Part shown: one piece after another, positions 1-64,000 of the stretch
Position numbering within the stretch: position 1 is the first letter of the stretch
Layout of the letters: each line of letters starts with the position of its first letter
NCBI RefSeq assembly: GCF_000744655.1
Contig: NZ_JQMJ01000004.1
Span: 496,001-560,000 of the forward strand
Length of the DNA stretch: 64,000 nt
Direction: 5' to 3'
From: Streptacidiphilus rugosus AM-16
GTDB taxonomy: Bacteria > Actinomycetota > Actinomycetes > Streptomycetales > Streptomycetaceae
Position numbers and translations under genes: made by a program
Notes under the pieces: generated by a model
Seen by the model: only the letters and a program-made list of their open reading frames with translations
What the model was told of the DNA's origin: nothing
The model's database searches: none

Positions 1-1206
1 GTCGCCTCCGAGGCCGGCCGGCTGCGCCAGGTCGTGTTGCACCGGCCCGGCCTGGAGCTGGCCAGGCTCACCCCGGGCAATGTCGACGCGCTGCTCTTCG
101 ACGACATCCTGTGGGCCAAACGGGCCCGCGAGGAGCACGACGCCTTCGCCCAGGCGCTGCGCGACCGCGGCGTCCGTGTCCACCTCTACGGCGAACTGCT
201 TGCCCAGACCCTGGAGCAGCCGGCCGCCCGGGCCTGGCTGCTGGACCGGGTCGTCAGCCCCGGCGCGGTCGGTCCGGCCCTGGTCGACCCGGTGCGGCGG
301 CTGTGCGAGGACCTGGACGCCGAGACGCTGGCGGCCTACCTGATCGGCGGCGTCCTCAAGGACGACCTGCCGCTGGCCCATCCGGACAGCCTGGTCTGGA
401 AGACCCTGGGCGACCAGGACTTCGCCCTGCCGCCGCTGCCCAACCACCTCTTCCCCCGGGACAACTGCTGCTGGATCGGCGACCGCTGCTCGCTCAACCC
501 GATGGCCAGGCCCGCCCGGATCCGGGAGACGGTGCACACCGCGGCGATCCACCGCTTCCACCCGCTGTTCGCCGAGTCTCCGGCGCCGCTGCTGGACGGC
601 ACGTCCCCGATCCCGGGGACCACCCTGGAGGGTGGCGACGTGCACGTGATCGCGCCCGGTGTGGTCATGGTCGGCATGGGCGAGCGCACCACCCCGCAGG
701 CGGTCGAGCAGCTGACCGCCGCGCTGTTCGCCACCGGGACGGCGCACCGCGTGATCGCCGTCCGGCTGCCGCGCAGCCGTGCGTTCATGCACCTGGACAC
801 CGTGATGACGATGGTCGACCGGGACGCCTTCGCGCTCTATCCCGGTCTCGCCGACGCCCTGCGGTCCTGGACGCTCACGCCCGATTCCGAGCGGCCCACC
901 GGCTTCGCCGTCTCCGCCGACGCCGACCTCGGCGCCTCGCTCGCGGACGCTCTGGGCCTGGACAAGGTCCGCTTCCTGTCCGCGCCGCAGGACGTGCGCG
1001 CGGCCGAGCGGGAGCAGTGGGACGACGGCAGCAACTTCCTGGCGCTGGAGCCGGGCGTGGTCGTCGGCTACGAGCGCAACGTCACCACCAACACCTACCT
1101 GCGCCGCCAGGGCATCGAGGTGGTCACCATCGCCGGCTCCGAGCCGGGCCGTGGACGCGGTGGTCCGCGCTGCATGTCCTGCCCGATCGAGCGCGACCCC
1201 GCGTAA
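1..1206 (+). CDS. arcA: Arginine deiminase (5' end outside window)
   Basis: Hydrolyses arginine to citrulline and ammonia, first step of the arginine deiminase pathway in the cytoplasm. The frame is open from base 1, so the gene is partial: 401 residues are visible and roughly a dozen N-terminal residues are missing. A GTG at 34 lies inside the conserved N-terminal block ([11 protein letters not shown]) and is not the start. Family motifs seen: LFPRDN (the FTRD-type motif), [20 protein letters not shown], and a C-terminal [11 protein letters not shown] block carrying the catalytic cysteine. It is followed by argF after 24 bp and arcC, giving the complete arc order. Together they make one ATP per arginine without oxygen, fitting the hypoxia genes downstream. 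Confidence 0.95.
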
Positions 1207-1230
1207 CCTTCCGTCCCCCGAGGAGAAGCC

Positions 1231-2238
1231 ATGATGAGCGTCGACCTGCACGGCCGCTCGTACCTGCACGAGCTGGACTACACCGCCGCCGAGATCCACC
1301 ACCTGCTCGACCTCGCCGCCGAGCTCAAGGCCGCCCACCGCGAAGGGCGCGAGACCCCGTGTCTGACGGGGCTGCGGCTGGCCCTGGTCTTCGAGAAGAG
1401 TTCGACCCGCACCCGCTGCGCCTTCGAGGGGGCCGCCGCCCACCAGGGCATGACCACCACCTACCTGGACCCGGCCGGATCCCACATCGGCCACAAGGAG
1501 AGCGTCGCCGACACCGCCCGCGTGCTCGGCCGGATGTTCGACGCCATCGAGTACCGGGGCTACGGTCAGGACGTCGTCGAGGAGCTGGCCCGCACCGCCG
1601 GGGTGCCGGTCTACAACGGACTGACCGACACCGCGCACCCCACCCAGAGCCTGTGCGACGTCTTCACCATGCGCGAGCACAGCGGTCGCCCCGTGGAGGA
1701 GATCTCCTTCTGCTACCTCGGCGACGCCTCCAACAACACCGCCGCCTCGCTGCTGGCGATGGGCAGCCTGCTCGGAATGGACGTCAGGTTCGCCGCACCA
1801 CGCGACCTGTGGCCCGACGACGAACTCCTGGCGCGGTGCCGCCTGGTCGCCGAGGGGAGCGGCGCACGGATCACGCTGACCGAGTCCGTCGACGAGGGGG
1901 TGCACGGCGTGGACTACCTCTACACCGACGTCTGGGTCTCCATGGGCGAGCCCGCCGACCTGTGGCGGGACCGGATCCAACTGCTGCTGCCCTACCAGGT
2001 GAACGCCAAGACCCTGCACGCCACCGGCAACCCGGCCACCGCCTTCCTGCACTGCCTGCCCGCACTGCACGACCGGCGCACCGAGGTCGGCGCGGACCTC
2101 TACGAGCGCTACGGGCTCGACGGCCTGGAGGTCACCGACGAGGTGTTCGCCTCGCCCGCCTCGCTGGTCTTCGAGCAGGCGGAGAACCGCCTGCACACCA
2201 TCAAGGCGATTCTCGTCGCGACCCTCGGAGGAGAGTGA
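1231..2238 (+). CDS. argF: Ornithine carbamoyltransferase, catabolic context
   Basis: 335 residues, normal family length. Interconverts citrulline plus phosphate with ornithine plus carbamoyl phosphate. Motifs: STRTR at residues 58-62 (carbamoyl-phosphate binding), HPTQ at 136-139, and HCLP near 274-277. Start ATG at 1231 follows a GAGGAGAAG ribosome site; a second ATG at 1234 is equally possible. It sits between arcA and arcC, so the likely direction is phosphorolysis of citrulline (arcB role); by sequence alone it cannot be separated from the biosynthetic enzyme. Its stop is one base before the arcC start, so the two are translationally linked. Confidence 0.93.
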
Positions 2239-2239
2239 G

Positions 2240-3244
2240 ATGCGCATCGTCGCAGCCCTGGGCGGCAACGCCCTGCTCCGCCGCGGGGAGCGTCCCGACG
2301 CCGACACCCAGCTCCGCCACGTGCACGAGGCCGGCCTGTCCCTGGCCGAACTCGTCCTGGCCGGGCACGAACTGGTGGTCACGCACGGCAACGGGCCCCA
2401 GGTGGGGCTGCTCGCCCTGGAGAGCGCGGCCGACGCCGACCTCACCGCGCCCTACCCGCTCGACCTCCTCGGTGCGGAGACCCAGGGGCTGATCGGCTCG
2501 CTCCTGGTCCGCGAGCTGCGCGACCGGCTGCCCGACCGCGAGATCGCCGCGCTGGTGACCCACACCGAGGTCGCTCCGGACGATCCGGCCTTCGCCCGGC
2601 CCAGCAAGTTCATCGGTCGGCCTTACACCCCGCAGCAGGCGGAGCAGCTGGCCGCCGAGCGCGGTTGGACCCTGGCCCGGGACGGCGACGCACGGCGACG
2701 CGTCGTCCCCTCCCCGGCGCCCGCGCGCATCCTCGAACTTCCTTTCGTTCGGACGCTGTTGGCAGCAGGGGACATCGTGGTCTGCGCCGGGGGCGGTGGG
2801 ATACCGTTGCTGCGCGACCCGGCGACGAACCTGCTGCGCGGCGCGGAGGCCGTGGTGGACAAGGACCTCACGGCCGCTCTGCTCGCCGAACTCGTCGAGG
2901 CGGACGCCCTGTTGATCCTCACCGACGTCACCCACGTCTACCGGCGTTTCGGGCACGGCGACCCCGGCCCGCTGACCCGCACCACACCGGCCGAACTGCG
3001 GACGCTCGACCTGCCGCAGGGGTCGATGGGCCCCAAGGCGCGGGCGGCCGCGTCGTTCGTGGAGCGTACCGGCCGACTCGCCGGCATCGGCCCGCTCGAC
3101 GACGCGCTCGGCGTCCTGCTCGGCACGACCGGGACGCTGGTCTGCCCCGGCGACCCCGCACCCGGGGCGCACGAGCGCGCCGCCGAGGCCGGAGCTCGGC
3201 CCCGGACCGGACGAAGCCCGGTGGAGGCGGCGCCGGACGCGTGA
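2240..3244 (+). CDS. arcC: Carbamate kinase
   Basis: 334 residues. Transfers phosphate from carbamoyl phosphate to ADP, giving ATP, ammonia and CO2: the energy-yielding step of the arginine deiminase pathway. Amino-acid-kinase-fold motifs in order: ALGGNALLRRG at the N terminus, VVTHGNGPQVGLL, CAGGGGIPLLRD, VDKDLTAALLAE, LTDVTHVY and GSMGPK. The GGAGGAG ribosome site lies within the end of argF and the start is one base after the argF stop. The last ~25 residues (after GDPA) are a charged tail beyond the usual family end. Confidence 0.95.
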   Translation: MRIVAALGGNALLRRGERPDADTQLRHVHEAGLSLAELVLAGHELVVTHGNGPQVGLLALESAADADLTAPYPLDLLGAETQGLIGSLLVRELRDRLPDREIAALVTHTEVAPDDPAFARPSKFIGRPYTPQQAEQLAAERGWTLARDGDARRRVVPSPAPARILELPFVRTLLAAGDIVVCAGGGGIPLLRDPATNLLRGAEAVVDKDLTAALLAELVEADALLILTDVTHVYRRFGHGDPGPLTRTTPAELRTLDLPQGSMGPKARAAASFVERTGRLAGIGPLDDALGVLLGTTGTLVCPGDPAPGAHERAAEAGARPRTGRSPVEAAPDA

Positions 3245-3296
3245 AACCGCCGTCGGCGGGCACCCGCGCCACAGGGACCCGAACCAGGGAGCGGTG

Positions 3297-3500
3297 GTGA
3301 CGATGAACGTCGAACTCAAGGCCGAATACGAGTGGCGCACCGTCCTGCAGTGGCACATCGTTCCGTCCGGGGACAGCACGGCACTGTGCGGGCGGCTGCT
3401 CGCCCCCGCGGCGGAGACCAAGCCGATCCCGGCAGCCCACGACGGTGAGGTGTGCGAACGGTGCGGCGCGGCCGACAAGTCGGCCGCACCTCACTCGTAG
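3297..3500 (+). CDS. Small CxxC protein, possible zinc ribbon
   Basis: About 67 residues, function unknown. Starts possible at GTG 3294, GTG 3297 or ATG 3303; 3297 gives the best spacing to AGGGAG (3286-3291). Visible pattern: LKAEY near the N terminus, a QWHIVPSG segment, ALCGRLL, then a C-terminal VCERCG (CxxC). With the extra Cys and His this could hold one metal ion. A second protein of the same layout is encoded at 33022-33247 (WHIV, ALCHRLL, VCPRC). It lies 52 bp after arcC and before a palindromic operator, so it may be the last gene of the arc operon. Confidence 0.7.
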   Translation: MTMNVELKAEYEWRTVLQWHIVPSGDSTALCGRLLAPAAETKPIPAAHDGEVCERCGAADKSAAPHS

Positions 3501-3555
3501 CGGGCCCGCGGTCGGTCCTGGCGGCACGCGGATCCCGCCGACCGGCATCGCACCG

Positions 3556-3571
3556 GGGGCCGACCGGCCCC
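3556..3571. promoter_or_regulatory. OsdR/DosR-type palindromic box 1
   Basis: GGGGCCGACCGGCCCC, a near-perfect inverted repeat of the half-site GGGCCG, 82 bp before the start of the acyltransferase gene. The same element recurs before most stress genes in this window, mostly at 75-113 bp from the start codon. Assignment to the DosR-like regulator at 6495 is inference. Confidence 0.6.
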
Positions 3572-3653
3572 TTCACCCGGGGCGACCGGACGCGCACGCT
3601 GAGCCATGAAGGAGCCACCAAGGCCGCGACTGCAGAATCCGGGGGAAGCGCCC

Positions 3654-4538
3654 ATGACGGACCATCGGTACCCCGATCCCGACTTCGTCTGCCGCACGGT
3701 CCCGCTCGTGCGGGCCTACACCCGCTACTTCTCCCCCGTTGTCACCGGACTTGAGCATCTGCCGCCCGCGGGCCCGGTACTGGTCGTCGGCAACCACTCC
3801 GGCCTGTACTGGATGCCGGACGTGTGGGTCACTGCGCTCGCGATGCTGGAGCGGCGAGGGCTCCGGGAGCCCAGCTACGCGCTGGTCCACGACCTGCTGC
3901 TGCGGGCCCCCGGGGTGGGTGACGGACTGCGGCGCCTGGGCGCGCTGCCGGCCGGGATGGACTCCGGTCTCGCCGGGCTCAAGGACGGCGGCGCGGTACT
4001 GGTCTACCCCGGTGGCGACCGTGAGGCCTGTCGTCCCTGGCGGGAGCGCGGCCGGGTCGATCTGGGCGGACACAGCGGCTTCGTCCGCCTGGCGCTGCAG
4101 GCGGGTGTGCCCGTGGTGCCGGTCGTCGCGCACGGCGGCCACGACGTAGTCGTGATCCTCAGCCGGGGCGAGGTCACCGCCCGGCTGCTGGGCCTGGGCA
4201 GGTTACGACTCAAGGTGTTCCCGTGGACGCTCGGGCTGCCCCTCGGCGTGGCGCCGGTGCTGCCCCAGGTCCCACTGCCCGCAGCGGTGAAGGTGAGCTT
4301 CCTGCCCGCCCTAGACTGGTCTGTGAGGGAGTCGTACGGCGACCCCGAGGACCCGGACGTCGTCGCGGCCTGCTTCGACGCCACCCAGCGGGTGATGCAG
4401 TCCGAGATGGACCGGCTTCGCGCCGCCTGCCCACGCCCGGTGGCCGAAGGCCTGGCCCGTTTGCTGCCGACGTGGGCACACGCCGCGCGTTCCGGGCCGA
4501 CCGGCCCTCCGGCGCGGTCCGGTCAGCCCTCGGCGTGA
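3654..4538 (+). CDS. Lysophospholipid acyltransferase-family protein
   Basis: 294 residues from ATG 3654, chosen because GGGGGAAG sits seven bases upstream; an in-frame ATG at 3606 lacks a good ribosome site. Shows the acyltransferase (PlsC-like) pattern: GNHSGLYWMPD near residue 44 (His-to-Asp spacing longer than the usual NHxxxxD) and YPGGDREACRPW around residue 116, followed by GVPVVPVVAHGG. Family members transfer acyl groups to lysophospholipids or diacylglycerol at the membrane. The substrate here cannot be read from sequence. A DosR-type box precedes it, and another lies inside its 3' end, serving the next gene. In mycobacteria, dormancy is linked with acyl-glycerol storage, so a lipid-storage role is possible. 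Confidence 0.75.
   Translation: MTDHRYPDPDFVCRTVPLVRAYTRYFSPVVTGLEHLPPAGPVLVVGNHSGLYWMPDVWVTALAMLERRGLREPSYALVHDLLLRAPGVGDGLRRLGALPAGMDSGLAGLKDGGAVLVYPGGDREACRPWRERGRVDLGGHSGFVRLALQAGVPVVPVVAHGGHDVVVILSRGEVTARLLGLGRLRLKVFPWTLGLPLGVAPVLPQVPLPAAVKVSFLPALDWSVRESYGDPEDPDVVAACFDATQRVMQSEMDRLRAACPRPVAEGLARLLPTWAHAARSGPTGPPARSGQPSA
4494..4507. promoter_or_regulatory. OsdR/DosR-type palindromic box 2
   Basis: GGGCCGACCGGCCC inside the last codons of the acyltransferase gene, 110 bp before the start of the universal stress protein at 4618. Its position within a coding region yet at the standard distance suggests the stress gene has its own promoter. Confidence 0.55.
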
Positions 4539-4617
4539 GCCGGCGGCGGTGTCAAGCTGATCACGACACCGTCGGCGGGGCCGCGACGCCTCCCCGACCA
4601 CCAGGCAGGAGGCACTG

Positions 4618-5490
4618 ATGAACACTTCGCCGACCGAGGCCGTCGTGGTCGGTCTCGACACCTCCGACAACTCGCGCGTGGCCCTGGAATGGGCCGCCGA
4701 CGAGGCCCGCCTGCGCGGCGCGGTGCTGCGCATCGGCCACTCCTGGAGCATGCAGGCCTACCGACTGCCCGAGGCGTACAAGCGCGACATCGCCGAGGAG
4801 TCCCGCAAGGCCGCCTGGAGGTTCCTCGAGGGTGCCGCCGAGGACATGCGGAAGCGCCACCCGGAGCTGAAGGTGGAGCCCGAGCTGATCGAGGAGGCCG
4901 CGATCGACGGCCTGCTGCGGATGGCGGCCGCCGACACCAGTCTGGTCGTCACCGGACGACGCGGCCTGAACCCCTTCCTGACCTTCCTGCTCGGCTCGGT
5001 CAGTGAGGGCGTCGTCGCGCACACCCCGGTTCCCGCCGTGCTGGTGCCGATCGAGGGCGCGCCCGACCCCGACGGCCCCGTGGTGGTGGGCGTCGCGGCC
5101 GGCGAGCCCGAGCCCATCGAGTTCGCGTTCGCCGAGGCCGGACGACGCGGCGTCCCGCTCAAGGTGGTCCGTACCTGGATGTACCCGCAGGCCTTCCCCG
5201 GCTACATCGCGGTCCCGCCGCAGGACCAGGCGCAGCGCCAGTCGGAGGAGGCCTCCGAGCTGGAGGAGTTGCTGGCCCCGTCCCGCGCCGCGCATCCCGA
5301 CGTGGCGGTGAGCGTCCAGGTCGAGCTGGGCCTGGCCGAGGAGTTCATCGTCAACGCGTCGACGGACGCCTCGCTGGTCGTGGTCGGTGCGCACCGCAAG
5401 CACACGCGCCGCTTCAGCCTGCCGATCGGCCGGGTGCCGCACCGGGTGCTGCACCTGGCCCACGCTCCGGTGGCGGTGGTCCCCCACTGA
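4618..5490 (+). CDS. Universal stress protein, two UspA domains
   Basis: 290 residues with tandem UspA folds. Domain 1 (about 8-145) begins VVVGLDTSDNSR and carries an intact ATP-binding motif GRRGLNPFLTFLLGS (G-x2-G-x9-G-S). Domain 2 (about 155-290) begins VVVGVAAGEPE and has a degenerate loop GAHRKHTRRFSLPIGRV. Start ATG follows AGGAGG. Such proteins bind ATP and modulate survival under starvation or low oxygen; the mycobacterial DosR regulon holds several. Closest relative in the window is the protein at 28282 (both share an ELIEE and GLLRMAA stretch in domain 1). Confidence 0.93.
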   Translation: MNTSPTEAVVVGLDTSDNSRVALEWAADEARLRGAVLRIGHSWSMQAYRLPEAYKRDIAEESRKAAWRFLEGAAEDMRKRHPELKVEPELIEEAAIDGLLRMAAADTSLVVTGRRGLNPFLTFLLGSVSEGVVAHTPVPAVLVPIEGAPDPDGPVVVGVAAGEPEPIEFAFAEAGRRGVPLKVVRTWMYPQAFPGYIAVPPQDQAQRQSEEASELEELLAPSRAAHPDVAVSVQVELGLAEEFIVNASTDASLVVVGAHRKHTRRFSLPIGRVPHRVLHLAHAPVAVVPH

Positions 5491-5518
5491 CGTCACTGCC
5501 CCCGGCCTGACCGGGCGC

Positions 5519-5560
5519 GTGAGAGGGCCGGTGCGACGCCCGTCGCACCGGCCCTCTCAC
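5519..5560. terminator. Bidirectional hairpin terminator
   Basis: A perfect 19-bp inverted repeat (5519-5537 and 5542-5560) around a GCCC loop, between the convergent universal stress gene and the CBS gene. No clear U-run, as is usual in actinobacteria. Confidence 0.85.
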
Positions 5561-5596
5561 GTCCTCGCATGAGGCTCGCGCGGAGCTCGCCGGCGG

Positions 5597-6211
5597 TCAG
5601 GCCGGCTGTGCCACATCGACCACGGCGTCGACGACGCCGGGCACGCCGAGCACCAGGCGGCTCAGTACGGCCGGGCCAGGCTCGGTGGGCAGGCGACCGG
5701 ACAGGTGCACCCGGCCCTCGACCACCGACACGTCGATCCCCGCGACCTGCTGCGGTGTGAGCGCCGCCATCAGCTCGAACCGCACGTGCCTGGCCACGTC
5801 GTCGTCGCCGCGCAGGAAGATCTTGAGTACGTCCGCCCGGCTCACGATCCCGCGCAGCCGGTCCTCAGCGTCCACCACGGGCAGACGCTTGACCTTGCGC
5901 GCCAGCATCGCCCGCGCGGCCTCCGCCAGCGACGCCTCGGGGTGCACGGTGACCGCGGGCGCGGTCATCAGCTGTCCCGCCGTCGGCCCCGGCCCGGAGT
6001 CCGCCGCTGCCAGCTCGGCGGCGATGACGTCGCACTCCGACACGACGCCGACGACCCGGCCGTCACCCGCCAGCACCGGCAGGGCGCTGACCCTGCGGCC
6101 GTGCAGCGTCTCGACGATCTCGTCGATCCCCGCGTCGCGGCCCACGGCTGCGACCGCATGGGTCATCACGTCGGCGACGGTGTCGCCGCTCCACGGAATC
6201 TGCCTGGTCAT
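5597..6211 (-). CDS. CBS-CBS-BON domain protein
   Basis: 204 residues. Two CBS motifs (about 12-70, with VSALPVL..VVGVVSECDV, and about 80-135, with VKRLPVVDAEDRLRGIVSRADVL) form a nucleotide-sensing Bateman module. A C-terminal BON domain follows (about 145-204, GVDVSV-like pattern read as GIDVSVVEGRVHLSGRL), which usually binds phospholipid or partner proteins. Start ATG at 6211 follows GGAGGTAG; the long open frame upstream is not coding. CBS proteins of this size belong to DosR regulons. It is transcribed divergently from the response regulator, and each gene has its own palindromic box at almost the same distance. A paralogue lies at 8330-9076. Confidence 0.9.
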   Translation of the reverse strand: MTRQIPWSGDTVADVMTHAVAAVGRDAGIDEIVETLHGRRVSALPVLAGDGRVVGVVSECDVIAAELAAADSGPGPTAGQLMTAPAVTVHPEASLAEAARAMLARKVKRLPVVDAEDRLRGIVSRADVLKIFLRGDDDVARHVRFELMAALTPQQVAGIDVSVVEGRVHLSGRLPTEPGPAVLSRLVLGVPGVVDAVVDVAQPA

Positions 6212-6323
6212 GACGGCTACCTCCTGCACGATGGCGACGCCCGCGGCGAGGTTCCCCGGTCGCGTGCCACCACTGTCGCGCGTCGGCACCCCGGTGGTCC
6301 TGAGCCGGGCAGGGCAGGACATG

Positions 6324-6337
6324 AGGCCGTTCGGCCC
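6324..6337. promoter_or_regulatory. OsdR/DosR-type palindromic box 3
   Basis: AGGCCGTTCGGCCC, 112 bp from the start of the divergent CBS-BON gene. Paired with box 4; the two lie 44 bp apart centre to centre, that is about four helical turns, on the same face of the DNA. Confidence 0.55.
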
Positions 6338-6367
6338 GTGCCACGCCGGGTGGATCGCGAGATGATG

Positions 6368-6381
6368 GGACCGTTCGGCCC
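6368..6381. promoter_or_regulatory. OsdR/DosR-type palindromic box 4
   Basis: GGACCGTTCGGCCC, 113 bp before the response regulator start, consistent with autoregulation as known for DosR. Confidence 0.6.
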
Positions 6382-6494
6382 TATCGAAGGTCCCGGGTCC
6401 GACGGGAAGATCTTCGGGATCGCCCGCACGCGACGCCGTGCCGGGACGAGGCAGCGCACTCAGCAGAAGCGCAGACGAGGACATGGGGTAGAGG

Positions 6495-7235
6495 ATGACT
6501 GGCGACACCTCCGGCGAGCGGCCCGCCACCGGCACGATCAAGGTCTTCCTGCTGGACGACCACGAGGTCGTCCGTCGCGGCGTGCACGACCTGCTGGAGG
6601 CCGAACCCGGCCTGGAGGTCGTCGGGGAGGCCGCGAACTGCGCCCAGGCGCTGGCCAGGGTCCCGGCGCTGCGCCCCGACGTCGCGGTGCTGGACGTACG
6701 CCTGCCGGACGGTGACGGCGTCACCGTCTGCCGGGAACTGCGCTCGCAGTTGCCCGAGCTGGCCTGCCTGATGCTGACCTCCTTCGACGACGAGGACGCG
6801 TTGCTGGACGCGATCATGGCCGGGGCCTCCGGCTACGTCCTCAAGCAGATCAGCGGCACCGATCTGATCTCCGCGGTGCGCACGGTCGGCTCCGGGCAGT
6901 CGATGCTGGACCCGGGTGCGGCCACCCGGCTCATGGCGCGCCTGCGCGGGCAGGCCACGCAGGCGCCCCAGCAGCCGGACGTCCTGGCCGAACTGACCGA
7001 CCGTGAGCGCGACATCCTGGCCCTGATCGGCGAGGGTCTGACCAACCGGGAGATCGGCCAGCGGCTGTACCTCGCCGAGAAGACCGTCAAGAACCACATC
7101 TCCCGCATGCTGGCCAAGCTCGGCGTGGAGCGGCGGGTCCAGGCCGCCGTGATCGCCTCCCAGGCGGCCGAGCACGCCGCCGGTTCGGGAAGCACCGGCG
7201 ATTCGTCCGGCTCGGCGCGGACCAGCAGGCGCTGA
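6495..7235 (+). CDS. DosR/DevR/OsdR-like response regulator
   Basis: 246 residues, NarL/FixJ class. Receiver domain at about 14-135 with the acidic pair DD (21-22), phosphoacceptor Asp in [11 protein letters not shown] (D67), Thr in LTS (T95) and Lys in GYVLKQ (K117). C-terminal LuxR helix-turn-helix at about 168-228 ([39 protein letters not shown]). Resemblance to mycobacterial DosR/DevR is strong by recall, including [36 protein letters not shown] and LAEKTVKN. DosR activates the hypoxia/nitric-oxide dormancy regulon; OsdR is the Streptomyces counterpart. No histidine kinase is adjacent, so its sensor must lie elsewhere. Families known from the DosR regulon surround it and share a palindrome, making it the probable master regulator of this island. 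Confidence 0.9.
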
Positions 7236-7273
7236 CGTGCGGCCCCGGCGGGGGCCGGTCGGCGGCGGCACCC

Positions 7274-7287
7274 GGGCCGTTCGCCCC
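7274..7287. promoter_or_regulatory. OsdR/DosR-type palindromic box 5 (weaker)
   Basis: GGGCCGTTCGCCCC, one half-site altered, only 36 bp before the next start codon. Distance differs from the others, so it is a weaker candidate. Confidence 0.35.
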
Positions 7288-7323
7288 TCCCGTCCCCCCG
7301 CCCGAGCCGCGACGATCGAAGAC

Positions 7324-7692
7324 ATGACCACCCTCCCGGCACAGCATCTCGACCGCGCCGACGCGCTGGACCTGCTGGCCACCGCGCGGACCGGGCGCGT
7401 CATCTACACGGTCGCCGCCATGCCCGCCGTCTGGCCGTCCTTCTTCCAGGTCGCCCCGGACGGCGGCGTCCTGCTGCGCACGCCGGCCGGCTCCGAACCG
7501 GCCCGGGCCGTCGGCGGCACTCTTGTCGCCTTCGAGGCGGACCGACTCGACGACGACGGTGGGGGCTGGTGCGTGACGCTTCTCGGCCGCGCGGTGGTCA
7601 GCGCCGGGGACGGCGCAACCGGCGCGGTGGAGATCCACATCCTGCCCGAGGCCGTCCACGGCCGCCTGTTCCCCGCGCTCGCCGACGGCTGA
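7324..7692 (+). CDS. Pyridoxamine 5'-phosphate oxidase-like flavin-binding protein
   Basis: 122 residues from ATG 7324 (the open frame upstream to 7237 shows no ribosome site). Split beta-barrel pattern typical of small PNPOx-like proteins: LDLLATARTGRVIYTVAAMPAVWPS.. then a central SEPARAVGGTLVAFEAD segment and GWCVTLLGRAVV. These bind FMN, F420 or heme and act as small reductases; members occur in DosR regulons. Substrate cannot be predicted. It follows the response regulator by 88 bp and may be co-transcribed with it or use its own weak box. Confidence 0.75.
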   Translation: MTTLPAQHLDRADALDLLATARTGRVIYTVAAMPAVWPSFFQVAPDGGVLLRTPAGSEPARAVGGTLVAFEADRLDDDGGGWCVTLLGRAVVSAGDGATGAVEIHILPEAVHGRLFPALADG

Positions 7693-7705
7693 CTCCGGAC
7701 GGCAC

Positions 7706-7765
7706 AACACGGCACAACGCGGACGCCGCCCGAGGTCCCGGGCGGCGTCCGCGTTGTGCCGTGTT
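7706..7765. terminator. Strong bidirectional terminator hairpin
   Basis: A perfect 27-bp inverted repeat (7706-7732 and 7739-7765) around a 6-base loop, between the convergent PNPOx-like and flavodoxin genes. One of the longest perfect stems in the window. Confidence 0.9.
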
Positions 7766-7781
7766 CAGGCGGCGCCGGGGT

Positions 7782-8333
7782 TCACGCGGCGCTGTGACGG
7801 TGCCGGGGCAGCATCGAGAGCTCCCCGGCGATCTGGTCCGCGTAGGCGTCGATCTGCGCACGGTCGCGGAAGTCGCCCCCACGGCCGCCCTCGACGAGGG
7901 TGTGGGCGAGCCAGCCACGGGAGTCCGGGGCCAGGCGGCCGCCGAAGGTGACGTGGTCGCGGGCCAGGAGACGGCGGGCGGCGCGGTCGGCGCTGTGGGT
8001 GATGACCACCTCGCCCGCGGTCGCCGAGTCGTCCAGTGGGCCGCTGCTGAAGGTCCACACCCAGGCGTCGGCCAGGTCGTGGCGGTGCCGGCGCGCGAAG
8101 CGGGAGGCCGAACGCAGCCAGCGGCCCTCGTACAGGGCGGAGCCGAGGATCAGCACCTCGTAGCCGCGAGGGTCCAGCGTGTCGGAGACCTCGGCGACGG
8201 TGACGTCGAAGTGCTCCTCCTGGCCGCGCAGCCGTTCGGCCAGCCACTGGGCGATCTCGGCCGTGGCACCGCTGCGGCCGGCGTAGGCCACCAGGACGCG
8301 GCGTCGGGGCGACGGAGCGCCGTCGGCGGTCAT
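7782..8333 (-). CDS. Flavodoxin-domain protein
   Basis: 183 residues. Flavodoxin fold: N-terminal VLVAYAGRSGATAEIAQWL matches the phosphate-binding loop for FMN, followed by VLILGSALYEGRW and VWTFSSGPL. Related in style to protoporphyrinogen oxidase HemG-type and menaquinone-linked flavodoxins. Probably a one-partner electron carrier or oxidoreductase in the cytoplasm. Its ATG overlaps the stop of the upstream CBS-BON gene (ATGA), so the two form a translationally coupled operon driven from the box at 9164. Confidence 0.85.
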   Translation of the reverse strand: MTADGAPSPRRRVLVAYAGRSGATAEIAQWLAERLRGQEEHFDVTVAEVSDTLDPRGYEVLILGSALYEGRWLRSASRFARRHRHDLADAWVWTFSSGPLDDSATAGEVVITHSADRAARRLLARDHVTFGGRLAPDSRGWLAHTLVEGGRGGDFRDRAQIDAYADQIAGELSMLPRHRHSAA

Positions 8334-9076
8334 CGTGCGGCCTCCTTGTGGGCGGCGGTCGTCAGGGCGGCGGGGAGCGAGTCGTCGGTCTCCCAGCGCA
8401 GGGTCTCGGCGAGGTCGACCACGCCCTCGACCGTGCGGATCCGGGCGAGCAGACGCTCCGCCTGGCTGCGCAGCGAGGTGCGGGCGTCGAGCAGGACCCG
8501 GCCGCGCTGACAGGTGACGTGCAGGGTCGCGGCCTTGACGCCGAACTCGTAGCCGAGGGCGACGAGTCGCACTTCGGCCTCGATCTCCTGGTCGGTCCGG
8601 CGCAGCGCGTCGAGCAGGTCGTTCAGGGTCACCAGACCGACCAGCCGGTGGTGGTCGTCGACGACCGGCAGTTGGTGGATCCGGTGGCGCAGCGCGAGGA
8701 GGGCCGCGTCGGCGGCGGTGTCGTGCTCGGCGACGCTGCGGACCGGGGTGGTCATCAGCTCGGCGACCGAGACGGCGGCGGCGCGGTGGCGGATGTCCCG
8801 GGTGCGGCGCGTCTCGAAGACGGAGGGCTCGGGCAGCGCCGTCGCGGCGAGCTTGGCCAGCAGGTCCGGCGCGCACACCATGCCCATGGGCCGGCCCTGC
8901 CGGTCGACGACGGGCAGGTCCTCGTGGCCGGTCTCGCGCAGCGCCGCGAGGGCGGCGGTGAAGTCGGCGTCGGGTTCGATCGCGAAGACCCGGCGGGTCA
9001 TCAGCTCCCCGACCAGGCGGTGCCGGGGAATGGACGTCCGCGACAGCCGCCTGCTGTCCTGCACGGTCCTGGTCAT
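8330..9076 (-). CDS. CBS-CBS-BON domain protein, longer paralogue
   Basis: 248 residues. CBS repeats at about 23-75 (VGELMTRRVFAIEPDADF .. DLPVVDRQGRPMGMV) and about 100-160 (VAELMTTPVRSV .. QLPVVDDHHRLVGLVTLNDLL), then a BON domain (about 170-235). A ~25-residue insert separates the two CBS units. Likely senses adenine nucleotides or another ligand and signals through the BON part. First gene of a two-gene unit with the flavodoxin, start ATG at 9076 with a GGAG-type site. A palindromic box lies 87 bp upstream. Confidence 0.9.
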   Translation of the reverse strand: MTRTVQDSRRLSRTSIPRHRLVGELMTRRVFAIEPDADFTAALAALRETGHEDLPVVDRQGRPMGMVCAPDLLAKLAATALPEPSVFETRRTRDIRHRAAAVSVAELMTTPVRSVAEHDTAADAALLALRHRIHQLPVVDDHHRLVGLVTLNDLLDALRRTDQEIEAEVRLVALGYEFGVKAATLHVTCQRGRVLLDARTSLRSQAERLLARIRTVEGVVDLAETLRWETDDSLPAALTTAAHKEAAR

Positions 9077-9163
9077 GGCTCGCTCCTGATTCCGGGAGGG
9101 TTCCTGACACCACGATGCCCCGGACCGCGTGGCCCGGTCCTGGGCCGCGCGGTCTGTTCGGCA

Positions 9164-9177
9164 GGGCCGACCGGCCC
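9164..9177. promoter_or_regulatory. OsdR/DosR-type palindromic box 6
   Basis: GGGCCGACCGGCCC, 87 bp upstream of the CBS-BON/flavodoxin operon start on the minus strand. Confidence 0.6.
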
Positions 9178-9199
9178 CGATCCGGGCGACCCTGCCCGG

Positions 9200-10639
9200 T
9201 CAGCGCACGAGCACCCGTTCGCCGGAACTCGGCACGACCGCGTTCCAACCGAGCTCGTGCTCGATCCGGTCCCGGAGCCGCTCGGAGCCCTCGGGCTCGC
9301 CGTGGACGACGTAGAGGGCCTTCGGCGGCTGCGGCGCGCCCCGGAGCCAGGTGAGGATCTCCTCGGAGTCGGCGTGCGCGGAGAAGCCCGGCACGTCCAC
9401 CACCTCGGCGCGGACCGGAACGTAGGTGCCGAACATCTTCAGCGAGCGCGCGCCCTCGACCAGGTCGCGGGCCCGGGTGCCCTGCGCGGCGAAGCCGACG
9501 ACCAGGACGGTGTTGCGCGGGTCGGGGAGCATCCGGCGCAGGTGGTGCACGACGCGGCCGCCGGTGGCCATGCCGGAGGCGGAGACGATGATGCTCGGCA
9601 CGGCGCTGTGCTGGATCTCCGCCGACTCCTGCGGTGTGCGGGCGGCCGTGAACGGCGCGGGGTCCAGCGCCGCGCCGGGGTCGGCGAGCAGCTCGGGCCG
9701 CAGCTGCGGCGAGCGGCGGTCGAAGGCGTCCTGGTAGACGCGCAGCGCCCGAAGTGCCATCGGGCTGTCCACGTAGACCGGGACGGCGGCCGGCAGCACG
9801 CCGGTGCGGCGCAGCTCCGCCAGCTGGTGCAGCACGACCTCGGTGCGGTCCACCGCGAAGGAGGGGATCAGCACGCTGCCGCCGCGGGCGAGGGTGCGGG
9901 TGAGGGCCGCGGCGAAGACGTCGCGCGAGATCGCGTCGTCGTGATGCCGGTTGCCGTAGGTCGACTCGACCAGCAGCACGTCCGCGCCGGAGAACGGCTC
10001 CGGAGGCAGCAGCAGCGGGTGGACCTGGCGGCCGAGGTCGCCGCTGAAGGCGACGGTACCGCCGTCCTCCAGGGTCAGGTGGGCCCAGCTGGAGCCGAGG
10101 ATGTGACCGGCGTGGTGCAGTCGCAGCACGGTGCCCTCGGCGATCTCGGTGTCCAGCCCGATCTCGACCGGGCTGAACCGGGCCAGCACCTCCTCGGCGT
10201 CCTTCAGGGTGTAGAGCGGCTCGGCGGGGCGGTGCTTGGACCACCCCTCCCGGTTGGCGTGCAGCGCCTCCTCCTCCATCAGGTGGGCGCTGTCGCGCAG
10301 GATCAGCTCGGCCAGGCGGGCGGTGTCGGGGGTGCAGTAGACCGGGCCGCGGAAGCCCTCGCGCACCAGGCGGGGCAGGTAGCCGGTGTGGTCCAGGTGC
10401 GCGTGGGTGACGACGACGGACTCGACGTCGCGCGGGTCGAGCGGCAGGGGCCGCCAGTTGCGGCGCCGCAGCTCCTTCTGCCCCTGGAACAGCCCGCAGT
10501 CCACGAGCACCCTGGCGTGGTCGGTCTCGACCATGAACTTGCTGCCGGTCACGGTGCCGACGCCGCCGAGGAAGGTCAGAAGACCCGGTCGCGGGTGCGG
10601 GGCGGGGACGGCCGGGTCGTCGCTGAGTCCACCGGTCAT
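9200..10639 (-). CDS. MBL-fold beta-CASP ribonuclease family protein
   Basis: 479 residues from ATG 10639. Metallo-beta-lactamase motif HAHLDH at 79-84, further metal ligands in [11 protein letters not shown] and FSGDLGR, a beta-CASP segment ([14 protein letters not shown]..), [15 protein letters not shown] and a C-terminal RMMBL part with VPGFSAHAD. This is the layout of CPSF73/YSH1-like RNA exonucleases and endonucleases using two zinc ions. RNA cleavage or turnover under stress is the expected role. The open frame runs to 10705 but the longer N terminus lacks family similarity. A palindromic box is 104 bp upstream. Confidence 0.87.
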
Positions 10640-10743
10640 GGGACACCTGCTTCCTGGGCCCGCACGGGCCGCGTCGAAAGGCTGCTGTTCCCACTGTGGG
10701 CGCACGGCGACGCCCCGGCCTGGGCCGGGGCGCCCCTCGGACG

Positions 10744-10757
10744 GGGCCGAACGGCCC
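10744..10757. promoter_or_regulatory. OsdR/DosR-type palindromic box 7
   Basis: GGGCCGAACGGCCC extended to GGGG..CCCC on both sides, 104 bp before the beta-CASP nuclease start and just after the stop of the next minus-strand gene. Confidence 0.6.
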
Positions 10758-10766
10758 CTGACGCCC

Positions 10767-11372
10767 TCAGCGACGGCGGCTCCAGAGCGGCTCGTAGACC
10801 TGCCACTCCCGGGTCCACGCCGTCTCGTCCATGTGGTTCAGACGCAGCCGCACGAAGGCGCCGGCCGAAGCGATCACGACACCGGCGCCGATCAGCGCCA
10901 GTGTGCCGGTCAGGATGGCGGTGCTGACCGTGTTCTCCGTCGTCGCCGGCCCCGTCGTGGGGTTGCCGCCCGCGTCGAGCCAGATCCTGGCCTGGTCACC
11001 GACCTGGCCCGAGGAGGGCACCGTCGCACTGCCCTGGACCGTGCGGCCGTCGGCGGCGCTCCAGCTGACCTTGGCCATCTCGCCGCCGACGCCGACCGCG
11101 TACGGCTGCCCCACGATCCTGGCCTGGACCGGCCGCAGGTGCTGCGCCTGCTCCAGGGCGTGCGCGCGGCCCTGCTGGTAGGCGGACATCCCTAGCAGTG
11201 CGCACAGCACCGCCGCGGCGACCACGGCCAGTACCTGCAGTTCCACCACGGCGGACCGCCATCGGTCGGTCGGGCGTCGAAGAGCGCTGCGGTGCCGGGC
11301 GCGCGCCAGGGCGAAGCGGGATCGTCGGGGGGACGGGGCGGAAGGACGGGGTGCTGCTGCGGGCGCTGGCAT
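10767..11372 (-). CDS. Rv1733c-type two-TM membrane protein
   Basis: 201 residues, start ATG 11372 after GAGGAGGCGAG. A basic N terminus is followed by a membrane segment (about 42-64, [20 protein letters not shown]), an extracytoplasmic domain of ~90 residues rich in V, G and T ([19 protein letters not shown] type), and a second membrane segment (about 150-172) before a short cytoplasmic tail [16 protein letters not shown]. This topology and size match the Rv1733c family, a DosR-regulon membrane protein of unknown function in M. tuberculosis. It shares a divergent promoter region with phosphoketolase. Confidence 0.75.
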
Positions 11373-11455
11373 GGGTCTCGCCTCCTCGTGGGCCGTGTCT
11401 CCCACACTCCGGTCCAGGGCCTGCGGGCCGGGAGGACCGGGCGGGCCCCACCGGG

Positions 11456-11469
11456 CGGCCGAACGGCCC
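11456..11469. promoter_or_regulatory. OsdR/DosR-type palindromic box 8
   Basis: CGGCCGAACGGCCC, 83 bp from the Rv1733c-type gene start. Together with box 9 it makes a symmetric divergent promoter. Confidence 0.55.
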
Positions 11470-11486
11470 TGCCCGGCGTGGGCTGT

Positions 11487-11500
11487 GGGCCGATCGGCCC
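11487..11500. promoter_or_regulatory. OsdR/DosR-type palindromic box 9 (perfect)
   Basis: GGGCCGATCGGCCC, a perfect 14-bp palindrome, 82 bp before the phosphoketolase start. Best example of the motif in the window. Confidence 0.65.
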
Positions 11501-11582
11501 TGTCCGAGCGGCGCCGTGGCCCGCCACGGTGGTACGAGAGGGAAGACGCCGTCGCCCCGCACTCCCGGAGGGGGAGCCGATC

Positions 11583-13946
11583 ATGAGCGCACCGCTGACC
11601 GACGCCGAACTCGCCGAGCTCGACGCGCACTGGCGTGCCGCGAACTACCTGGCCGTCGGGCAGATCTACCTGATGGACAACCCACTCCTGCGTGAACCGC
11701 TCCGCCCCGAGCACGTCAAGCCGCGCCTACTGGGCCACTGGGGCACCTCCCCCGGCCTCAACCTGGTGCACACGCACCTGAACCGGGCGATCCGCGCCCG
11801 TGACCTGGACGCGCTGTGCGTGTGGGGCCCCGGCCACGGCGGACCGGCCGTGCTGGCCTGCTCCTGGCTGGACGGCAGCTACACCGAGCACTATCCGGGC
11901 GTCACCCGCGACGCGGACGGGATGGCGCGGCTGTTCCGCCAGTTCTCCTTCCCCGGCGGGGTGCCCTCGCACGTCGCGCCGGAGACGCCCGGTTCGATCC
12001 ACGAGGGCGGCGAGCTCGGGTACGCGCTCGCCCATGCCTACGGCGCCGCGTTCGACAACCCGGACCTGGTCGTCGCTTGTGTCGTCGGCGACGGCGAGGC
12101 CGAGACCGGGCCGCTGGCCGCGTCCTGGCACAGCGACAAGTTCCTCGACCCGGTCCACGACGGCGCGGTGCTGCCGATCCTGCACCTGAACGGCTACAAG
12201 ATCGCCAACCCGACCGTCCTGTCCCGCCTTCCCGAGCCGGAACTGGACGCGCTGCTGCGTGGGTACGGCCACTCGCCGATCCACGTCAGCGGCCACGATC
12301 CTGCCGCCGTCCACCGCGCCCTCGCCGCGGCACTCGACACCGCGTTGGACGCGATCGCCGCGGCGCAGCACTCCGCCCGCGTCGACGGCGCGACGGAGCG
12401 TCCTCGCTGGCCGATGATCGTGCTGCGGACGCCCAAGGGCTGGACCGGCCCCGCCGAGGTGGACGGCGTGCCGGTGGAGGGCACCTGGCGCGCCCACCAG
12501 GTCCCGCTCGACCAGGTCCGCGAGAACCCGGAGCACCTCCGGCAGTTGGAGGCCTGGCTGCGCTCCTACCGCCCCGAGGAGCTGTTCGACCCCGAGGGCC
12601 GCCCCACCTCGCCCGTGCTCGCCCAGATCCCCGTCGGCGCCCGGCGCCTCGGTGCGAACCCGCACGCCAACGGCGGTCTGCTCCGCCGTGACCTGCCGCT
12701 GCGCGACCTGGAGCGCTTCGCCGTCCCGGTCGACAAGCCCGGCGCGACCCTGCACGAACCCACGCGCGTGCTGGGCGAGTTCGTCGCGCAGATCATGGCC
12801 GACACCGCGCAGCGCCGCGACTTCCGCCTGGTGGGACCGGACGAGACCGCCTCCAACCGGCTCCAGGCCGTCTACCGGGCCACGGGAAAGGCCTGGCAGG
12901 CGGAGGTCCTCCCGGTGGACGAACACCTCGCCCGTGACGGCCGGGTCATGGAGGTCCTCTCCGAGCACCTGTGCCAGGGCTGGCTGGAGGGCTACCTGCT
13001 GACCGGCCGGCACGGTCTGTTCTCCTGCTACGAGGCCTTCGTGCACATCGTCGACTCGATGGTGAACCAGCACATCAAGTGGCTCCGCACCACCCGGACC
13101 ATCCCCTGGCGGGCGCCGATCGCCTCGCTGAACTACCTGCTCACCTCGCACGTGTGGCGCCAGGACCACAACGGCTTCTCGCACCAGGACCCCGGCTTCG
13201 TCGACCACGTGATGAACAAGAGCCCCGAGGCGGTCCGGGTGTACTTCCCCCCGGACGCCAACACCCTGCTCTGCGTGGCCGAGCACGTGCTGCGCAGCCG
13301 CGACTACGTCAACGTCGTGGTCGCGGGGAAGCAGCCGTGCTTCGACTGGCTGGGGCTGGAGGAGGCCCGCACCCACTGCGCGAGGGGGCTGGGCATCTGG
13401 GAGTGGGCGGGAACCGAGCGCGGTGACCGTGAGCCGGACGTGGTGCTGGCCTGCGCGGGCGACGTCCCGACGCAGGAGGTGCTGGCCGCGGCGCAGTTGC
13501 TTCGTGGAGAGCTGCCGGACCTGGCGGTCCGCGTGGTGAACGTGGTCGACCTGGCGCGGCTGATGCCGGCCGGGGAGCACCCGCACGGGCTGACGGACGC
13601 GGAGTTCGATGCCGTGTTCACCCGGGACAAGCCGGTGATCTTCGGGTACCACGGCTACCCCTGGCTGATCCACCGCCTCGCCTACCGTCGGGCCGTGCAT
13701 CCGCAGTTGCACGTGCGTGGCTACAAGGAGTCCGGGACCACCACGACCCCGTTCGACATGGTGGTCCGCAACGACCTGGACCGCTTCCGCCTGGTCATGG
13801 ACGTCGTCGACCGGGTGCCCGGCCTGTCGGCCCGCGCCGCCGCCGTCCGCCAGCGGATGGCGGACGCCCGCGCCCGCCACGACGCGTGGATCCGCGTCCA
13901 CGGCACCGACCTGCCCGAGGTGGCCGACTGGACCTGGACCGGATGA
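11583..13946 (+). CDS. xfp: Xylulose-5-P/fructose-6-P phosphoketolase
   Basis: 787 residues, normal length. Thiamine-diphosphate enzyme that splits xylulose 5-phosphate or fructose 6-phosphate with phosphate to acetyl phosphate plus glyceraldehyde 3-phosphate or erythrose 4-phosphate. Recognised by [31 protein letters not shown] (ThDP-binding), NSFSH-like stretch, [10 protein letters not shown] and a C-terminal [12 protein letters not shown] with [11 protein letters not shown]. Start ATG 11583 follows GGAGGGGGAG; an upstream open frame to 11292 is not coding. Acetyl phosphate from this step can feed ATP formation or the CoA ligase at 15205, a redox-neutral route suited to low oxygen. Confidence 0.96.
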
Positions 13947-13962
13947 GGCGCCCGGCCTGATA

Positions 13963-13976
13963 GGGCCGTTCGGCGG
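13963..13976. promoter_or_regulatory. OsdR/DosR-type palindromic box 10 (one degenerate half)
   Basis: GGGCCGTTCGGCGG, 99 bp before the nitroreductase start; the right half-site departs at its last two bases. Confidence 0.5.
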
Positions 13977-14075
13977 GCCGCGCGCCCCCGAGCGGCCCTG
14001 CGCGCGTCTCCGCACCGGGCGCAGGCTCGGAACAGGCGGCAGCGCCGCCGTCCGCCGCATCCGCAGGAGCGCGCC

Positions 14076-15062
14076 ATGACCACCACGACGACCCCCACGC
14101 TCGACGCCGCAGTCCTGGAGGAGCTGGTCTCCGCCGCCGTCGCCGCGCCGTCCATGCACAACACCCAGCCGTGGCGCTTCCGCCTGCAGCCGCGCACGCA
14201 CACCATCGAGATCCGTGCCGCGCTGGACCGTGAGCTGCCGGCCGAGGACCCGGAAGGGCGCGGGCTGCACGTCTCCGTCGGCGCGGCCGCGTTCAACCTG
14301 CGGCTGGCGGTGGCGCACCGGGGCTGGGAACCCGTCGTGCGGTTGCTGCCCGACCCGCACGAACCGCAGCTGCTCGCCTCCGTCCGGCTCGCGGGCCGCG
14401 TGCCGAGCGCGCCGGACACCGTGGCACCCGATCTGTACGAGCAGATCTGGCGGCGTCACTCCAGCCGCCAGCCCTTCTCGGGCAGACCGGTCCCTGGAGC
14501 GCTGCGGTCGGAGCTCTGCGAGGCCGCCCACGCCGAGGGCGCCCTGCTCCACCTGCCGGGCGTCGACGAGTCCCGCCGCCTGATGGCGCTCACCCGCGAG
14601 GCGGAGGTCCGCACGCTGACCGACCAGGCCCGACGCGACGAGAGCCGCCGCTGGATCCGGGCGCGCGCCGAAACCGACTTCGGCATCCCGCCCGAGGCGC
14701 TGGGACCGCACGACGCGGCCGGGCACCTGCCGATGCGGGACTTCTCCGGTCTGCGGCCTCCCACGCTGCTGCCCTCCCAGCCGTTCGAGCCGCACCCCCA
14801 GCTGGCCGTCCTGGCCACCGCGCACGACCGGCGCGCCGACTGGCTGCGCGCGGGGCTCGCCCTGCAGCACGTTCTCCTGCTCGCCACCCGCGCGAAGGTG
14901 CGCAGCTCGCTGCTGCACCAGGCCATCGAATGGCCCGACCTGCGCTGGATGCTGCGCGACCCCGGCAACGGACCCGAGCACGTCCAGATGCTGATCCGGC
15001 TGGGCTACGGACCCGAAGGCGCGGCCAGCCCGCGGGCGAACGCCGCCGACGCCCTCGACTGA
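14076..15062 (+). CDS. Acg-type FMN nitroreductase family protein
   Basis: 328 residues. N-terminal LEELVSAAVAAPSMHNTQPWRF is the hallmark of the Acg/Rv2032-Rv3131 branch of nitroreductases, which is strongly represented in the mycobacterial DosR regulon. Further on HSSRQPFSGRPV and a second half with LAVLATAHDRRADWLRAGLALQHVLL. The fold is a duplicated nitroreductase unit that may store FMN rather than reduce substrate; actual chemistry is unknown. Start ATG 14076 follows CAGGAG. Own box upstream. Confidence 0.88.
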   Translation: MTTTTTPTLDAAVLEELVSAAVAAPSMHNTQPWRFRLQPRTHTIEIRAALDRELPAEDPEGRGLHVSVGAAAFNLRLAVAHRGWEPVVRLLPDPHEPQLLASVRLAGRVPSAPDTVAPDLYEQIWRRHSSRQPFSGRPVPGALRSELCEAAHAEGALLHLPGVDESRRLMALTREAEVRTLTDQARRDESRRWIRARAETDFGIPPEALGPHDAAGHLPMRDFSGLRPPTLLPSQPFEPHPQLAVLATAHDRRADWLRAGLALQHVLLLATRAKVRSSLLHQAIEWPDLRWMLRDPGNGPEHVQMLIRLGYGPEGAASPRANAADALD

Positions 15063-15083
15063 GCCTCATCGGCCCCCTCCCCG

Positions 15084-15097
15084 GGGCCGAACGGCCC
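15084..15097. promoter_or_regulatory. OsdR/DosR-type palindromic box 11
   Basis: GGGCCGAACGGCCC, 107 bp before the GNAT/acyl-CoA synthetase gene. Confidence 0.6.
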
Positions 15098-15204
15098 TCC
15101 AGGACGGCACCCGGCCAGGAGCAGAGTGCTGTCGTCCCCGGGCACCGGCCCGGACCCCCCCGCACTGCCCTCACCGCAGGGGCCCTCCCGGAAGGCGGCG
15201 CACG

Positions 15205-17955
15205 ATGGTCACCTCACCCGAACTCCCGCGCAGCGCCGAGGCGCTGCTCGCCGACGGCACGGTCGTCACGATCCGCCCGCTGGTGCGGGGCGACCACGAC
15301 GCCATCGCCGACCTGCACGCCCGCCGTATGTCGCCGGACAACCAGCGGCTGCGCTTCTTCGGCATCAGCCGACGCGCTCCGGAGCTCACCGCCGACCGCC
15401 TCTGCGCCCCGCCCCGCCCCGGCTTCGTCGCCCTGGGCGCGTTCGAGCCGGCGGCCGGGCAGCTGATCGGCGTCGTCGAGTGCGAGGCCGAACCCGAGAA
15501 CCCCGGCCGGGCCGAGCTGGCCGTGGCCGTCGCCGACGACTGGCATCACCGCGGCGTGGCGACCCTCCTCATCGAGCACCTGGTGCACGCGGCCCGGGCC
15601 CAGGACATCCGCGTCCTGGTGGCCGACGCGCTGGCCGACAACCGGGCCATGCACAGGGTCTTCACCGATCTGGGGCTCGCCACCCAGCGGCACTGGGCGG
15701 ACGCCCAGGTCCGGATCGAGGCCGTGCTCGACGAGACCGCGACGCCCTATCTGGACGCGGTCGAGGCGCGCGGCAGCCGCGCCGACATCGCCAGCCTGCG
15801 TCCGCTGCTGCGGCCCCGCTCCGTCGCCCTCATCGGCGTCTCCCGCCGCACCGGAACGGTCGGGCACAGTCTGCTGCTGAAGATCCGCAACGGAGGATTC
15901 ACCGGCTCGCTCTGGCCGGTCAACCCGCATGCGGGCCAGATCGAGGGACTGCTGTGCTTCCCCGACCTCGACGCCCTGCCGGGCGTCCCGGACCTCGCGG
16001 TTCTCGCCGTCCCCGCCAACGGGGTCGCCGTCACCGCCGAGGAGTGCGGCCGACGTGGCGTCCGCGCGCTCGTGGTGCTGACCTCCGGCCTGTCCCGCAT
16101 CCAGTCCACCCGGCTGGTGCGCGCCTGCCGCCGGCACAGCATGCGCCTGGTCGGCCCCAACTGCCTGGGCCTGGCCGTCACCGATCCCGCCGTCAGCCTC
16201 GACGCCGAGTTCGGCCGCGCCACGCCGAAAGCCGGAGGCGCGGGGGTCGCGGTGCAGTCCGGCGGGGTCGGCATCGCCCTCATGGAGCAGCTCGACACGC
16301 TCGGCATCGGGATCTCCGACTTCGTCTCGCTCGGCGACAAGTACGACGTGAGCGGCAACGACCTGCTCCAGTGGTGGGAGCAGGACGGCCGCACCCGACT
16401 GGCCCTGCTGCACCTGGAGTCGTTCGGCAGCCCGCGGGCCTTCTCCCGCACCGCGCGCCGGGTGGCCCGGCTCATGCCCATCCTCACGGTGGACGCCGGC
16501 CGCTCCGTCGCAGGCCGACGTGGCGCCGCCTCGCACACCGCCGCGGCCGCCACCCCGACGGTGACCCGGCAGGCGCTGTTCACCCAGGCCGGCATCACCG
16601 CGACCCACTCGATCGCCGAACTCGTGGAGACCGCCGCGCTGCTCGACTCCCAGCCGCTGCCGGGCATCACCGGCACGGTGGCCGTCGTCTCCAACGCGGG
16701 CGGCATCGGCGTGCTGGCGGCCGACGCCTGTGTCGACCACGGCCTGACCGTGCCCGAGCTGCCCGCACCGCTGGCGCTGCGTCTGGCGGACCTGCTGCCG
16801 GAGGGGGCCGCGACCGCCAACCCCGTCGACTCCACCGCCGCCGCGCCCGCGGAGACCCTCGTGGCAGCCGTCGACCTGCTCGCCGAGTCCGGCGCGGTCG
16901 AGGCGGTGCTGCTCTGCCTGGCGCCGACCGCCCTGGGCACGGCGCAGACCACGCTGGAAGCGCTGGCGCCGCTGCTGGCGGGCCCCGGGCGACGCACCCG
17001 CCCGGTCGCGGCCGTCCTGCTGGACCAGCGCGAGCCGGTCCGCTTCCTCGACTGCGCCGACGGCGCCCGCATCCCGGCCTTCGCCGAGGCCCAGTCCGCG
17101 GCCCGGGCACTGACCCAGGCGGTGCGCCGCTCCCGCTGGCTGGCCCAGCCGCTCTCGGCGGAGCGGGAGACGCCGGACTGCCGTCCGACCGAGGCCGCGG
17201 CACTCGTCGAGCAGTACCTCGCCCAGCACCCCGACGGAGGCTGGCCCGCGCCGCCCCTGGTGGCCCGGCTGCTGGCCTGCTACGGCCTGCCGCTCGCGGA
17301 CGCGATCTGGTGCGACGACGAGGAGTCGGTGGTCCAGGCGGCCTCGGTGCTGGCCAGGACCGGCGAGGGCGGCGAGGTGGTCCTCAAGGCCCACTGGCCC
17401 GGTCAGATCCACAAGAGCGACCTCGGTGCGGTCCGGATCACCTCGGCCGTCGGGGAACAGGTGCGCGCCGTGCACCGCGACTTCGTCGCGCGCTTCGGCG
17501 AGAAGCTGGACGGCGTGCTGGTCCAGCCGCGCCAGCCGGCCGGCGTCGAGCTGCTGGCGGGCGTCGTCCAGGACCCGGTGTTCGGTCCGCTGGTGGTGTT
17601 CGGCGCCGGCGGCACGACCGCCGACCTGCTCGACGACCGCACCGCACGCCTGGCGCCGCTGACCGACGCCGACATCGGCGCGATGGTCACCTCGCTGCGC
17701 ACCACGCCGCTGCTGTTCGGCTACCGCGGCAGCCCGCCGGTGGACCTGGCCCGCGTCGAGGACCTGCTGGCCCGGCTCGGCCGGATGGCGGCCGACCTCC
17801 CGCAGTTGGCCGAGGCCGACCTCAACCCGCTGATCTGCGGCCCGCACGGGGTCGTCTGCGTCGACGCCCGCGTCCGTCTCGAACCGCGCCGCACCCCCGA
17901 CCCCTACCTCCGCCGCCTGCGCCGTCTCCCCGACACCCCCGGCGAGCCGGCCTGA
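15205..17955 (+). CDS. GNAT acetyltransferase fused to ADP-forming acyl-CoA synthetase
   Basis: 916 residues. Order: GNAT domain (about 15-175, VADDWHHRGVATLLIEHLV as acetyl-CoA loop), CoA-binding domain (about 195-320, SVALIGVSRRTGTVGH), succinyl-CoA-ligase-like domains (about 330-640) with the SHT motif whose His444 is the expected phospho-histidine, and a C-terminal ATP-grasp domain (about 670-900, VVLKAHWPGQIHKSDLGAV, FGAGGTTADLL, LAEADLNPLI). Family members either make acetyl-CoA and ADP-dependent ATP or act as Pat lysine acetyltransferases with a dead synthetase half. Here His is retained, so the synthetase half may be active. Start ATG 15205 follows GGAAGG. Its own box and neighbouring phosphoketolase link it to acetyl metabolism under hypoxia. 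Confidence 0.85.
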   Translation: MVTSPELPRSAEALLADGTVVTIRPLVRGDHDAIADLHARRMSPDNQRLRFFGISRRAPELTADRLCAPPRPGFVALGAFEPAAGQLIGVVECEAEPENPGRAELAVAVADDWHHRGVATLLIEHLVHAARAQDIRVLVADALADNRAMHRVFTDLGLATQRHWADAQVRIEAVLDETATPYLDAVEARGSRADIASLRPLLRPRSVALIGVSRRTGTVGHSLLLKIRNGGFTGSLWPVNPHAGQIEGLLCFPDLDALPGVPDLAVLAVPANGVAVTAEECGRRGVRALVVLTSGLSRIQSTRLVRACRRHSMRLVGPNCLGLAVTDPAVSLDAEFGRATPKAGGAGVAVQSGGVGIALMEQLDTLGIGISDFVSLGDKYDVSGNDLLQWWEQDGRTRLALLHLESFGSPRAFSRTARRVARLMPILTVDAGRSVAGRRGAASHTAAAATPTVTRQALFTQAGITATHSIAELVETAALLDSQPLPGITGTVAVVSNAGGIGVLAADACVDHGLTVPELPAPLALRLADLLPEGAATANPVDSTAAAPAETLVAAVDLLAESGAVEAVLLCLAPTALGTAQTTLEALAPLLAGPGRRTRPVAAVLLDQREPVRFLDCADGARIPAFAEAQSAARALTQAVRRSRWLAQPLSAERETPDCRPTEAAALVEQYLAQHPDGGWPAPPLVARLLACYGLPLADAIWCDDEESVVQAASVLARTGEGGEVVLKAHWPGQIHKSDLGAVRITSAVGEQVRAVHRDFVARFGEKLDGVLVQPRQPAGVELLAGVVQDPVFGPLVVFGAGGTTADLLDDRTARLAPLTDADIGAMVTSLRTTPLLFGYRGSPPVDLARVEDLLARLGRMAADLPQLAEADLNPLICGPHGVVCVDARVRLEPRRTPDPYLRRLRRLPDTPGEPA

Positions 17956-18007
17956 TGCCCGCGCACGACCCCGTCACCGTCCCCTCCCCCGAAAGGAACT
18001 CACGACC

Positions 18008-18862
18008 ATGGCACTCCCGCTGATCGTCGGTTTCGACGGCTCCAAGCCCAGTCTCGCCGCAGCCGAGTGGGCGGCCACCGAGGCGATGCTCACCGGTGCG
18101 CCGGTACGGCTCGTGCTCGCCCACTGGCCGCACCGCGAGGGCGTCCCGGTCCCCGAGGCCTACCTCCGGCTGCAGGACGAGGCCGTCGACCTGCTGACCC
18201 GCACCGCGGAGGACCTGCGCGCACGGCACCTGGGCCTGGACGTCGACTTCGAACTCCTCACCGGCGAGGCGCCCGTGCAACTGCTGCACGCGGCCGAATC
18301 CGGCAGCACCCTGGTCCTCGGCTCGCGCGGCATCGGCGGCTTCACCGGTCTGCTGCTCGGCTCGACCGCGCTCTCGGTCGCCGCCCGGGCCGATCACCCG
18401 GTCGTGCTGGTCCGCGACCACACCGATCCGCGGCTGCCGCGCCACGAGGTCGTGCTGGGCCTGGAACCCGGACCCGACCGCGCGCCGCTCATCGACTTCG
18501 CCCTCGCCGAGGCCGAACGCCGGCGCACCGCCCTGCGGGTGGTGCACGCCTGGATGCCGTCCTCCTGGTGGCTCGCGGGCCCGATACCGCCGGGCGAGGC
18601 CGAGCGCACCGCGGTCCAGGAGCACGTCACCGAACGGCTGCGGGAGCTCGTGGGCCCGCGGGCCGAGAAGCACCCGGGCGTGACGGTCCACTACGAGGTC
18701 CGCACCGGCAGCGCCACGCACATCCTGGTCGACGAGGCCGACCAGGCGGGCCTGTTGGTTCTCGGACGCCGCAGCCACCGCGCCGTCTCGGCGCTCGGCC
18801 CCGCCGTCCACGCCGCCGTCCACTACGGCCACAGCGCCGTCGCCGTCGTTCCGCACGCCTGA
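18008..18862 (+). CDS. Universal stress protein, two UspA domains (second subfamily)
   Basis: 284 residues. Domain 1 (about 4-138) starts LIVGFDGSKPSLAAAEWA and keeps the ATP loop GSRGIGGFTGLLLGS. Domain 2 starts HEVVLGLEPGPD, and contains WPIPPGEAER-like text (GPIPPGEAERTAVQEHV) and a degenerate loop GRRSHRAVSALGP. It pairs with the protein at 29254, not with those at 4618 and 28282. AAAGGAACT precedes the ATG. Only 52 bp separate it from the upstream synthetase gene and no palindrome lies between, so it is likely the second gene of that operon, running on into the cytochrome cluster. Confidence 0.92.
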   Translation: MALPLIVGFDGSKPSLAAAEWAATEAMLTGAPVRLVLAHWPHREGVPVPEAYLRLQDEAVDLLTRTAEDLRARHLGLDVDFELLTGEAPVQLLHAAESGSTLVLGSRGIGGFTGLLLGSTALSVAARADHPVVLVRDHTDPRLPRHEVVLGLEPGPDRAPLIDFALAEAERRRTALRVVHAWMPSSWWLAGPIPPGEAERTAVQEHVTERLRELVGPRAEKHPGVTVHYEVRTGSATHILVDEADQAGLLVLGRRSHRAVSALGPAVHAAVHYGHSAVAVVPHA

Positions 18863-18895
18863 CCGCCCTCGTCCCGATCCCGAAGAGGTGACCTC

Positions 18896-19084
18896 ATGCC
18901 AGCGACTCCGTCCCTCCCCGCGCACGTGCTCGCCGCGCCCATCGATCTGAACGGGCCCGGTCACTACCTGAACTGGGGAGTCATCCAGATTTCGGTGGCC
19001 AACCTCGTCGTCATCGGCATCATGGTGCTGCTGTTCGTCGCGGCGATCCTTCTGCCCTTCCCCCGGAAGCGGGGCCGCAGATGA
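18896..19084 (+). CDS. Small single-TM protein of the cytochrome cluster
   Basis: 62 residues. One membrane helix (about 32-54, ISVANLVVIGIMVLLFVAAILLPF is the region) flanked by a hydrophobic N-terminal half and a basic C-terminal PRKRGRR. AGAGGTGA ribosome site eight bases before the ATG. Its last four bases overlap the cytochrome b start (ATGA). It probably is a small subunit or assembly partner of the adjacent cytochrome b protein; no further function can be read. Confidence 0.8.
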   Translation: MPATPSLPAHVLAAPIDLNGPGHYLNWGVIQISVANLVVIGIMVLLFVAAILLPFPRKRGRR

Positions 19085-19785
19085 GCACCGCCGACCGCGC
19101 CCCCACCGACGTCCCGGACGAACCCCGGAACTGGACCGGCGCCCTGCGTCGCAGACTTCTGCGCGAACTGCCGCCGGACCGGCTGCTGCCCGACAGCCAG
19201 CCCGCCTACATGGCGTCCTGGATCTACCTCTTCGGCGTGCTCACCGTCGCCGCCCTCGCCGTCGTGATCGGCACCGGCTGCGTGCTCGCCCTCAAGGGCC
19301 CTACCTGGTGGCACCTGTCCTCCGTCGGGCACTACGTCAACAGCATGCACCTGTGGAGCGTCGAGCTGTTCCTCGCCTTCATGGTGATCCACCTGTGGGG
19401 CAAGTTCTTCATGGCCGCCTGGCGCGGCAGGCGGGCGATGACCTGGATGACCGGCGTCGTCGCCTTCCTCGCCTCGATCGGCACCGCCTTCACCGGCTAC
19501 CTCGCCCAGCAGAACCTCGACTCGCAGTGGATCTCCACCCAGGCCAAGGACGGTCTCAACTCCGTCGGCATCGGCGCGTTCTTCAACGTCATGGACTTCG
19601 GTCAGATGCTCATGTGGCACATCGTGCTGCTGCCCGCCGTGATCGGCCTGCTGACGGTCTGGCACCTCGTGCTGGTCCGCCGGCGCGGCATCGTCCCGCC
19701 GATCGGCGCCGTCGTCCCCGGCGACGACGCCGAAGCCGTCGTCGACCCCACGCCCGACCAGGAGCAGGAGGAGGAGCAGCCGTGA
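19081..19785 (+). CDS. Cytochrome b (N-terminal type) membrane protein
   Basis: 234 residues with about four membrane helices. Resembles the N-terminal, heme-carrying half of cytochrome b/b6: paired histidines in HYVNSMHLWSVELFLAFMVI..HLWGKFF and in MWHIVLLPAVIGLLTVWHLV, spaced as for two b hemes, and WMTGVVAFLASIGTAFTGYL between them. No Rieske or cytochrome c1 gene is next to it, so it is not a standard bc1 operon. It may move electrons between quinol and an unknown acceptor during low oxygen. It overlaps its neighbours at both ends, so all three genes are coupled. Confidence 0.85.
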   Translation: MSTADRAPTDVPDEPRNWTGALRRRLLRELPPDRLLPDSQPAYMASWIYLFGVLTVAALAVVIGTGCVLALKGPTWWHLSSVGHYVNSMHLWSVELFLAFMVIHLWGKFFMAAWRGRRAMTWMTGVVAFLASIGTAFTGYLAQQNLDSQWISTQAKDGLNSVGIGAFFNVMDFGQMLMWHIVLLPAVIGLLTVWHLVLVRRRGIVPPIGAVVPGDDAEAVVDPTPDQEQEEEQP

Positions 19786-20756
19786 TGCGCAAGCGCCCCC
19801 GGGTCGAGACCCCGGACAGCCACGCCTTTCCGACCAGGCCCTACGACCTGGTCAAGGAGGCCGTGATCGCCCTGATCGCGGTCACCCTGCTCACCTTCGG
19901 GCTGGCCACGCTCTTCTCCTCCCCCAACGAGAAACCGGTCACGATCGCCACCTGGTCCAAGGCCGACCCCGCCGACTTCACCGCGACCGCCGTCGGCGAG
20001 CTGGGCGGCACGAGCTCCACCGCGCAGTACGGTCCGCCGTACAACACCGCCGCCGACGGCCAGAAGCTGGGCCCGCTGTACCTGCAGAAGTGGGCCGGCG
20101 TGCGGCATCCGATCGACACCGCGCACGACTTCGTCGTCCAGCCGCTGCAGCAGACCCCGGAGCCGGCCGTCGTCACCGCCGCCCTCGCCCGGTGGGACGC
20201 GGCGTCGGCCGACCAGCAGGCGAAATGGACCGCCGCCTACGCGGACGCGCTCGGCAAGGCCCCGAACGGCGACCCCGCCAAGGTCGCCCCCGGCGACTAC
20301 GGTCCCGTTCCGGTGCTCACCGCGCGGCTGCTGGAGCTCGGCCGGTCCGGCACACTGGACGCCCAACTTCTGGCCGAGGGGCACTACTTCCAGACCGACT
20401 ACACCCGCGCCCTGCTCTTCCTGGCCGACGGCTCCTACCTGGAGGACCAGGCCCGCGCCCAGCACCTGGGCGGGGACCAGTGGGGCATGATGAACGAGAC
20501 CGGCAACTACCCCGGGCAGGCCTGGCTCTGGCTCTACACCTTCTGGTACCAGATCGACCCGTACAAGAGCTCGGGGAACGCCGACGCCCTGGTCTGGGGC
20601 ACCATGGCGCTGCTGAGCGCGCTGCTCCTGCTGGTCCCCTTCATCCCCGGCCTGCGCGACATCCCGCGACTGACGCGGGTGTACCGCCTGATCTGGCGCG
20701 ACTGGTACCGCGACCACCCGAACCCCGGCGCGGGCGCCGCTCGCACGAGCACCTGA
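19785..20756 (+). CDS. Two-TM partner protein of cytochrome b
   Basis: 323 residues from ATG 19785, which shares a base with the cytochrome b stop; GTG 19782 is the alternative, both after AGGAGGAGG. One membrane helix near the N terminus (about 24-44), a large extracytoplasmic region (about 50-270) beginning with NEKPVTIATWSKADP, and a second helix near 278-298 (ALVWGTMALLSALLLLVPF) with a cytoplasmic tail. No CxxCH heme motif or Fe-S cysteines were seen. By position it plays the part of the cytochrome b C-terminal half or a docking subunit. Family name not recognised with certainty. Confidence 0.7.
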   Translation: MRKRPRVETPDSHAFPTRPYDLVKEAVIALIAVTLLTFGLATLFSSPNEKPVTIATWSKADPADFTATAVGELGGTSSTAQYGPPYNTAADGQKLGPLYLQKWAGVRHPIDTAHDFVVQPLQQTPEPAVVTAALARWDAASADQQAKWTAAYADALGKAPNGDPAKVAPGDYGPVPVLTARLLELGRSGTLDAQLLAEGHYFQTDYTRALLFLADGSYLEDQARAQHLGGDQWGMMNETGNYPGQAWLWLYTFWYQIDPYKSSGNADALVWGTMALLSALLLLVPFIPGLRDIPRLTRVYRLIWRDWYRDHPNPGAGAARTST

Positions 20757-21198
20757 CGCCCCGCCACCCCGCCTCCCCGGGCGCCCGGTCCGGCGGCCGC
20801 CTCACCGGGCAACCCGTGCGGTCCGCACCGTGGCCACGGGGTCTCTCCTGGCGTCGCCCGGGGAGTCGGAGACCGCCGGTGCGGCCGGGAGAATGTGGGC
20901 GGGTGTTCGTGCCCGTCTCCGTCGGCCACAAACGCCGATTCCCTCCGCACCGTCACAGAGCGGCCCACACCCGACCTAGCCATCATCCGGCGACGCGTGC
21001 CCACGGCGTGCGCGGCAGTAGTCATTGCAACCCGAGGCAGCTCGCTGCTCCGCCAAAGAGGCCTGCGAGTGCTGATTGATGTCGCTGTCCCCGCACTCGG
21101 TGGACGCCAGGCCACAAGATCGGGATACGAGCTCCGTGGACAGGAGTAGGGGGCGATGAGCGCGACGAGCCGTCGGCGCCGCGGCAGGGCGGTGTGGG
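20757..21198. other. Intergenic, no gene recognised
   Basis: 442 bp between the cytochrome cluster and the HxlR regulator. Short frames here have no ribosome site or family resemblance, and base composition falls slightly after 20990. No clear hairpin or operator was seen. Confidence 0.5.
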
Positions 21199-21621
21199 TC
21201 ACCGGATGTCGTGGTCGGGGTGGGTCCGGTCGTATTCGTGACGGGCCTCGGCGATAACGCCGCGGTGGGCAAGGGACCAGTCGGCGAGCGCCTTGACCAG
21301 GTGAGTCAGGCCGGCCCCGGTGTCGGTGAGGCGGTAGTCGACCCGCGCCGGGACCGTCGGGTACACGGTGCGGAGGATGAGCCCGTCGCGTTCCAGCCTG
21401 CGCACGGTGAGGGTGAGCATACGTTGGGAGATGCCGTCGATCGCGCGTTGCAGTTCCCGGAAGCGGCGCGGGCGGTTCGCCAGTTCGACGATCACGAGGA
21501 CCGACCATTTGTCTCCGATGCGGTCCAGTACGTCGCGGATCCCGCAGTCCGGGTGGTCTTCGCGCCCGCAGGGGTCGAGGTCGGCGGGCGGGGTGGTTAC
21601 CGGCGTGTGCGTGGGTGACAT
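21199..21621 (-). CDS. HxlR-family transcriptional regulator
   Basis: 140 residues, start ATG 21621 after AGGAGG-like GAGGCAG. Winged helix of the HxlR/DUF24 type: [52 protein letters not shown], and YRLTDTG. Two cysteines ([11 protein letters not shown]) sit just before the DNA-binding core; in HypR/QorR-like members such cysteines sense quinones or disulfide stress. It is divergent from an NmrA-like oxidoreductase, the usual target arrangement. Confidence 0.9.
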
Positions 21622-21704
21622 CGAACTGCCTCCTTGTGGCCGCTTGGTGGGCGGATGAGGATCAAGCGTAGTTACTGAAGAGAACCACAGGGGACGTGAC
21701 CGAC

Positions 21705-22523
21705 ATGATCTTGGTGACCGGAGCGAACGGGAACCTCGGCTCGGCGACGCTGGCGGCGCTGCGAGCTCGGGGTGCGACCGCGACAGGCGCAAGTCGCAAC
21801 CCGGGCGCCGGGATGCGGCGTCTGGACTTCGACGAGCCGTCCGCCTTCGACCTCACCGGTGTGTCGACCCTGGTGCTGATCTCTGCCGGCTACGCCGAGG
21901 ACGACAAGGTCATCGGTCGTCACGCAGCCGTCCTGGAAGCCGCTGCCCGCTACGAGGTGGGGCACGTCGTCTACACGAGCCTGACGGGAGCCGGCGACCA
22001 TCTCGGGTTTGCGCTGGCCCACCGTGCGACCGAACGTCTTGTGCGAACTGGCGGCGTACCGTGGACGATCCTGCGCAACGGTCTCTACGCCGAACTCTTC
22101 GGGGACCTGCTGATGTGGACAGCCGATGGCCTGGAGTCCGCCTTCGGCGAAGGTGCTGTGGCCGCCGTCGCCCGCGCGGATCTCGCCGAGGCCGCGGCCG
22201 TCATCGCGGCGGATCCCGCCCGGCACGGCGGTCGCACCTACGAACTGGTCGGCACGCCGATCACGGCGGTGAACGTCGCCGACCGGCTCGCGGTAACGCA
22301 CCGGACCATCAACCTGGGCGAGTACCGGCGCAGGCTCCACGAGACACCAGGACTGCTGCCTTTCCAACCGCCCATGCTCGCCTCGATCGCGACCGGCATC
22401 CGGCACGGCTTCCTGGACAGCACCGGTCCCGACCTCGCCGACATCCTGGGCCACCCCGTCCGCGATCCCCTGGCCGTGGCGGTCGCCACCGCATCCGCCA
22501 CGGCACCGCCTGCGGTCGGGTAA
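21705..22523 (+). CDS. NAD(P)H-binding NmrA-like oxidoreductase
   Basis: 272 residues from ATG 21705 (AGGGGA ten bases upstream); GTG 21696 is possible. Rossmann motif [15 protein letters not shown], then [28 protein letters not shown] and WTILRNGLY, as in quinone oxidoreductase QOR2 and NmrA-type atypical short-chain dehydrogenases. Likely reduces quinones or related electrophiles with NADPH. Divergent HxlR regulator 83 bp away probably controls it. Confidence 0.87.
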
Positions 22524-22806
22524 TGGCCGGCGAACATCGTCGGGGTGTCGTGGCACTCGCGCTGATCGGGGCCTTCATGGTCTTCGAGCCCGACCGATGC
22601 GTCCCGCCGACCCAGGGCCTCCACCGCGAATGCCCTGGCGACGACGGCATGCGCGGCCGACTCACCCCGTCAGCGAGACCTGGTGCCACACCTGCGCCGC
22701 GCTCGCTTGAGGCCGACCGGCGCACCCGGGAGCGACGTGAGTGGGGGTCACGGCCGGCGCTCCGTGGAGTGGCTGGTCGGCCACTTCGACGAACGTGCGT
22801 TCTGGC

Positions 22807-24372
22807 TCAGTAGCGGGTGCCCACGGGGGCGTTGGTCAGGGTGAGGACGGTCAACCGGATCTCGTTTGCGCCGAGCGGAAGGTTCTCGCCGTAGTAGGTG
22901 CCCGCGGTGCGCGGACCGACCACGAAGCTCTCCACCGGCTTGAGGTCGCCCGAGAGTGTCGACGCGGGCAGGTAGTACCGGGTGACCAGGACGTTGGATG
23001 TCTGGAACGCCGGCGGGAGGTTCGCGAAGTGGATCTCCGAGTCGTAGCCCTGGGGTTGGGTGGCGGCCCACTGGTAGTTCCAGCTCATCACCGCGACGGT
23101 GGTGGCGTCTGCGGCGGCCAGGGAGTAGACGCCGATACCGGGTGCGCTCAGCTGGGTGGTGTCCCGGTTGACCGACTGGTAGCGGGTGGCCGGCAGCATG
23201 GTCTGCATCTGGATCATGTCGTAGTAGGGCCTGGCCTGCGGGGTGGCCGAGGTGTAGTCGTCGAACAGGCTCTTGCGTGCGTTTCCGCCGTGGGCGATGG
23301 TCCAGTGCATCGGCGTGATGCCGTGCTGGTTTGCGTAGTAGTAGTCCAGCGAGGCCAGCGCCGCGGCCTGGATGTGGAAGTCCAGGGCGTTCGGGGTGGT
23401 CGCCGTGGTCGGGCAGGACTGGGTGTCGCAGGTGCCCGGGAAGACTCCGGTCTCCGAGACGAAGACCGGCAGGCCGGCCGGCTGCCCGTACTTGGTGAGC
23501 AGACCGTCGAGGGTCGACCGCTCGGTGGCCGCCACCGCGGGATCCGCGCCGTCCGCGGCGGCGTAGGGGCCGCCCGAGTTGGTGATGTACTGGTGGTAGG
23601 AGATGAAGTCCAGTTCCTTGTCGGGGTCGGTCGACGCCTGATAGGCCGCCAGGAACATGCCGATCCGCCAGGTGCTGAAGATGTCCGTCGTCGGTCCGCC
23701 GACCTTCAGCTTGGGGCCCGGCAGTCCCAGTCCGTTGACCGCTTTCACGAGGCGGCTCATCATCAGGTACTTGGTCATGTAGTCAGCGATGTCGGGGGCG
23801 GTGGGGCTGATGCTCTCGTTCTCGACCTCGATGTACTCGAGTTTCGGGAACGCCGTCTTCAGGTGCGTCAGCGCCTGGTCGGTGGCGTCCTGCAGCTGCG
23901 CGGCGGTCCAGGAGACCCCCGCCTTCGGCGCCTTGACCCACTCGTCGTAGTCCGAACCCCAGTTGAGGAAGATGCTCTGGGTCAGGCCGTCGTAGCTCGC
24001 GAGGTACGGGTCCTTCGCGGCGTCGTCGCAGACGTGTGTCGTGGCGTTGCACAGGTCGGCGAGAGTCAGCCACAGCCGCGTGTGCTGCAGCTTCAGCTGG
24101 GCGACCCTGCTCACCGTGGCGTCCGACATCTGGTCGTCGGGGGTCGAGGTGCCGGTGATGACAGTGGTGTCGCGCTGGTCCCCGAGGAACGGTCTGCTGC
24201 TGAGGTCGTGTCCCAGGGCGTAGGGGAAGGTCCCCTGGCTCTTGCCGAGGTCGACCTCGATGACGTTCGTTGCGTACCCCGTCGTCGCGGACACGTTGCC
24301 TGTCGTCAGTCCGGTGAAGAGCACCCACGCACTCGCACCCACGAGGAGGTTGCGGGTCAGTCGATTGAACAC
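22807..24372 (-). CDS. Secreted glycosidase-like protein (TIM-barrel type)
   Basis: 521 residues from GTG 24372, picked because AGGGAAAA lies just upstream and the product then begins with a signal peptide (NRLTRNLLVGASAWVLFTGL..NVSA, cleavage after about residue 29). The mature part resembles clan GH-A beta-alpha barrels such as GH39: LEYIEVENES (acid/base Glu region), DFISYHQYI, and LPVFVSETGVFPG (nucleophile Glu region), followed by a C-terminal beta domain. Sugar specificity unknown. The longer open frame to 24540 lacks a signal peptide. Confidence 0.7.
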   Translation of the reverse strand: MFNRLTRNLLVGASAWVLFTGLTTGNVSATTGYATNVIEVDLGKSQGTFPYALGHDLSSRPFLGDQRDTTVITGTSTPDDQMSDATVSRVAQLKLQHTRLWLTLADLCNATTHVCDDAAKDPYLASYDGLTQSIFLNWGSDYDEWVKAPKAGVSWTAAQLQDATDQALTHLKTAFPKLEYIEVENESISPTAPDIADYMTKYLMMSRLVKAVNGLGLPGPKLKVGGPTTDIFSTWRIGMFLAAYQASTDPDKELDFISYHQYITNSGGPYAAADGADPAVAATERSTLDGLLTKYGQPAGLPVFVSETGVFPGTCDTQSCPTTATTPNALDFHIQAAALASLDYYYANQHGITPMHWTIAHGGNARKSLFDDYTSATPQARPYYDMIQMQTMLPATRYQSVNRDTTQLSAPGIGVYSLAAADATTVAVMSWNYQWAATQPQGYDSEIHFANLPPAFQTSNVLVTRYYLPASTLSGDLKPVESFVVGPRTAGTYYGENLPLGANEIRLTVLTLTNAPVGTRY

Positions 24373-24549
24373 GTTTTCCCTGGTTCTGTCGGATGACGGC
24401 ACGGGCCGGTTCGGCCCGTGTTCCGCCGGTGATCGTTGCATTGATGCTCCGCGTGCGAAAGGGCCGCTCCTCATGGCAACGAAGCCGCGTCTGCATCGAT
24501 GCCGAGCCGTGCTGGTCCGGGTCGCGCCCGGCTCGGACAATCAGGCCGT

Positions 24550-25902
24550 GTGAACCGCGACCGTTACCTGGACTTCCTGCGTGCTCTGGCCATCTGCTGT
24601 GTGGTTGTGGGCCATTGGCTCATCACTGCCCTGACGCACCGTAACGGTACTTTGGCTGCGCCCGAATTGCTGGCCGCCCGCCCGTGGACGCAGTGGCTCA
24701 CGCTGTTCTTTCAGATCATGCCGCTGTTCTTCCTCGCGGGTGGCTGCGCTGCGGCGGGGTCCTGGAGGAGGGCGCACGGGCGAGCGCTACCGTGGATCCG
24801 GCAGCGGGCGGTCCGGCTGCTGCTGCCCACGGGCGTCTACGCCGCCCTGGCGCTCATCGCCGTCGCCGTGTCTGCGGCGGTCGGTGTGGATCCGGGTTTG
24901 CTGGCGATGGTCGGGTGGGCGCTGGCCATGCAGTTCTGGTTCCTGCCGGTGTACCTGCTGGTCACCGCGCTCACCCCGCTCCTGTACGCGGCGCACCGCC
25001 GCTTTGGCCTCGCCGTTCCGGCCGGGCTCGCACTGGCAGCGGTGGCGATCGATGGCGTGGTGCTGGGGGCGCACCCGCGCTTCCTGGGGTCCCTCAACTA
25101 CGTGCTCGTCTGGGCTGTCGCCTATCAGTTGGGCTTCTGTTGGGCGGACGGTCTGCTGACCCGACGTCCGCTGCTGCCCTGGGTGTTGGCAGCCGTCGGC
25201 GGTCTTGGTTTCGCCCTGCTCACGGCCTTCGGCCCGTTCCCGGTCAGCCTGATCCTCGTCTCGACGGAGACGGTGTCCAACACCAATCCGCCCTCGGTGG
25301 CGATGCTGGCCTGGGTCATCGGCCAGTGCGGCCTCTGCGTCGCCCTCGCGCCCGCGGCGCGGCGCCTGCTGCGCAGCGAGGGGCTGTGGCGCGTGGTGCG
25401 ACCGGTGGGCCGCGCGTCGATGCCCGCCTACCTGTGGCACATGGTGCCGGTCCTGGCGGCCGGGCTGCTCTACCTCACCCACCTGGCGCCGGAACCCGAC
25501 CTCGGCTCGGCCCTTTGGTGGGCGCTGCGCCTGCCCTGGCTGGCGATCCTTACCGCGCTCCTGCTCGCCCTGCTCGCGGCGTTGGCCCCGCTCGATCGGG
25601 CCCTCCGGGCGCTGGCGGACCGGCTGCGGCCGGAGGCGGAGGTGCGGCTCCCGGCGCTGTTCGCCCTGGGATTCGCCGCCGTCGTCTACTCCCTCTGCCT
25701 TCTCGCGAGCCACGGGTTCGCCCTCGACGGCCGCTTCCCGTCGCCGACGGCCGCACTCCTTGCCGTCGGCCTGCTGCTCACCCTCTGGCCCGGCCCGGCA
25801 GGCGTGGCGAGAGCCGAGGCGGTCGTGCACCTCACCATTGATGATCGTGAAGTCCACGGGCCGCCTCCAAGCCAGTCGCCGGCCAGGCCGAACAGCGAGT
25901 GA
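24550..25902 (+). CDS. Acyltransferase-3 family membrane protein
   Basis: About 450 residues from GTG 24550 (RNRDRYLDFLRALAICCVV is the typical N terminus); an in-frame ATG 24499 is less likely. Ten or more membrane helices; conserved HW in VVVGHWLITAL and a LWHMVPVLAAGLL late helix. Family members O-acetylate polysaccharides, antibiotics or lipids on the outer face. Divergent from the secreted glycosidase with ~180 bp between, so both may act on cell-surface carbohydrate. Ribosome site weak. Confidence 0.83.
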   Translation: MNRDRYLDFLRALAICCVVVGHWLITALTHRNGTLAAPELLAARPWTQWLTLFFQIMPLFFLAGGCAAAGSWRRAHGRALPWIRQRAVRLLLPTGVYAALALIAVAVSAAVGVDPGLLAMVGWALAMQFWFLPVYLLVTALTPLLYAAHRRFGLAVPAGLALAAVAIDGVVLGAHPRFLGSLNYVLVWAVAYQLGFCWADGLLTRRPLLPWVLAAVGGLGFALLTAFGPFPVSLILVSTETVSNTNPPSVAMLAWVIGQCGLCVALAPAARRLLRSEGLWRVVRPVGRASMPAYLWHMVPVLAAGLLYLTHLAPEPDLGSALWWALRLPWLAILTALLLALLAALAPLDRALRALADRLRPEAEVRLPALFALGFAAVVYSLCLLASHGFALDGRFPSPTAALLAVGLLLTLWPGPAGVARAEAVVHLTIDDREVHGPPPSQSPARPNSE

Positions 25903-26107
25903 GACCCTTCACCCCGCCCGGTTAGCCGGCGAGGCGCTGGGCTGCTCAGCGCTGTGAGCCAAGATCCCTCGGCCAGGTCCTGGCGGGTTCCCACGATCGA
26001 GCCGATGACGCTGGTGCCGTTCAGGACGGTGCCGAAACCGGGAGTTCGAGCCTGCCCTGGGCGGGCAGGGCGACCAGGACCAGGGTGCCACCGCGCCGCA
26101 GCAGTGC

Positions 26108-26347
26108 TCAGTGCGCGTGCAGGTGCAGGCGCCGGTGCGGGCGCACCGTACGACCCGCGCCGGTCGCGCCGCGCGGTTCGGCGAGTCGCGGTCCGCCGGC
26201 GGGACCCGCGGGATCGCGGTGCGGGTCCGACGTCAGCCGGACCACGAGCCGGTCGAGCAGCAACGTCAGGACGACGGTCGCCACGGCCCCGGCCGCGGTG
26301 AGCAGTGCCAACACGGTCCAGAAGTGCGGACCCAGGATGGTGACCAC
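26108..26347 (-). CDS. Small single-TM protein
   Basis: 79 residues from GTG 26347, preceded by GGAGGGAAC. One helix near the N terminus (HFWTVLALLTAAGAVATVVL), then a basic, His/Arg-rich cytoplasmic tail (PHRRLHLHAH at the end). No family recognised. A DosR-type box lies 75 bp upstream, so it may belong to the regulon. Confidence 0.55.
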   Translation of the reverse strand: MVTILGPHFWTVLALLTAAGAVATVVLTLLLDRLVVRLTSDPHRDPAGPAGGPRLAEPRGATGAGRTVRPHRRLHLHAH

Positions 26348-26422
26348 GGCAGTTCCCTCCCTCGGACGGAGCCGGAACCTCTCCGGCAACCCCAGACTGG
26401 CCGCTGCGGGTCCACCGCGGCA

Positions 26423-26436
26423 GGGCCGTCCGGTCC
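26423..26436. promoter_or_regulatory. OsdR/DosR-type palindromic box 12 (weaker)
   Basis: GGGCCGTCCGGTCC, one mismatch in the right half-site, 75 bp upstream of the small membrane protein gene on the minus strand. Confidence 0.45.
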
Positions 26437-26502
26437 TGACCGGTGGCCCCGGGCGGGCCCTGCCGCACGGCCCACCGGATCCGCCGCCGTGGCACAGCGC
26501 GA

Positions 26503-26531
26503 ACGGCCCGCAGCGTGATGCTGCGGGCCGT
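26503..26531. terminator. Hairpin terminator after hsp20
   Basis: A perfect 12-bp inverted repeat (26503-26514 and 26520-26531) with a 5-base loop, downstream of the minus-strand hsp20 gene. Confidence 0.7.
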
Positions 26532-26614
26532 CGTCGAATGCCGCGCGCGGAGTGCGCGCCGCCGCCGGGCCGGTCGGGGAGGCATGGCGGCGGCGCGGCC
26601 GGTGGGGGCGGCGG

Positions 26615-27082
26615 CTACCCCTTGACCGCCTTCGCGGCCGGCGTCGCCGCCGTGGCGACCTTGACGGTGTGCACGGCCTGCTTCGCCGTCGGCGGCTTGG
26701 GAATCCGCAGCGTCAGGATGCCCTGGTCGTAGGTCGCCTCGACGCCCTCCTGCGGGATCGGGCCCGGCAACCTGAGCACTCGCTGGAAGGAGCCGTAGCG
26801 GAACTCGGAGCTGTGCCTCTCCTTGTCCTGCTTGGTCTCGACGTGGTGCGCGCGGATCGCGAGCACGTCGTCGCTGACCGTGACCTCGATGTCCCGTTCC
26901 GGGTCCATGCCCGGCAGCTCGGCCCGCACCAGGAGGGCGCCGTCCTGCTCGGTGAACTCGATCGGGATGCTGTGCAGGTCGGCGCCGTTGCGGAACATGG
27001 GCGGCAGGCCGAAGCCCCCGTCCAGCCAGTCGAACAGATCCGGCAGCAACGTGCGGTGCCGCGGAATCAACGATCCTGCCAT
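26615..27082 (-). CDS. Hsp20/alpha-crystallin small heat-shock protein
   Basis: 155 residues. Alpha-crystallin domain at about 42-135: IPIEFTEQDGALLVRAELPGMDPERDIEVTV is its start, with FRYGSFQRVLRLPG and a C-terminal ILTLRIPKP (I-x-I/L-type anchor RIPKP). ATP-independent holdase that keeps unfolding proteins soluble. The DosR regulon's best-known member in M. tuberculosis is the small heat-shock protein HspX/Acr. Start ATG 27082 is preceded by GGAGGTACC on the minus strand. Shares the divergent promoter and box at 27183 with a universal stress gene. Confidence 0.95.
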   Translation of the reverse strand: MAGSLIPRHRTLLPDLFDWLDGGFGLPPMFRNGADLHSIPIEFTEQDGALLVRAELPGMDPERDIEVTVSDDVLAIRAHHVETKQDKERHSSEFRYGSFQRVLRLPGPIPQEGVEATYDQGILTLRIPKPPTAKQAVHTVKVATAATPAAKAVKG

Positions 27083-27182
27083 GGGTACCTCCGCAGAGGG
27101 TTTCTCGGCCCCGGCGGGGCCCTCGTCGCACAGCCTGCTCCCCGGGCGCCACCTCGTCATGGGACCGCCAGGCCCGGACCTT

Positions 27183-27196
27183 GGCCCGTTCGGCCC
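27183..27196. promoter_or_regulatory. OsdR/DosR-type palindromic box 13
   Basis: GGCCCGTTCGGCCC, 75 bp from the universal stress gene and 100 bp from hsp20, placed to serve both divergent genes. A looser copy, GGACCGCCAGGCCC at 27162-27175, lies on the hsp20 side. Confidence 0.55.
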
Positions 27197-27271
27197 TCGG
27201 CCCGGAAGCCGAGGGGACCCAGGCTGGGACTGAGCCCCGGCGCGGGCCTGGGCCGGAACGCAGGAGCCGCC

Positions 27272-28144
27272 ATGCCACTCGAACAGACCGGGGCGGTCGT
27301 GGTCGGTCTCGATCCCTCCGCCCACGCCCGAGCCGCGCTGCACTGGGCCGCGAAGGAGGCCGCCCTGCGCGACTCCGTCCTGCGCATCGGCCATGCCTGG
27401 TCCCTCAGCGCCTACGACCTGCCCGGTCCGCACCCGCTCTACGACGCGCCCCGGGCACGTGCGGCCGCGCAGGACTTCGTCGACCGGGCCGCCGCAGAGG
27501 CCCGCGCCGGGCATCCGCGGCTCAAGGTCGAGGCCCTCCTGCTCGACGTCAACGCTGTGGACGGGCTGCTGCACCTGGCCGAGTCGGCCGACCTGCTGGT
27601 GGTGGGTAGTCGGGGCGTGAACGCTTTCGTCAAACTCCTCCTCGGCTCGGTCAGCGAGGGAGTGGTGGCCTTCAGTCCCGTGCCGACCGTGCTGGTCACG
27701 GTGGAGGAGGAGCCGGCGGCAGCGGGCGCCCCCGTCGTGGTGGGCGTCGGCGCAGACGGGGCTGCTCCGCTGGAGTTCGCGTTCGCGGCCGCGGAGCGGC
27801 GCGGAACGCGACTCGAGGCCGTCCGTGCCCTGCTGCGCCCGCGACACCTGCCGGGGTACCTGTCCATCCCTCCGATCGATCACCGGGGCCACGACGGAGC
27901 GGAGCGGGCGGAGGTCGAGCGGCTCGTGGAAGAGGCCCACAGGGCCCACCCGGCAGTCGGGTTCCGCGTCCGGGTCGGCCCCGGTCTGCCGGAGGAACTG
28001 CTGCTGGACGCGTCCACCCACGCCTCCCTGCTGGTGGTCGGCGGCCACCACCGGCACGGACGGTTCGGTCCGTCCACAGGTCGAGTGGCCAAAGTGGCGA
28101 TGCACATGTCCAGGGCCCCGGTGGCGATCCTCCCCAGGAGCTGA
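27272..28144 (+). CDS. Universal stress protein, two UspA domains
   Basis: 290 residues from ATG 27272 (CAGGAG upstream). Domain 1 begins AVVVGLDPSAHARAALHWA and has an intact ATP loop GSRGVNAFVKLLLGS; domain 2 begins VVVGVGADGAAPLEF and has a His-rich degenerate loop GGHHRHGRFGPSTGRV. Same branch as the proteins at 4618 and 28282. Divergent from hsp20 with a shared palindrome. Confidence 0.93.
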   Translation: MPLEQTGAVVVGLDPSAHARAALHWAAKEAALRDSVLRIGHAWSLSAYDLPGPHPLYDAPRARAAAQDFVDRAAAEARAGHPRLKVEALLLDVNAVDGLLHLAESADLLVVGSRGVNAFVKLLLGSVSEGVVAFSPVPTVLVTVEEEPAAAGAPVVVGVGADGAAPLEFAFAAAERRGTRLEAVRALLRPRHLPGYLSIPPIDHRGHDGAERAEVERLVEEAHRAHPAVGFRVRVGPGLPEELLLDASTHASLLVVGGHHRHGRFGPSTGRVAKVAMHMSRAPVAILPRS

Positions 28145-28161
28145 AGCCGCCGGGAGATCGA

Positions 28162-28197
28162 AGGCCGGTCGGACCGCGTCGCCGGGCCGGTCAGCCC
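28162..28197. promoter_or_regulatory. Two degenerate OsdR/DosR-type boxes (14a, 14b)
   Basis: AGGCCGGTCGGACC at 28162-28175 and GGGCCGGTCAGCCC at 28184-28197, centres 22 bp apart (two helical turns), 106 and 84 bp before the next universal stress gene. Tandem weak sites at this spacing are a known DosR arrangement. Confidence 0.45.
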
Positions 28198-28281
28198 CTG
28201 CCCGGCGACGCCGGACCGGGTCAGCCTGGGACTGACACAGGGTCACGTGACGACACCTGTCCGAACTGTGGGAGGTACACG

Positions 28282-29160
28282 ATGAGCAGGCGAAGCAGCG
28301 GGGCCGTCGTCGTCGGCCTCGACCCGTCCGCGGACTCCCGGGCCGCGCTGGTCTGGGCCGCTGACGAGGCGGAGCGGCGCGGTGCCACCCTGCGGATCGG
28401 CCACTCCTGGAACCTGGAGGCCTACCGGCTGCCCCGGGCGGATCTCGCTGAGATCGCCGAGCCGGCTCGGAACGCGGCGTGGACGCTGCTGGAGCAGGCC
28501 GCCGACCAGGCGCGTCAGCGCCACCCGGGGCTGCCCGTGGAACCTGAGCTGATCGAGGAACCTCCGGTCGAGGGCCTGCTGCGGATGGCCGCCACCGACG
28601 CGGATGTGGTCGTCACCGGGCGGCGCGGTCTCCATGGCTTCCGGACCTTCCTGCTGGGGTCGGTGAGCCGCGGAGTCGTCGCCCACGCCCCGGTGCCGGC
28701 CGTCGTCGTGTCGCACGGGGGCACACCGCGCACGCACGGGCCGGTCGTCCTGGGTGTGGCGCCCGAGAGCGACACCCCCGTGGACTTCGCCTTCGGTCAG
28801 GCCGAAATGCGCGGCGTTCCGCTGGTGGCGGTGCGGGCGTGGACGCGTCCGCAGCCGGCGACAGGACACCGGTTCCTGCTCCCGCGGGACGCGGAGCAGC
28901 GCACGAAGGAGGAAGCCGCGGACCTGGACAGGCTGCTGGCCCCAGCACGCGCCGCGCACCCGGGGGTCGCGGTCATCACCCGGGTGGTCGCGGCAGTCCC
29001 CGAGCAGGCGATCGTGGAATCGGCGCAGGACGCCTGCCTGGTCGTGGTCGGCGCCCACCGACGGCTGACCCGGTTCGGGCTTCCGATCGGCCGGGTCCCG
29101 CAACGGGTCATGCACGCGGCCCCCTGCCCGGTCGCCGTGGTGCCGCAACCGCGGCGCTGA
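28282..29160 (+). CDS. Universal stress protein, two UspA domains
   Basis: 292 residues, ATG after GGGAGGTAC. Domain 1 begins AVVVGLDPSADSRAALVWA with ATP loop GRRGLHGFRTFLLGS; domain 2 ends with GAHRRLTRFGLPIGRVPQRV and a VAVVPQP strand. Near-paralogue of 4618-5490 (shared ELIEE..GLLRMAA and LPIGRVP). Followed after 93 bp by another universal stress gene. Confidence 0.93.
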   Translation: MSRRSSGAVVVGLDPSADSRAALVWAADEAERRGATLRIGHSWNLEAYRLPRADLAEIAEPARNAAWTLLEQAADQARQRHPGLPVEPELIEEPPVEGLLRMAATDADVVVTGRRGLHGFRTFLLGSVSRGVVAHAPVPAVVVSHGGTPRTHGPVVLGVAPESDTPVDFAFGQAEMRGVPLVAVRAWTRPQPATGHRFLLPRDAEQRTKEEAADLDRLLAPARAAHPGVAVITRVVAAVPEQAIVESAQDACLVVVGAHRRLTRFGLPIGRVPQRVMHAAPCPVAVVPQPRR

Positions 29161-29253
29161 CGCTGTTCGGTGCCCCGCCTCACGCGGGACGCCGTCCGCG
29201 GGCGTCGGCAGAGAGCCTCGCCCGTACTGGGCGCACCGGAAGGGAGCACAGCC

Positions 29254-30105
29254 ATGAACCGCGCCGTGATCGTCGGAGTCGACGGCTCGGCCCCGAGCCT
29301 CGCCGCCGCCGCATGGGCCGCCGAGACGGCGGTCCTGACCGGGGCCCCGCTGCGGCTGCTGTTCGTCGACACCCGGCGTCCTGGGCTCGACGCGCCGGCC
29401 GGCTCGTACGCCCGGAACCGCGCCGAGGCGGTGCGGATGCTCGACCGCACGGTCCTGGATCTGCGCACCCGGCACCCCGGGCTGAGGGCCGACGTCGAAC
29501 TGCTCCCGGGCAGCACGATCGCCCAACTGCTCGCCGCCTCTGCGGACGCGACCGCTCTGGTACTGGGCTCGCGCGGGACGGATCGGTTCACGCGGCCTGC
29601 CCCGGGTGCCACGGTGCAGGCCGTCACGGCCCGCGCCCAGCAACCCGTCGTCCTGGCGCCCAACCGCCCAGCCCAGCGGATGACCCACCGCCCTCAGATC
29701 GTGCTGGCCCTCGACCCCGGCCGGGCGGTCGAGACGGTGGTCGAGTTCGCGCTGAGCCAGGCGCAGGCACGCACGCTGCCACTGCGCGTGGTGCACGCCT
29801 GGGCGCCGCCGGCCCTGTGGGTCACCTGGCCGATACCGCCGGGTGAGGCGGAGCGGGCCACCGCCGAGGACCATGTCGAGCAGCGGCTGCGCGATCTGGT
29901 GCTGCCCCTGGCCGCCAAGCATCCGAAGGTCGAGGTCCGCTTCGACACGCGCACCGGCGAAGCCGCGCACGTCGTCGTCGACGAGGCGGGCCGCGCCGAC
30001 CTTCTCGTCCTCGGTCGCCGCCGACACACGGGGGCGCTCGGGCCGGTCGCCCGGGCGGCGATCCACCGGGCTGCGTGTCCGATCGCGCTGGTCCCGCACG
30101 GCTGA
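29254..30105 (+). CDS. Universal stress protein, two UspA domains (second subfamily)
   Basis: 283 residues from ATG 29254 (GGAAGGGAG upstream). Domain 1 begins AVIVGVDGSAPSLAAAAWA; its loop reads GSRGTDRFTRPAPGA, so the last Ser of the ATP motif is Ala and binding may be weaker. Domain 2 holds WPIPPGEAERATAEDHV, nearly the same as in 18008-18862, its paralogue. No good palindrome of its own was seen, so it is probably read through from 28282. Confidence 0.92.
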   Translation: MNRAVIVGVDGSAPSLAAAAWAAETAVLTGAPLRLLFVDTRRPGLDAPAGSYARNRAEAVRMLDRTVLDLRTRHPGLRADVELLPGSTIAQLLAASADATALVLGSRGTDRFTRPAPGATVQAVTARAQQPVVLAPNRPAQRMTHRPQIVLALDPGRAVETVVEFALSQAQARTLPLRVVHAWAPPALWVTWPIPPGEAERATAEDHVEQRLRDLVLPLAAKHPKVEVRFDTRTGEAAHVVVDEAGRADLLVLGRRRHTGALGPVARAAIHRAACPIALVPHG

Positions 30106-30126
30106 GCGCCGGGCAGCCGCTCAGCC
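30100..30126. terminator. Convergent hairpin
   Basis: A 9-bp inverted repeat (30100-30108 and 30118-30126) that contains the stop codons of both the universal stress gene and the convergent CopD-like gene. Confidence 0.5.
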
Positions 30127-30522
30127 GGCCAGCAGCACCCCCAGGAAGAGCGCCGACAGGGAGCTCAACCCGGTCAGCGCGCCGAAGACCGCCAACCCTG
30201 CCGTGCTGCGGGACCGGGCGTGACAGTAGGCGGACAGTCCTGACACCGCGACCACGACCAGCTTCACGACCAGGGTGGTCCGGTAGGCGCCGTGATCCTT
30301 GGCTTGCTCGGCCACGACGTTCCACGCGCCCGTCGCCAGCAGCACGGCGAACGCGGGCCAGGCCACCTGGTTGAAGCGCCGCGCCGCCGCCTTCGGCGCT
30401 GCCGCGCCCACGGCTCGCAGCGCCGTCACCAGTGCCGCCAGGGTGAGCTGGCCGCCCAACCAGACGGTCGCGGCGAGGACATGGAGAAACAGCCGTACGG
30501 TGTCCCAGCCGGCGGTCAGCAT
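30121..30522 (-). CDS. CopD-like small membrane protein
   Basis: 133 residues with four predicted helices: WDTVRLFLHVLAATVWLGGQ, PAFAVLLATGAWNVV, LVVKLVVVAVSGLSAYCHAR and a last helix ending LFLGVLLAG. The H..W..G.. layout of the first helix is that of CopD/DUF2269-type proteins, which handle copper or heme. Start ATG 30522 without a strong ribosome site; a GTG a few codons upstream is possible. Role here unknown. Confidence 0.65.
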   Translation of the reverse strand: MLTAGWDTVRLFLHVLAATVWLGGQLTLAALVTALRAVGAAAPKAAARRFNQVAWPAFAVLLATGAWNVVAEQAKDHGAYRTTLVVKLVVVAVSGLSAYCHARSRSTAGLAVFGALTGLSSLSALFLGVLLAG

Positions 30523-31236
30523 GGTGACAGTGTGCCGTGCGACCCGGCCAGGGCTCAGGACGCGCCGATCGTCGTGGCGACCGCGCCCGGCGAGGTGGCG
30601 GACGCTGTCCGCAAGGGCGGGCGCGGAGGAGACGCCGACGATCAGGCCGATTCCCGAACATCCAGGGCAACTGTCACGGTCCCGGCCGCCGGAGGGTCTG
30701 ATCGCCGCAGGTGGGCTTTCCGCAACTCCACCCTGCGCCTCACCGCTGTTGTGAGACCGGTGCCTTCGCCGACCGCACTCCGCCGTGCCCCCGATCTGCC
30801 GCCGGCAGGTCGGCTGCCCCTCCTGCAACGCTGCGCCCGCAAGCGGTTCCGGTCGCCCATAGTGCACAGCCGAGCGCGCAGGACGCAGGCACGACCACGA
30901 GGCCCAGGCTGCGGCGGCGTCGGCAAGGGGCCCACCGGCGGACAGGTACTGGACCCAAGGTCCCTAGGACAGTACCGGCACCGGAGAGACGCTGGTGAAA
31001 GGCTGGCTCGACCGCCTCCCCGGCAGCCGAGCACGCGGCCGACGAACTCGACCGAGCCCGGCGGAGATCGACAAGGCGACCACGGAAGCAGACGCACATC
31101 CAGCCGGGGCTCTCACGGCGCGAGAGAACCCGCTGAGGAGGTGTCGGCAGGTCGGACCGCTGCGCGGGCTTGTTCGTCCCGGACCCGCCGCCGGCAGTGA
31201 GGGAGCCGTGAGGCGACCAGACCCAGGAGAACGGTG
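30523..31236. other. Intergenic stretch, no gene recognised
   Basis: 714 bp. Frames on both strands look like Arg/Pro-rich shadows without family resemblance. A 7-bp inverted repeat (30945-30951 and 30970-30976) surrounds GGACCC..GGTCC. A loose palindrome-like GGGCTTGTTCGTCCC at 31166-31180 lies ahead of the flavodoxin and could be a poor operator. Confidence 0.4.
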
Positions 31237-31776
31237 ATGAAGTACATCGCAATCGTCTACGAGAGCCTGTTCGGCAACACTCGCCAGATCGCCGAGACGA
31301 TCCGCGATGAGCTGCGGGCCTCCCACCCCGAAGCCGAAGTCGACTGCCTCCGGGTCGACCAGGCGGATCCAGAACATCTGGAGTCGGTCGACCTGCTGGT
31401 CGTCGGGGGTCCGACCCACCTGTACGGCATGTCCTCCCGTGTCTCACGGAAGATGGGCGTGAAGGCCGAGCGGGCGAAGATCGCGCAGGGCGAGACGGTG
31501 CGCGAGCCTGAGCCGGGCGCCCAGGGCCCGGGAGTCCGCACCTGGCTCCGGGCCCTGCACACGGCCCAAGGCCGCCCTCGCGCGGCGGCCTTCGACACCC
31601 GCACCGGCATGCTCACCGCCGGCGGTGCGGCTCACGGGATCGCTCGCGGGCTGCGCGGTCACGGCTACGAACTCATCGCGCCACCCATGGGGTTCATCGT
31701 CGACGGCGCGGCAGACGGCCCTCTGCAGACCGGGGAGATCGACCGCGCACGATCTTGGGCGGCGACTCTCGGCTGA
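31237..31776 (+). CDS. Flavodoxin
   Basis: 179 residues from ATG 31237 (AGGAGA upstream; GTG 31234 also possible). N-terminal IVYESLFGNTRQIAETI is the FMN phosphate loop, VVGGPTHLYGMSSR the second flavin contact, and the C terminus MGFIVDGAADGPLQTGEIDRA fits long-chain flavodoxins. One- or two-electron carrier. A second flavodoxin-type protein is encoded at 7782. Such proteins replace ferredoxin or serve nitroreductase-type partners. Confidence 0.87.
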   Translation: MKYIAIVYESLFGNTRQIAETIRDELRASHPEAEVDCLRVDQADPEHLESVDLLVVGGPTHLYGMSSRVSRKMGVKAERAKIAQGETVREPEPGAQGPGVRTWLRALHTAQGRPRAAAFDTRTGMLTAGGAAHGIARGLRGHGYELIAPPMGFIVDGAADGPLQTGEIDRARSWAATLG

Positions 31777-31998
31777 CCCCTGACCACTCCACACCGGGCG
31801 ACCGAGCACGGTCTGATCCGGCCGTCGGAACCAGGGCGGGGGCACGCGCGCATCGACGGCCTGCCGGGCGCGGCCGTCGTGGTCGGTTTGGTCCTCAACC
31901 TCGCCCAGGACTGGTGGTGCGCCGCATGGGCCACCGGGTACGTGCTCGTCCGCCATGCGGCCCGCGAGGTCAGGGAGACCTTCTCGGCGGACCATTGA
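31777..31998 (+). pseudogene. Possible remnant of a small membrane-protein gene
   Basis: Directly after the flavodoxin stop, in the same frame, lies an open stretch of about 73 codons to TGA 31998 with protein-like text near its end (AAVVVGLVLNLAQDWWCAAW, then RHAAREVRETFSADH), but no ATG and only an internal GTG at 31879. It could be a decayed gene that lost its start, or chance. Confidence 0.25.
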
Positions 31999-32032
31999 CG
32001 CACGGTCGGCCCAGCGCGGCAACCCATCGTCG

Positions 32033-32068
32033 AGGCGAGCGTCGTCAATCCTTCGACGACGCTCGCCT
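32033..32068. terminator. Hairpin terminator
   Basis: A perfect 14-bp inverted repeat (32033-32046 and 32055-32068) with an 8-base loop, downstream of the flavodoxin region. The remaining 32069-32432 shows no gene; an AT-richer patch at 32225-32300 may hold a promoter for the next gene. Confidence 0.65.
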
Positions 32069-32432
32069 GGCCGACGTGCTCGAGCAGGCGAGCGCGTAGG
32101 TCATATTCCTGCGCACGCTGGGTGCCCGCCTCCACCGAGACGATCCGGTGACCGGCCTCCTGCGAGGCCTCGGCCCGGACAGCGGTGCACTGCGGGACGA
32201 TCGCCTCCGCGGCAGGTGATGTGAGGGTTTCTCAAACCGCTCTGAAACGCCGCCGACTCATTGTTTGGGCATGTACGCGCCAGTAGCCTCACCATTGCCA
32301 CCCTGACGGGGTGCCGGATTCACGTCTGCAGCCGAGTTCTGAGGTGCTCATCAACTCTTCACTCCAAGAACCCGCCTATGGCTCGGCGCCACGCGGGCGC
32401 GCCCAGTTTCTCGCCGCTCGCGGACCGGGAAG

Positions 32433-32813
32433 GTGAGCCACCAGATGAGCAGGTCCCGCGCGGGGGCCGGAACGACGGGGCGGGCCCTGCCGGTTCCCTG
32501 CGCCGACGGCGCCGGCGACCGCAGCTGCATCGTGTGCCGGCAGGGTTGTGACACCGGCCTCGCGTTCATCGGCGAGGCCGAATGGAGCATGATCGGCCTG
32601 GCCCTGCTCGGCATCCCCGCCGCGCGGGCGGAGAAGGTGGTCGTGCGGCAGCTCGCGAAGACGCACGGCATCACCGAGCCCGGCTTCGTGCCCGAGGGTG
32701 AAGTCATCGTGCTGGTCAGCGTGTGCCGGTCCTGCGTGGACACCTCCGGCAGCGGGTTCCCGCTGGGACCGATCAGCACGGGACAGGTTCCCGCCGTCAG
32801 ACCCGCGAACTGA
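32433..32813 (+). CDS. Uncharacterised Cys-rich protein
   Basis: 126 residues from GTG 32433, or 122 from ATG 32445; the GGGAAG site sits nearer the GTG. Two cysteine clusters: CIVCRQGC in the N-terminal third and CRSCVD near the C terminus, likely binding zinc or an Fe-S cluster. Between them, FIGEAEWSMIGLALLGIPAA and VVVRQLAKTHGITEPG. No named family recognised. Stands alone between stress genes and the TnpB element. Confidence 0.55.
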   Translation: MSHQMSRSRAGAGTTGRALPVPCADGAGDRSCIVCRQGCDTGLAFIGEAEWSMIGLALLGIPAARAEKVVVRQLAKTHGITEPGFVPEGEVIVLVSVCRSCVDTSGSGFPLGPISTGQVPAVRPAN

Positions 32814-33021
32814 CCCGACTGTGGCGGCGTCCCGGCGGACACTCCGGGACTGCGCGACCGCCATGGAGCGGTTCGTCGCACTCGACGCGGCATCTTCGCG
32901 TGCTCTCGCCGCCATCCGGTCGGCCGCGCCATCAGGTCTCCCGCCGGGGCAGGCATCTGCCGCACCACGGCCTGGCCGGGTGTCGCCTCGGTGCCCCGCA
33001 CCTGGGCGGGGGCACGAGGAG

Positions 33022-33247
33022 TCAACCGGAATTCTGGCCGCCCGTGGGCCGTGTGCCGTGCTCGAACACGGCACGGCAGCGCGGGCAGACCATGTCCGCT
33101 TCGACACGACCGCCGGTCAGGTCGATGATCGGCCGGGAGCTGGCGAGGGCCGACAGCAGGCGGTGGCACAGCGCCCAGCCCCCCTCGTCCCGGACGATGT
33201 GCCAGCGCACGCCGACCGTCGCTCCGCCCTCGGCCTTCAGGACGACC
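33022..33247 (-). pseudogene. Small CxxC protein gene lacking its start, cut at TnpB element end
   Basis: About 75 codons homologous to the protein at 3297: VVLKAEGG, VRWHIVRDEGG, ALCHRLL, and VCPRCRAVFEHG (CxxC). In the intact relative the matching LKAE follows the initiator by a few residues; here, at that point, the sequence turns into the GGGGGAGGAGTCAC end of the TnpB element and no ATG or GTG is in frame. The element therefore seems to have replaced the start codon and promoter. Whether a start within the element rescues expression is unknown. Confidence 0.6.
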
Positions 33248-33290
33248 GTGACTCCTCCCCCGGGCTGAAGCCGGGGGCTTCTCGCTAACC
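33248..33290 (-). ncRNA. Candidate 3' end of TnpB guide RNA (omega RNA scaffold)
   Basis: In this superfamily the RNA covering the tnpB 3' end and right element end serves as guide scaffold, the guide being the ~16-20 nt just outside. The GC hairpin after the tnpB stop fits. The adjoining guide would begin GGTCGTCCTGAAGGCC. The 5' boundary inside tnpB cannot be set from sequence alone. Confidence 0.45.
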
Positions 33291-34505
33291 CTTCCGGGCG
33301 TCGCGACGGACCAGCCCGGCCCGTAGAACGTTGGTGGCTCCCACTGTGTCGGCGTGCGCGGTGTGGCCGCAGGACCGGCAGTGGAACCTCTCCTGTGTGG
33401 GCCGGTTCTCCTTGGCGGTGTGCCCGCATGCGGGGCACCGCCGGGAGGTGTTGCGGGGGTCCACGGCGATCACTTCCCGACCGGCGCTTTCAGCCTTGGC
33501 GCGCAGGATCGTCAGGAACACCCCCCAACCGGCATCGTTGATCGACTTGTTCAGTCCGGCTTTGGCCGCCGCCCCGTTGCGCGGGAAGGTGCCCGGCTGG
33601 TCGGGGTCGGGGTCGGGCTTGGGCGCGGGGGCCTTGACCATGTTGCGGATCTTGAGATCCTCGTGCGCGATGAAGTCGTGCTCGCGAACCAGGGTGAGGG
33701 CGGTCTTGTGGGCGTGGTCCAGACGCTGACGCCGGACCTTGCGGTGCAGGTCGGCAACGCGCTGAACGGCTCGCTGGTGGTTGCCGGTGCGCTTGTCCCG
33801 GTGGACACGAGGGAACCGGGCCAGGGCCCGCTGTGCTGCTTGGAGCTTCGCGGCGGCCTTACGGGCGTGGCGCGGGTTGGGCACGAACTCGCCGCCCGAG
33901 TCGGCGAGGAAGTTGGCTATACCCATGTCGATGCCGACCACGGCCCGGGTCGCGGGCAGCGGTTCGGGCCGCGACTGCTCGGCGGTCAGCACGACGAACC
34001 ACTTGCGGCCCTCGCGCTTGACCGAGACCGTTTTGACCTTGCCGACCACGGCCCGGTGCCGGTTGACCTTGACGTGCCCGATGCCCTGGAACCGGACGCG
34101 GGTGACGGGGTCGTGCGGGGTGGAGTCCCAGCGGCAGCCGTCGCCGTCCTTGGGGAAGTCCACCGTGTCGAACCAGTTCACGCCCCGGAAGCGCGGGTAG
34201 CCGGGCGTCTCACCGGACTTGACCCGGCGGAAGAACGCCGCGAACGCCTTGTCCAACCGCCGAAGCGTCGCCTGCTGCGAGGAGAACGACCACCGGCCCT
34301 GCCGCTCCGGGTCGAACGCCCGGATCTCCTTGAGCTGCGCCGACTGCATCCCGTACTTGACGCTCGTCTTCGATGCGTGCTGGTAGGCGTCGCGCCGCTC
34401 CTGAAGGGCCCCGTTATAGAGAGAGCAGTGGTCACGCAGCATCTCGGCAAGCGCTTGCGTCTGGCCCACGGTGGGCCGCATGAGGAACTTGTACGCACGG
34501 ATCAC
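33285..34505 (-). CDS. tnpB: TnpB RNA-guided nuclease (OrfB)
   Basis: 406 residues from GTG 34505 (VIRAYKFLMRPT), the typical TnpB N terminus; the open frame runs slightly further to 34532. RuvC catalytic acids present: Asp193 in VGIDMGIANF, Glu282 in FIAHEDLKIRN, Asp386 in HADTVGATN. Zinc finger with CPACG and CRSCG. So the nuclease looks intact. TnpB cuts DNA next to a short motif using an RNA made from the element's right end, which keeps the element after excision. It lies across the former start of the small CxxC gene. Confidence 0.92.
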   Translation of the reverse strand: MIRAYKFLMRPTVGQTQALAEMLRDHCSLYNGALQERRDAYQHASKTSVKYGMQSAQLKEIRAFDPERQGRWSFSSQQATLRRLDKAFAAFFRRVKSGETPGYPRFRGVNWFDTVDFPKDGDGCRWDSTPHDPVTRVRFQGIGHVKVNRHRAVVGKVKTVSVKREGRKWFVVLTAEQSRPEPLPATRAVVGIDMGIANFLADSGGEFVPNPRHARKAAAKLQAAQRALARFPRVHRDKRTGNHQRAVQRVADLHRKVRRQRLDHAHKTALTLVREHDFIAHEDLKIRNMVKAPAPKPDPDPDQPGTFPRNGAAAKAGLNKSINDAGWGVFLTILRAKAESAGREVIAVDPRNTSRRCPACGHTAKENRPTQERFHCRSCGHTAHADTVGATNVLRAGLVRRDARKG

Positions 34506-34662
34506 CCGGCCCACCCCCTGCAAGGTCGACAACCAGGATCATACTACAGAACGTGAGCAACCATCACAGACAGTGGCGCAGGGATCTCCGCCGCTTCACG
34601 GCTCCGCGCCAAGGATGCCTTCCCTCCCCGACTGAAGCCGGGGATACCCTGCAAGATCATGG

Positions 34663-35070
34663 ATGGACAACGGGATCGACCATGTGGAAGACGGCTGGGA
34701 CATCCGCGCGATGCGTGGGATCGGCATCGGCGAGGTGATCATCGGGAACGTCCTGCGGCTTCACACCGGTTCGAACAGGATCGAGGTTCACAGTCCCGCC
34801 GAGCTGACGATGGAACGCGAAGTCGTGTCCGCCCACGCATCCGCACGCATCAACCTCGGCCGGCTGCCGCTGCTGCTCGACCAGGTGGTCGCCCAGGTCC
34901 ATGCGGCCGACGCCAGCAGCCTGCACGTGCGCTTCGCCAACGGCTGGCGTCTGGACGTGCCCGTTGCTCGCGGCGGCGCCCTCGGCTGGATCGTCAGCCT
35001 GCGCGGCAGCCGCTTCATCAGTTCGCTTCCGGGCGGCGGCGTGAGAATGCCCGACCGCTCGCCGGACTGA
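34663..35070 (+). CDS. DUF6188-like protein
   Basis: 135 residues, start ATG 34663 just outside the TnpB element. Pattern: IGEVIIGNVLRLHT..IEVHSPAELT, LPLLLDQVVAQVHAADASSLHVRFANGWRLDV, and a glycine-rich end. Similar small Streptomyces proteins are grouped as DUF6188, function unknown. No strong ribosome site is visible, and the insertion may have removed its natural upstream region. Confidence 0.6.
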   Translation: MDNGIDHVEDGWDIRAMRGIGIGEVIIGNVLRLHTGSNRIEVHSPAELTMEREVVSAHASARINLGRLPLLLDQVVAQVHAADASSLHVRFANGWRLDVPVARGGALGWIVSLRGSRFISSLPGGGVRMPDRSPD

Positions 35071-35107
35071 GAGCCGGCACAGGAGAAGGCGGCTTGCGGT
35101 CGGAGCG

Positions 35108-36340
35108 TCAGAGACGGAGCACGACCAACGCCGTGTCGTCGGTCGCGCCGGCGGTCGGGAGCAGGTCGAGCAGGAGGAAGTCCGCGAGCTGGTCGGGTTC
35201 CAGGCTGCCGTGCACGGCCAGGGAGGCCGCCAGGCGGCCGAGGCCCGTGTCGATGTCCTCGCCTCGGCGCTCGATCAGGCCGTCGGTGTAGAGGACCAGT
35301 GTGTCGCCGGGCGCGAAGGTCTGTGCGGCCTCGGGGCGGGGCACGTGAGCCGGTCGGGCCCCGAGCGGAGGGTCGGTGGCCTGGTCGAGGAAGGTGACGG
35401 AGCCGTCACGACGGAGCAGGGCGGGCGGCGGGTGGCCGGCGCAGCTGTACCGGAGTGTGCCGGCCGCCCAGTCGACGTGGACGGACACGGCAGTGGCCGA
35501 CTCGGCCCCCTCGACGGCACGCGCGTACAGGCCCAGCACCTCCAGCGCCTGGGCGGGACCGGCGGCGACATGCGACGCGGCGCTCAGCGCGCTGCGCAGT
35601 TGACCCATCACCCCCGCCGCGGCCAGTCCGTGGCCGACGACGTCGCCCACCGCGACCGCCATCCGCTCGCCGGGCAGCTCCACCAGGTCGTACCAGTCCC
35701 CGCACACGTTCAGCGTGCCGACCGCCGGTCGGTAGCGCACGGCCGCGCGGTGGTGCGCGGCCAGCTGCGGGGCGGGCAGCATCGCGTCCTGCAGTGCCAG
35801 GGCCACCGACCGTTCGCGGGCGTGCGCCTGACGCAGCCGCTCGTTGACCTCCTGCAGCTCCCTGGAGCGGGTGTACAGCTCCGCCTCGAGGACCCTGGCC
35901 CGGTCACCGCCCACGCGCCGCCGGGCCCGGATCAGCTCGGTGACCTCCTCCACCCGGTGGACCAGCAGCACCACCCGGCCCTCCGCGTCCAGGACCGGCG
36001 CGTTGATCGGGCTCCAGAACCGCTCCTCCCACTCGCCGGGGTTCACCAGCGACTCCACGTCGTACCGCTGCAGCGCCATCGTGTCCCGCTCCCCCGTCGC
36101 CAGCACCCGGTGCAGGGACGCCTGGAGGTTCTGCACGCCGGTGGCCGTGGGGTCGTTGGGGTTGTCGGGGAACACCTCGAACACGTGGCGGCCGATCAGC
36201 TCGGCGCGGCTGCGGCCGGAGTTGCGGACGAAGTCCTCGTTCGCGTCCGCGTACACCAGCTCCGGGGTCAGCACCGCCACCATGCCCGGCAGGGCCTGGA
36301 ACACCGCCCGGTAGTCGATCTCCGGCCCGCTCACGGTCAC
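35108..36340 (-). CDS. PAS-domain SpoIIE/PP2C-type serine phosphatase
   Basis: 410 residues from GTG 36340 (GAGGAGG upstream). PAS domain at about 5-135 (YRAVFQALPGMVAVLTPELVYADANEDFV .. GRHVFEVFPDNPNDP), a coiled linker (about 140-185), then PP2C/SpoIIE catalytic domain (about 190-410) with CGDWYDLVEL, VAVGDVVGHGLAAA, CAGHPPPALL, LVLYTDGLIERRGEDID and TDDTALVVL; the metal-binding Asp residues are in place. Such proteins dephosphorylate anti-anti-sigma factors in response to a PAS signal. No anti-sigma partner is adjacent. Confidence 0.92.
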   Translation of the reverse strand: MTVSGPEIDYRAVFQALPGMVAVLTPELVYADANEDFVRNSGRSRAELIGRHVFEVFPDNPNDPTATGVQNLQASLHRVLATGERDTMALQRYDVESLVNPGEWEERFWSPINAPVLDAEGRVVLLVHRVEEVTELIRARRRVGGDRARVLEAELYTRSRELQEVNERLRQAHARERSVALALQDAMLPAPQLAAHHRAAVRYRPAVGTLNVCGDWYDLVELPGERMAVAVGDVVGHGLAAAGVMGQLRSALSAASHVAAGPAQALEVLGLYARAVEGAESATAVSVHVDWAAGTLRYSCAGHPPPALLRRDGSVTFLDQATDPPLGARPAHVPRPEAAQTFAPGDTLVLYTDGLIERRGEDIDTGLGRLAASLAVHGSLEPDQLADFLLLDLLPTAGATDDTALVVLRL

Positions 36341-36496
36341 GCACCGCCTCCTCGCACTCTGCGCCCACGATAGGAGCCGACCCGGCGGCGACCCGCGCCC
36401 TGCTCCGTCGGGCTGCCCGATGTCACTCGTCCGGCCCACGGGAACCCACGCGGCCGCGCCTGCGTCGGACCCCCGACACCGACGACGGGGGCGGCC

Positions 36497-37330
36497 ATGG
36501 GATCAGCTTCGGTGCACGGAGAATCAGGACGGGTTTCCCTTCGGGCCCTGTTGGTGGCGCTGGGCCTGCTCCTGGCCTGCGCGCTGGTCGGCTGGGGCGT
36601 CGACGCGTTGTTCGTACTGCATGTCAGGGAGTGGGACGTGGACGCCCAGGGTCCGATTCTGGTCGCTGACGACGACCGGACCCTGATCCTGCCGGGCGTG
36701 CCGGACCCCGCCTGGCATCCCGGCGACTGCTTCGGCGGTCTCGGTGTCTCCGTGGTGACCGCCGGACAGGGTGCCGACGTCTCCGTGCGCTTCCACCTCC
36801 GCAGCGTGCCGTGGCATTCCGGCATGCCCAACGGGTCCTGTGCACAGTTCACCGGGATCGGTGCCACACTCGACCGGCCACTCGGCTCGCGCACGCTGAC
36901 GGACACCCACGGCCGCCCGCTCCGCACGGTGTTGGAGGCGACGCTTCCCCGTCCTCGAGGGCCCGGGATGGTTGAGGGTGACCCCGGACTGTGCGTCGCG
37001 CCCCTGCACCCCTTCCAAGAATCCTGCCTCGGCTCGGTGTCCCTGCTCAGGTTCTTCCGCGACGCCGCGGGTACCTCCTGGGAGCTGATTCAATCGCTGG
37101 ACTCTGCCGCTGTCGGACCGTCTCCCGAGCCGGTTCAGGGACCCCTGCACGGCACGGTGAACGGCGCTCCCGCCATCTGCTGGGGCGACTCGGGCGGCCG
37201 GTTGCAGGTGGACTGGGCGTGGGCCGGGCGGGCGCAGCGGCTCCTCCTGCGGCCCGCCACCGCCGGCGATGCCAACCAGCCCGGCGGGTACTGCGCGCGC
37301 GCCTTCGCCGACGCGCAGACGGTGCGGTGA
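36497..37330 (+). CDS. Membrane-anchored extracellular protein, unknown
   Basis: 277 residues. One N-terminal membrane helix (about 15-38, LRALLVALGLLLACALVGWG), then an extracytoplasmic domain with six or more cysteines (DCFGG, GSCAQF, GLCVAP, ESCLGS, AICWG, YCARA) likely paired as disulfides. No enzyme motif found. Forms a pair with the next gene: both have one N-terminal helix, a Cys-containing domain and a PLG(S/G)RTL motif, so they are probably ancient duplicates. Confidence 0.65.
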   Translation: MGSASVHGESGRVSLRALLVALGLLLACALVGWGVDALFVLHVREWDVDAQGPILVADDDRTLILPGVPDPAWHPGDCFGGLGVSVVTAGQGADVSVRFHLRSVPWHSGMPNGSCAQFTGIGATLDRPLGSRTLTDTHGRPLRTVLEATLPRPRGPGMVEGDPGLCVAPLHPFQESCLGSVSLLRFFRDAAGTSWELIQSLDSAAVGPSPEPVQGPLHGTVNGAPAICWGDSGGRLQVDWAWAGRAQRLLLRPATAGDANQPGGYCARAFADAQTVR

Positions 37331-37337
37331 GGACGCC

Positions 37338-38099
37338 GTGCGCGTGGGGACCGTCGTCCGGGTCGGCGTCGCGGCGGTCGTGTCGGCCGTCGTGATCGGC
37401 CTGGCGACGGCTCTCGGCGGCCCACCGCCTGAGCTGCTCGGCACGCCGGTCGGCGTGACGCTGCTCGCGCGGGACGGCAGGACCCTGGGCGTCGCGCAGA
37501 GCGGCGAGTGCCTGGGCGCGGGCGAGCTGCGCGCCCGCGAGACGGGCACGGCGGTCGTCCTGGACTTCCGTACCCTCCCGCCCACCCCGCACTGCGTGGG
37601 CGGCGCCCAGCTGACGGTCTGGTCGGTCCGCCTGACGCGGCCGCTCGGCGGTCGGACACTGCTCGACGCCACCGGCGGCAGCCGACAGGTCCCGTACTTC
37701 CGTGCCACCGACCTGCCCGTGGCCGACGTGCTCCCGCCGGGGTTCCACCATGCCTACGACGCCCCCGGCTACCTCGGCACCGGTTCCTCGGGCCAGTGGG
37801 ACGTGGCCGCCTCCGAGCTCTTCGACGCCGGGTCGGCACGTCTGTGGCTGACCGTGGAGTACGGGCGTCACTGGCCCGATGGATGGCCGCCCGCCACCAC
37901 CGGCGCCCTCGTCGCCGCGCACGGCCGTCTGGCCCGGACCGGCCCGGGAGGCCTGGCCTGGCAGGAACGGACCGGCTGCGGGGTCCTTCTCAGCTTCGCC
38001 CTGCTCGCCGACCCGCCGCTGCCCACCGCCGAGCTCCAGGCCGTGGCCGACCACCTCCGTCCCGGACCGCCCGCCGGTGCGCAGAACTGCAAACCATGA
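37338..38099 (+). CDS. Membrane-anchored extracellular protein, unknown (paired)
   Basis: 253 residues from GTG 37338 (GAGGA upstream), seven bases after the previous stop. N-terminal helix (about 8-30, VGVAAVVSAVVIGLATAL), extracytoplasmic domain with SGECLGAGEL, PHCVGGAQ, TGCGVLLSF and a terminal QNCKP. Shares RPLGGRTLLDA with RPLGSRTLTDT of the upstream protein. Role unknown. Confidence 0.6.
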   Translation: MRVGTVVRVGVAAVVSAVVIGLATALGGPPPELLGTPVGVTLLARDGRTLGVAQSGECLGAGELRARETGTAVVLDFRTLPPTPHCVGGAQLTVWSVRLTRPLGGRTLLDATGGSRQVPYFRATDLPVADVLPPGFHHAYDAPGYLGTGSSGQWDVAASELFDAGSARLWLTVEYGRHWPDGWPPATTGALVAAHGRLARTGPGGLAWQERTGCGVLLSFALLADPPLPTAELQAVADHLRPGPPAGAQNCKP

Positions 38100-38239
38100 C
38101 GACACGTCACAAACCCTGCGGCGGTGAGCGGCTGCCGGAGGCGCACCCCGACCGGGCGGGCCGGGCCGCCCGGTCCGGGCCATGGCGTCGGCGGTAGGCT
38201 CCCGCCGACGATCACCACATCAGAGGGGGAACAACACCG

Positions 38240-38845
38240 ATGAGAACCCGGATCCGGCGCGCCGCCGTCTCCGCCGCCGCGGCCTTCGCCGCACTCGGAC
38301 TGGTCACCGCCACCGCCCCGCAGGCCGGCGCGGCAGCGGCCGCACCCCAGGCGAGCAAGAACGCGGGACGCATGATCGGCACCATGTGGGCGTGGGAGGC
38401 CGTCCCGAAGACCGTGCACCGGGGCAGCACGCTCACCCTGACGTACTGGTACAAGGAGAACACCAGCGAGTGGATGGCCCCGCTCTCCTGGGGCATGGGT
38501 CTGCAGCGTGACGCGACGCCGACCCACTACGGAACGTGGACCACCAGCGGCGTCGTCGTCACCTGGCTCGACCCGGCCACCGGTCGCTGGGAGAAGCCGA
38601 CCCTGGACAACGCCAACCACGTCTTCGAGTTCGTCTCTCCGGCCGGCCACTGGGCGCCGAGGCTGGCCCCGAACCAGTTCGGCCACCTCACCGTCCGGAT
38701 CACCTTCACCGCGGCCGCCCACCTCGGCCTGTGGCGTGAGTGCGGCGGCATCGCGAGCTACCAGCTCTACGACCGCTACGGCCACCCGACCAACGACTGG
38801 CTGATGCCCTACCAGGTCCTCCGCCCGTTCACCCTGGTCCGCTAG
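38240..38845 (+). CDS. Secreted protein, unknown
   Basis: 201 residues, ATG after AGAGGGGGA. Clear signal peptide (TRIRRAAVSAAAAFAALGLV..AGAAAA, cleavage near residue 34). Mature part rich in Trp and Tyr (TMWAWEAVP, LTLTYWYKENTSEW, GVVVTWLDPATGRWEKP), predicted all-beta; Streptomyces genomes hold similar secreted proteins without assigned function. Confidence 0.7.
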   Translation: MRTRIRRAAVSAAAAFAALGLVTATAPQAGAAAAAPQASKNAGRMIGTMWAWEAVPKTVHRGSTLTLTYWYKENTSEWMAPLSWGMGLQRDATPTHYGTWTTSGVVVTWLDPATGRWEKPTLDNANHVFEFVSPAGHWAPRLAPNQFGHLTVRITFTAAAHLGLWRECGGIASYQLYDRYGHPTNDWLMPYQVLRPFTLVR

Positions 38846-38875
38846 ACGGCCGGCTGCCCGCCCCCGCAGGAACGC

Positions 38876-38906
38876 ATGCCGCGCCGACTTCCCGTCGGCG
38901 CGGCAT
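38876..38906. terminator. Hairpin terminator
   Basis: A perfect 13-bp inverted repeat (38876-38888 and 38894-38906) with a 5-base loop between convergent genes. Confidence 0.75.
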
Positions 38907-38920
38907 CGTCGTCCCTGGCG

Positions 38921-39325
38921 TCAGACCGGCGTCACATGAGCTGCGACGACACGCCAACCGCTCGCGGCCGTTCGGACCCAGGTGCGGGTGTACCGGACGC
39001 GCGCGGAGAACTCCTGTCCCTTGAACGTCCCGGCGACCGTGCCCAGGAACCAGCTGACGCCGGTCCCGTCCACGACCAGCACGGCCAACTCCTCTTCCTC
39101 GACACGGGTCAGGCGCTGTTCGCCGCTCCGGTGGAGCGCCAGGTCGTCGCCCTTCCCGCTCAGACTCCCGTCGGGTCCGGTGAAGACGAGACGGTCGTCG
39201 AGCAGGGTGTCGAGCGTGTCGGCGTCACCTGCCAACTGCGCGGCCTGGAGCCGTCGTTCGGCGGCGCGGAGTTCCTCGGTGCGTCGATCGGTCTGATCGG
39301 TCTGCTCGGTCTGCTCGGTATCCAT
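38921..39325 (-). CDS. NTF2-like (SnoaL/DUF4440) protein
   Basis: 134 residues from ATG 39325. NTF2-like cone fold pattern: LRAAERRLQAAQLAGDADTLDTLLDDRLVFTGPDGSLSGKGD, then RVRYTRTWVRTAASGWRVVAAHVTPV. Typical of DUF4440 proteins, with unknown ligand or isomerase-like role. N terminus is a repeat, EQTEQTDQTD, coded by near-identical 9-base units. Confidence 0.8.
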   Translation of the reverse strand: MDTEQTEQTDQTDRRTEELRAAERRLQAAQLAGDADTLDTLLDDRLVFTGPDGSLSGKGDDLALHRSGEQRLTRVEEEELAVLVVDGTGVSWFLGTVAGTFKGQEFSARVRYTRTWVRTAASGWRVVAAHVTPV

Positions 39326-39387
39326 GACCGGCACGCTACCCGCGCCGACCCGGCGCGCATGCCGCGACGGCCATGGCTCAGCCGTGG

Positions 39388-39477
39388 TCCCGGCCGGCCC
39401 GCGAGCACGACGTCGATCCGCTCGCGCACGAGCGCCGCGTTGGGGCAGTCCGCGACGGTCAGCACCGTGATGCGCAT
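39388..39477 (-). pseudogene. Truncated thioredoxin-like gene fragment
   Basis: From ATG 39477 the first ~28 codons (MRITVLTVADCPNAALVRER) match the N terminus of a small thioredoxin-like protein common in actinobacteria. Beyond GR the frame has no further resemblance and enters the neighbour as a shadow. Likely a 3'-deleted remnant. Confidence 0.4.
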
Positions 39478-39558
39478 GGGTCGTCCTCCGGACCTGGTCG
39501 GGGCTTTCGTACGGCAGCCGCCCGCCCACCGTAGTCCGTTGTGCGGGCCCGGCGCCGG

Positions 39559-41610
39559 TCAGCCCACCTTCTGGGGGATGCCGTTCGCCAGGTCCTCCAG
39601 CAGCAGGCGTTTGGCGATCGTGTCGACCGCGGCGCGCAGCTCCGCGCTGCGTGGGCGGCCGACATCGGCCTCCAGCTTCGCGTTCAGCCACCGCGACCAC
39701 GCCTGACTCAGACTGCTGACCTCCTCGGCCCCGGCCGGGGTGTGGGAGAGGAAGTCGTGGTCGCGGGTGAGGTAGCCCTCGTCGACCATCCGGTCGAAGA
39801 CCGGCTCCAGCACCTCGGGAGGCAGGCGCTTGCGCGCGGCGATCAGTCCGAGACGGGCGTGACCCACCGTCCTGGTCAGGCCCTCCACCTCCATCAGCGC
39901 CCACGCGCCGGCGATGTCGGTACGCGTCCCTGCCTGGTGGACGACGAGCCGGACGGTGTTGAGGTCGACCTTGCTGATGATCTTCCCGACCGCGTACTCG
40001 AGGTGTTGACACGAATCGCTGCCGCTCGGCTGGGCGAAACCCTCGCCCATGTCGGTGGAGGCGGACCTGGCCGTGTCCCGCAGCTTCACCTGCTTGAGGA
40101 AGAGCGAGACGACAAAGCCCAGCAGCGCCACCGGCACCGTCCACAGGAACACCGTGTGCAGCGTGTCCGAGTAGGCCAGGATCAGCGGCGCGGCCTGCGC
40201 CTTCGGCAGCGCGTGCAGTCCCTGCGGACTCGACGCCGCCTTGGTGAGCGCGAGCGGGTTCGCGCCGGTGAGCGCCGCGGAGGTGGCCACGCCCTGGGCG
40301 AGGTTGGTCTTGAGGGTGTTGGCGTAGATCGTGCCGAAGACGGCGGTGCCGAAGGCGCTGCCGAGCGTACGGAAGAAGGTGACTCCGGAGGTGGCCGTGC
40401 CGAGGTCGGAGTAGTCGACCGTGTTCTGCACCGCGATGGTCAGCACCTGCATGCACAGCCCGATGCCCGCGCCGAGCACGAACATGTAGAGCGACGCGAT
40501 CCACGCGGGGGTGCCCGGCTTCATGAGCGAGAGCAGATACAGGCCCAGCGCCATGACCAGCGAGCCGATGACGGGGAAGAAGCGGTACTGCCCGGTCTTG
40601 CTCACCACGTTGCCGCTGAAGACCGACGCGAGCAGCAGTCCGAGGACCATCGGCAGGGTCCGGACCCCGGAGAGCGTCGCCGAGTCGCCGTCGACGTACT
40701 GCAGGAAGGTCGGCAGGAAGGTGAGCGCGCCCAGCATCGCGAAACCGACGATGAAGCTGAGCACGGAGCACACGCCGAAGACGGGGTTGCGGAACAGCCG
40801 CATCGGCAGCATCGGCTCGGCGGCCTGCGTCTCGACCCAGCAGAAGGCCGCGAGCGCGACCACGCCGCCCGCGAAGAGGCCGATGATCGTCGCCGATCCC
40901 CAGGCGTACTGGTTTCCGCCCCAGCTGGTCGCCAGGATCAGGGCGCTCGCGCCGACGGCGACCAGGGCGATGCCGAGGTAGTCGATGACCGGCCGCACGG
41001 CGGCCTTGAACGACGGAATCGTCCGCGCGGCGCTGAACACGACCAGGACGGCGATCGGCACGTTGACGTAGAAGGCCCAGCGCCAGGAGAGGTGGTCGGT
41101 GAAGAGCCCGCCGAGCAGCGGCCCGATCACCGTGGCCACGCCGAAGACCGCCCCGATCGCCCCCTGGTACTTGCCGCGCTCGCGGAGCGGGATCACGTCG
41201 GCGATGAGCGCCATGGCGGTCACCATCAGCCCTCCGGCGCCGGCTCCCTGGAGCGCGCGCCACCCGATGAGCAGCGACATGTTGGTGGCGAGACCGCAGA
41301 AGAACGATCCGGTGATGAAGACGATCGCGGACACCTGGAAGATCAGCTTGCGCCCGAACAGGTCGCCGAACTTGCCGACCAGCACGGTGGCCACCGTCTC
41401 CGCGAGCAGGTACGACGTCACCACCCAGGACATGTGGGCCGCCCCGCCCAGGTCCGCGACGATGGTGGGGAGAGCGGTGCCCACGATGGTCTGGTCGAGG
41501 GCGGCGAGCAGCATCCCGAGCATGATCGTGCCGAAGACGATGTTCCGCTGCCGCCGATCGAGAACGGGCGGCGCGGCGGCGGGTGGAGCCGGCTCGGTCA
41601 CGGTGCTCAT
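39559..41610 (-). CDS. DHA2-family drug exporter with C-terminal MarR-like domain
   Basis: 683 residues from ATG 41610. Fourteen-helix major facilitator of the DHA2 type in residues ~20-510: [19 protein letters not shown] (motif D1), KFGDLFGRK (motif A), [11 protein letters not shown] (motif B), and [16 protein letters not shown] (motif C, drug:proton antiport). After helix 14 a ~150-residue soluble tail follows, with [15 protein letters not shown] and [31 protein letters not shown] resembling a MarR-type winged helix. Exports cationic or hydrophobic compounds; tail may sense or modulate. No regulator adjacent. Confidence 0.88.
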
Positions 41611-41994
41611 GCACGAAGCGTCACATCGGCGCGGACCCGTCGCGACCTGGGTCGTCTGTGCCGGTGACCAGCGCCCTGCCGGGCTGATGCGACGCCTGGG
41701 TGCGGCGGCCGGACACGCGGGAGGTGGCGGAGCGGGTCCATTCGCAGGAGCGCGGTCACTCGCGCGGCGGACGCCGCTGGCGGTTGCCGGACGCCGGCTC
41801 CGCCGCAGCGGCTCGGCGCGCTGAACTGCGAAAAGTGCTCTGCCGGGGCGCCATGACCGCGGCAGCGGGGGACGCCGTGCGCAGGTGCTCGATCTGCAGG
41901 GTGCCTGGAAGCGGAGGTTGTGTGGGGTTTGGTTCGGGATCACACAGCTGGTGCACAGGCACGGGACCGAACCGCACGGAAAGGAAGTCCCCTG

Positions 41995-42426
41995 ATGCGT
42001 ACTGTGTCGACCCTCGCGGGTGCCGTTGCGGCCGGTGCGGCTCTGTTGGCCGCCCCTGCCGCACACGCCGCCACGCCCGCGGCCAGCGCCGCCTGCACCG
42101 CCGCGGTGGACGCCGCGAACAAGGCCGAGGCTGCCTTCCAGGCCGCACTGGCCGACTACAACCAGGAGATAGCGGCGGGCGGGCACCCCGGGAGCGCCGA
42201 ACAGGCGAACCTGGACAGCCTGAAGAACGCGGCGAGCCTGGCCACCTCCGACTCCGTCCGGGTGTGCGGCGCCACCGGCAGCCCGGTGGGCACCATGACG
42301 ACGGGCACCGGCTCCACCAGCACCGGCCACGTGGGCCTCGACCTCGCTGCGGGCGTCGGCCTGGTCGGCGCCGCCGGCCTGACCGTCGCGCTGCGCCGCC
42401 GCACCCGCGGAGGCGACCAGGCCTGA
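41995..42426 (+). CDS. Small secreted protein with C-terminal anchor helix
   Basis: 143 residues, ATG after GGAAAGGAAG. Signal peptide ([22 protein letters not shown], cleavage after about residue 25), an Ala-rich helical middle ([24 protein letters not shown]) with two cysteines, then a Thr/Gly/Ser linker, a hydrophobic helix and an RRRTRGG tail. The layout imitates a sortase substrate and a sortase gene follows, but no LPxTG or LAxTG motif is seen. Confidence 0.65.
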
Positions 42427-42472
42427 TCCGGCGTCACCGTCGGCCGCGCGACAACCCGGCCGGCCACCGGTC

Positions 42473-42506
42473 GGCTGCCCCCGCAGCACCTGTTGCGGGG
42501 GCAGCC
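42473..42506. terminator. Hairpin terminator
   Basis: A perfect 13-bp inverted repeat (42473-42485 and 42494-42506) between the small secreted protein and the sortase gene; may attenuate rather than fully separate them. Confidence 0.6.
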
Positions 42507-42547
42507 CCGCACCCGCGAGTCACACACAGACGACCGAGAGCACCCGC

Positions 42548-43252
42548 GTGAACCACCCCCAGACCGACTCGACCAACGCGACGCGCCGGCAGGGCACGGG
42601 GCGACGATCTTGGCATGCGGCGGGCTGGCCGGCTCTGCCGCTGCTGGCCGCGGCGGCCGCACTGTTCGGTTACGGTCTCACTGCCCCTGCGCCGCCGCCG
42701 CAGCCCGACCCCGCCCAAGCACTCACCTCCGCCGTCCCCGATCCGGGGGTCACCGGCGAGGACGTGACGCCTTGGGTCTCCGCGCTCCCGCCTGCCGCAC
42801 CCATCCGCGTCGTCATTCCCGCGATCGGCGTCGACGCCCCCCTGGTCCCGCTCACCCTGCTCCCCGACCAGCACCTCGGCGCTCCCCCTGCGAACATCCC
42901 CAGGGCCGCGGGCTGGTACGCCGACGGCACCCCACCGGGCACCCCCGGCACCGCCGTCATCGCCGGACACGTCGACACCGACGCCGGCCCCGCCGTCTTC
43001 TACAACCTCGGCGCCCTCAAGAAGGGCATGACCATCGCTGTACCGCGTGCCGATCAGACCACCGCCGTCTTCACCATCGACGCCGTCGCCGCCTACTCCG
43101 CCACGAACTTCCCGACCCACACCGTCTACGACCCGGCTCGACGACCCGAACTTCGCCTCATCACCTGTGGCGCCGGCTACTCCAGGACTCGCCACTCCTA
43201 TCTCGGCAACGTCGTCGTCTACGCCCACCTCACCAGCCACTCGCCCGCCTGA
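42548..43252 (+). CDS. Class F sortase
   Basis: 234 residues from GTG 42548. One N-terminal membrane helix (about 27-46), Pro-rich linker, then the sortase barrel: RVVIPAIGVDAPLVPL, catalytic His in TAVIAGHVDT, catalytic Cys in LRLITCGAGY, and a downstream RTRHSYLGNVVVYAHL containing the Arg. Class F sortases of actinobacteria have mostly unknown substrates. Neighbouring small secreted gene is a candidate partner. Confidence 0.88.
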   Translation: MNHPQTDSTNATRRQGTGRRSWHAAGWPALPLLAAAAALFGYGLTAPAPPPQPDPAQALTSAVPDPGVTGEDVTPWVSALPPAAPIRVVIPAIGVDAPLVPLTLLPDQHLGAPPANIPRAAGWYADGTPPGTPGTAVIAGHVDTDAGPAVFYNLGALKKGMTIAVPRADQTTAVFTIDAVAAYSATNFPTHTVYDPARRPELRLITCGAGYSRTRHSYLGNVVVYAHLTSHSPA

Positions 43253-43478
43253 CCCAGGCACCCGGCGGCCCGCAGTCGGCCGGCTCGTCCCGTTTTCCTG
43301 CTCAGCCCTCCGTCGGGTCCGGTGAGGACCGGGCGGGTCCCTTCAACCGCTTCGACCGCTGCGAGCGGCCGAACGACCCGCGTCCTGCGTGCGCACGTGG
43401 ACGAGAAGGGTGGGCGCGCTGACCGGACGGGGCGTCAGGCCGTGCTCTACACTCGGCTCGCCTGCCTGGGGAGGAACC

Positions 43479-43988
43479 ATGCGCGGCAAGCGACTGCGGC
43501 GGATCACGCCCGCGTACGGACGTCAGGCGGCCTGTCTGCCGGCGGCCTGCGCGTGGGGTGTCCTGTGTGCCGGTCTGACCACCGCGCTCCTCCTCGGCAG
43601 TGGCCCGCGCGGTGGCGCAGCGGCGGTCGACGTCGGCCTGGCCGCGATGACCGCTCTCATGGTCCGCTGCTACCGCATCGGCATCTACCTGGGACCGGAG
43701 CATGTACGCGTGCGAACGCTGCTGCGCACGCGTACGGCCGATCGGCGGGCGCTGACGGCGGTCAGCACCGCCCCACGACGTCCGATCGCACGAACCGAGG
43801 GACCCTTCCGCAGCGACGCGATCACCCTGGAACTCGCCGACGGCAGCCGCATCGCGACCCCGGTCCGGGTCCTCAACACCGAATGGGAGCGCACGCCGTT
43901 CGGCCCCGTCTACGATCTCCAGACGGTCCGGCGCGTGCTCGCCCAACTGCGGGACGGGCTGCCGTTGCCGCGTGACGCGTCGCCCTGA
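43479..43988 (+). CDS. Two-TM membrane protein, unknown
   Basis: 169 residues from ATG 43479, strong GGGGAGGA ribosome site. Two helices near the N terminus (about 20-40 and 48-65), then a cytoplasmic PH-like region (VRCYRIGIYLGPEHVRVRTLLRTRTADRRALTAV .. ITLELADGSRIATPVRV). The second half resembles bacterial PH-domain membrane proteins. Function unknown. Confidence 0.7.
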   Translation: MRGKRLRRITPAYGRQAACLPAACAWGVLCAGLTTALLLGSGPRGGAAAVDVGLAAMTALMVRCYRIGIYLGPEHVRVRTLLRTRTADRRALTAVSTAPRRPIARTEGPFRSDAITLELADGSRIATPVRVLNTEWERTPFGPVYDLQTVRRVLAQLRDGLPLPRDASP

Positions 43989-44329
43989 GTCGCCCGCCCC
44001 GAGGTCCCTTCTCCTCAGCCGCAACCATCGCCGCCAGCATGGCGGATGACACGGGGCTCCGCCCAAACCCCGGCCCTTCTCAAGGAGGAGCGCGGCGAAG
44101 AGGAGAGGGTGCGGGAGGAGGGGGTAAGGGTGGGGGCGTGGGGCAGTCCCTCCCCGATCTCGCACCGGAGGCGTACCGGGAACCTCCCAGGGCCGCCACG
44201 GCCAAGCCCAAGGGTCACACGGTGAGCCTGGCGGCCCTGGGAGAACCCCGGCTCGGCAAAGCTGCCCGATCGAGGAGGAACCACCCCACTCAGGCCCACC
44301 AGATGGCCGAGGCGGCCGTGATGAACCGA
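43989..44329. other. Intergenic with G-rich run and stem-loop, no gene
   Basis: Contains a G-rich tract at 44107-44143 on the plus strand with at least five runs of three or more G, a 15-bp inverted repeat (44184-44198 and 44229-44243), and the first copy of a 64-bp direct repeat (44220-44283). No coding sequence recognised. Confidence 0.6.
44220..44283 (+). repeat. 64-bp direct repeat, copy 1
   Basis: Matches copy 2 (44949-45012) at 60 of 64 positions by eye, from CGGTGAGCCTGG to GATCGAGGAGGAACCA. It ends with a ribosome-site-like GGAGGAA. The two copies bracket the membrane protein gene. Confidence 0.8.
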
Positions 44330-44857
44330 CTACCAGGGGCGCGTGTACGTGACTCTGCGCCGCCTGCGCAGCAACGGTCGAGCGACGACCAGCCAGAGCG
44401 ATAGGGGCAGCCAGACAGCACCGAAGACCGCGGGGCCGGCGGACGGGCCGACAATTCCGGAGATGATCATCACAACCGGCATGATCAGCATCGCAACCCG
44501 TGCGATTACCTCCACGAAAGGGCCTGGACGTTGGTGCGGCCACGGTCTCGGGGCCGGCTCGGGAGTAATGGGTGGCCTGTAGTCGCTCGTAGCTTGCCCC
44601 TGGATGCCTGGCTGTAGCTCGCCAGCCGATCGCGCTGCATGGCGCATCAGGATCCACAGGACCGCAGAACCGCCTACACCAACAACGGCGGCAACGACGC
44701 TGATCCAGGGCATGTGCATCACACCACTCGCGTAGCCCATCTCCGCACAGGCGGAGCCCAGGAGCGAAGCGATGGCAGCGAGCCGCTGCCGCCGATGGAC
44801 GCGGAGCGCCGTCAGCCCAATGCCGAGCACAGCGAAGAAAGCTATCCCAATGATCAC
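44330..44857 (-). CDS. Four-TM membrane protein, unknown
   Basis: 175 residues from GTG 44857. Two helices in the first half (IIGIAFFAVLGIGLTALRV and SVVAAVVGVGGSAVLWILM), a Pro-rich cytoplasmic loop (TPEPAPRPWPHQRPGP), two more helices (VAMLIMPVVMIISGIVG and AVWLPLSLWLVVARP), and an RRRRR tail. No family recognised. Flanked by direct repeats, which suggests it arrived or duplicated as a unit. G+C slightly lower than its neighbours. Confidence 0.7.
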   Translation of the reverse strand: MIIGIAFFAVLGIGLTALRVHRRQRLAAIASLLGSACAEMGYASGVMHMPWISVVAAVVGVGGSAVLWILMRHAARSAGELQPGIQGQATSDYRPPITPEPAPRPWPHQRPGPFVEVIARVAMLIMPVVMIISGIVGPSAGPAVFGAVWLPLSLWLVVARPLLRRRRRVTYTRPW

Positions 44858-44948
44858 GGCGGGATCCTAGACCCACCGTCACGACTCGAACCCGGCTGGC
44901 CCCTCCGCAACGGGCCGGAGGCTTTGGGGGCGTAGACCTCAACCGACG

Positions 44949-45012
44949 CGGTGAGCCTGGCGGCCCTGGGAGAACTCCGGTCCGGCAGAGCTGCCCGATC
45001 GAGGAGGAACCA
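44949..45012 (+). repeat. 64-bp direct repeat, copy 2
   Basis: Second copy of the 44220 repeat, same orientation, four mismatches. Lies upstream of the membrane gene's start on the minus strand, within an otherwise empty stretch 44858-45300. Confidence 0.8.
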
Positions 45013-45164
45013 GGCACAGCTATCCACAAGCGCGGGGGCATAGGGCCGAAGCAAGATCCGGACCAGTGACGGACAAAAGCTGAGATCCGTGCTCCCCGGA
45101 GCCCTTTCGTAGCAGGTCAGGGCTCAGTGGCTGGGCATTCGTCGGGCCGACTGTAAATCCGCTC

Positions 45165-45205
45165 CTGGAGAACCTCGGTTCGGCGCAGCCGCCCGATCGA
45201 GAAGG
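45165..45205 (+). repeat. Partial third copy of the repeat
   Basis: CTGGAGAACCTCGGTTCGGC.. GCCCGATCGAGAAGG aligns with the middle and end of the 64-bp repeat with several changes and a one-base gap. Confidence 0.5.
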
Positions 45206-45300
45206 CAGCCCCGTTCGGGCAGGGGTGCGCTCACGAATCAGCTGCCGGAAGGATGGGCGGCGAGATGGCTTGTGCGGCAGCCTGATCTTGAGGAGGATGC

Positions 45301-45441
45301 ATGACCCAGCTTCAGGGTTCCATCCGACGGCTGGCCGTTGCCGCCGGAACGGCCGTCTCGGTCGTGCTGCTCCTCCTGAGCGTTTGGCTCTTGATGCCGC
45401 TGTTCGGCGCGCTGCTGTTCTGGATAGCCGAGCACGGCTAG
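45301..45441 (+). CDS. 46-residue membrane peptide
   Basis: Very short gene with an excellent TTGAGGAGGATGC ribosome site before ATG 45301. Product begins TQLQGSIRRLAVAAGTAVSV and continues as one long helix (VVLLLLSVWLLMPLFGALLFWI), ending AEHG. No family known; initiation signal and clean helix make expression likely. Confidence 0.5.
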   Translation: MTQLQGSIRRLAVAAGTAVSVVLLLLSVWLLMPLFGALLFWIAEHG

Positions 45442-45606
45442 TGGCGGGGCCAGGGCCAGATCGGCCCTCCGCCACGACGTAGGCTCCGGCTTCGAGGCGC
45501 TTCCGTACAGCACGGAAGTACAGCAACCATGACGACCCCAGCCGACCAGACCCGACCGCCCTAACGTGCTTGACCAGGTCGGGAGACCTCAGCGACCGGA
45601 CTGCCG

Positions 45607-45632
45607 CTAGGGCCTGTCTGGAGTTGTGATCA
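45607..45632 (+). repeat. Left inverted end of the IS5-family unit, with CTAG
   Basis: CTAG at 45607-45610 followed by GGCCTGTCTGGAGTTGTGAT (to 45632). It matches the opposite-strand end at 49286-49307 at 20 of 22 positions. Confidence 0.75.
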
Positions 45633-45716
45633 CGTGGCGGGAATAGGGTTGAAGGGATGATCATCGGGCTGGTAGCTTTCAGTCGACCGTGACACCGCCC
45701 GAGGAGGTGAGACCCC

Positions 45717-45770
45717 GTGAACGCTGTATCGATGTGGGTGCTCCCCCTTCCCGTCACGGCTGGCGATTGA
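45717..45770 (+). CDS. 17-residue candidate leader peptide
   Basis: GTG 45717 to TGA 45770 encodes VNAVSMWVLPLPVTAGD, with a strong GAGGAGGTGAG ribosome site at normal spacing. It lies 57 bp before the hydrolase gene, inside the IS5 unit. May be a translated leader or a remnant of an older gene start. Confidence 0.35.
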   Translation: MNAVSMWVLPLPVTAGD

Positions 45771-45827
45771 CGTAGTTTCGCCGCCGGGAGCGCCTCGACC
45801 ACAAGGCACTCCCGAAAGGCAACACCT

Positions 45828-46595
45828 ATGTACTCTCTGCAGTTCACCGCCGAGTCGTCGTCGAATGGCATGGTCGAGCGCGACTTCGTCGTGGGCGACG
45901 TCCCCGGCGTCCTCTGGTCGCCGGCCTCCAACGCAGCCGATCGCGCGCCCCTGATCCTGATGGCCCACGGCGGCGGCAACCACAAGAAGCACCCGGCGAT
46001 GTCCGGTCGCGCCCGCCTCCTCGTGGCTGGCTGCGGCTTCCACGTCGCCGTCATCGACGCGCCCGGTCACGGTGACCGGCCTCGCACGGCGCACGACGAG
46101 CAGGAGATCGCCGAGCTGTTCCGGGCGCGGGCCGCGGGCGAGCCGGAAGGCCCGATCGTCGTGCGCTACAACGACCACCTGGCGGAGTTGGCCGTGCCCG
46201 AGTACCAGGCGACCCTGGATGCTCTCCAGGGACTCCCGGAGATCGGCACCGACGGGTTGGTCGGCTTCTGGGGCATCAACATGGGCACCGCGATCGGCAT
46301 CCCATTCGTGGCCACCGAACCCAGGATCTCCGCCGCAGTCTTCGGCCAGCACTGGCCCGACACCCTGGCCGAGAAGGCGAAGCAGATCACCATCCCGATC
46401 GAGTTCGACCTGCAGTGGGACGACGAGCACATCTCGCGCGAGGCCGGTCTCGCGCTGTTCGACGCCTTCGCCTCGAAGGAGAAGTCGCTGCACGTGAACT
46501 CGGGCAAGCACAAGGAACTGCCCCGGTTCGAGGCCGACAGCGCGGTCCGGTTCTTCGCCCGGCACTTCGGCCGAGCAATCACCGCGTCGGCCTGA
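45828..46595 (+). CDS. Alpha/beta-hydrolase-fold protein with Asn at nucleophile position
   Basis: 255 residues. Dienelactone-hydrolase-like: LILMAHGGGNHKKHP (oxyanion loop), VAVIDAPGHGDR, elbow VGFWGINMGTAIG, Asp region EFDLQWDDEHIS and His in SGKHKELPRFE. The usual GxSxG elbow reads G-I-N-M-G: residue 151 is Asn (AAC at 46278-46280), where AGC would give Ser. So the enzyme may be inactive or altered. Start ATG after GAAAGG. Lies within the ends of an IS5-family unit, convergent with its transposase. Confidence 0.82.
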   Translation: MYSLQFTAESSSNGMVERDFVVGDVPGVLWSPASNAADRAPLILMAHGGGNHKKHPAMSGRARLLVAGCGFHVAVIDAPGHGDRPRTAHDEQEIAELFRARAAGEPEGPIVVRYNDHLAELAVPEYQATLDALQGLPEIGTDGLVGFWGINMGTAIGIPFVATEPRISAAVFGQHWPDTLAEKAKQITIPIEFDLQWDDEHISREAGLALFDAFASKEKSLHVNSGKHKELPRFEADSAVRFFARHFGRAITASA

Positions 46596-46935
46596 CGTAC
46601 CCGGTTGCGGCGTCCGGCTGGCAAGCCGGACGCCGCAACCGCGGCCCCGGGTTGAGGCTGCGCATCCAGATGATGGATCCGCGCAGTTGAAGCCCCGCCA
46701 TGTAGCTCTCGGGTGTCTTGTCATAGCGGGTTGCCAGACCCCGCCATGCCTTGATCTTGTTGATGCAGCGCTCCACCGTGTTGCGGTCCTTGTACTGGTC
46801 GGCGTCGTACGAGATCGGTCGCCCGCCGGCGCTGCCACGCTTCTGGCGGTTCGCTGCCTGGTCGGCCTTCTCCGGGATCACCGCCTTGATCCCGCGTCTG
46901 CGCAGGTAGGCCCGGTTGGCTCGCGACGAGTACGC
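46579..46935 (-). pseudogene. IS5-family transposase, C-terminal part
   Basis: Reads AYSSRANRAYLRRRGIKAVI from the junction at 46935, then EKADQAANRQKRG, NTVERCINKIKAWRGLATRY and GSIIWMRSL, the typical end of an IS427-group transposase with the catalytic Glu in TVERCIN. It continues exactly where the part at 48536 stops if the IS110 element is removed. Past MRSL the frame runs into the hydrolase terminator, so the native stop is lost. Confidence 0.85.
46603..46640. terminator. Hairpin terminator of the hydrolase gene
   Basis: A perfect 17-bp inverted repeat (46603-46619 and 46624-46640) with a 4-base loop, between the hydrolase stop and the transposase fragment. Confidence 0.8.
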
Positions 46936-46937
46936 CT

Positions 46938-47271
46938 AATAGGCGCCGAGGTTGAGTTCTTGGCGACCTCGGCAGGGGCCGTCAACGTCTGGACTGTATG
47001 CCGCGCCTTGAGCGCTTCGATAAGAGCGATGCCTGCACGGCCCCTGCCGCTTCCAACTCGATCGCCGTACCGTGCCGTGGTTCGAGCCATGTCCAGGGTC
47101 ATCTCTTGATCAGCCGGAGCCGTCGAGCTCTTCACGAGAGCGAGGCCCCTGGACTCAGCTGGGACCACGGACGGCTGATGGGGTGGTGCGCCCGCGAGCG
47201 CTTCTATTAGGTCGCCGGGTGGTCCTGCCGCGGCTCGACGCCGACGGGACAGCGACGGCAAAGGAGCGAAT
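46938..47271 (+). ncRNA. Candidate IS110 bridge RNA locus
   Basis: Non-coding left end. Target-loop candidate: CGCCT at 47004-47008 equals the five bases of the left target through the CT core, and CGATAAG at 47018-47024 is the exact complement of the right target CTTATCG. Donor-loop candidate: ATGGGGTG at 47178-47185 repeats the element's own right end (48525-48532), and CTATTAG at 47204-47210 is the exact complement of its left end CTAATAG. Both loops appear in the order target then donor, as known for IS621. Confidence 0.7.
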
Positions 47272-48513
47272 GTGCAGGTGACCTGCGGAATCGACTGGGC
47301 CGAGGACCACCATGACGTGGCGGTGGTCGACTCTGAAGCGCGGCTGCTCGGCAAGCTGCGGATCAGCGACGACGCTGCCGGCTTCCAAGAACTCCTGCAT
47401 CTGCTCGCCGAGCACGGCGACAGTCCCGACGAACCGATCCCGGTCGCCATCGAGACCTCCCGCGGCCTGCTCGTCGCCTGCCTGAGGGCGACAGGCCGCC
47501 GCGTCTACGCGATCAACCCGATGGCCGTCGCCCGATACCGCGACCGGCACACGGTCTCACGCAAGAAGTCCGACCACCAGGACGCTCTCGTCCTGGCGAA
47601 CATCCTGCGCACCGACGCGGAGCACCACCGCCCGCTGCCGGGCGATTCCGACCTCGTCAGAGCCATCGCCGTGCTGGCCAGGGCCCAGCAGGACGCTGTC
47701 TGGGACCGCACTCGCGCTCAGAACCGGCTGCGGTCGCACCTGCGCGAGTACTACCCCTCGATCCTGGAGGCCTTCTCGGATCGGCGCGAACACCTGCTGG
47801 CCCGGGAGGCCCGCGCGATCCTCGCGATCGCCCCGACTCCGACCGAGGCGGCCGCGCTCACTCGCAGCCGGCTGAAGGCCGCCGTCGTGCGAGCAGGCCG
47901 CCAGCGCAGGATCGAGGCGGAGACCGACCGGATCCGGGAGATCCTCCGTCGCGCCTGGATGCACCAACCGCCACTAGTGGAAACGGCGATGGGGCACCAG
48001 ACTCTCGCCCTCCTGGCCCAGCTCAACGCCGCCTGCCAAGCCTGTGACGACCTGGCCCAAGCCACTGAAGAGCTGTTCCTGCAGCACCCGGACGCCGAGA
48101 TCATCACCAGCTTCCCCGGTCTGGCGGTCCTCACCGGCGCCCGGATCCTGGCCGAGATCGGCGACGACCGAACCCGATTCGACACCGCACGGAACCTGAA
48201 GGCCTACGCCGGAAGCGCACCAGTGACGCGGGAGTCCGGCCGCAGCCGCCAGGTGAACCACCGCCGCATCAAGAACAGCCGCCTGGCCGCAACCGGACGA
48301 CACTGGGCATTCGCCGCTCTCACCGCGTCACCCGGGGCCCACGCCCACTACAACCGCCGACGCGACGCGGGTGACCGCTACCACGCAGCCCTCCGTCATC
48401 TCTTCAACCGCATGCTCGGCCAACTGCACCACTGCCTGAACACTCACCAGAAATTCGACGAGGGGATCGCCTTCGCAACACCAGCGAGGCCTGAACTCAG
48501 CGCCGCAGCTTGA
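47272..48513 (+). CDS. IS110-family DEDD recombinase/transposase
   Basis: 413 residues from GTG 47272 (AAGGAG six bases upstream). N-terminal RuvC-like DEDD domain: D8 in CGIDWAEDHHD, E61 in VAIETSRG, D101 and D104 in KKSDHQDA. C-terminal Tnp_20 domain with ITSFPGLAVLTGARILAEIG, LKAYAGSAPVTRESGRSRQV, where a Ser supplies the nucleophile in this family. Length and motifs are intact. It recombines element and target DNA guided by the bridge RNA. Confidence 0.94.
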   Translation: MQVTCGIDWAEDHHDVAVVDSEARLLGKLRISDDAAGFQELLHLLAEHGDSPDEPIPVAIETSRGLLVACLRATGRRVYAINPMAVARYRDRHTVSRKKSDHQDALVLANILRTDAEHHRPLPGDSDLVRAIAVLARAQQDAVWDRTRAQNRLRSHLREYYPSILEAFSDRREHLLAREARAILAIAPTPTEAAALTRSRLKAAVVRAGRQRRIEAETDRIREILRRAWMHQPPLVETAMGHQTLALLAQLNAACQACDDLAQATEELFLQHPDAEIITSFPGLAVLTGARILAEIGDDRTRFDTARNLKAYAGSAPVTRESGRSRQVNHRRIKNSRLAATGRHWAFAALTASPGAHAHYNRRRDAGDRYHAALRHLFNRMLGQLHHCLNTHQKFDEGIAFATPARPELSAAA

Positions 48514-48535
48514 CCCATAGCTGCATGGGGTGTCT

Positions 48536-49234
48536 TATCGGCGGCCACCGCGTCGGGCCTGGTCCGCGGACGGCCGACGGGCCCGCGCACCTTGACCTCC
48601 TCCAGGACGGCGACGAACCGTGGGCTGTCAGCGGCCTGTCCGGGCGTGAGCACGAAGGCCAAGGGGCGACAACGCCGGTCCGCCGCAAGATGCACCTTGC
48701 TGGTCAGCCCACCACGGGACCGGCCGAGCGCCGCTGCCTTGAGTCGGGCACGGCGACGCCGGCGTAACTTCCGGCGTTCGGCCCGATCCCTCTCGAGCTC
48801 TGCCGATGCCGCCGTCACCGGGGCGTTTTGCCCGGTTTCCGATGCCCCTTTTCCTCCGCCGCGGCCTCTTCCAGCGCCGCCAGCACCTCGGGGTCGACCA
48901 CCATCCCCGCCGCATCGTGGTGTGCGCGAGCCACTGTCGAATCCACGCTGACCAGCGACAGGTCCGCCTGACCGCGCCGGGCGGCCTCCGCGATGATCGC
49001 CTTCATCAGCGCGGCGAACACACCCGCGTCACGCCACTGGGCGAAGCGGTCGTAGACCGTCTGCCAGGCACCGAACTCCGTCGGCATCTCCCGCCACTGG
49101 CCACCGCTGCGGAACTTCCAGATGACGCCCTCGAACTGCTCACGAAGCCGCTGCGGATACGGGCCGTACCGGCCGATGGGGAGGAACGGCTCGACCAACT
49201 CCCACTCGCTGTCGCTCAGTTCGCGTCGCGTCAC
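48536..49234 (-). pseudogene. IS5-family transposase, N-terminal part (two frames)
   Basis: First frame (GTG 49234 to stop at 48815) begins TRRELSDSEWELVEPFLP and contains VSVDSTVARAHHDAAGM (first catalytic Asp). Second frame starts GTG 48818 overlapping that stop, with LGRSRGGLTSKVHLAADRRC and PDAVAADK (second Asp region), ending at the IS110 junction. The A-rich GGGCAAAACG stretch before the first stop could allow the programmed frameshift used in the IS427 group. Broken by the IS110 insertion, so inactive. Confidence 0.85.
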
Positions 49235-49285
49235 AGCAGCGTTTTACCGGCCCAGCCCGGCGCGCGAGGGCGAACCGGGCAAGAC

Positions 49286-49307
49286 TGATCACAACTCCAG
49301 ACAGAGC
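49286..49307 (-). repeat. Right inverted end of the IS5-family unit
   Basis: Read on the minus strand it begins GCTCTGTCTGGAGTTGTGAT, matching the left end at 45611. CTAG follows at 49308-49311. Confidence 0.75.
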
Positions 49308-49311
49308 CTAG

Positions 49312-50894
49312 TACTCCAGCAGGACTTTGCTATCTGACCTGGGGCGATGCAGGCGGAGTGGAGTGTAGTCAGGGTGCCAGGCGTCAGGGGCGGCTTCGTG
49401 TGGGCTGCCCCTCGATCGTGTGACTGCGCCGTCGGTAGTGGCTGCGGCGGGGCAGCCTCTCGATGTGATCACCGAGACCGTCGCCGAGACGTGGGACCGC
49501 GAACTGGACGAACTCTTCTTGACCGTGGGACACCGCTTCCGTCGCGTCGAAGCGCGGCGCCGGATGCGGGACTACGTGCGCGGCCTGCTGGCTCCAGTCG
49601 CCAGGAAGAACAGCTGGCAGCTGGCCGAGCAGGCCGGTCACCGCACCCCCGACGGCTTGCAGCATCTGCTCGCCGGGGCCGCGTGGGACCCGGACGAGAT
49701 CCGCGATGACCTGCAGGCATTTGTCGCCGAGCGGTTGGGCGAGCCTGACGGGGTACTGATCCTCGACGACACCGGCTTCGTGAAGAAGGGCACCACCTCC
49801 GCCGGGGTGCAGCGCCAGTACTCCGGCACCGCCGGCCGGACCGAGAACTGCCAGATCGGAGTGTTCGCCGCCTATGCCTCCGTCCGGGGCCGGGCCCTGG
49901 TCGACCGTGAGCTCTACCTGCCCAAGTCATGGACCGAAGACCGCGATCGCTGCCGTGCGGCGAGGATCCCCGACGAGCGGGAGTTCTGCACCTAGGGCGA
50001 GCTGGCGAAGCGGCTGGTGCTGCGGGCGCTGGGCTCCGATCTGCCCATCGCCTGGGTCACCGCGGACTCGGCCTATGGGCAGTAGGGACGCTTCCGCCGG
50101 CTGCTGGAGGAATCCGGTGTCGGCTACGTCCTGGCGGTGCCCAAGTCCCAGTTCAGCCTGGGCGGTCCCCGCATCGACTGGCTGTTCGCGCAGGCCCCGG
50201 ACGAGGCCTGGGAGCGGATGTCGTGCGGTGACGGCGCCAAGGGCCCGCGCGTCTACGACTGGGCGGCGATCCGGCTGCGGGCCGTGGCGGAGTACGACTA
50301 CCAGGGCGAGGTCCTGGTCCGAGCACGCTGGGCGATGGCCCGCCGCAGCATCGCCAAGCCGGACGAGATCGCCTACTACCTCGCCTACGCGCCGCCGGAG
50401 ACCACCGTGACGGAGTTGGTGCGGATCGCGGGGATGCGGAGGGCGATCGAGGAGTGCTTCCAGGCCGCGAAGAACGAATGCGGTCTGGATCAGTACGAAG
50501 TCCGCCGTTACACCGGCTGGATGCGGCACATCACGCTCGCCATGCTCGCGCACGCGTTCTTGGCCGCGATGGCGGCCGCCGCGGCGTCAAAAGGGGCTGC
50601 AGAAACGGTTCCGGCACCCTGGTCGACCTCACCGTGGCGGAGATCCGCAGGCTCCTGGCAGTTGGCGGCGGCGGTGGCCCGTGTCCGCCACGGCGCTCGC
50701 CCCGCACTCACGCGCTGAGCTGGTCCGCCTGGCGTCGACGACGCCAGGCCGTCGCCCGCCGCAGCCACTACCGACGGCGCAGTCACACGATCGAGGGGCA
50801 GCCCACACGAAGCCGCCCCTGACGCCTGGCACCCTGACTACACTCCACTCCGCCTGCATCGCCCCAGGTCAGATAGCAAAGTCCTGCTGGAGTA
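49312..50894 (+). mobile_element. IS701-family element, 1583 bp, decayed
   Basis: Flanked by CTAG on both sides (49308-49311 and 50895-50898), the target duplication known for IS701. The ends are inverted repeats about 138 bp long (49312-49449 and 50757-50894), unusually long and nearly identical. The left CTAG also is the right flank of the IS5 unit, so it inserted there afterwards. Transposase is broken. Confidence 0.85.
49420..50822 (+). pseudogene. IS701-family transposase, two amber stops and a frameshift
   Basis: DDE transposase text is continuous in one frame from GTG 49420: LILDDTGFVKKGT (first Asp), IAWVTADSAYG (second Asp), and IEECFQAAKNECGLDQYEVR (Glu). In-frame TAG codons stand at 49993-49995 and 50083-50085, each one base from a sense codon (AAG or GAG). 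Near 50580-50620 the frame shifts: the expected LVDLTVAEIRRLLA continues in another frame to 50822. Inactive unless the stops are read through. Confidence 0.88.
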
Positions 50895-50953
50895 CTAGTT
50901 CGCATCGAGGGGGTCAGTGTCCTTGGCGGGCCGAACCGATGCCCGCTGGCGAC

Positions 50954-51124
50954 TCACCACCAGAGCCCAGCGAGCACGCTATACAGGAAGGCCAGCGCGG
51001 CGGTCCCCACGACGCCCACGAGGAGGCAACCCCATAGAGGACTGCTGCACCCAGATGGGCCGTCGCCCGACTCAGTGTCCTTGGGTGACTCGATGGGTTC
51101 TGTGTCGTTGGGCGTGTCCGTCAT
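50954..51124 (-). CDS. 56-residue tail-anchored-like membrane peptide
   Basis: From ATG 51124: acidic N-terminal half (TDTPNDTEPIESPKDTESGD), then a single helix (PLWGCLLVGVVGTAALAFL) and end SVLAGLWW. Ribosome site GGTGG is modest. Two cysteines flank the helix. No family known. Lies beside the IS701 element. Confidence 0.4.
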   Translation of the reverse strand: MTDTPNDTEPIESPKDTESGDGPSGCSSPLWGCLLVGVVGTAALAFLYSVLAGLWW

Positions 51125-51436
51125 GCACGCCACCGTGCCAGGACCGTGCCAGACGGGGCGGGGAGACGCGGGAAAGAGCGGGGAATTGCGGGGAGAACCT
51201 GGTCAGTTGCCGCAGGCAGAATCCATCCAGGTCACCCTAGGTTACCTAGACGGAGCCTCCTAAAGCCGGTGTCGGCGTGCCCGATAGGTCGCGGCCGATC
51301 GTCGGAAGCGCCAGCGGCCTCCCATTGCGGCGCTGCGCCCGGCGGCCGCAGAAAAGCGCCGCCGGGCGTTCCGCCTGAGCGCGGGCCGGCGAATCATCCC
51401 CCTGCGCCCCAGCGCGAGGACGATCCGCCGGTGCCG
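51125..51436. other. Intergenic, short palindrome
   Basis: 312 bp without a gene. Holds an exact palindrome CTAGGTTACCTAG (51237-51249) and a short direct repeat ACCGTGCCAG twice near 51130-51155. Possible operator for the small minus-strand gene; otherwise nothing recognised. Confidence 0.4.
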
Positions 51437-53698
51437 TCAGTACCGCGGGGTGGTGAACTCCGGCGCGTCCGGCTCGATCCCGTAGAGGTGGTCCGACCGC
51501 GGCTGCTCGCCGGGCGCGGCGCAGTCCGCGCCCGGCGTGCTCCGGGCGTCCGCGTCGCGTCGTCCGCGCAGCGGCCACCAGAGGGCGCGGCCGAGCAGCA
51601 CGGCCAGGGCGGGCACCAGCACGATCGAGAGCACGAACGCGGAGAGCAGGATGCCGAGCCCGGTCGCGAAGCCGACCTGCTGGGTGGCCGCGGCAGGGGT
51701 GGCCGCGAGGCTGGCGAAGGAACCTGCCAGCACCAGCCCGGCCGTGGCGATCGCGGGCGCGGTGTGTCGCACGGCGCGTGCCACGGCGTCCCGGGTGGAC
51801 CCGGGCCGCTCCATCTCCTCGCGGATCCGGTCGGTGATCAGGATGTTGTAGTCGGTGCCCAGCGCGACCACGAAGAGGAAGAGCACCAGTGGCAGCGTGA
51901 AGACCACGCCCGGCTTGCCCATCCCGTGCTGGAAGACCAGCGCGGCGGCCCCCAGGGTGGCCGCGAAGCCGAGCCCGACCGAGAGCATCAGGACCACCGG
52001 CGCCAGCAGACTGCGCAGCAGCATCAGCAGGATCAGGCCGATCAGCAGCGCGGCCACCGGGAAGACGATCCGCAGGTCGTGGTCGACGGCGGTGGCGACA
52101 TCGACGTAGACCGCCGCGGTCCCCCCGACGTGGGCGGCCAGTCCGGCCGGCAGGTGCGCGGCGACGGCTGCCCGGACCGGGCCCGCGACCAGCGCGCGGG
52201 CCTGTGCGGAGCCGGAGTCGGCGGTCAGGTAGAGGTCGATCCGCGCGGCCCGCCCGGACGGGGCCAGCACCGGCTCGGCCGCCTGGCCCACGCCCTTCAC
52301 CCGGGCCAGACTGTTCCGCAGTCCGGCGACTCGCGCCGGCGCGATCGTGCCGCCGTCCGTGCTGCGCAGGTAAACGGTGGTGGGGTCGGAGACCCCGGCC
52401 GGCAGGGCGCGGGTGATCTGCTCCGCGGTGGCCTGGGCGGCGGTCTGCGGGCCGCCACCGCCGAGGTCGTAGTCCATCGCGACTCCCGCCAGGCCTGCCG
52501 CAGGCAGGCCCAGCGCGACGACGGCGGCGAGGGCGAGCGCAGCCGGCCGACGCGCGATCAGGGAACCGAGGCCGGCCGCCGCACCGGCGCGCGGCTCACG
52601 GCGCAGGGTGCGCGAGGGCCAGAAGAGCCTGCGGCCGGCGGCGGCCAGCACGGCCGGCATCAGGGTCAGCGCGGCCAGCAGCATCACCAGCACGGAGACC
52701 GCGATCGCCGGGCCGAGCACCCGGAACTGCCCGAAGCTGGCGATCCCGAGGGTGGCGAAGGCGGCGACGATGGTGAGCGCGGCCGAGGTGACCGCAGTGC
52801 CCACCCGCCCGCCGACCTCGGCCGCCACGGCGCGGTGGTGCCGGTCGGGACGGGCCCGCAGTTCCTCGCGGAACCGGAACAGCATGAACAGGAAGTAGTC
52901 CACGCCGATCCCGAGCAGCACCACGCTGATCAGGCTCGGCACGCTCGGGTCGAGGTCGATCCCGGTGGCGAGCGCCGTGAGCACCACCGCACCGCTCGCC
53001 ACGCCGCCGATCAGCGCGACCGCGAGCAGCGGCACGACCGCGGCCAGCACACTGCGGAAGACCAGGACGTTCAGCAGCACGATCAGCCCCACCGCGCAGC
53101 CGGAGGCGATGGCCGAGCGGGTGCTGCCGGCGTCGTCGGAGTCGACCTGGTCGGCGAGGCCACCGGTGAACCCGGCGCGCAGGCCGGACGCTTCGAAGAC
53201 TGCCCGGGTGTGGTCGCGGAACGCCCGGTAGGTGGCCTGCAGCCCGGGGTCGGCGGCGTTGCCGGTCAGCCGGGCGGAGACCAGCTCGAAGCTGCGGTCC
53301 GGCGCGAGCAGACCCACTGCCAGCTTCGGGACCTGCGAGTAGTCGTGGGCGAACGGCGGGCTGTCCTTGTCGTGCGGCATCGCGATCCGCTCCCGGCCGA
53401 GCCGCTCGGCCAGCGTGGCGACGGTTCGCCGGTCGGCCTCGCTGAGCGGGGAGCCGTCCGGGCGGTCGACCAGCACGGTGACCACGTCGGCGTCGGGATC
53501 GGCGCCGAACTCCTTCTCGGCGATGGTCAGCGCGGCGGCCGAGTCGTAGCTCTTGGGCAGGAAGTCGGCCGGCTGGCTGCGGGTCACCTGGAAGATCAGG
53601 GACTGGCCCAGGACGGTCAGCAGGGCACCCAGGACCGCCCAGCCGGCGATCACCTTCCATGGGTTCCTGGTCGCGAACCCGGTCAGGGCGCGGATCAC
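51437..53698 (-). CDS. MMPL-family (RND) transporter
   Basis: 753 residues from GTG 53698 (GAGGAG upstream). Two repeats, each with one helix, a large extracytoplasmic domain and five helices. First half: VIAGWAVLGALLTVLGQ, then GIGVDYFLFMLFRFREEL; second half: FVVALGTDYNILITDRIREEM, where GxDYx4 motifs carry the proton-relay Asp-Tyr pairs. Exports lipids or antibiotics using the proton gradient. Transcribed divergently from a two-component system that may control it. Confidence 0.93.
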   Translation of the reverse strand: MIRALTGFATRNPWKVIAGWAVLGALLTVLGQSLIFQVTRSQPADFLPKSYDSAAALTIAEKEFGADPDADVVTVLVDRPDGSPLSEADRRTVATLAERLGRERIAMPHDKDSPPFAHDYSQVPKLAVGLLAPDRSFELVSARLTGNAADPGLQATYRAFRDHTRAVFEASGLRAGFTGGLADQVDSDDAGSTRSAIASGCAVGLIVLLNVLVFRSVLAAVVPLLAVALIGGVASGAVVLTALATGIDLDPSVPSLISVVLLGIGVDYFLFMLFRFREELRARPDRHHRAVAAEVGGRVGTAVTSAALTIVAAFATLGIASFGQFRVLGPAIAVSVLVMLLAALTLMPAVLAAAGRRLFWPSRTLRREPRAGAAAGLGSLIARRPAALALAAVVALGLPAAGLAGVAMDYDLGGGGPQTAAQATAEQITRALPAGVSDPTTVYLRSTDGGTIAPARVAGLRNSLARVKGVGQAAEPVLAPSGRAARIDLYLTADSGSAQARALVAGPVRAAVAAHLPAGLAAHVGGTAAVYVDVATAVDHDLRIVFPVAALLIGLILLMLLRSLLAPVVLMLSVGLGFAATLGAAALVFQHGMGKPGVVFTLPLVLFLFVVALGTDYNILITDRIREEMERPGSTRDAVARAVRHTAPAIATAGLVLAGSFASLAATPAAATQQVGFATGLGILLSAFVLSIVLVPALAVLLGRALWWPLRGRRDADARSTPGADCAAPGEQPRSDHLYGIEPDAPEFTTPRY

Positions 53699-53984
53699 GT
53701 GCTGCTCCTCAGTGGGAAGGGGGGTGGGGAGCCGGGGTTTCCCGGCCTTCTCCAGCCCATCACCGGCGCGGCGGCTTCTCGTCGGGACACAGGACGAGAA
53801 GCCGGGCGGGAGCCCGGCCCCGGCCGGGACCGGACCAGGACCGTGCTCCCAGTCCTGGCTCCTCCGCAGGTCCGGGTGGGTGCGCGGGCGGGCGGTGCGA
53901 GAATGGTTCGCGCGGAGAACGGTCCGTGGCGCTCCGGTGACGGCGCATCGAGAACAGCGGCGGAGCCGCCGAGGGGACGAGGAC

Positions 53985-55256
53985 ATGGCCACAGGCCGAC
54001 CACTGCCGGGCACGGCGGAAGCGGACACCGGTCGAGGCGTGTCGGGTACGCCGGTCGCCGTCGACGGCTGGCTGCCCGGCCGTGGCGACGCCCTCCTGGC
54101 CGCCGGGACGGCGGTGCTGGACGTCTTCGGCTACACCATGAGCTGCCTGGAGGACGGCCGGGCGGTCACCGCGCCGGCCCTGGTGCTCAGCGTGCTGGCG
54201 GCGCTGCCGCTGCTGGTCCGCCGGACGTGGCCGGTGGCCGTGCTGGGCGTGGTGCTGGCCTTCATCCTGACGCTGAATCTGTGGGAGCCCGCGCCACGTC
54301 ACTTCCCGGTCGCGGTGGTGGTGGCGCTCTTCTCGGTGAGCCGGCACTGCACGCTCCGGCTGGCCGTGCCCGCCGGGCTCACGGCGGGGCTGACCGTGCT
54401 GACCAGCCAGGGCCCGCACGTGGGCCTGACCTTCGGCGACGTGCTCGGCAGCCTGCTCGGCAGCGCGCTGGTGGTCGGCGCGGGCGCGGTGATCGGCCGC
54501 AGCCAGCAGGAGGCGGAGGTGCGGCGCGCACTGCTGGCGGACCGCGCGGTGGCCGAGGAGCGGCGGCGGATCGCCCGCGAGCTGCACGACATCGTGGCCC
54601 ACCACATCACCACCATGCAGCTGCTGGCGGGCGGCGCGCGGGCAAACCTGGACGGCGACGTCGAGGTGGTCCGCGAGGCGCTGGTGACCTTGGAGGGCTC
54701 CGGCCGCCTGGCCCTGCGTGAGATGCGGCAACTGCTCGACGTGCTGCGGGCGGACGACGAGCGGGAGGAGACCCCCGGTGCGCCGCAGCCGGGAACCGCC
54801 GACCTGGAACGGATCGTCGACGACGCGCGGCTGGGCGGGATGCCCACCGAGTTCACGGTCCACGGCGCGGTCCGTCCGCTGCCGCCGACCACCGAGCTGA
54901 CGATCTTCCGGATCGTCCAGGAGGCGCTCACCAATGCGCGCAAGCACGCCGGGCCGGCACGGGCTCGGGTGCGGCTCGCCTACCATCCGGAGTCGGTGAC
55001 GGTGGAGGTCAGCGATGACGGAGCGGGGGCGGCGGCTCCGCCGTCGCACGGCGGAGCCGCCGCCCGCGAGCGGGCGGTGCCGGGGCAGTCGGTGGGCGGA
55101 TACGGACTGATCGGCATGCGCGAGCGGGTGGCGCTGCACGGCGGCACCCTGACGGCCGGTCCCGTCGCGGGCGGCGGGTTCCGGATCGCGGCGAGCCTGC
55201 CCCACGAGCCGGCGGACGCGCGGCCGTTCGGCGCGGTGGAGGTGGGGTTCGCGTGA
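53985..55256 (+). CDS. Sensor histidine kinase (NarL-partner, HisKA_3)
   Basis: 423 residues from ATG 53985 (GAGGGGACGAGG upstream); upstream open frame is not coding. About five membrane helices (~35-172) without a large sensor domain, then dimerisation/phosphoacceptor domain with His201 in ERRRIARELHDIVAHH, and HATPase_c with FRIVQEALTNARKHA, VSDDGAG and GGYGLIGMRERV. Membrane-intrinsic sensing is typical of this class (DesK-like). Overlaps the response regulator by four bases (GTGA). Confidence 0.93.
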   Translation: MATGRPLPGTAEADTGRGVSGTPVAVDGWLPGRGDALLAAGTAVLDVFGYTMSCLEDGRAVTAPALVLSVLAALPLLVRRTWPVAVLGVVLAFILTLNLWEPAPRHFPVAVVVALFSVSRHCTLRLAVPAGLTAGLTVLTSQGPHVGLTFGDVLGSLLGSALVVGAGAVIGRSQQEAEVRRALLADRAVAEERRRIARELHDIVAHHITTMQLLAGGARANLDGDVEVVREALVTLEGSGRLALREMRQLLDVLRADDEREETPGAPQPGTADLERIVDDARLGGMPTEFTVHGAVRPLPPTTELTIFRIVQEALTNARKHAGPARARVRLAYHPESVTVEVSDDGAGAAAPPSHGGAAARERAVPGQSVGGYGLIGMRERVALHGGTLTAGPVAGGGFRIAASLPHEPADARPFGAVEVGFA

Positions 55257-56011
55257 CCGGACACCCCGTGAGCAGGCACCCGGACGCCGGGCCCGACAGC
55301 GGAGCGGAGCCCGACAAGGGCGCGGCTCCCCTCACGGTTCTGATCGCCGACGACCAGCCGCTGGTCCGCCGCGGGCTGGCACTGATCCTCTCCCCCGCAC
55401 CCGGTGTCCGCGTGGTCGCGGAGGCCGCGAACGGCGAGCAGGCGGTGGAACTGGCCCGGCTGCACCGGCCCTCGGTCGTCGTGATGGACATCCGGATGCC
55501 CGTGCTCGACGGCGTCCAGGCCACCGAGCGCCTGGCCCGCGAACTGCCCGACTGCCGGGTGCTCGCGCTGAGCACCTTCGACATGGACGAGTACGTGGTC
55601 GCCGCCCTCCGCGCGGGCGCCGCGGGCTTCCTCCCCAAGGACGTCTCGCCGGAGGACCTGCTCGCGGCCGTCCGCACCGTGCACTCGGGCGAGGCCGCCG
55701 TGGCGCCCCGCCTGCTCACCCGGTTGCTCGCCGCCTACGTCACCGCTCCGGGTCGGCCGTCCCACCAGGGCGCCGGGGCGGCGGCCCGGCCCGCCGGCTC
55801 GGCCGAGCTGACGACCCGTGAGGTGGAGGTGTGGCGCCTGATCGCCGGCGGCCTGGACAACAACGAGATCGCGCAGGCGATGCAAATCAGCGCCTCCACC
55901 GTGAAGAACCACATCACCAATGTCTTCGGCAAACTCCAGGTCCGCGACCGCGCCCAAGCGGTGATCGCGGCCTACGAATCCGGCCTGGTGGCCCCCGCCC
56001 CACCCGGCTGA
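55253..56011 (+). CDS. NarL-family response regulator
   Basis: 252 residues from GTG 55253. Receiver with Asp79 in VVVMDIRMPVLDG and Lys in GFLPKDVS; LuxR helix-turn-helix at the C terminus (LTTREVEVWRLIAGGLDNNEIAQAMQI .. STVKNHITNVFGKLQV). Coupled to the kinase upstream. Distinct from the DosR-like regulator at 6495. Probable target: the divergent MMPL transporter. Confidence 0.93.
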   Translation: MTGHPVSRHPDAGPDSGAEPDKGAAPLTVLIADDQPLVRRGLALILSPAPGVRVVAEAANGEQAVELARLHRPSVVVMDIRMPVLDGVQATERLARELPDCRVLALSTFDMDEYVVAALRAGAAGFLPKDVSPEDLLAAVRTVHSGEAAVAPRLLTRLLAAYVTAPGRPSHQGAGAAARPAGSAELTTREVEVWRLIAGGLDNNEIAQAMQISASTVKNHITNVFGKLQVRDRAQAVIAAYESGLVAPAPPG

Positions 56012-56204
56012 CCGTGGGGCGAGCGGCACAGTCCAGGGTTTCACTCCCGCCCGAAGTGATCGACGCCCGCTGCGCGCGTGTACACGGTGGAGCGGGGGCG
56101 TCGACGGGGCCGAACCGCCTCAGGGTCCCAGGAAGGGCGGTACTCGTGGAGGACGCCGCCGGGTCTGTCGGTCCGGGCTGCGACGACGTCGAGGAGGTCA
56201 CCCG

Positions 56205-56285
56205 ATGAAGGTGAGGGACACCGCCCTGCACGAATCGCCCCAGGCGCTTCGCGTCTCCGGCACGGCGGCCCGACAATTCGCGTGA
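56205..56285 (+). CDS. 26-residue candidate peptide
   Basis: ATG 56205 with a strong GAGGAGGTCA site encodes KVRDTALHESPQALRVSGTA and a short tail. No relatives known. The rest of 56012-56316 shows no gene. Listed because of the ribosome site only. Confidence 0.22.
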   Translation: MKVRDTALHESPQALRVSGTAARQFA

Positions 56286-56316
56286 CAGCTACGGCTTCTT
56301 CCACGACCATCGGCCG

Positions 56317-57105
56317 GTGACCTCGGAACCGGACGTTCTCAACCTGAACATCATCTGCCCACCGCCCGGCGAGGGCGGGGTGGAAGCCCACCCGATCGTC
56401 AACGGCCGGCATCTTCTCACCGACGTGCTCGCCGAGAGCCCGGAAAGCCCCGGCTACGTCCCAGTGGGGCCCCGGCCCCTGCTGGACCCGGACGGGCCGC
56501 TGCATGCCACCGCGACACCCCACGAGATTCGTGTCGCCGTGTCCGGGTGCGGTGTGGAGCTGTGCTGCGGCGCTCTCTACGTGACGGTCCGGCGGGACGG
56601 GGAGCATGTCCTCTGGGAGGGCTGGCGCGACCTGGCCCATCCGGAGTTCGACGCCCCGGGACTTCGGTTCGCCGCGGCCGCGTACGAGGCCGAGGTCCTG
56701 CGAGCCGAGGCGGACCGCGGGTGGGAGTGGCCGGGGGCAGCGGTCGCACGGCTGCTGGAGGCGGGGCTGAACCGGCGCGAGGACTGGCTGGACCGGTGGG
56801 ACTGCGAGGTGGAAGGCGTCTGGGCCTCCCGCTCGGAGCCCGATCGAATCCGGGTCGTCTTGGGGCATCCACGCGGCCTGACCGATCCTGACCGACCCTG
56901 GATCCAGTTCGGGCTCACCCTCCCGATCTCCGAGGACGACCCCTCCGACCAGGCCGCGCGCCTCGAAGCGGAGCTGACCGCAGGCGATCCCCGCGCCACC
57001 GCCGAGGTCTGGGGAGGCACCTACCACGCCGACCAACTCGGCTACCCCTGGCCGCCGGTCAACCCGTGGCGAAGTGAGGATCCGGAAGAAGCGCCGTCGA
57101 GGTGA
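56317..57105 (+). CDS. Uncharacterised soluble protein
   Basis: 262 residues from GTG 56317; ribosome site not evident. No signal peptide or helix. Contains VEAHPIVNGRHLLTDV near the N terminus, VSGCGVELCCGALYVTVRRDG in the middle (three cysteines), and GGTYHADQLGYPWPPVNPW at the end. Similar hypothetical proteins exist in Streptomyces, no function known. Alone between a regulator and xylA. Confidence 0.65.
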   Translation: MTSEPDVLNLNIICPPPGEGGVEAHPIVNGRHLLTDVLAESPESPGYVPVGPRPLLDPDGPLHATATPHEIRVAVSGCGVELCCGALYVTVRRDGEHVLWEGWRDLAHPEFDAPGLRFAAAAYEAEVLRAEADRGWEWPGAAVARLLEAGLNRREDWLDRWDCEVEGVWASRSEPDRIRVVLGHPRGLTDPDRPWIQFGLTLPISEDDPSDQAARLEAELTAGDPRATAEVWGGTYHADQLGYPWPPVNPWRSEDPEEAPSR

Positions 57106-57170
57106 CGCACAGGGCATGACCTGCCCGGCGGGACCGGCCGTCCGGCCCCGGACCGCCGCCGTGACCGGCC

Positions 57171-57202
57171 CGGCCGGCCGCCTCCCATGCGACGGCCGGC
57201 CG
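57171..57202. terminator. Hairpin downstream of xylA
   Basis: Inverted 10-bp repeat CGGCCGGCCG (57171-57180 and 57193-57202) with a 12-base loop between convergent genes; both arms are themselves palindromic, so pairing is ambiguous. Confidence 0.4.
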
Positions 57203-57236
57203 CAAACCACCCTCACCGCGGTGGAGGAACGAGCGC

Positions 57237-58415
57237 TCAGCCTGCCGTTCGCGCTCCCAGCAGGTGCTCCATCGCCAGCTGGTCCAGCACCTCGAACGCC
57301 ATGCCCCGCTTCGCCGTCGCCTCGACGTCGAAGTCCTCGAACGACGCGCGGTCGGCCAGCAGGCCCGCCAGGCCGTCCGCGGCCGTGGGGACGGCCAGCT
57401 CGGGCAGGCGGGAGGCCGCGAGCGCGGCCTGGACGTCCGGGTCGGCGCGGAAGGAGCGGGCGCGCTCGGCCAGCAACAGGTAGTTGCGCATGCACGCCGC
57501 CGCCGAGGCCCAGACGCCGTCGAAGTCCTCGGTGCGCGGCGGCTTGAAGTCGAAGTGACGCGGACCGTCGTAGCCGGCCGACTCGAGCAGGTCGACCAGC
57601 CAGAAGGCCTGGCGCAGGTCGCCCGCGCCGAACCGCAGGTCCTGGTCGTACTTGATGCCCGACTGACCGTTCAGGTCGATGTGGAACAGCTTGCCGTGCC
57701 ACAGGGCCTGCGCGATGCCGTGCGGGAAGTTGAGGCCCGCCATCTGCTCGTGGCCGACCTCCGGGTTGACGCCGACGCGATCCGGACGCTCCAACTCGTT
57801 GATGAACGCGAGGGCGTGACCGACCGTCGGGAGCAGGATGTCGCCGCGCGGCTCGTTCGGCTTGGGCTCGATGGCGAAGCGGATGTCGTACCCCTGCTCC
57901 ACGACGTACTCGCCGAGCAGGTCGAAGGCCTCCTTCAGGCGGTCCAGCGCCACGCGCACGTCCTTCGCCGCGCCGGACTCCGCGCCCTCGCGGCCGCCCC
58001 AGGCGACGTAGACCGACGCGCCGAGCTCGGCCGCCAGGTCGATGTTGCGGATGGTCTTGCGCAGCGCGTAGCGCCGGACGTCGCGGTCGTTGGCGGTGAA
58101 CGCGCCGTCCTTGAAGACCGGATGCGTGAAGAGGTTCGTCGTCGCCATCGGGATCCGCAGGCCGCTCGCGTCCAGCGCGGCACGGAAGCGCTTCACCGTC
58201 GCCTCGCGCTCGGCGTCGGTCGAGCCGAAGGGGATGAGGTCGTCGTCGTGGAAGGTGACGCCGTAGGCCCCGAGCTCGGCCAGCCGCTGCACGGTCTCCA
58301 CCGGGTCCAGGGCCGGGCGCGTCGCGTCGCCGAACGGGTCGCGGCCCTGCCAGCCGACCGTCCAGAGGCCGAACGTGAACTTGTGCTCGGGGGTGGGGCG
58401 CAGGGGGTCGGTCAT
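57237..58415 (-). CDS. xylA: Xylose isomerase
   Basis: 392 residues from ATG 58415. Interconverts xylose and xylulose in the cytoplasm. Actinobacterial class I type: [31 protein letters not shown] (catalytic His), [26 protein letters not shown] (metal-binding Glu), [15 protein letters not shown] and [20 protein letters not shown]. Divergent from xylulokinase with a shared AT-rich control region. Confidence 0.96.
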
Positions 58416-58449
58416 GGGATCTGCTCCGTTCGGTGCCACTGCGGCTCTA

Positions 58450-58480
58450 TTCGTATTGGCAAAAAACAAATTAGTATGCG
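58450..58480. promoter_or_regulatory. AT-rich control region between xylA and xylB
   Basis: TTCGTATTGGCAAAAAACAA followed by ATTAGTATGCG is a sharp AT-rich island in the 173-bp divergent spacer. It probably holds the promoters and the operator of a xylose regulator (ROK-type XylR sites elsewhere are similarly A/T tracts). The regulator is not in the window. Confidence 0.45.
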
Positions 58481-58588
58481 GGGGCGGCGAACGGAAGCCC
58501 CCGCCCCGGCGGCGCCTCCGGCGGTCCCTCCGGCTGCGCCCGCATCGCCCGCACCGTCCCGACAGATCCGCCCGTAGAAGGAGCACCC

Positions 58589-60019
58589 ATGGCCGCACGG
58601 CACGTGGTGATCGGCATCGACAGCTCGACACAGTCGACCAAGGCTCTCGCCGTCGACGTCGAGACCGGCGAGGTGCTCGGACGCGGCCAGGCACCGCACG
58701 TCGTCTCCGCAGGGGCGGGCCGCGAGAGCGACCCGGACGGCTGGTGGAAGGCGCTCGACGCGGCCGTGGCCGCGACCGGCCTCGGCCAGGTCGCCGAGGC
58801 CGTCTCGGTCGCCGGGCAGCAGCACGGGCTGGTCGCTCTCGACAAGCGGGGCGAGGCCGTCCGGCCCGCGCTGCTCTGGAACGACGTGCGGTCCGCGCCA
58901 CAGGCCGCCGGGCTGGTCGAGGCGCTCGGCGGGGCCGAAGCCTGGGCCCGGCGCACCGGCAGCGTGCCGACGGCGGCGTTCACCGTCGCCAAGTGGGCCT
59001 GGCTGCGCGAGAACGAGCCGGAGGCGGCGGCCCGCGTGGCCTCGGTCAGGCTGCCGCACGACTACCTGACCGAGCGCCTGTGCGGGACCGCAGCCACCGA
59101 CCGCGGCGACGCCTCCGGCACCGGCTGGTGGGGGGCGGACGGCTACGACGAGGAGATCCTGCGGCTCGTCGGCCTGGAGCGCTCGGCCCTGCCGGTCGTG
59201 CTGGAGCCGGGCGCGCAGGCGGGCGTCGCCCGCTCCGGCGGACCGCTGCGCGCGGGCACGCCGGTGGCGACGGGCACGGGGGACAACGCCGCCGCCGCGC
59301 TGGGGCTCGGGCTGTTCCCCGGTCAGCCGGTGCTGAGCCTGGGCACCTCGGGGACCGTCTACACGGTCGCCCGGCAGCGGCCCGCCGACCCGACCGGGAC
59401 GGTCGCCGGATTCGCCGACGCGCTGGGGCGCTGGCTGCCCCTGGCCTGCACGCTGAACTGCACGCTGGCCGTCGACCGGTTCGCCACCCTGCTCGGGCGG
59501 GACCGGGAGGCGGTCGAGCCGGGCGGGCAGGTCGTCGTCCTCCCCTACCTGGACGGCGAGCGGACCCCCAACCTCCCCGCCGCCAGCGGCCTGGTCCACG
59601 GCCTGCGGCACGACACCACTCCCGGCCAACTGCTCCAGGCGGCATACGACGGCGCCGCGCACGCGCTGCTCACGGCCCTGGACGACGTCCTCGCCGCGGG
59701 CGGCGAGAGCCCGGACGCGGGCGGCCGCGACGCCGACCGGCCCCTGCTCCTCATCGGCGGCGGGGCGCGGGGACGCGGGTGGCAGCGGACGGTGCTGCGG
59801 CTGTCGGGCCGGCCGGTGCAGGTGCCGACCGCGCCGGAGCTCGTCGCCCTGGGCGCGGCGGCGCAGGCGGCGGCGCTGCTGACCGGCGAGGCCGCCGACC
59901 AGGTGGCGCGGCGCTGGGACACGGCCGCAGGCCCGGTGCTGCCCGCCGTGGAGCGGGACGAGGCAGCACTCGACCTGATCAGCCGCACCCTGGAGCGCGC
60001 CCGGGCGCTGCAGGCCTGA
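58589..60019 (+). CDS. xylB: Xylulokinase
   Basis: 476 residues, ATG after GAAGGAG. FGGY-family sugar kinase: [15 protein letters not shown] (ATP phosphate loop), [40 protein letters not shown] (catalytic Asp in GDNAA), [12 protein letters not shown] and [12 protein letters not shown]. Phosphorylates xylulose to xylulose 5-phosphate, which is also the substrate of the phosphoketolase at 11583. Confidence 0.95.
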
Positions 60020-60039
60020 CCGCCCGAACGCTGCCGCGG

Positions 60040-60085
60040 CCCGCGGCCGGGTCCCCTCCCAGCTCGGAGGGGACCCGGCCGCGGG
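60040..60085. terminator. Strong terminator after xylB
   Basis: A perfect 20-bp inverted repeat (60040-60059 and 60066-60085) with a 6-base loop. Confidence 0.85.
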
Positions 60086-60123
60086 CTGCGCCTCCGTGTC
60101 CCGATCGTGACCTGCGCGACCCA

Positions 60124-60154
60124 TTGACGCGGTCGCATGTGAGCGCTAACAATT
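60124..60154 (+). promoter_or_regulatory. Promoter and lac-type operator of the LacI-family gene
   Basis: TTGACG (60124-60129), 17-base spacer, TAACAA (60147-60152). Operator TGTGAGCGCTAACAATT (60138-60154) covers the -10 region and holds the central GAGCGCT/AACA pattern of LacI-family sites, implying autorepression. Confidence 0.7.
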
Positions 60155-60292
60155 CCGTGTCGAGGAAGACCGAACACGCCGCACGGTAACGTTCAGCACA
60201 CGGCCGGACAGCAGAACCACAGCACCGGAACACGCACGGCACGCAGCAGCACACCCAGCAGGAACAGCAGCAGAACGACGGGAGGGGCGACC

Positions 60293-61318
60293 ATGACGGC
60301 GGAAGCGACCGCACCGGACCGCAAGCCGGTGATGGCCGATGTCGCACGGCTCGCCGGGGTGTCCCACCAGACCGTGTCCCGGGTCCTCAACGACAACCCG
60401 CACGTCAAGGAGGAGACCAGGGACCGCGTCCTCCAGGCGATCAGGGAGCTGGACTACCGTCCGAACTCCGCCGCCCGGACCCTGGTCACCAAGCGCTCGC
60501 AGACCCTCGGCGTCGTCAGCTTCGACACCACGCTCTACGGTCCCGCCTCGATGCTCTACGGGATCGAGCAGGCCGCCCGCAGCGCGGGCTACTTCGTCAG
60601 CATCGCCAGCCTGCGCTCGCTCGACGGCCGCTCGGTCCAGGAGGCCGTCGAGCGGCTGCGCGGACAGGCGGTCGAGGGCGTGCTCGTCATCGCGCCGCAG
60701 ACCTCCGCGGTCGGCGCACTGTCGCAGGTGAGCGGGCAGGTGCCGGTCGTCGCCGTGGGAACCGGGCCGCAGGCGCGGGTCCCCGCGGTGGCGGTCGACA
60801 ACGAGGCCGGGGCGCGGGCCGCGACGCGGTACCTGCTCGACCTCGGGCATCGCACCGTGCACCACGTCGCCGGGCCGTCCAGCTGGCTGGACGCCCAGGC
60901 CCGTCTCGCCGGCTGGCGGTCCACGCTGGCGGAGGCCGGCGCACCGGAGCCGCCGGTCCTGGCCGGGGACTGGAGCGCCAGATCCGGCTACGAGGCCGGG
61001 CTGCAGCTGGCGGAAGACCCCGAGGCCACGGCCGTGTTCTGCGCCAACGACCACATGGCACTCGGGCTGCTCAGGGCGCTGAACGAGGCCGGACGCGACA
61101 TCCCGGGCGACATCAGCGTCGCGGGCTTCGACGACATCCCCGAGGCCTCCTACTTCACTCCCCCGCTCACCACCGTCCGCCAGGACTTCGGCGAGCTGGG
61201 CCGACGCGGCCTGGAACTTCTGGTCGAACAGATCGAGGACGGCGTCCGCACCCGACCCAGGGTGCTGGTGCCACCGGAGCTGGTGCTGCGCCGCAGCACC
61301 GCCGCACCCCGCGGCTGA
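60293..61318 (+). CDS. LacI-family transcriptional regulator
   Basis: 341 residues. Helix-turn-helix at ~14-33 (VMADVARLAGVSHQTVSRVL) and hinge helix RPNSAARTLV, then a periplasmic-binding-like sensor domain (LGVVSFDTTLYGPASMLYGIE .. CANDHMALGLLRAL .. ISVAGFDDIPEASYFTPPLTTV). Binds a sugar or related ligand. Matching operators occur before itself (60138) and before the ABC transporter (61753), so it probably represses that transporter. Ligand not deducible; xylose, arabinose or galactose type are options. The ribosome site is GGGAGGGGCG. Confidence 0.93.
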   Translation: MTAEATAPDRKPVMADVARLAGVSHQTVSRVLNDNPHVKEETRDRVLQAIRELDYRPNSAARTLVTKRSQTLGVVSFDTTLYGPASMLYGIEQAARSAGYFVSIASLRSLDGRSVQEAVERLRGQAVEGVLVIAPQTSAVGALSQVSGQVPVVAVGTGPQARVPAVAVDNEAGARAATRYLLDLGHRTVHHVAGPSSWLDAQARLAGWRSTLAEAGAPEPPVLAGDWSARSGYEAGLQLAEDPEATAVFCANDHMALGLLRALNEAGRDIPGDISVAGFDDIPEASYFTPPLTTVRQDFGELGRRGLELLVEQIEDGVRTRPRVLVPPELVLRRSTAAPRG

Positions 61319-61841
61319 CCCGCGGCCGACCCCAGGGCCGAAAGCGACCAGGGGGCCGGACGCGGACACGGGCGGGAGGGGCCGGGGCCACCCTCCCCGG
61401 CCGCGCCGCCCGAGCAGAGCACCGCCCAAGGGCTCCCCCGGCCACGCACCGGCACCGACGGGCACCACCCGGTCGAAGGCCTCAGGCCCGCCACCGCACC
61501 TCCGCACCACCCGCACCGCGCTGCACCACCGCAGGCCCGCACCGCCGCACCGACGTACTGCCGCAGATCCGCACCGTCGCAACGCCGCACTGCCGCACTG
61601 CCGCACTGCCGCCACATCGCACGCCGCCGGTCCCCACGTCCGCACCGCCGCGCCCCGCGCATCCGCACCGCCGCACATCCGGTCGCGCCCCTTCGCGCGC
61701 GCCCCGGCACGCCCGCGCCCTCTCCCCGTTCGGATCCATCACCGCCGGGCCTGATTGTGAGCGATAACAATCACGCACGGCACCGGCCGCACCCCACCCA
61801 CCCTCGCTCCGCCGCCACAGAACAGAAGGGCACCGATCACC
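61319..61841. other. Long intergenic region with degenerate CCGCAC repeats
   Basis: 523 bp. From about 61490 to 61680 the sequence is a C-rich array of related units (CCGCAC, GCCGCACT, CGCACCGCCG), with few T. No gene. The promoter of the sugar transporter lies near its right end with the lac-type operator at 61753. Confidence 0.6.
61753..61772. promoter_or_regulatory. Lac-type operator before sugar ABC transporter
   Basis: GATTGTGAGCGATAACAATC, close to the E. coli lac operator core with one central base fewer; 69 bp before the binding-protein start. Expected site for the LacI-family regulator at 60293. Confidence 0.75.
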
Positions 61842-62996
61842 ATGACCGGAACGACCAGATCCCGCGCCACCGCCGCCGCCGTCGCCGTCCTGCTCGCCGT
61901 CACGGCCGCCGCGTGCTCCAAGAGTCCCTCCGGCTCTTCCGCCGCCCCCGCTCCTGCCGGCTCCGGCGGAGGGTCGGGCGCGGCGCCGGTCGCGCTGTCC
62001 GGGTCGGTGACGTTCAACCAGGACAACCTCGGCAAGCTCGACGCGGCGCTCAAGTCCGCACTGACCGGCAAGGACCTGTCCAAGGTCGACATCGCGATGG
62101 TCGTCAACGTGGCCGCCGACTACTGGAAGGCGGGCCAGGTCGGCTTCCTCAAGGGCTGCGCGGACCTCGGCGTCTCGAACGCCAAGTGCACCTACTTCGC
62201 CCCGCCCAACGGCAAGCTGACCGAGCAGAGCTCGGAGTTGGAGACGCTCCGCTCCCAGGGCGTCACCGGCTACTCGATCTCCGCGATCGACCCGACCTCC
62301 GCCGCGGGCACCATCCACACCGACGTCTCCGGCGGCATCAGCGTGCTGGCGATCGACTCCCCGCTGCCGGGCACCGACGCGGCCTCGCTCTACCTCGGCA
62401 CGCCGAACTACACCGCCGGGTTCCAGGCGGGCACCGCGATGAAGCAGGTGCTGGGCGGCAGCGGGAAGGTCGCCATCCTGGTCGGCTCGCTCACCGCCTC
62501 CAACGCCACCCAGCGGATCCAGGGCTTCGAGGACGCGCTGAAGGGCACCGGCATCACCATCGCCCAGAAGGTCAACGACAACCTGTCGGCGGGCACCGCG
62601 ACGTCCGACGCCGAGACCATCCTGGCCAACAACCCCGACGTCACCGGCCTGTACGGGGTGTACTCCTACGACGGACCGGCACTGGCACAGGCGGTCACCT
62701 CGGCCGGCAAGACCGGATCGGTCCACATCGTCTCGGACGACTCCGACGCACAGACCCTGCAGTTCATCCAGTCGGGCGTCATCTCCGGGACCGTCGTGCA
62801 GATGCCCTACCAGCAGGGTTACACGGGGGCCTACATCCTGGCCGCCGAGAAGGTGCTGGGCAAGGACGCCACCATGGCGATCGTCAAGCCCTACCTCGAG
62901 TCCGACGGATCGACCCTCAGCTCCGGCGTGGGCCTGGTGACCAAGTCGGACCTGAGCGCCTATCAGTCCCTCGAGTCGCAGCTGGGAATCGGCTGA
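61842..62996 (+). CDS. Sugar ABC transporter substrate-binding lipoprotein
   Basis: 384 residues. Lipoprotein signal with lipobox VTAAAC (Cys near residue 25), Gly/Ser/Ala linker, then a type-1 periplasmic-binding domain (RbsB/XylF-like): VDIAMVVNVAADYWKAGQVG, VTGYSISAIDPTSAAGTI, VLAIDSPLPG, SDAETILANNPDVTGLYGVY, and IVSDDSDAQTL. Binds a pentose or similar sugar outside the cell. The ATPase gene follows after two bases. Confidence 0.92.
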   Translation: MTGTTRSRATAAAVAVLLAVTAAACSKSPSGSSAAPAPAGSGGGSGAAPVALSGSVTFNQDNLGKLDAALKSALTGKDLSKVDIAMVVNVAADYWKAGQVGFLKGCADLGVSNAKCTYFAPPNGKLTEQSSELETLRSQGVTGYSISAIDPTSAAGTIHTDVSGGISVLAIDSPLPGTDAASLYLGTPNYTAGFQAGTAMKQVLGGSGKVAILVGSLTASNATQRIQGFEDALKGTGITIAQKVNDNLSAGTATSDAETILANNPDVTGLYGVYSYDGPALAQAVTSAGKTGSVHIVSDDSDAQTLQFIQSGVISGTVVQMPYQQGYTGAYILAAEKVLGKDATMAIVKPYLESDGSTLSSGVGLVTKSDLSAYQSLESQLGIG

Positions 62997-62998
62997 CC

Positions 62999-64000
62999 AT
63001 GAGCGCAGCGAACCACCACCCCGGCCGCGCGGTCACCGCGCGGCTGCGGGGGGTCCACAAGTCCTACGGTCCGGTGCGCGTCCTCGACCTGCCGGAGCTC
63101 GACCTCTACGCCGGGCAGGTGGTCGGCGTCGTCGGGGAGAACGGCGCGGGAAAGTCCACGCTGATGGGCACCCTGGCCGGCTCGGTCCATCGCGACGGCG
63201 GCGAGATCGAGATCGACGGCCGGGCGCTGACCCCCGGTTCCACCGAGGCCGCCGGACATCTCGGCGTCGCCCTGGTGTCCCAGGAGTTCCCCCTGGTGGG
63301 CCAGTTGTCCGTCGCGGAGAACCTGCTGCTCGGCCGACGTCCGCGCGAGTCGCGCCGCAGACTGCTGGTCGACCGGGCGGCGATGCGCGCCGAGGCGACC
63401 GCGATGCTCGCAGAGATCGGGCTGTCGGCCACGGCGATCCCGGTCACCCGCCTGGTCCGGACGCTGCCCGTGCCGACCCGGCAGATGATCGAGATCGCCA
63501 AGGCCTGGGGCCGCGAACCGAAGCTGCTGATCCTGGACGAGCCGACGTCCTCGCTCGGTCCGGTCGAGGCCGAGGTGGTGCTCGGGCTGGCCAGGACGCT
63601 GGCCGAGCGCGGCGGTGCGGTGCTCTTCATCGGGCACCGGCTCGACGAGGTGCGGGAGGTCAGCGACCGGATCCTGGTGCTGCGCAACGGCAGACTGGTG
63701 GCCGACCTCACCCCGGCGGAGGCCGACGAGGAACGGCTGATCAGGGAGATGGTCGGCGGCGAGATCGCGCACGGCGAGCCGAAAGCCCGGCCCGCCTCCA
63801 GCCCGGTCATGCTCGACGTCACGCAGCTGACCGCCGACGGGCTCGGGCCGGTGGATCTGACGGTGCGCCAGGGCGAGATCCTCGGCGTGGCGGGCCTGAT
63901 GGGTTCGGGTCGCAGCAGACTGATCCACACCGTCGCCGGCGCGCAGCCCTCGACCGGCGGCACCATGCTCCTGGGCGGCGCGCCGTACGCGCCGCGCGGG
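62999..64000 (+). CDS. Sugar ABC transporter ATP-binding protein (3' end outside window)
   Basis: Partial, 334 residues visible, open to the window end. First ABC domain: Walker A GVVGENGAGKSTLM, Q-loop LVSQEF, signature-like LPVPTRQMIEIAKAW (the RbsA/XylG-type degenerate signature), Walker B LLILDEPTSSL and H-loop FIGHRLDEV. A second ABC domain begins near residue 265 (LDVTQLTADGLGPVDLTV). So a double-domain ATPase of the ribose/xylose class. Start ATG 62999, two bases after the lipoprotein stop. A permease gene is expected next. Confidence 0.93.
   Translation, partial: MSAANHHPGRAVTARLRGVHKSYGPVRVLDLPELDLYAGQVVGVVGENGAGKSTLMGTLAGSVHRDGGEIEIDGRALTPGSTEAAGHLGVALVSQEFPLVGQLSVAENLLLGRRPRESRRRLLVDRAAMRAEATAMLAEIGLSATAIPVTRLVRTLPVPTRQMIEIAKAWGREPKLLILDEPTSSLGPVEAEVVLGLARTLAERGGAVLFIGHRLDEVREVSDRILVLRNGRLVADLTPAEADEERLIREMVGGEIAHGEPKARPASSPVMLDVTQLTADGLGPVDLTVRQGEILGVAGLMGSGRSRLIHTVAGAQPSTGGTMLLGGAPYAPRG

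What the first reader, a model, noticed from the sequence alone, without database searches (positions are those of the whole stretch)
46938..47271. Readable bridge RNA in an IS110-family element: both target and donor guides match
Seen: insertion site resolved to the base by restoring the IS5 transposase. In the non-coding left end, CGATAAG (47018) complements the right target, CGCCT (47004) repeats the left target through the CT core, CTATTAG (47204) complements the element's own left end, and ATGGGGTG (47178) repeats its right end. Known: IS110 group elements use a bridge RNA with separate target and donor loops flanking a CT core. This copy therefore still records the guide that chose its site and looks intact.
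Basis: partly seen in the sequence, partly recalled or inferred. Interest (0 to 1): 0.85.

Follow-up and report, generated by a model that had tools for sequence, protein, structure and literature searches.

The report
RNA-guided transposon aimed at other transposons
A bacterial jumping gene carries an RNA guide that matches its landing site inside the enzyme gene of another jumping gene, and some of its relatives carry several such guides in a row and have landed with different ones.

Summary
The finding holds with one correction. Window 46938-48535 is a full-length IS110-group element whose left non-coding end reads as a bridge RNA. The left target guide is not CGCCT (47004), which lies in a hairpin, but TGTATGCC (46995-47002). 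Three uninterrupted copies of the same IS5 in this genome confirm the site. Close relatives have guide CGACAAG and a GAC site; only the window has CGATAAG and a GAT site.

Two things go beyond the finding. (1) The target spells D-K-A-Y of IS5-type transposases. All 20 copies of this lineage with a readable junction sit in this motif (one of them a base off), as do six divergent elements with other loops. At least 31 of 59 relatives lie in other transposases (IS5, IS110, IS256). (2) Some relatives carry two to four target loops in tandem. In 13 of 14 exactly one loop fits the insertion site, sometimes the first, sometimes a later one. Two Trebonia kvetii copies, one base apart in 1848, sit at two sites, each fitted by a different loop. 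I found neither point in the papers searched. RNA expression and activity are inferred.

The parts
46925..46937 (.). Left target and CT core (GACGAGTACGC-CT)
   Evidence: Uninterrupted in three other IS5 copies of this genome
46936..46942 (+). Left end CTAATAG, complement of the right donor guide; CTAAT is also the -10 part of the circle-junction promoter
46970..47050 (+). Target hairpin of the bridge RNA
   Evidence: Fold z -3.78, 0 of 200 shuffles as good; closing stem kept in 12 aligned copies, one pair with changes on both sides
46995..47002 (+).
   Evidence: Fits AGTACGCC with one mismatch and one G-U; exact in L004 and L022 over the 7 bases next to the core
47003..47015 (+).
47017..47024 (+). 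Right target guide TCGATAAG
   Evidence: Complement of CTTATCG plus a G-U; C at this place in the close relatives, with a GAC site
47091..47154 (+). Middle loop, same architecture as a target loop, role unknown
   Evidence: Found in 41 of 59 elements; does not fit insertion sites
47163..47225 (+). Donor hairpin
   Evidence: Conserved in 40 aligned elements; isolated fold not better than shuffles
47178..47185 (+). Left donor guide ATGGGGTG
   Evidence: Repeats 48525-48532
47204..47210 (+). Right donor guide CTATTAG
   Evidence: Complement of 46936-46942; seven guide variants follow the left end in relatives
47272..48513 (+). IS110 recombinase, 413 aa, D8 E61 D101 D104 S322
   Evidence: PF01548, PF02371; alignment of 15; profile match to IS621 and ISCro4
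48510..48515 (+). TTGACC, -35-like half of the promoter that forms only when the ends are joined
   Evidence: TTGACN at 17-18 nt in 59 of 59 elements
48525..48535 (+). Right end ATGGGGTGT with CT core
48536..49234 (-). N-terminal part of the interrupted IS5 transposase (two frames)
   Evidence: PF13340, NF033580 to position 177
46579..46935 (-). C-terminal part of the interrupted IS5 transposase
   Evidence: NF033580 from position 179

Best explanation
46938-48535 is an intact-looking IS110-group element with a bridge RNA. In the excised circle the joined ends make a sigma70-like promoter that transcribes the left end. The RNA folds a target hairpin and a donor hairpin. TGTATGCC and TCGATAAG read the two strands of the site around CT; ATGGGGTG and CTATTAG read the joined ends; the DEDD/Ser recombinase exchanges strands at CT. 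The target guide is written against the codons for D-K-A-Y of IS5-type transposases, a motif that recurs in many copies and many different elements, so one guide finds many landing places. Relatives extend the scheme with tandem target hairpins: each carries its own guide pair and can be used on its own, which gives one element a choice of targets. Shown by sequence: anatomy, guide/site agreement and its covariation, the promoter motif, the D-K-A/G reading, and the use of different loops. Inferred: transcription, RNA processing, catalysis, and why transposase motifs are favoured.
For: Guide and site agree and change together: 32 of 52 own pairings against 23 of 2605 foreign ones reach 13 of 16; seven donor-guide variants follow the left end. 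Empty site in three IS5 copies. Recombinase motifs. Promoter motif in 59 of 59, controls 10, 6, 0 and 3 of 59. D-K-A/G reading in 19 both-junction elements plus L025, flanks of transposase families only. Tandem loops: 13 of 14 fitted by exactly one loop; Trebonia pair.
Against: 20 of 52 own pairings stay below 13; the L029-like group scores only 10-12; 7 of 59 elements gave no loop in the blind finder. The donor hairpin alone does not fold better than shuffles. Only one pair with changes on both sides among 91 in the close alignment, which is too uniform to test structure. L005 has GT instead of CT at its left core, L024 fits on one side only, L116 is one base off. No RNA or activity data.
Confidence: 0.88

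Rival explanations
1. The left target guide is the reader's CGCCT at 47004, and the upstream TGTATGCC is incidental.
For: CGCCT is an exact 5-base repeat of the left target through the core, while TGTATGCC has one mismatch and one G-U.
Against: CGCCT lies in the small hairpin. In relatives with other sites the segment 5' of that hairpin is the one that follows the site, e.g. L021, L032, L036, L054, L055 with 7-8 matching bases. A given 5-mer is expected 0.3 times in this region by chance.
Confidence: 0.04
2. Guides are copied from the flank after insertion instead of choosing the site.
For: The window guide differs from its relatives by exactly the base found in its site.
Against: Close copies keep the same left guide while the third base of the Ala codon in their sites varies; the window guide keeps its mismatch; unused loops of L013, L024 and L053 fit sites where other elements sit, not their own flanks.
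Confidence: 0.04
3. Extra target-type loops in relatives are remnants or chance hairpins, not usable guides.
For: Some extra loops fit no known site; the loops at 103 and 166 of the Trebonia element have no known site, and the middle loop, which looks alike, never fits.
Against: Two nearly identical Trebonia copies fit the first and the last candidate loop. The unused loop of L013 fits the D-K-A-Y site of L010 at 15.5 of 16, that of L024 fits L021 at 15, that of L053 fits L065 at 13.
Confidence: 0.12
4. The excess in transposases only reflects that transposases are abundant, repeated and harmless to hit.
For: Insertions in host genes would be selected against; one relative (L033) does sit in a dehydrogenase gene. 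27 of 59 sites were not assigned to transposases.
Against: The sites fall at the same codons of the same motifs and the guides are written against those codons. This rival may still be the reason why such guides were kept.
Confidence: 0.15

Closest known systems
IS621 and IS110-family bridge RNAs (PMC11208160, PMC11208158; passages read)
   Same: DEDD/Ser recombinase, left-end non-coding RNA, target and donor loops each with a left and a right guide, CT core, promoter made by the joined ends.
   Different: IS621 goes to REP elements and is described with one target and one donor loop. Here the site is a transposase motif, a middle loop lies between target and donor loops, and relatives have two to four target loops.
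seekRNA of ISEc21 and IS1111 elements (PMC11187229; passages read)
   Same: RNA from the non-coding region guides insertion; natural reprogramming between relatives was seen there too; non-coding region upstream as in its IS110 group.
   Different: Target recognition only was described there in the passages I read; no transposase-motif targets or tandem loops in those passages.
IS elements that insert into REP sequences (PMC1525189; search listing only)
   Same: Target is itself a repeated, mobile-related sequence.
   Different: REPs are non-coding; here the target is a protein-coding motif shared by different transposases.

Membership tests
IS110 group (bridge-RNA elements) | RuvC-like DEDD domain and Tnp domain with catalytic Ser-Gly | tested here: met
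   PF01548 and PF02371; D8, E61, D101, D104, S322, G323 invariant in 15; profile match to IS621, Ser-Gly aligned; E61 by motif only
IS110 group (bridge-RNA elements) | Long non-coding region upstream of the recombinase gene | tested here: met
   334 bases before 47272, 22 bases after the stop codon
IS110 group (bridge-RNA elements) | Target loop whose two guides fit the insertion site | tested here: met
   13 of 16; 65 of 200000 random flanks; relatives
IS110 group (bridge-RNA elements) | Donor loop whose two guides fit the joined ends | tested here: met
   fold of the isolated hairpin not significant
IS110 group (bridge-RNA elements) | CT core shared by site and circle, insertion without other duplication | tested here: met
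IS110 group (bridge-RNA elements) | Promoter formed by the joined ends | tested here: met
   By sequence only, 59 of 59
IS110 group (bridge-RNA elements) | RNA bound by recombinase; RNA-dependent recombination | not testable with these tools
   Needs experiment
IS1111 group | Long non-coding region downstream of the recombinase gene | tested here: not met
   Only 22 bases between stop codon and right end
IS1111 group | Subterminal inverted repeats of 11-13 bases | not tested
   No repeat search was run on the element ends

The most novel reading that the evidence does not exclude
A clade of actinobacterial IS110 elements preys on other transposons: its bridge RNAs are written against codons of conserved transposase motifs, and some carry arrays of two to four interchangeable target hairpins, a natural multi-guide bridge RNA in which each hairpin can be used on its own with the single donor hairpin.
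Probability: 0.75. Interest if true: 0.87.

Novelty: new variant of a known kind. Interest (0 to 1): 0.75.

Why it matters
The window element alone is a new member of a known kind. The surprise is what its clade does with the mechanism. A guide written against conserved transposase codons makes a parasite of parasites: a hit breaks another transposon, probably spares the host, and the same guide serves in different transposons. Tandem target hairpins would mean that evolution already multiplexes bridge RNAs, which bears on how target and donor modules cooperate and on programmable recombination tools. The 59 elements with both junctions read make guide rules testable from sequence.

Tried and rejected
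The middle loop as a second target loop: mean score 8.8 against the own site and 8.3 against others, 0 of 2378 foreign pairings at 13 or more, own maximum 12 with 3 of 41 at 12. Rfam: four matches up to E 1 in 46500-49400, all below their gathering scores. Phage records: no match. One viral contig with a 42% relative was not used. A single-sequence AlphaFold model of the second IS5 reading frame of L165 had mean pLDDT 41 and was discarded; that the D of D-K-A-Y is the second catalytic Asp therefore rests on recalled knowledge of IS5/IS4 transposases. PMC2266710 (passages) says only that the second Asp lies in a region called N3. phmmer against the PDB found nothing; the profile did. A pattern search for the loop-4 site in the Trebonia genome gave nine hits with one mismatch against 0 in the reversed control, none exact; what lies there was not examined.

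Rows dropped before counts: 78 elements went into the end finder, namely the window, 73 of the 80 loci and 4 of the 5 plasmid loci (L136 left out); 73 of 78 gave a right donor guide and 57 both ends. L025 and L026, whose left end lay beyond the search range, were added by hand, 59 in all. L056, L058, L067, L074 and L079-L081 were not put in. L105-L107 have the same junctions as L003, L002 and L004 and were not counted. In one search loops were added by hand: L055 at 75 and L025/L026 at 103, which the first finder had listed, and L065 at 148, which I located with its own site, so it is not blind. L178, L185 and L210 look like further tandem-loop elements; they were read by eye and are not in the counts.

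Full report
What is there. The window (a 9.0 Mb genome; 14 genomes of its genus are held, own included; relatives lie in Streptomyces, Kitasatospora and other actinobacteria) carries an IS110-group element at 46938-48535. Its 413-aa recombinase (47272-48513) matches PF01548 and PF02371, keeps D8, E61, D101, D104 and S322-G323, invariant in 15 aligned relatives, and by profile matches solved IS621 and ISCro4. It interrupts an IS5-type transposase on the minus strand: NCBIfam NF033580 runs to position 177 on one side and from 179 on the other. The genome holds one full copy, and one 70% relative of the recombinase gene elsewhere. Three other copies of the same IS5, 92-93% identical, show the uninterrupted site.

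The bridge RNA. The left donor guide ATGGGGTG and the right donor guide CTATTAG fit the right and left ends exactly; the right target guide TCGATAAG fits CTTATCG plus a G-U. The left target guide is TGTATGCC at 46995-47002, not CGCCT: CGCCT lies in the small hairpin that separates the two guides, and in relatives the segment 5' of this hairpin is the one that follows the site. The target hairpin folds strongly (z -3.78); the isolated donor hairpin does not exceed shuffles (z -0.83).

Test on relatives. Elements were collected by similarity of the recombinase or of the whole element, not by target. Of 78 put into the end finder 57 gave both ends; with the two Trebonia copies 59 are used below. 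Where the left end was sought only as CTAAT, seven variants of the right donor guide (CTATTAG, CCATTAG, GGATTAG, GAATTAG, CGATTAG, TCATTAG, TGATTAG) each came with the matching end; the later end finder allowed one mismatch, so agreement there is partly by selection. A loop finder that does not see the site found one or more target loops in 52 of 59 (missed: L022, L032, L039, L047, L061, L063, L068). Over 16 positions with G-U counted half, 32 of 52 reached 13 against their own site, against 23 of 2605 foreign pairings. Some high foreign pairings are themselves meaningful, such as the unused loop of L013 with D-K-A-Y sites. Against the reading: 20 of 52 stay below 13, and the L029-like group scores only 10-12.

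One base. Among the 20 both-junction elements at D-K-A/G (19 plus L025), 18 have guide GACAAG and site codon GAC; the window has GATAAG and GAT; L047 has GATAAG and GAC, a G-U wobble. The 13 close relatives are all in the first class, and so is a left-end fragment in a congener that is 96% identical to the window (L088, guide only). The three uninterrupted IS5 copies in this genome have GAT. So the change in the window fits the resident IS5; since U can also pair with G, it widens the target rather than switching it.

What the target means. Read on the minus strand the site is GAY-AAG-GCN-TAY, D-K-A-Y. Fourteen lineage copies have both junctions there. Six more have readable junctions (L115 and L168 both; L058 and L136 right only; L108 and L116 left only). 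All 20 lie in the motif; L116 is one base off in register and reads G-Y-S-S-R. Divergent elements with other loops also sit at D-K-A/G: L014, L022, L028, L047, L061 and L025 (L061 has Cys for Tyr). The 37 flank pieces of the 19 both-junction elements, window included, matched only DDE-transposase families: NCBIfam IS5_3 25, IS5_2 6, IS5_4 4, IS1182 3, IS5_1 1 pieces; a piece can match several or none, and the two pieces of L007 matched none. That this D is the second catalytic Asp is recalled, not tested. Other loops aim at other transposase motifs: G-K-K-I-N-G just before a D-T-L-G block of IS5 (L015, L017, L021, L023, L027, with small variations), two further IS5 sites (L055, L065), a site next to an S-M-P-G motif of other IS110 recombinases (L013, L031, L137), and the C-terminal end of an IS256 transposase (L026). 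That is 31 of 59; L063 and half of L024 are likely but not counted. L033 lies in a dehydrogenase gene; the other 27, L063 and L024 among them, were not assigned.

Tandem target loops. Fourteen elements have two or more target loops (additions by hand are told in Tried and rejected). In 13 of 14 exactly one loop reaches 13: the first in L013, L031, L033, L051, L053, L137 and L025; a later one in L021, L023, L043, L055, L065 and L026; L024 fits none, as only its right flank agrees. The cleanest case is Trebonia kvetii: two copies that differ by one base in 1848, in the recombinase gene, with four candidate loops. L025 sits in CTGGTACCC-CT-TGTCCGC, fitted by the first loop (15 of 16; the last scores 9). 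L026 sits in CGACATCAC-CT-TCGACGG, fitted by the last loop (15.5; the first scores 9). L055 and L178 share much of a left guide but differ in the right guide, and their right targets differ in the same direction (read by eye; L178 fits 6 of 8 on the right).

Expression. In the circle the joined ends give TTGACC-17-TCTAAT. TTGACN at 17-18 nt from it is present in 59 of 59 elements; at four control spacings 10, 6, 0 and 3 of 59 have a hexamer within two mismatches of TTGACA. The TCTAAT part is partly by selection, as ends were sought with TAAT. The RNA is thus probably made from the excised form, as described for IS110 elements (PMC11208160, passages).

Prior work. Bridge RNAs and seekRNAs are established (PMC11208160, PMC11208158, PMC11187229; passages only). 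The terms 'two target', 'multiple target', 'additional loop', 'second target' and 'third loop' do not occur in the main text of PMC11208160. Library searches listed nothing on tandem target loops or on guides for transposase motifs, judged by titles and abstract starts; preprints and most subscription papers are not held and supplements could not be read, so this is weak evidence of novelty.

Verdict. The element is a new member of a known kind; its clade, by aim and by guide arrays, is a new variant.

Noticed in passing
window 49308-50898: An IS701-family transposase in two frames (49420-49995, 50137-50718) between perfect inverted repeats of 144 bases (49308-49451 and 50755-50898), which seem long for such an element (recalled).
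   Followed up: partly
window 47091-47154 and the matching place in relatives: A middle loop with the architecture of a target loop and variable guide-like bases, found in 41 of 59 elements, fits no insertion site. Role unknown.
   Followed up: partly
L025/L026, offsets 103 and 166 from the left core: Two further candidate target loops of the Trebonia element with no known insertion site.
   Followed up: no
L115 (reverse strand, about 255 bases from 1463): An internally deleted derivative: left end with target hairpin joined to the right end, no donor loop and nearly no recombinase gene, sitting on a D-K-A-Y site.
   Followed up: partly
L168: A copy of the window's lineage, on its usual target, split by about 1.7 kb of other DNA near the start of the recombinase gene.
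   Followed up: no
L005 left junction: Left core is GT while the right one is CT.
   Followed up: no
L022 recombinase gene: The recombinase reading of this D-K-G-Y copy contains a stop codon in the span tried.
   Followed up: no
L169 region and L141-L152 (Trebonia genome): Six places with a second, 65-68% related IS110-type element in the same genome; their target loops were not read.
   Followed up: no
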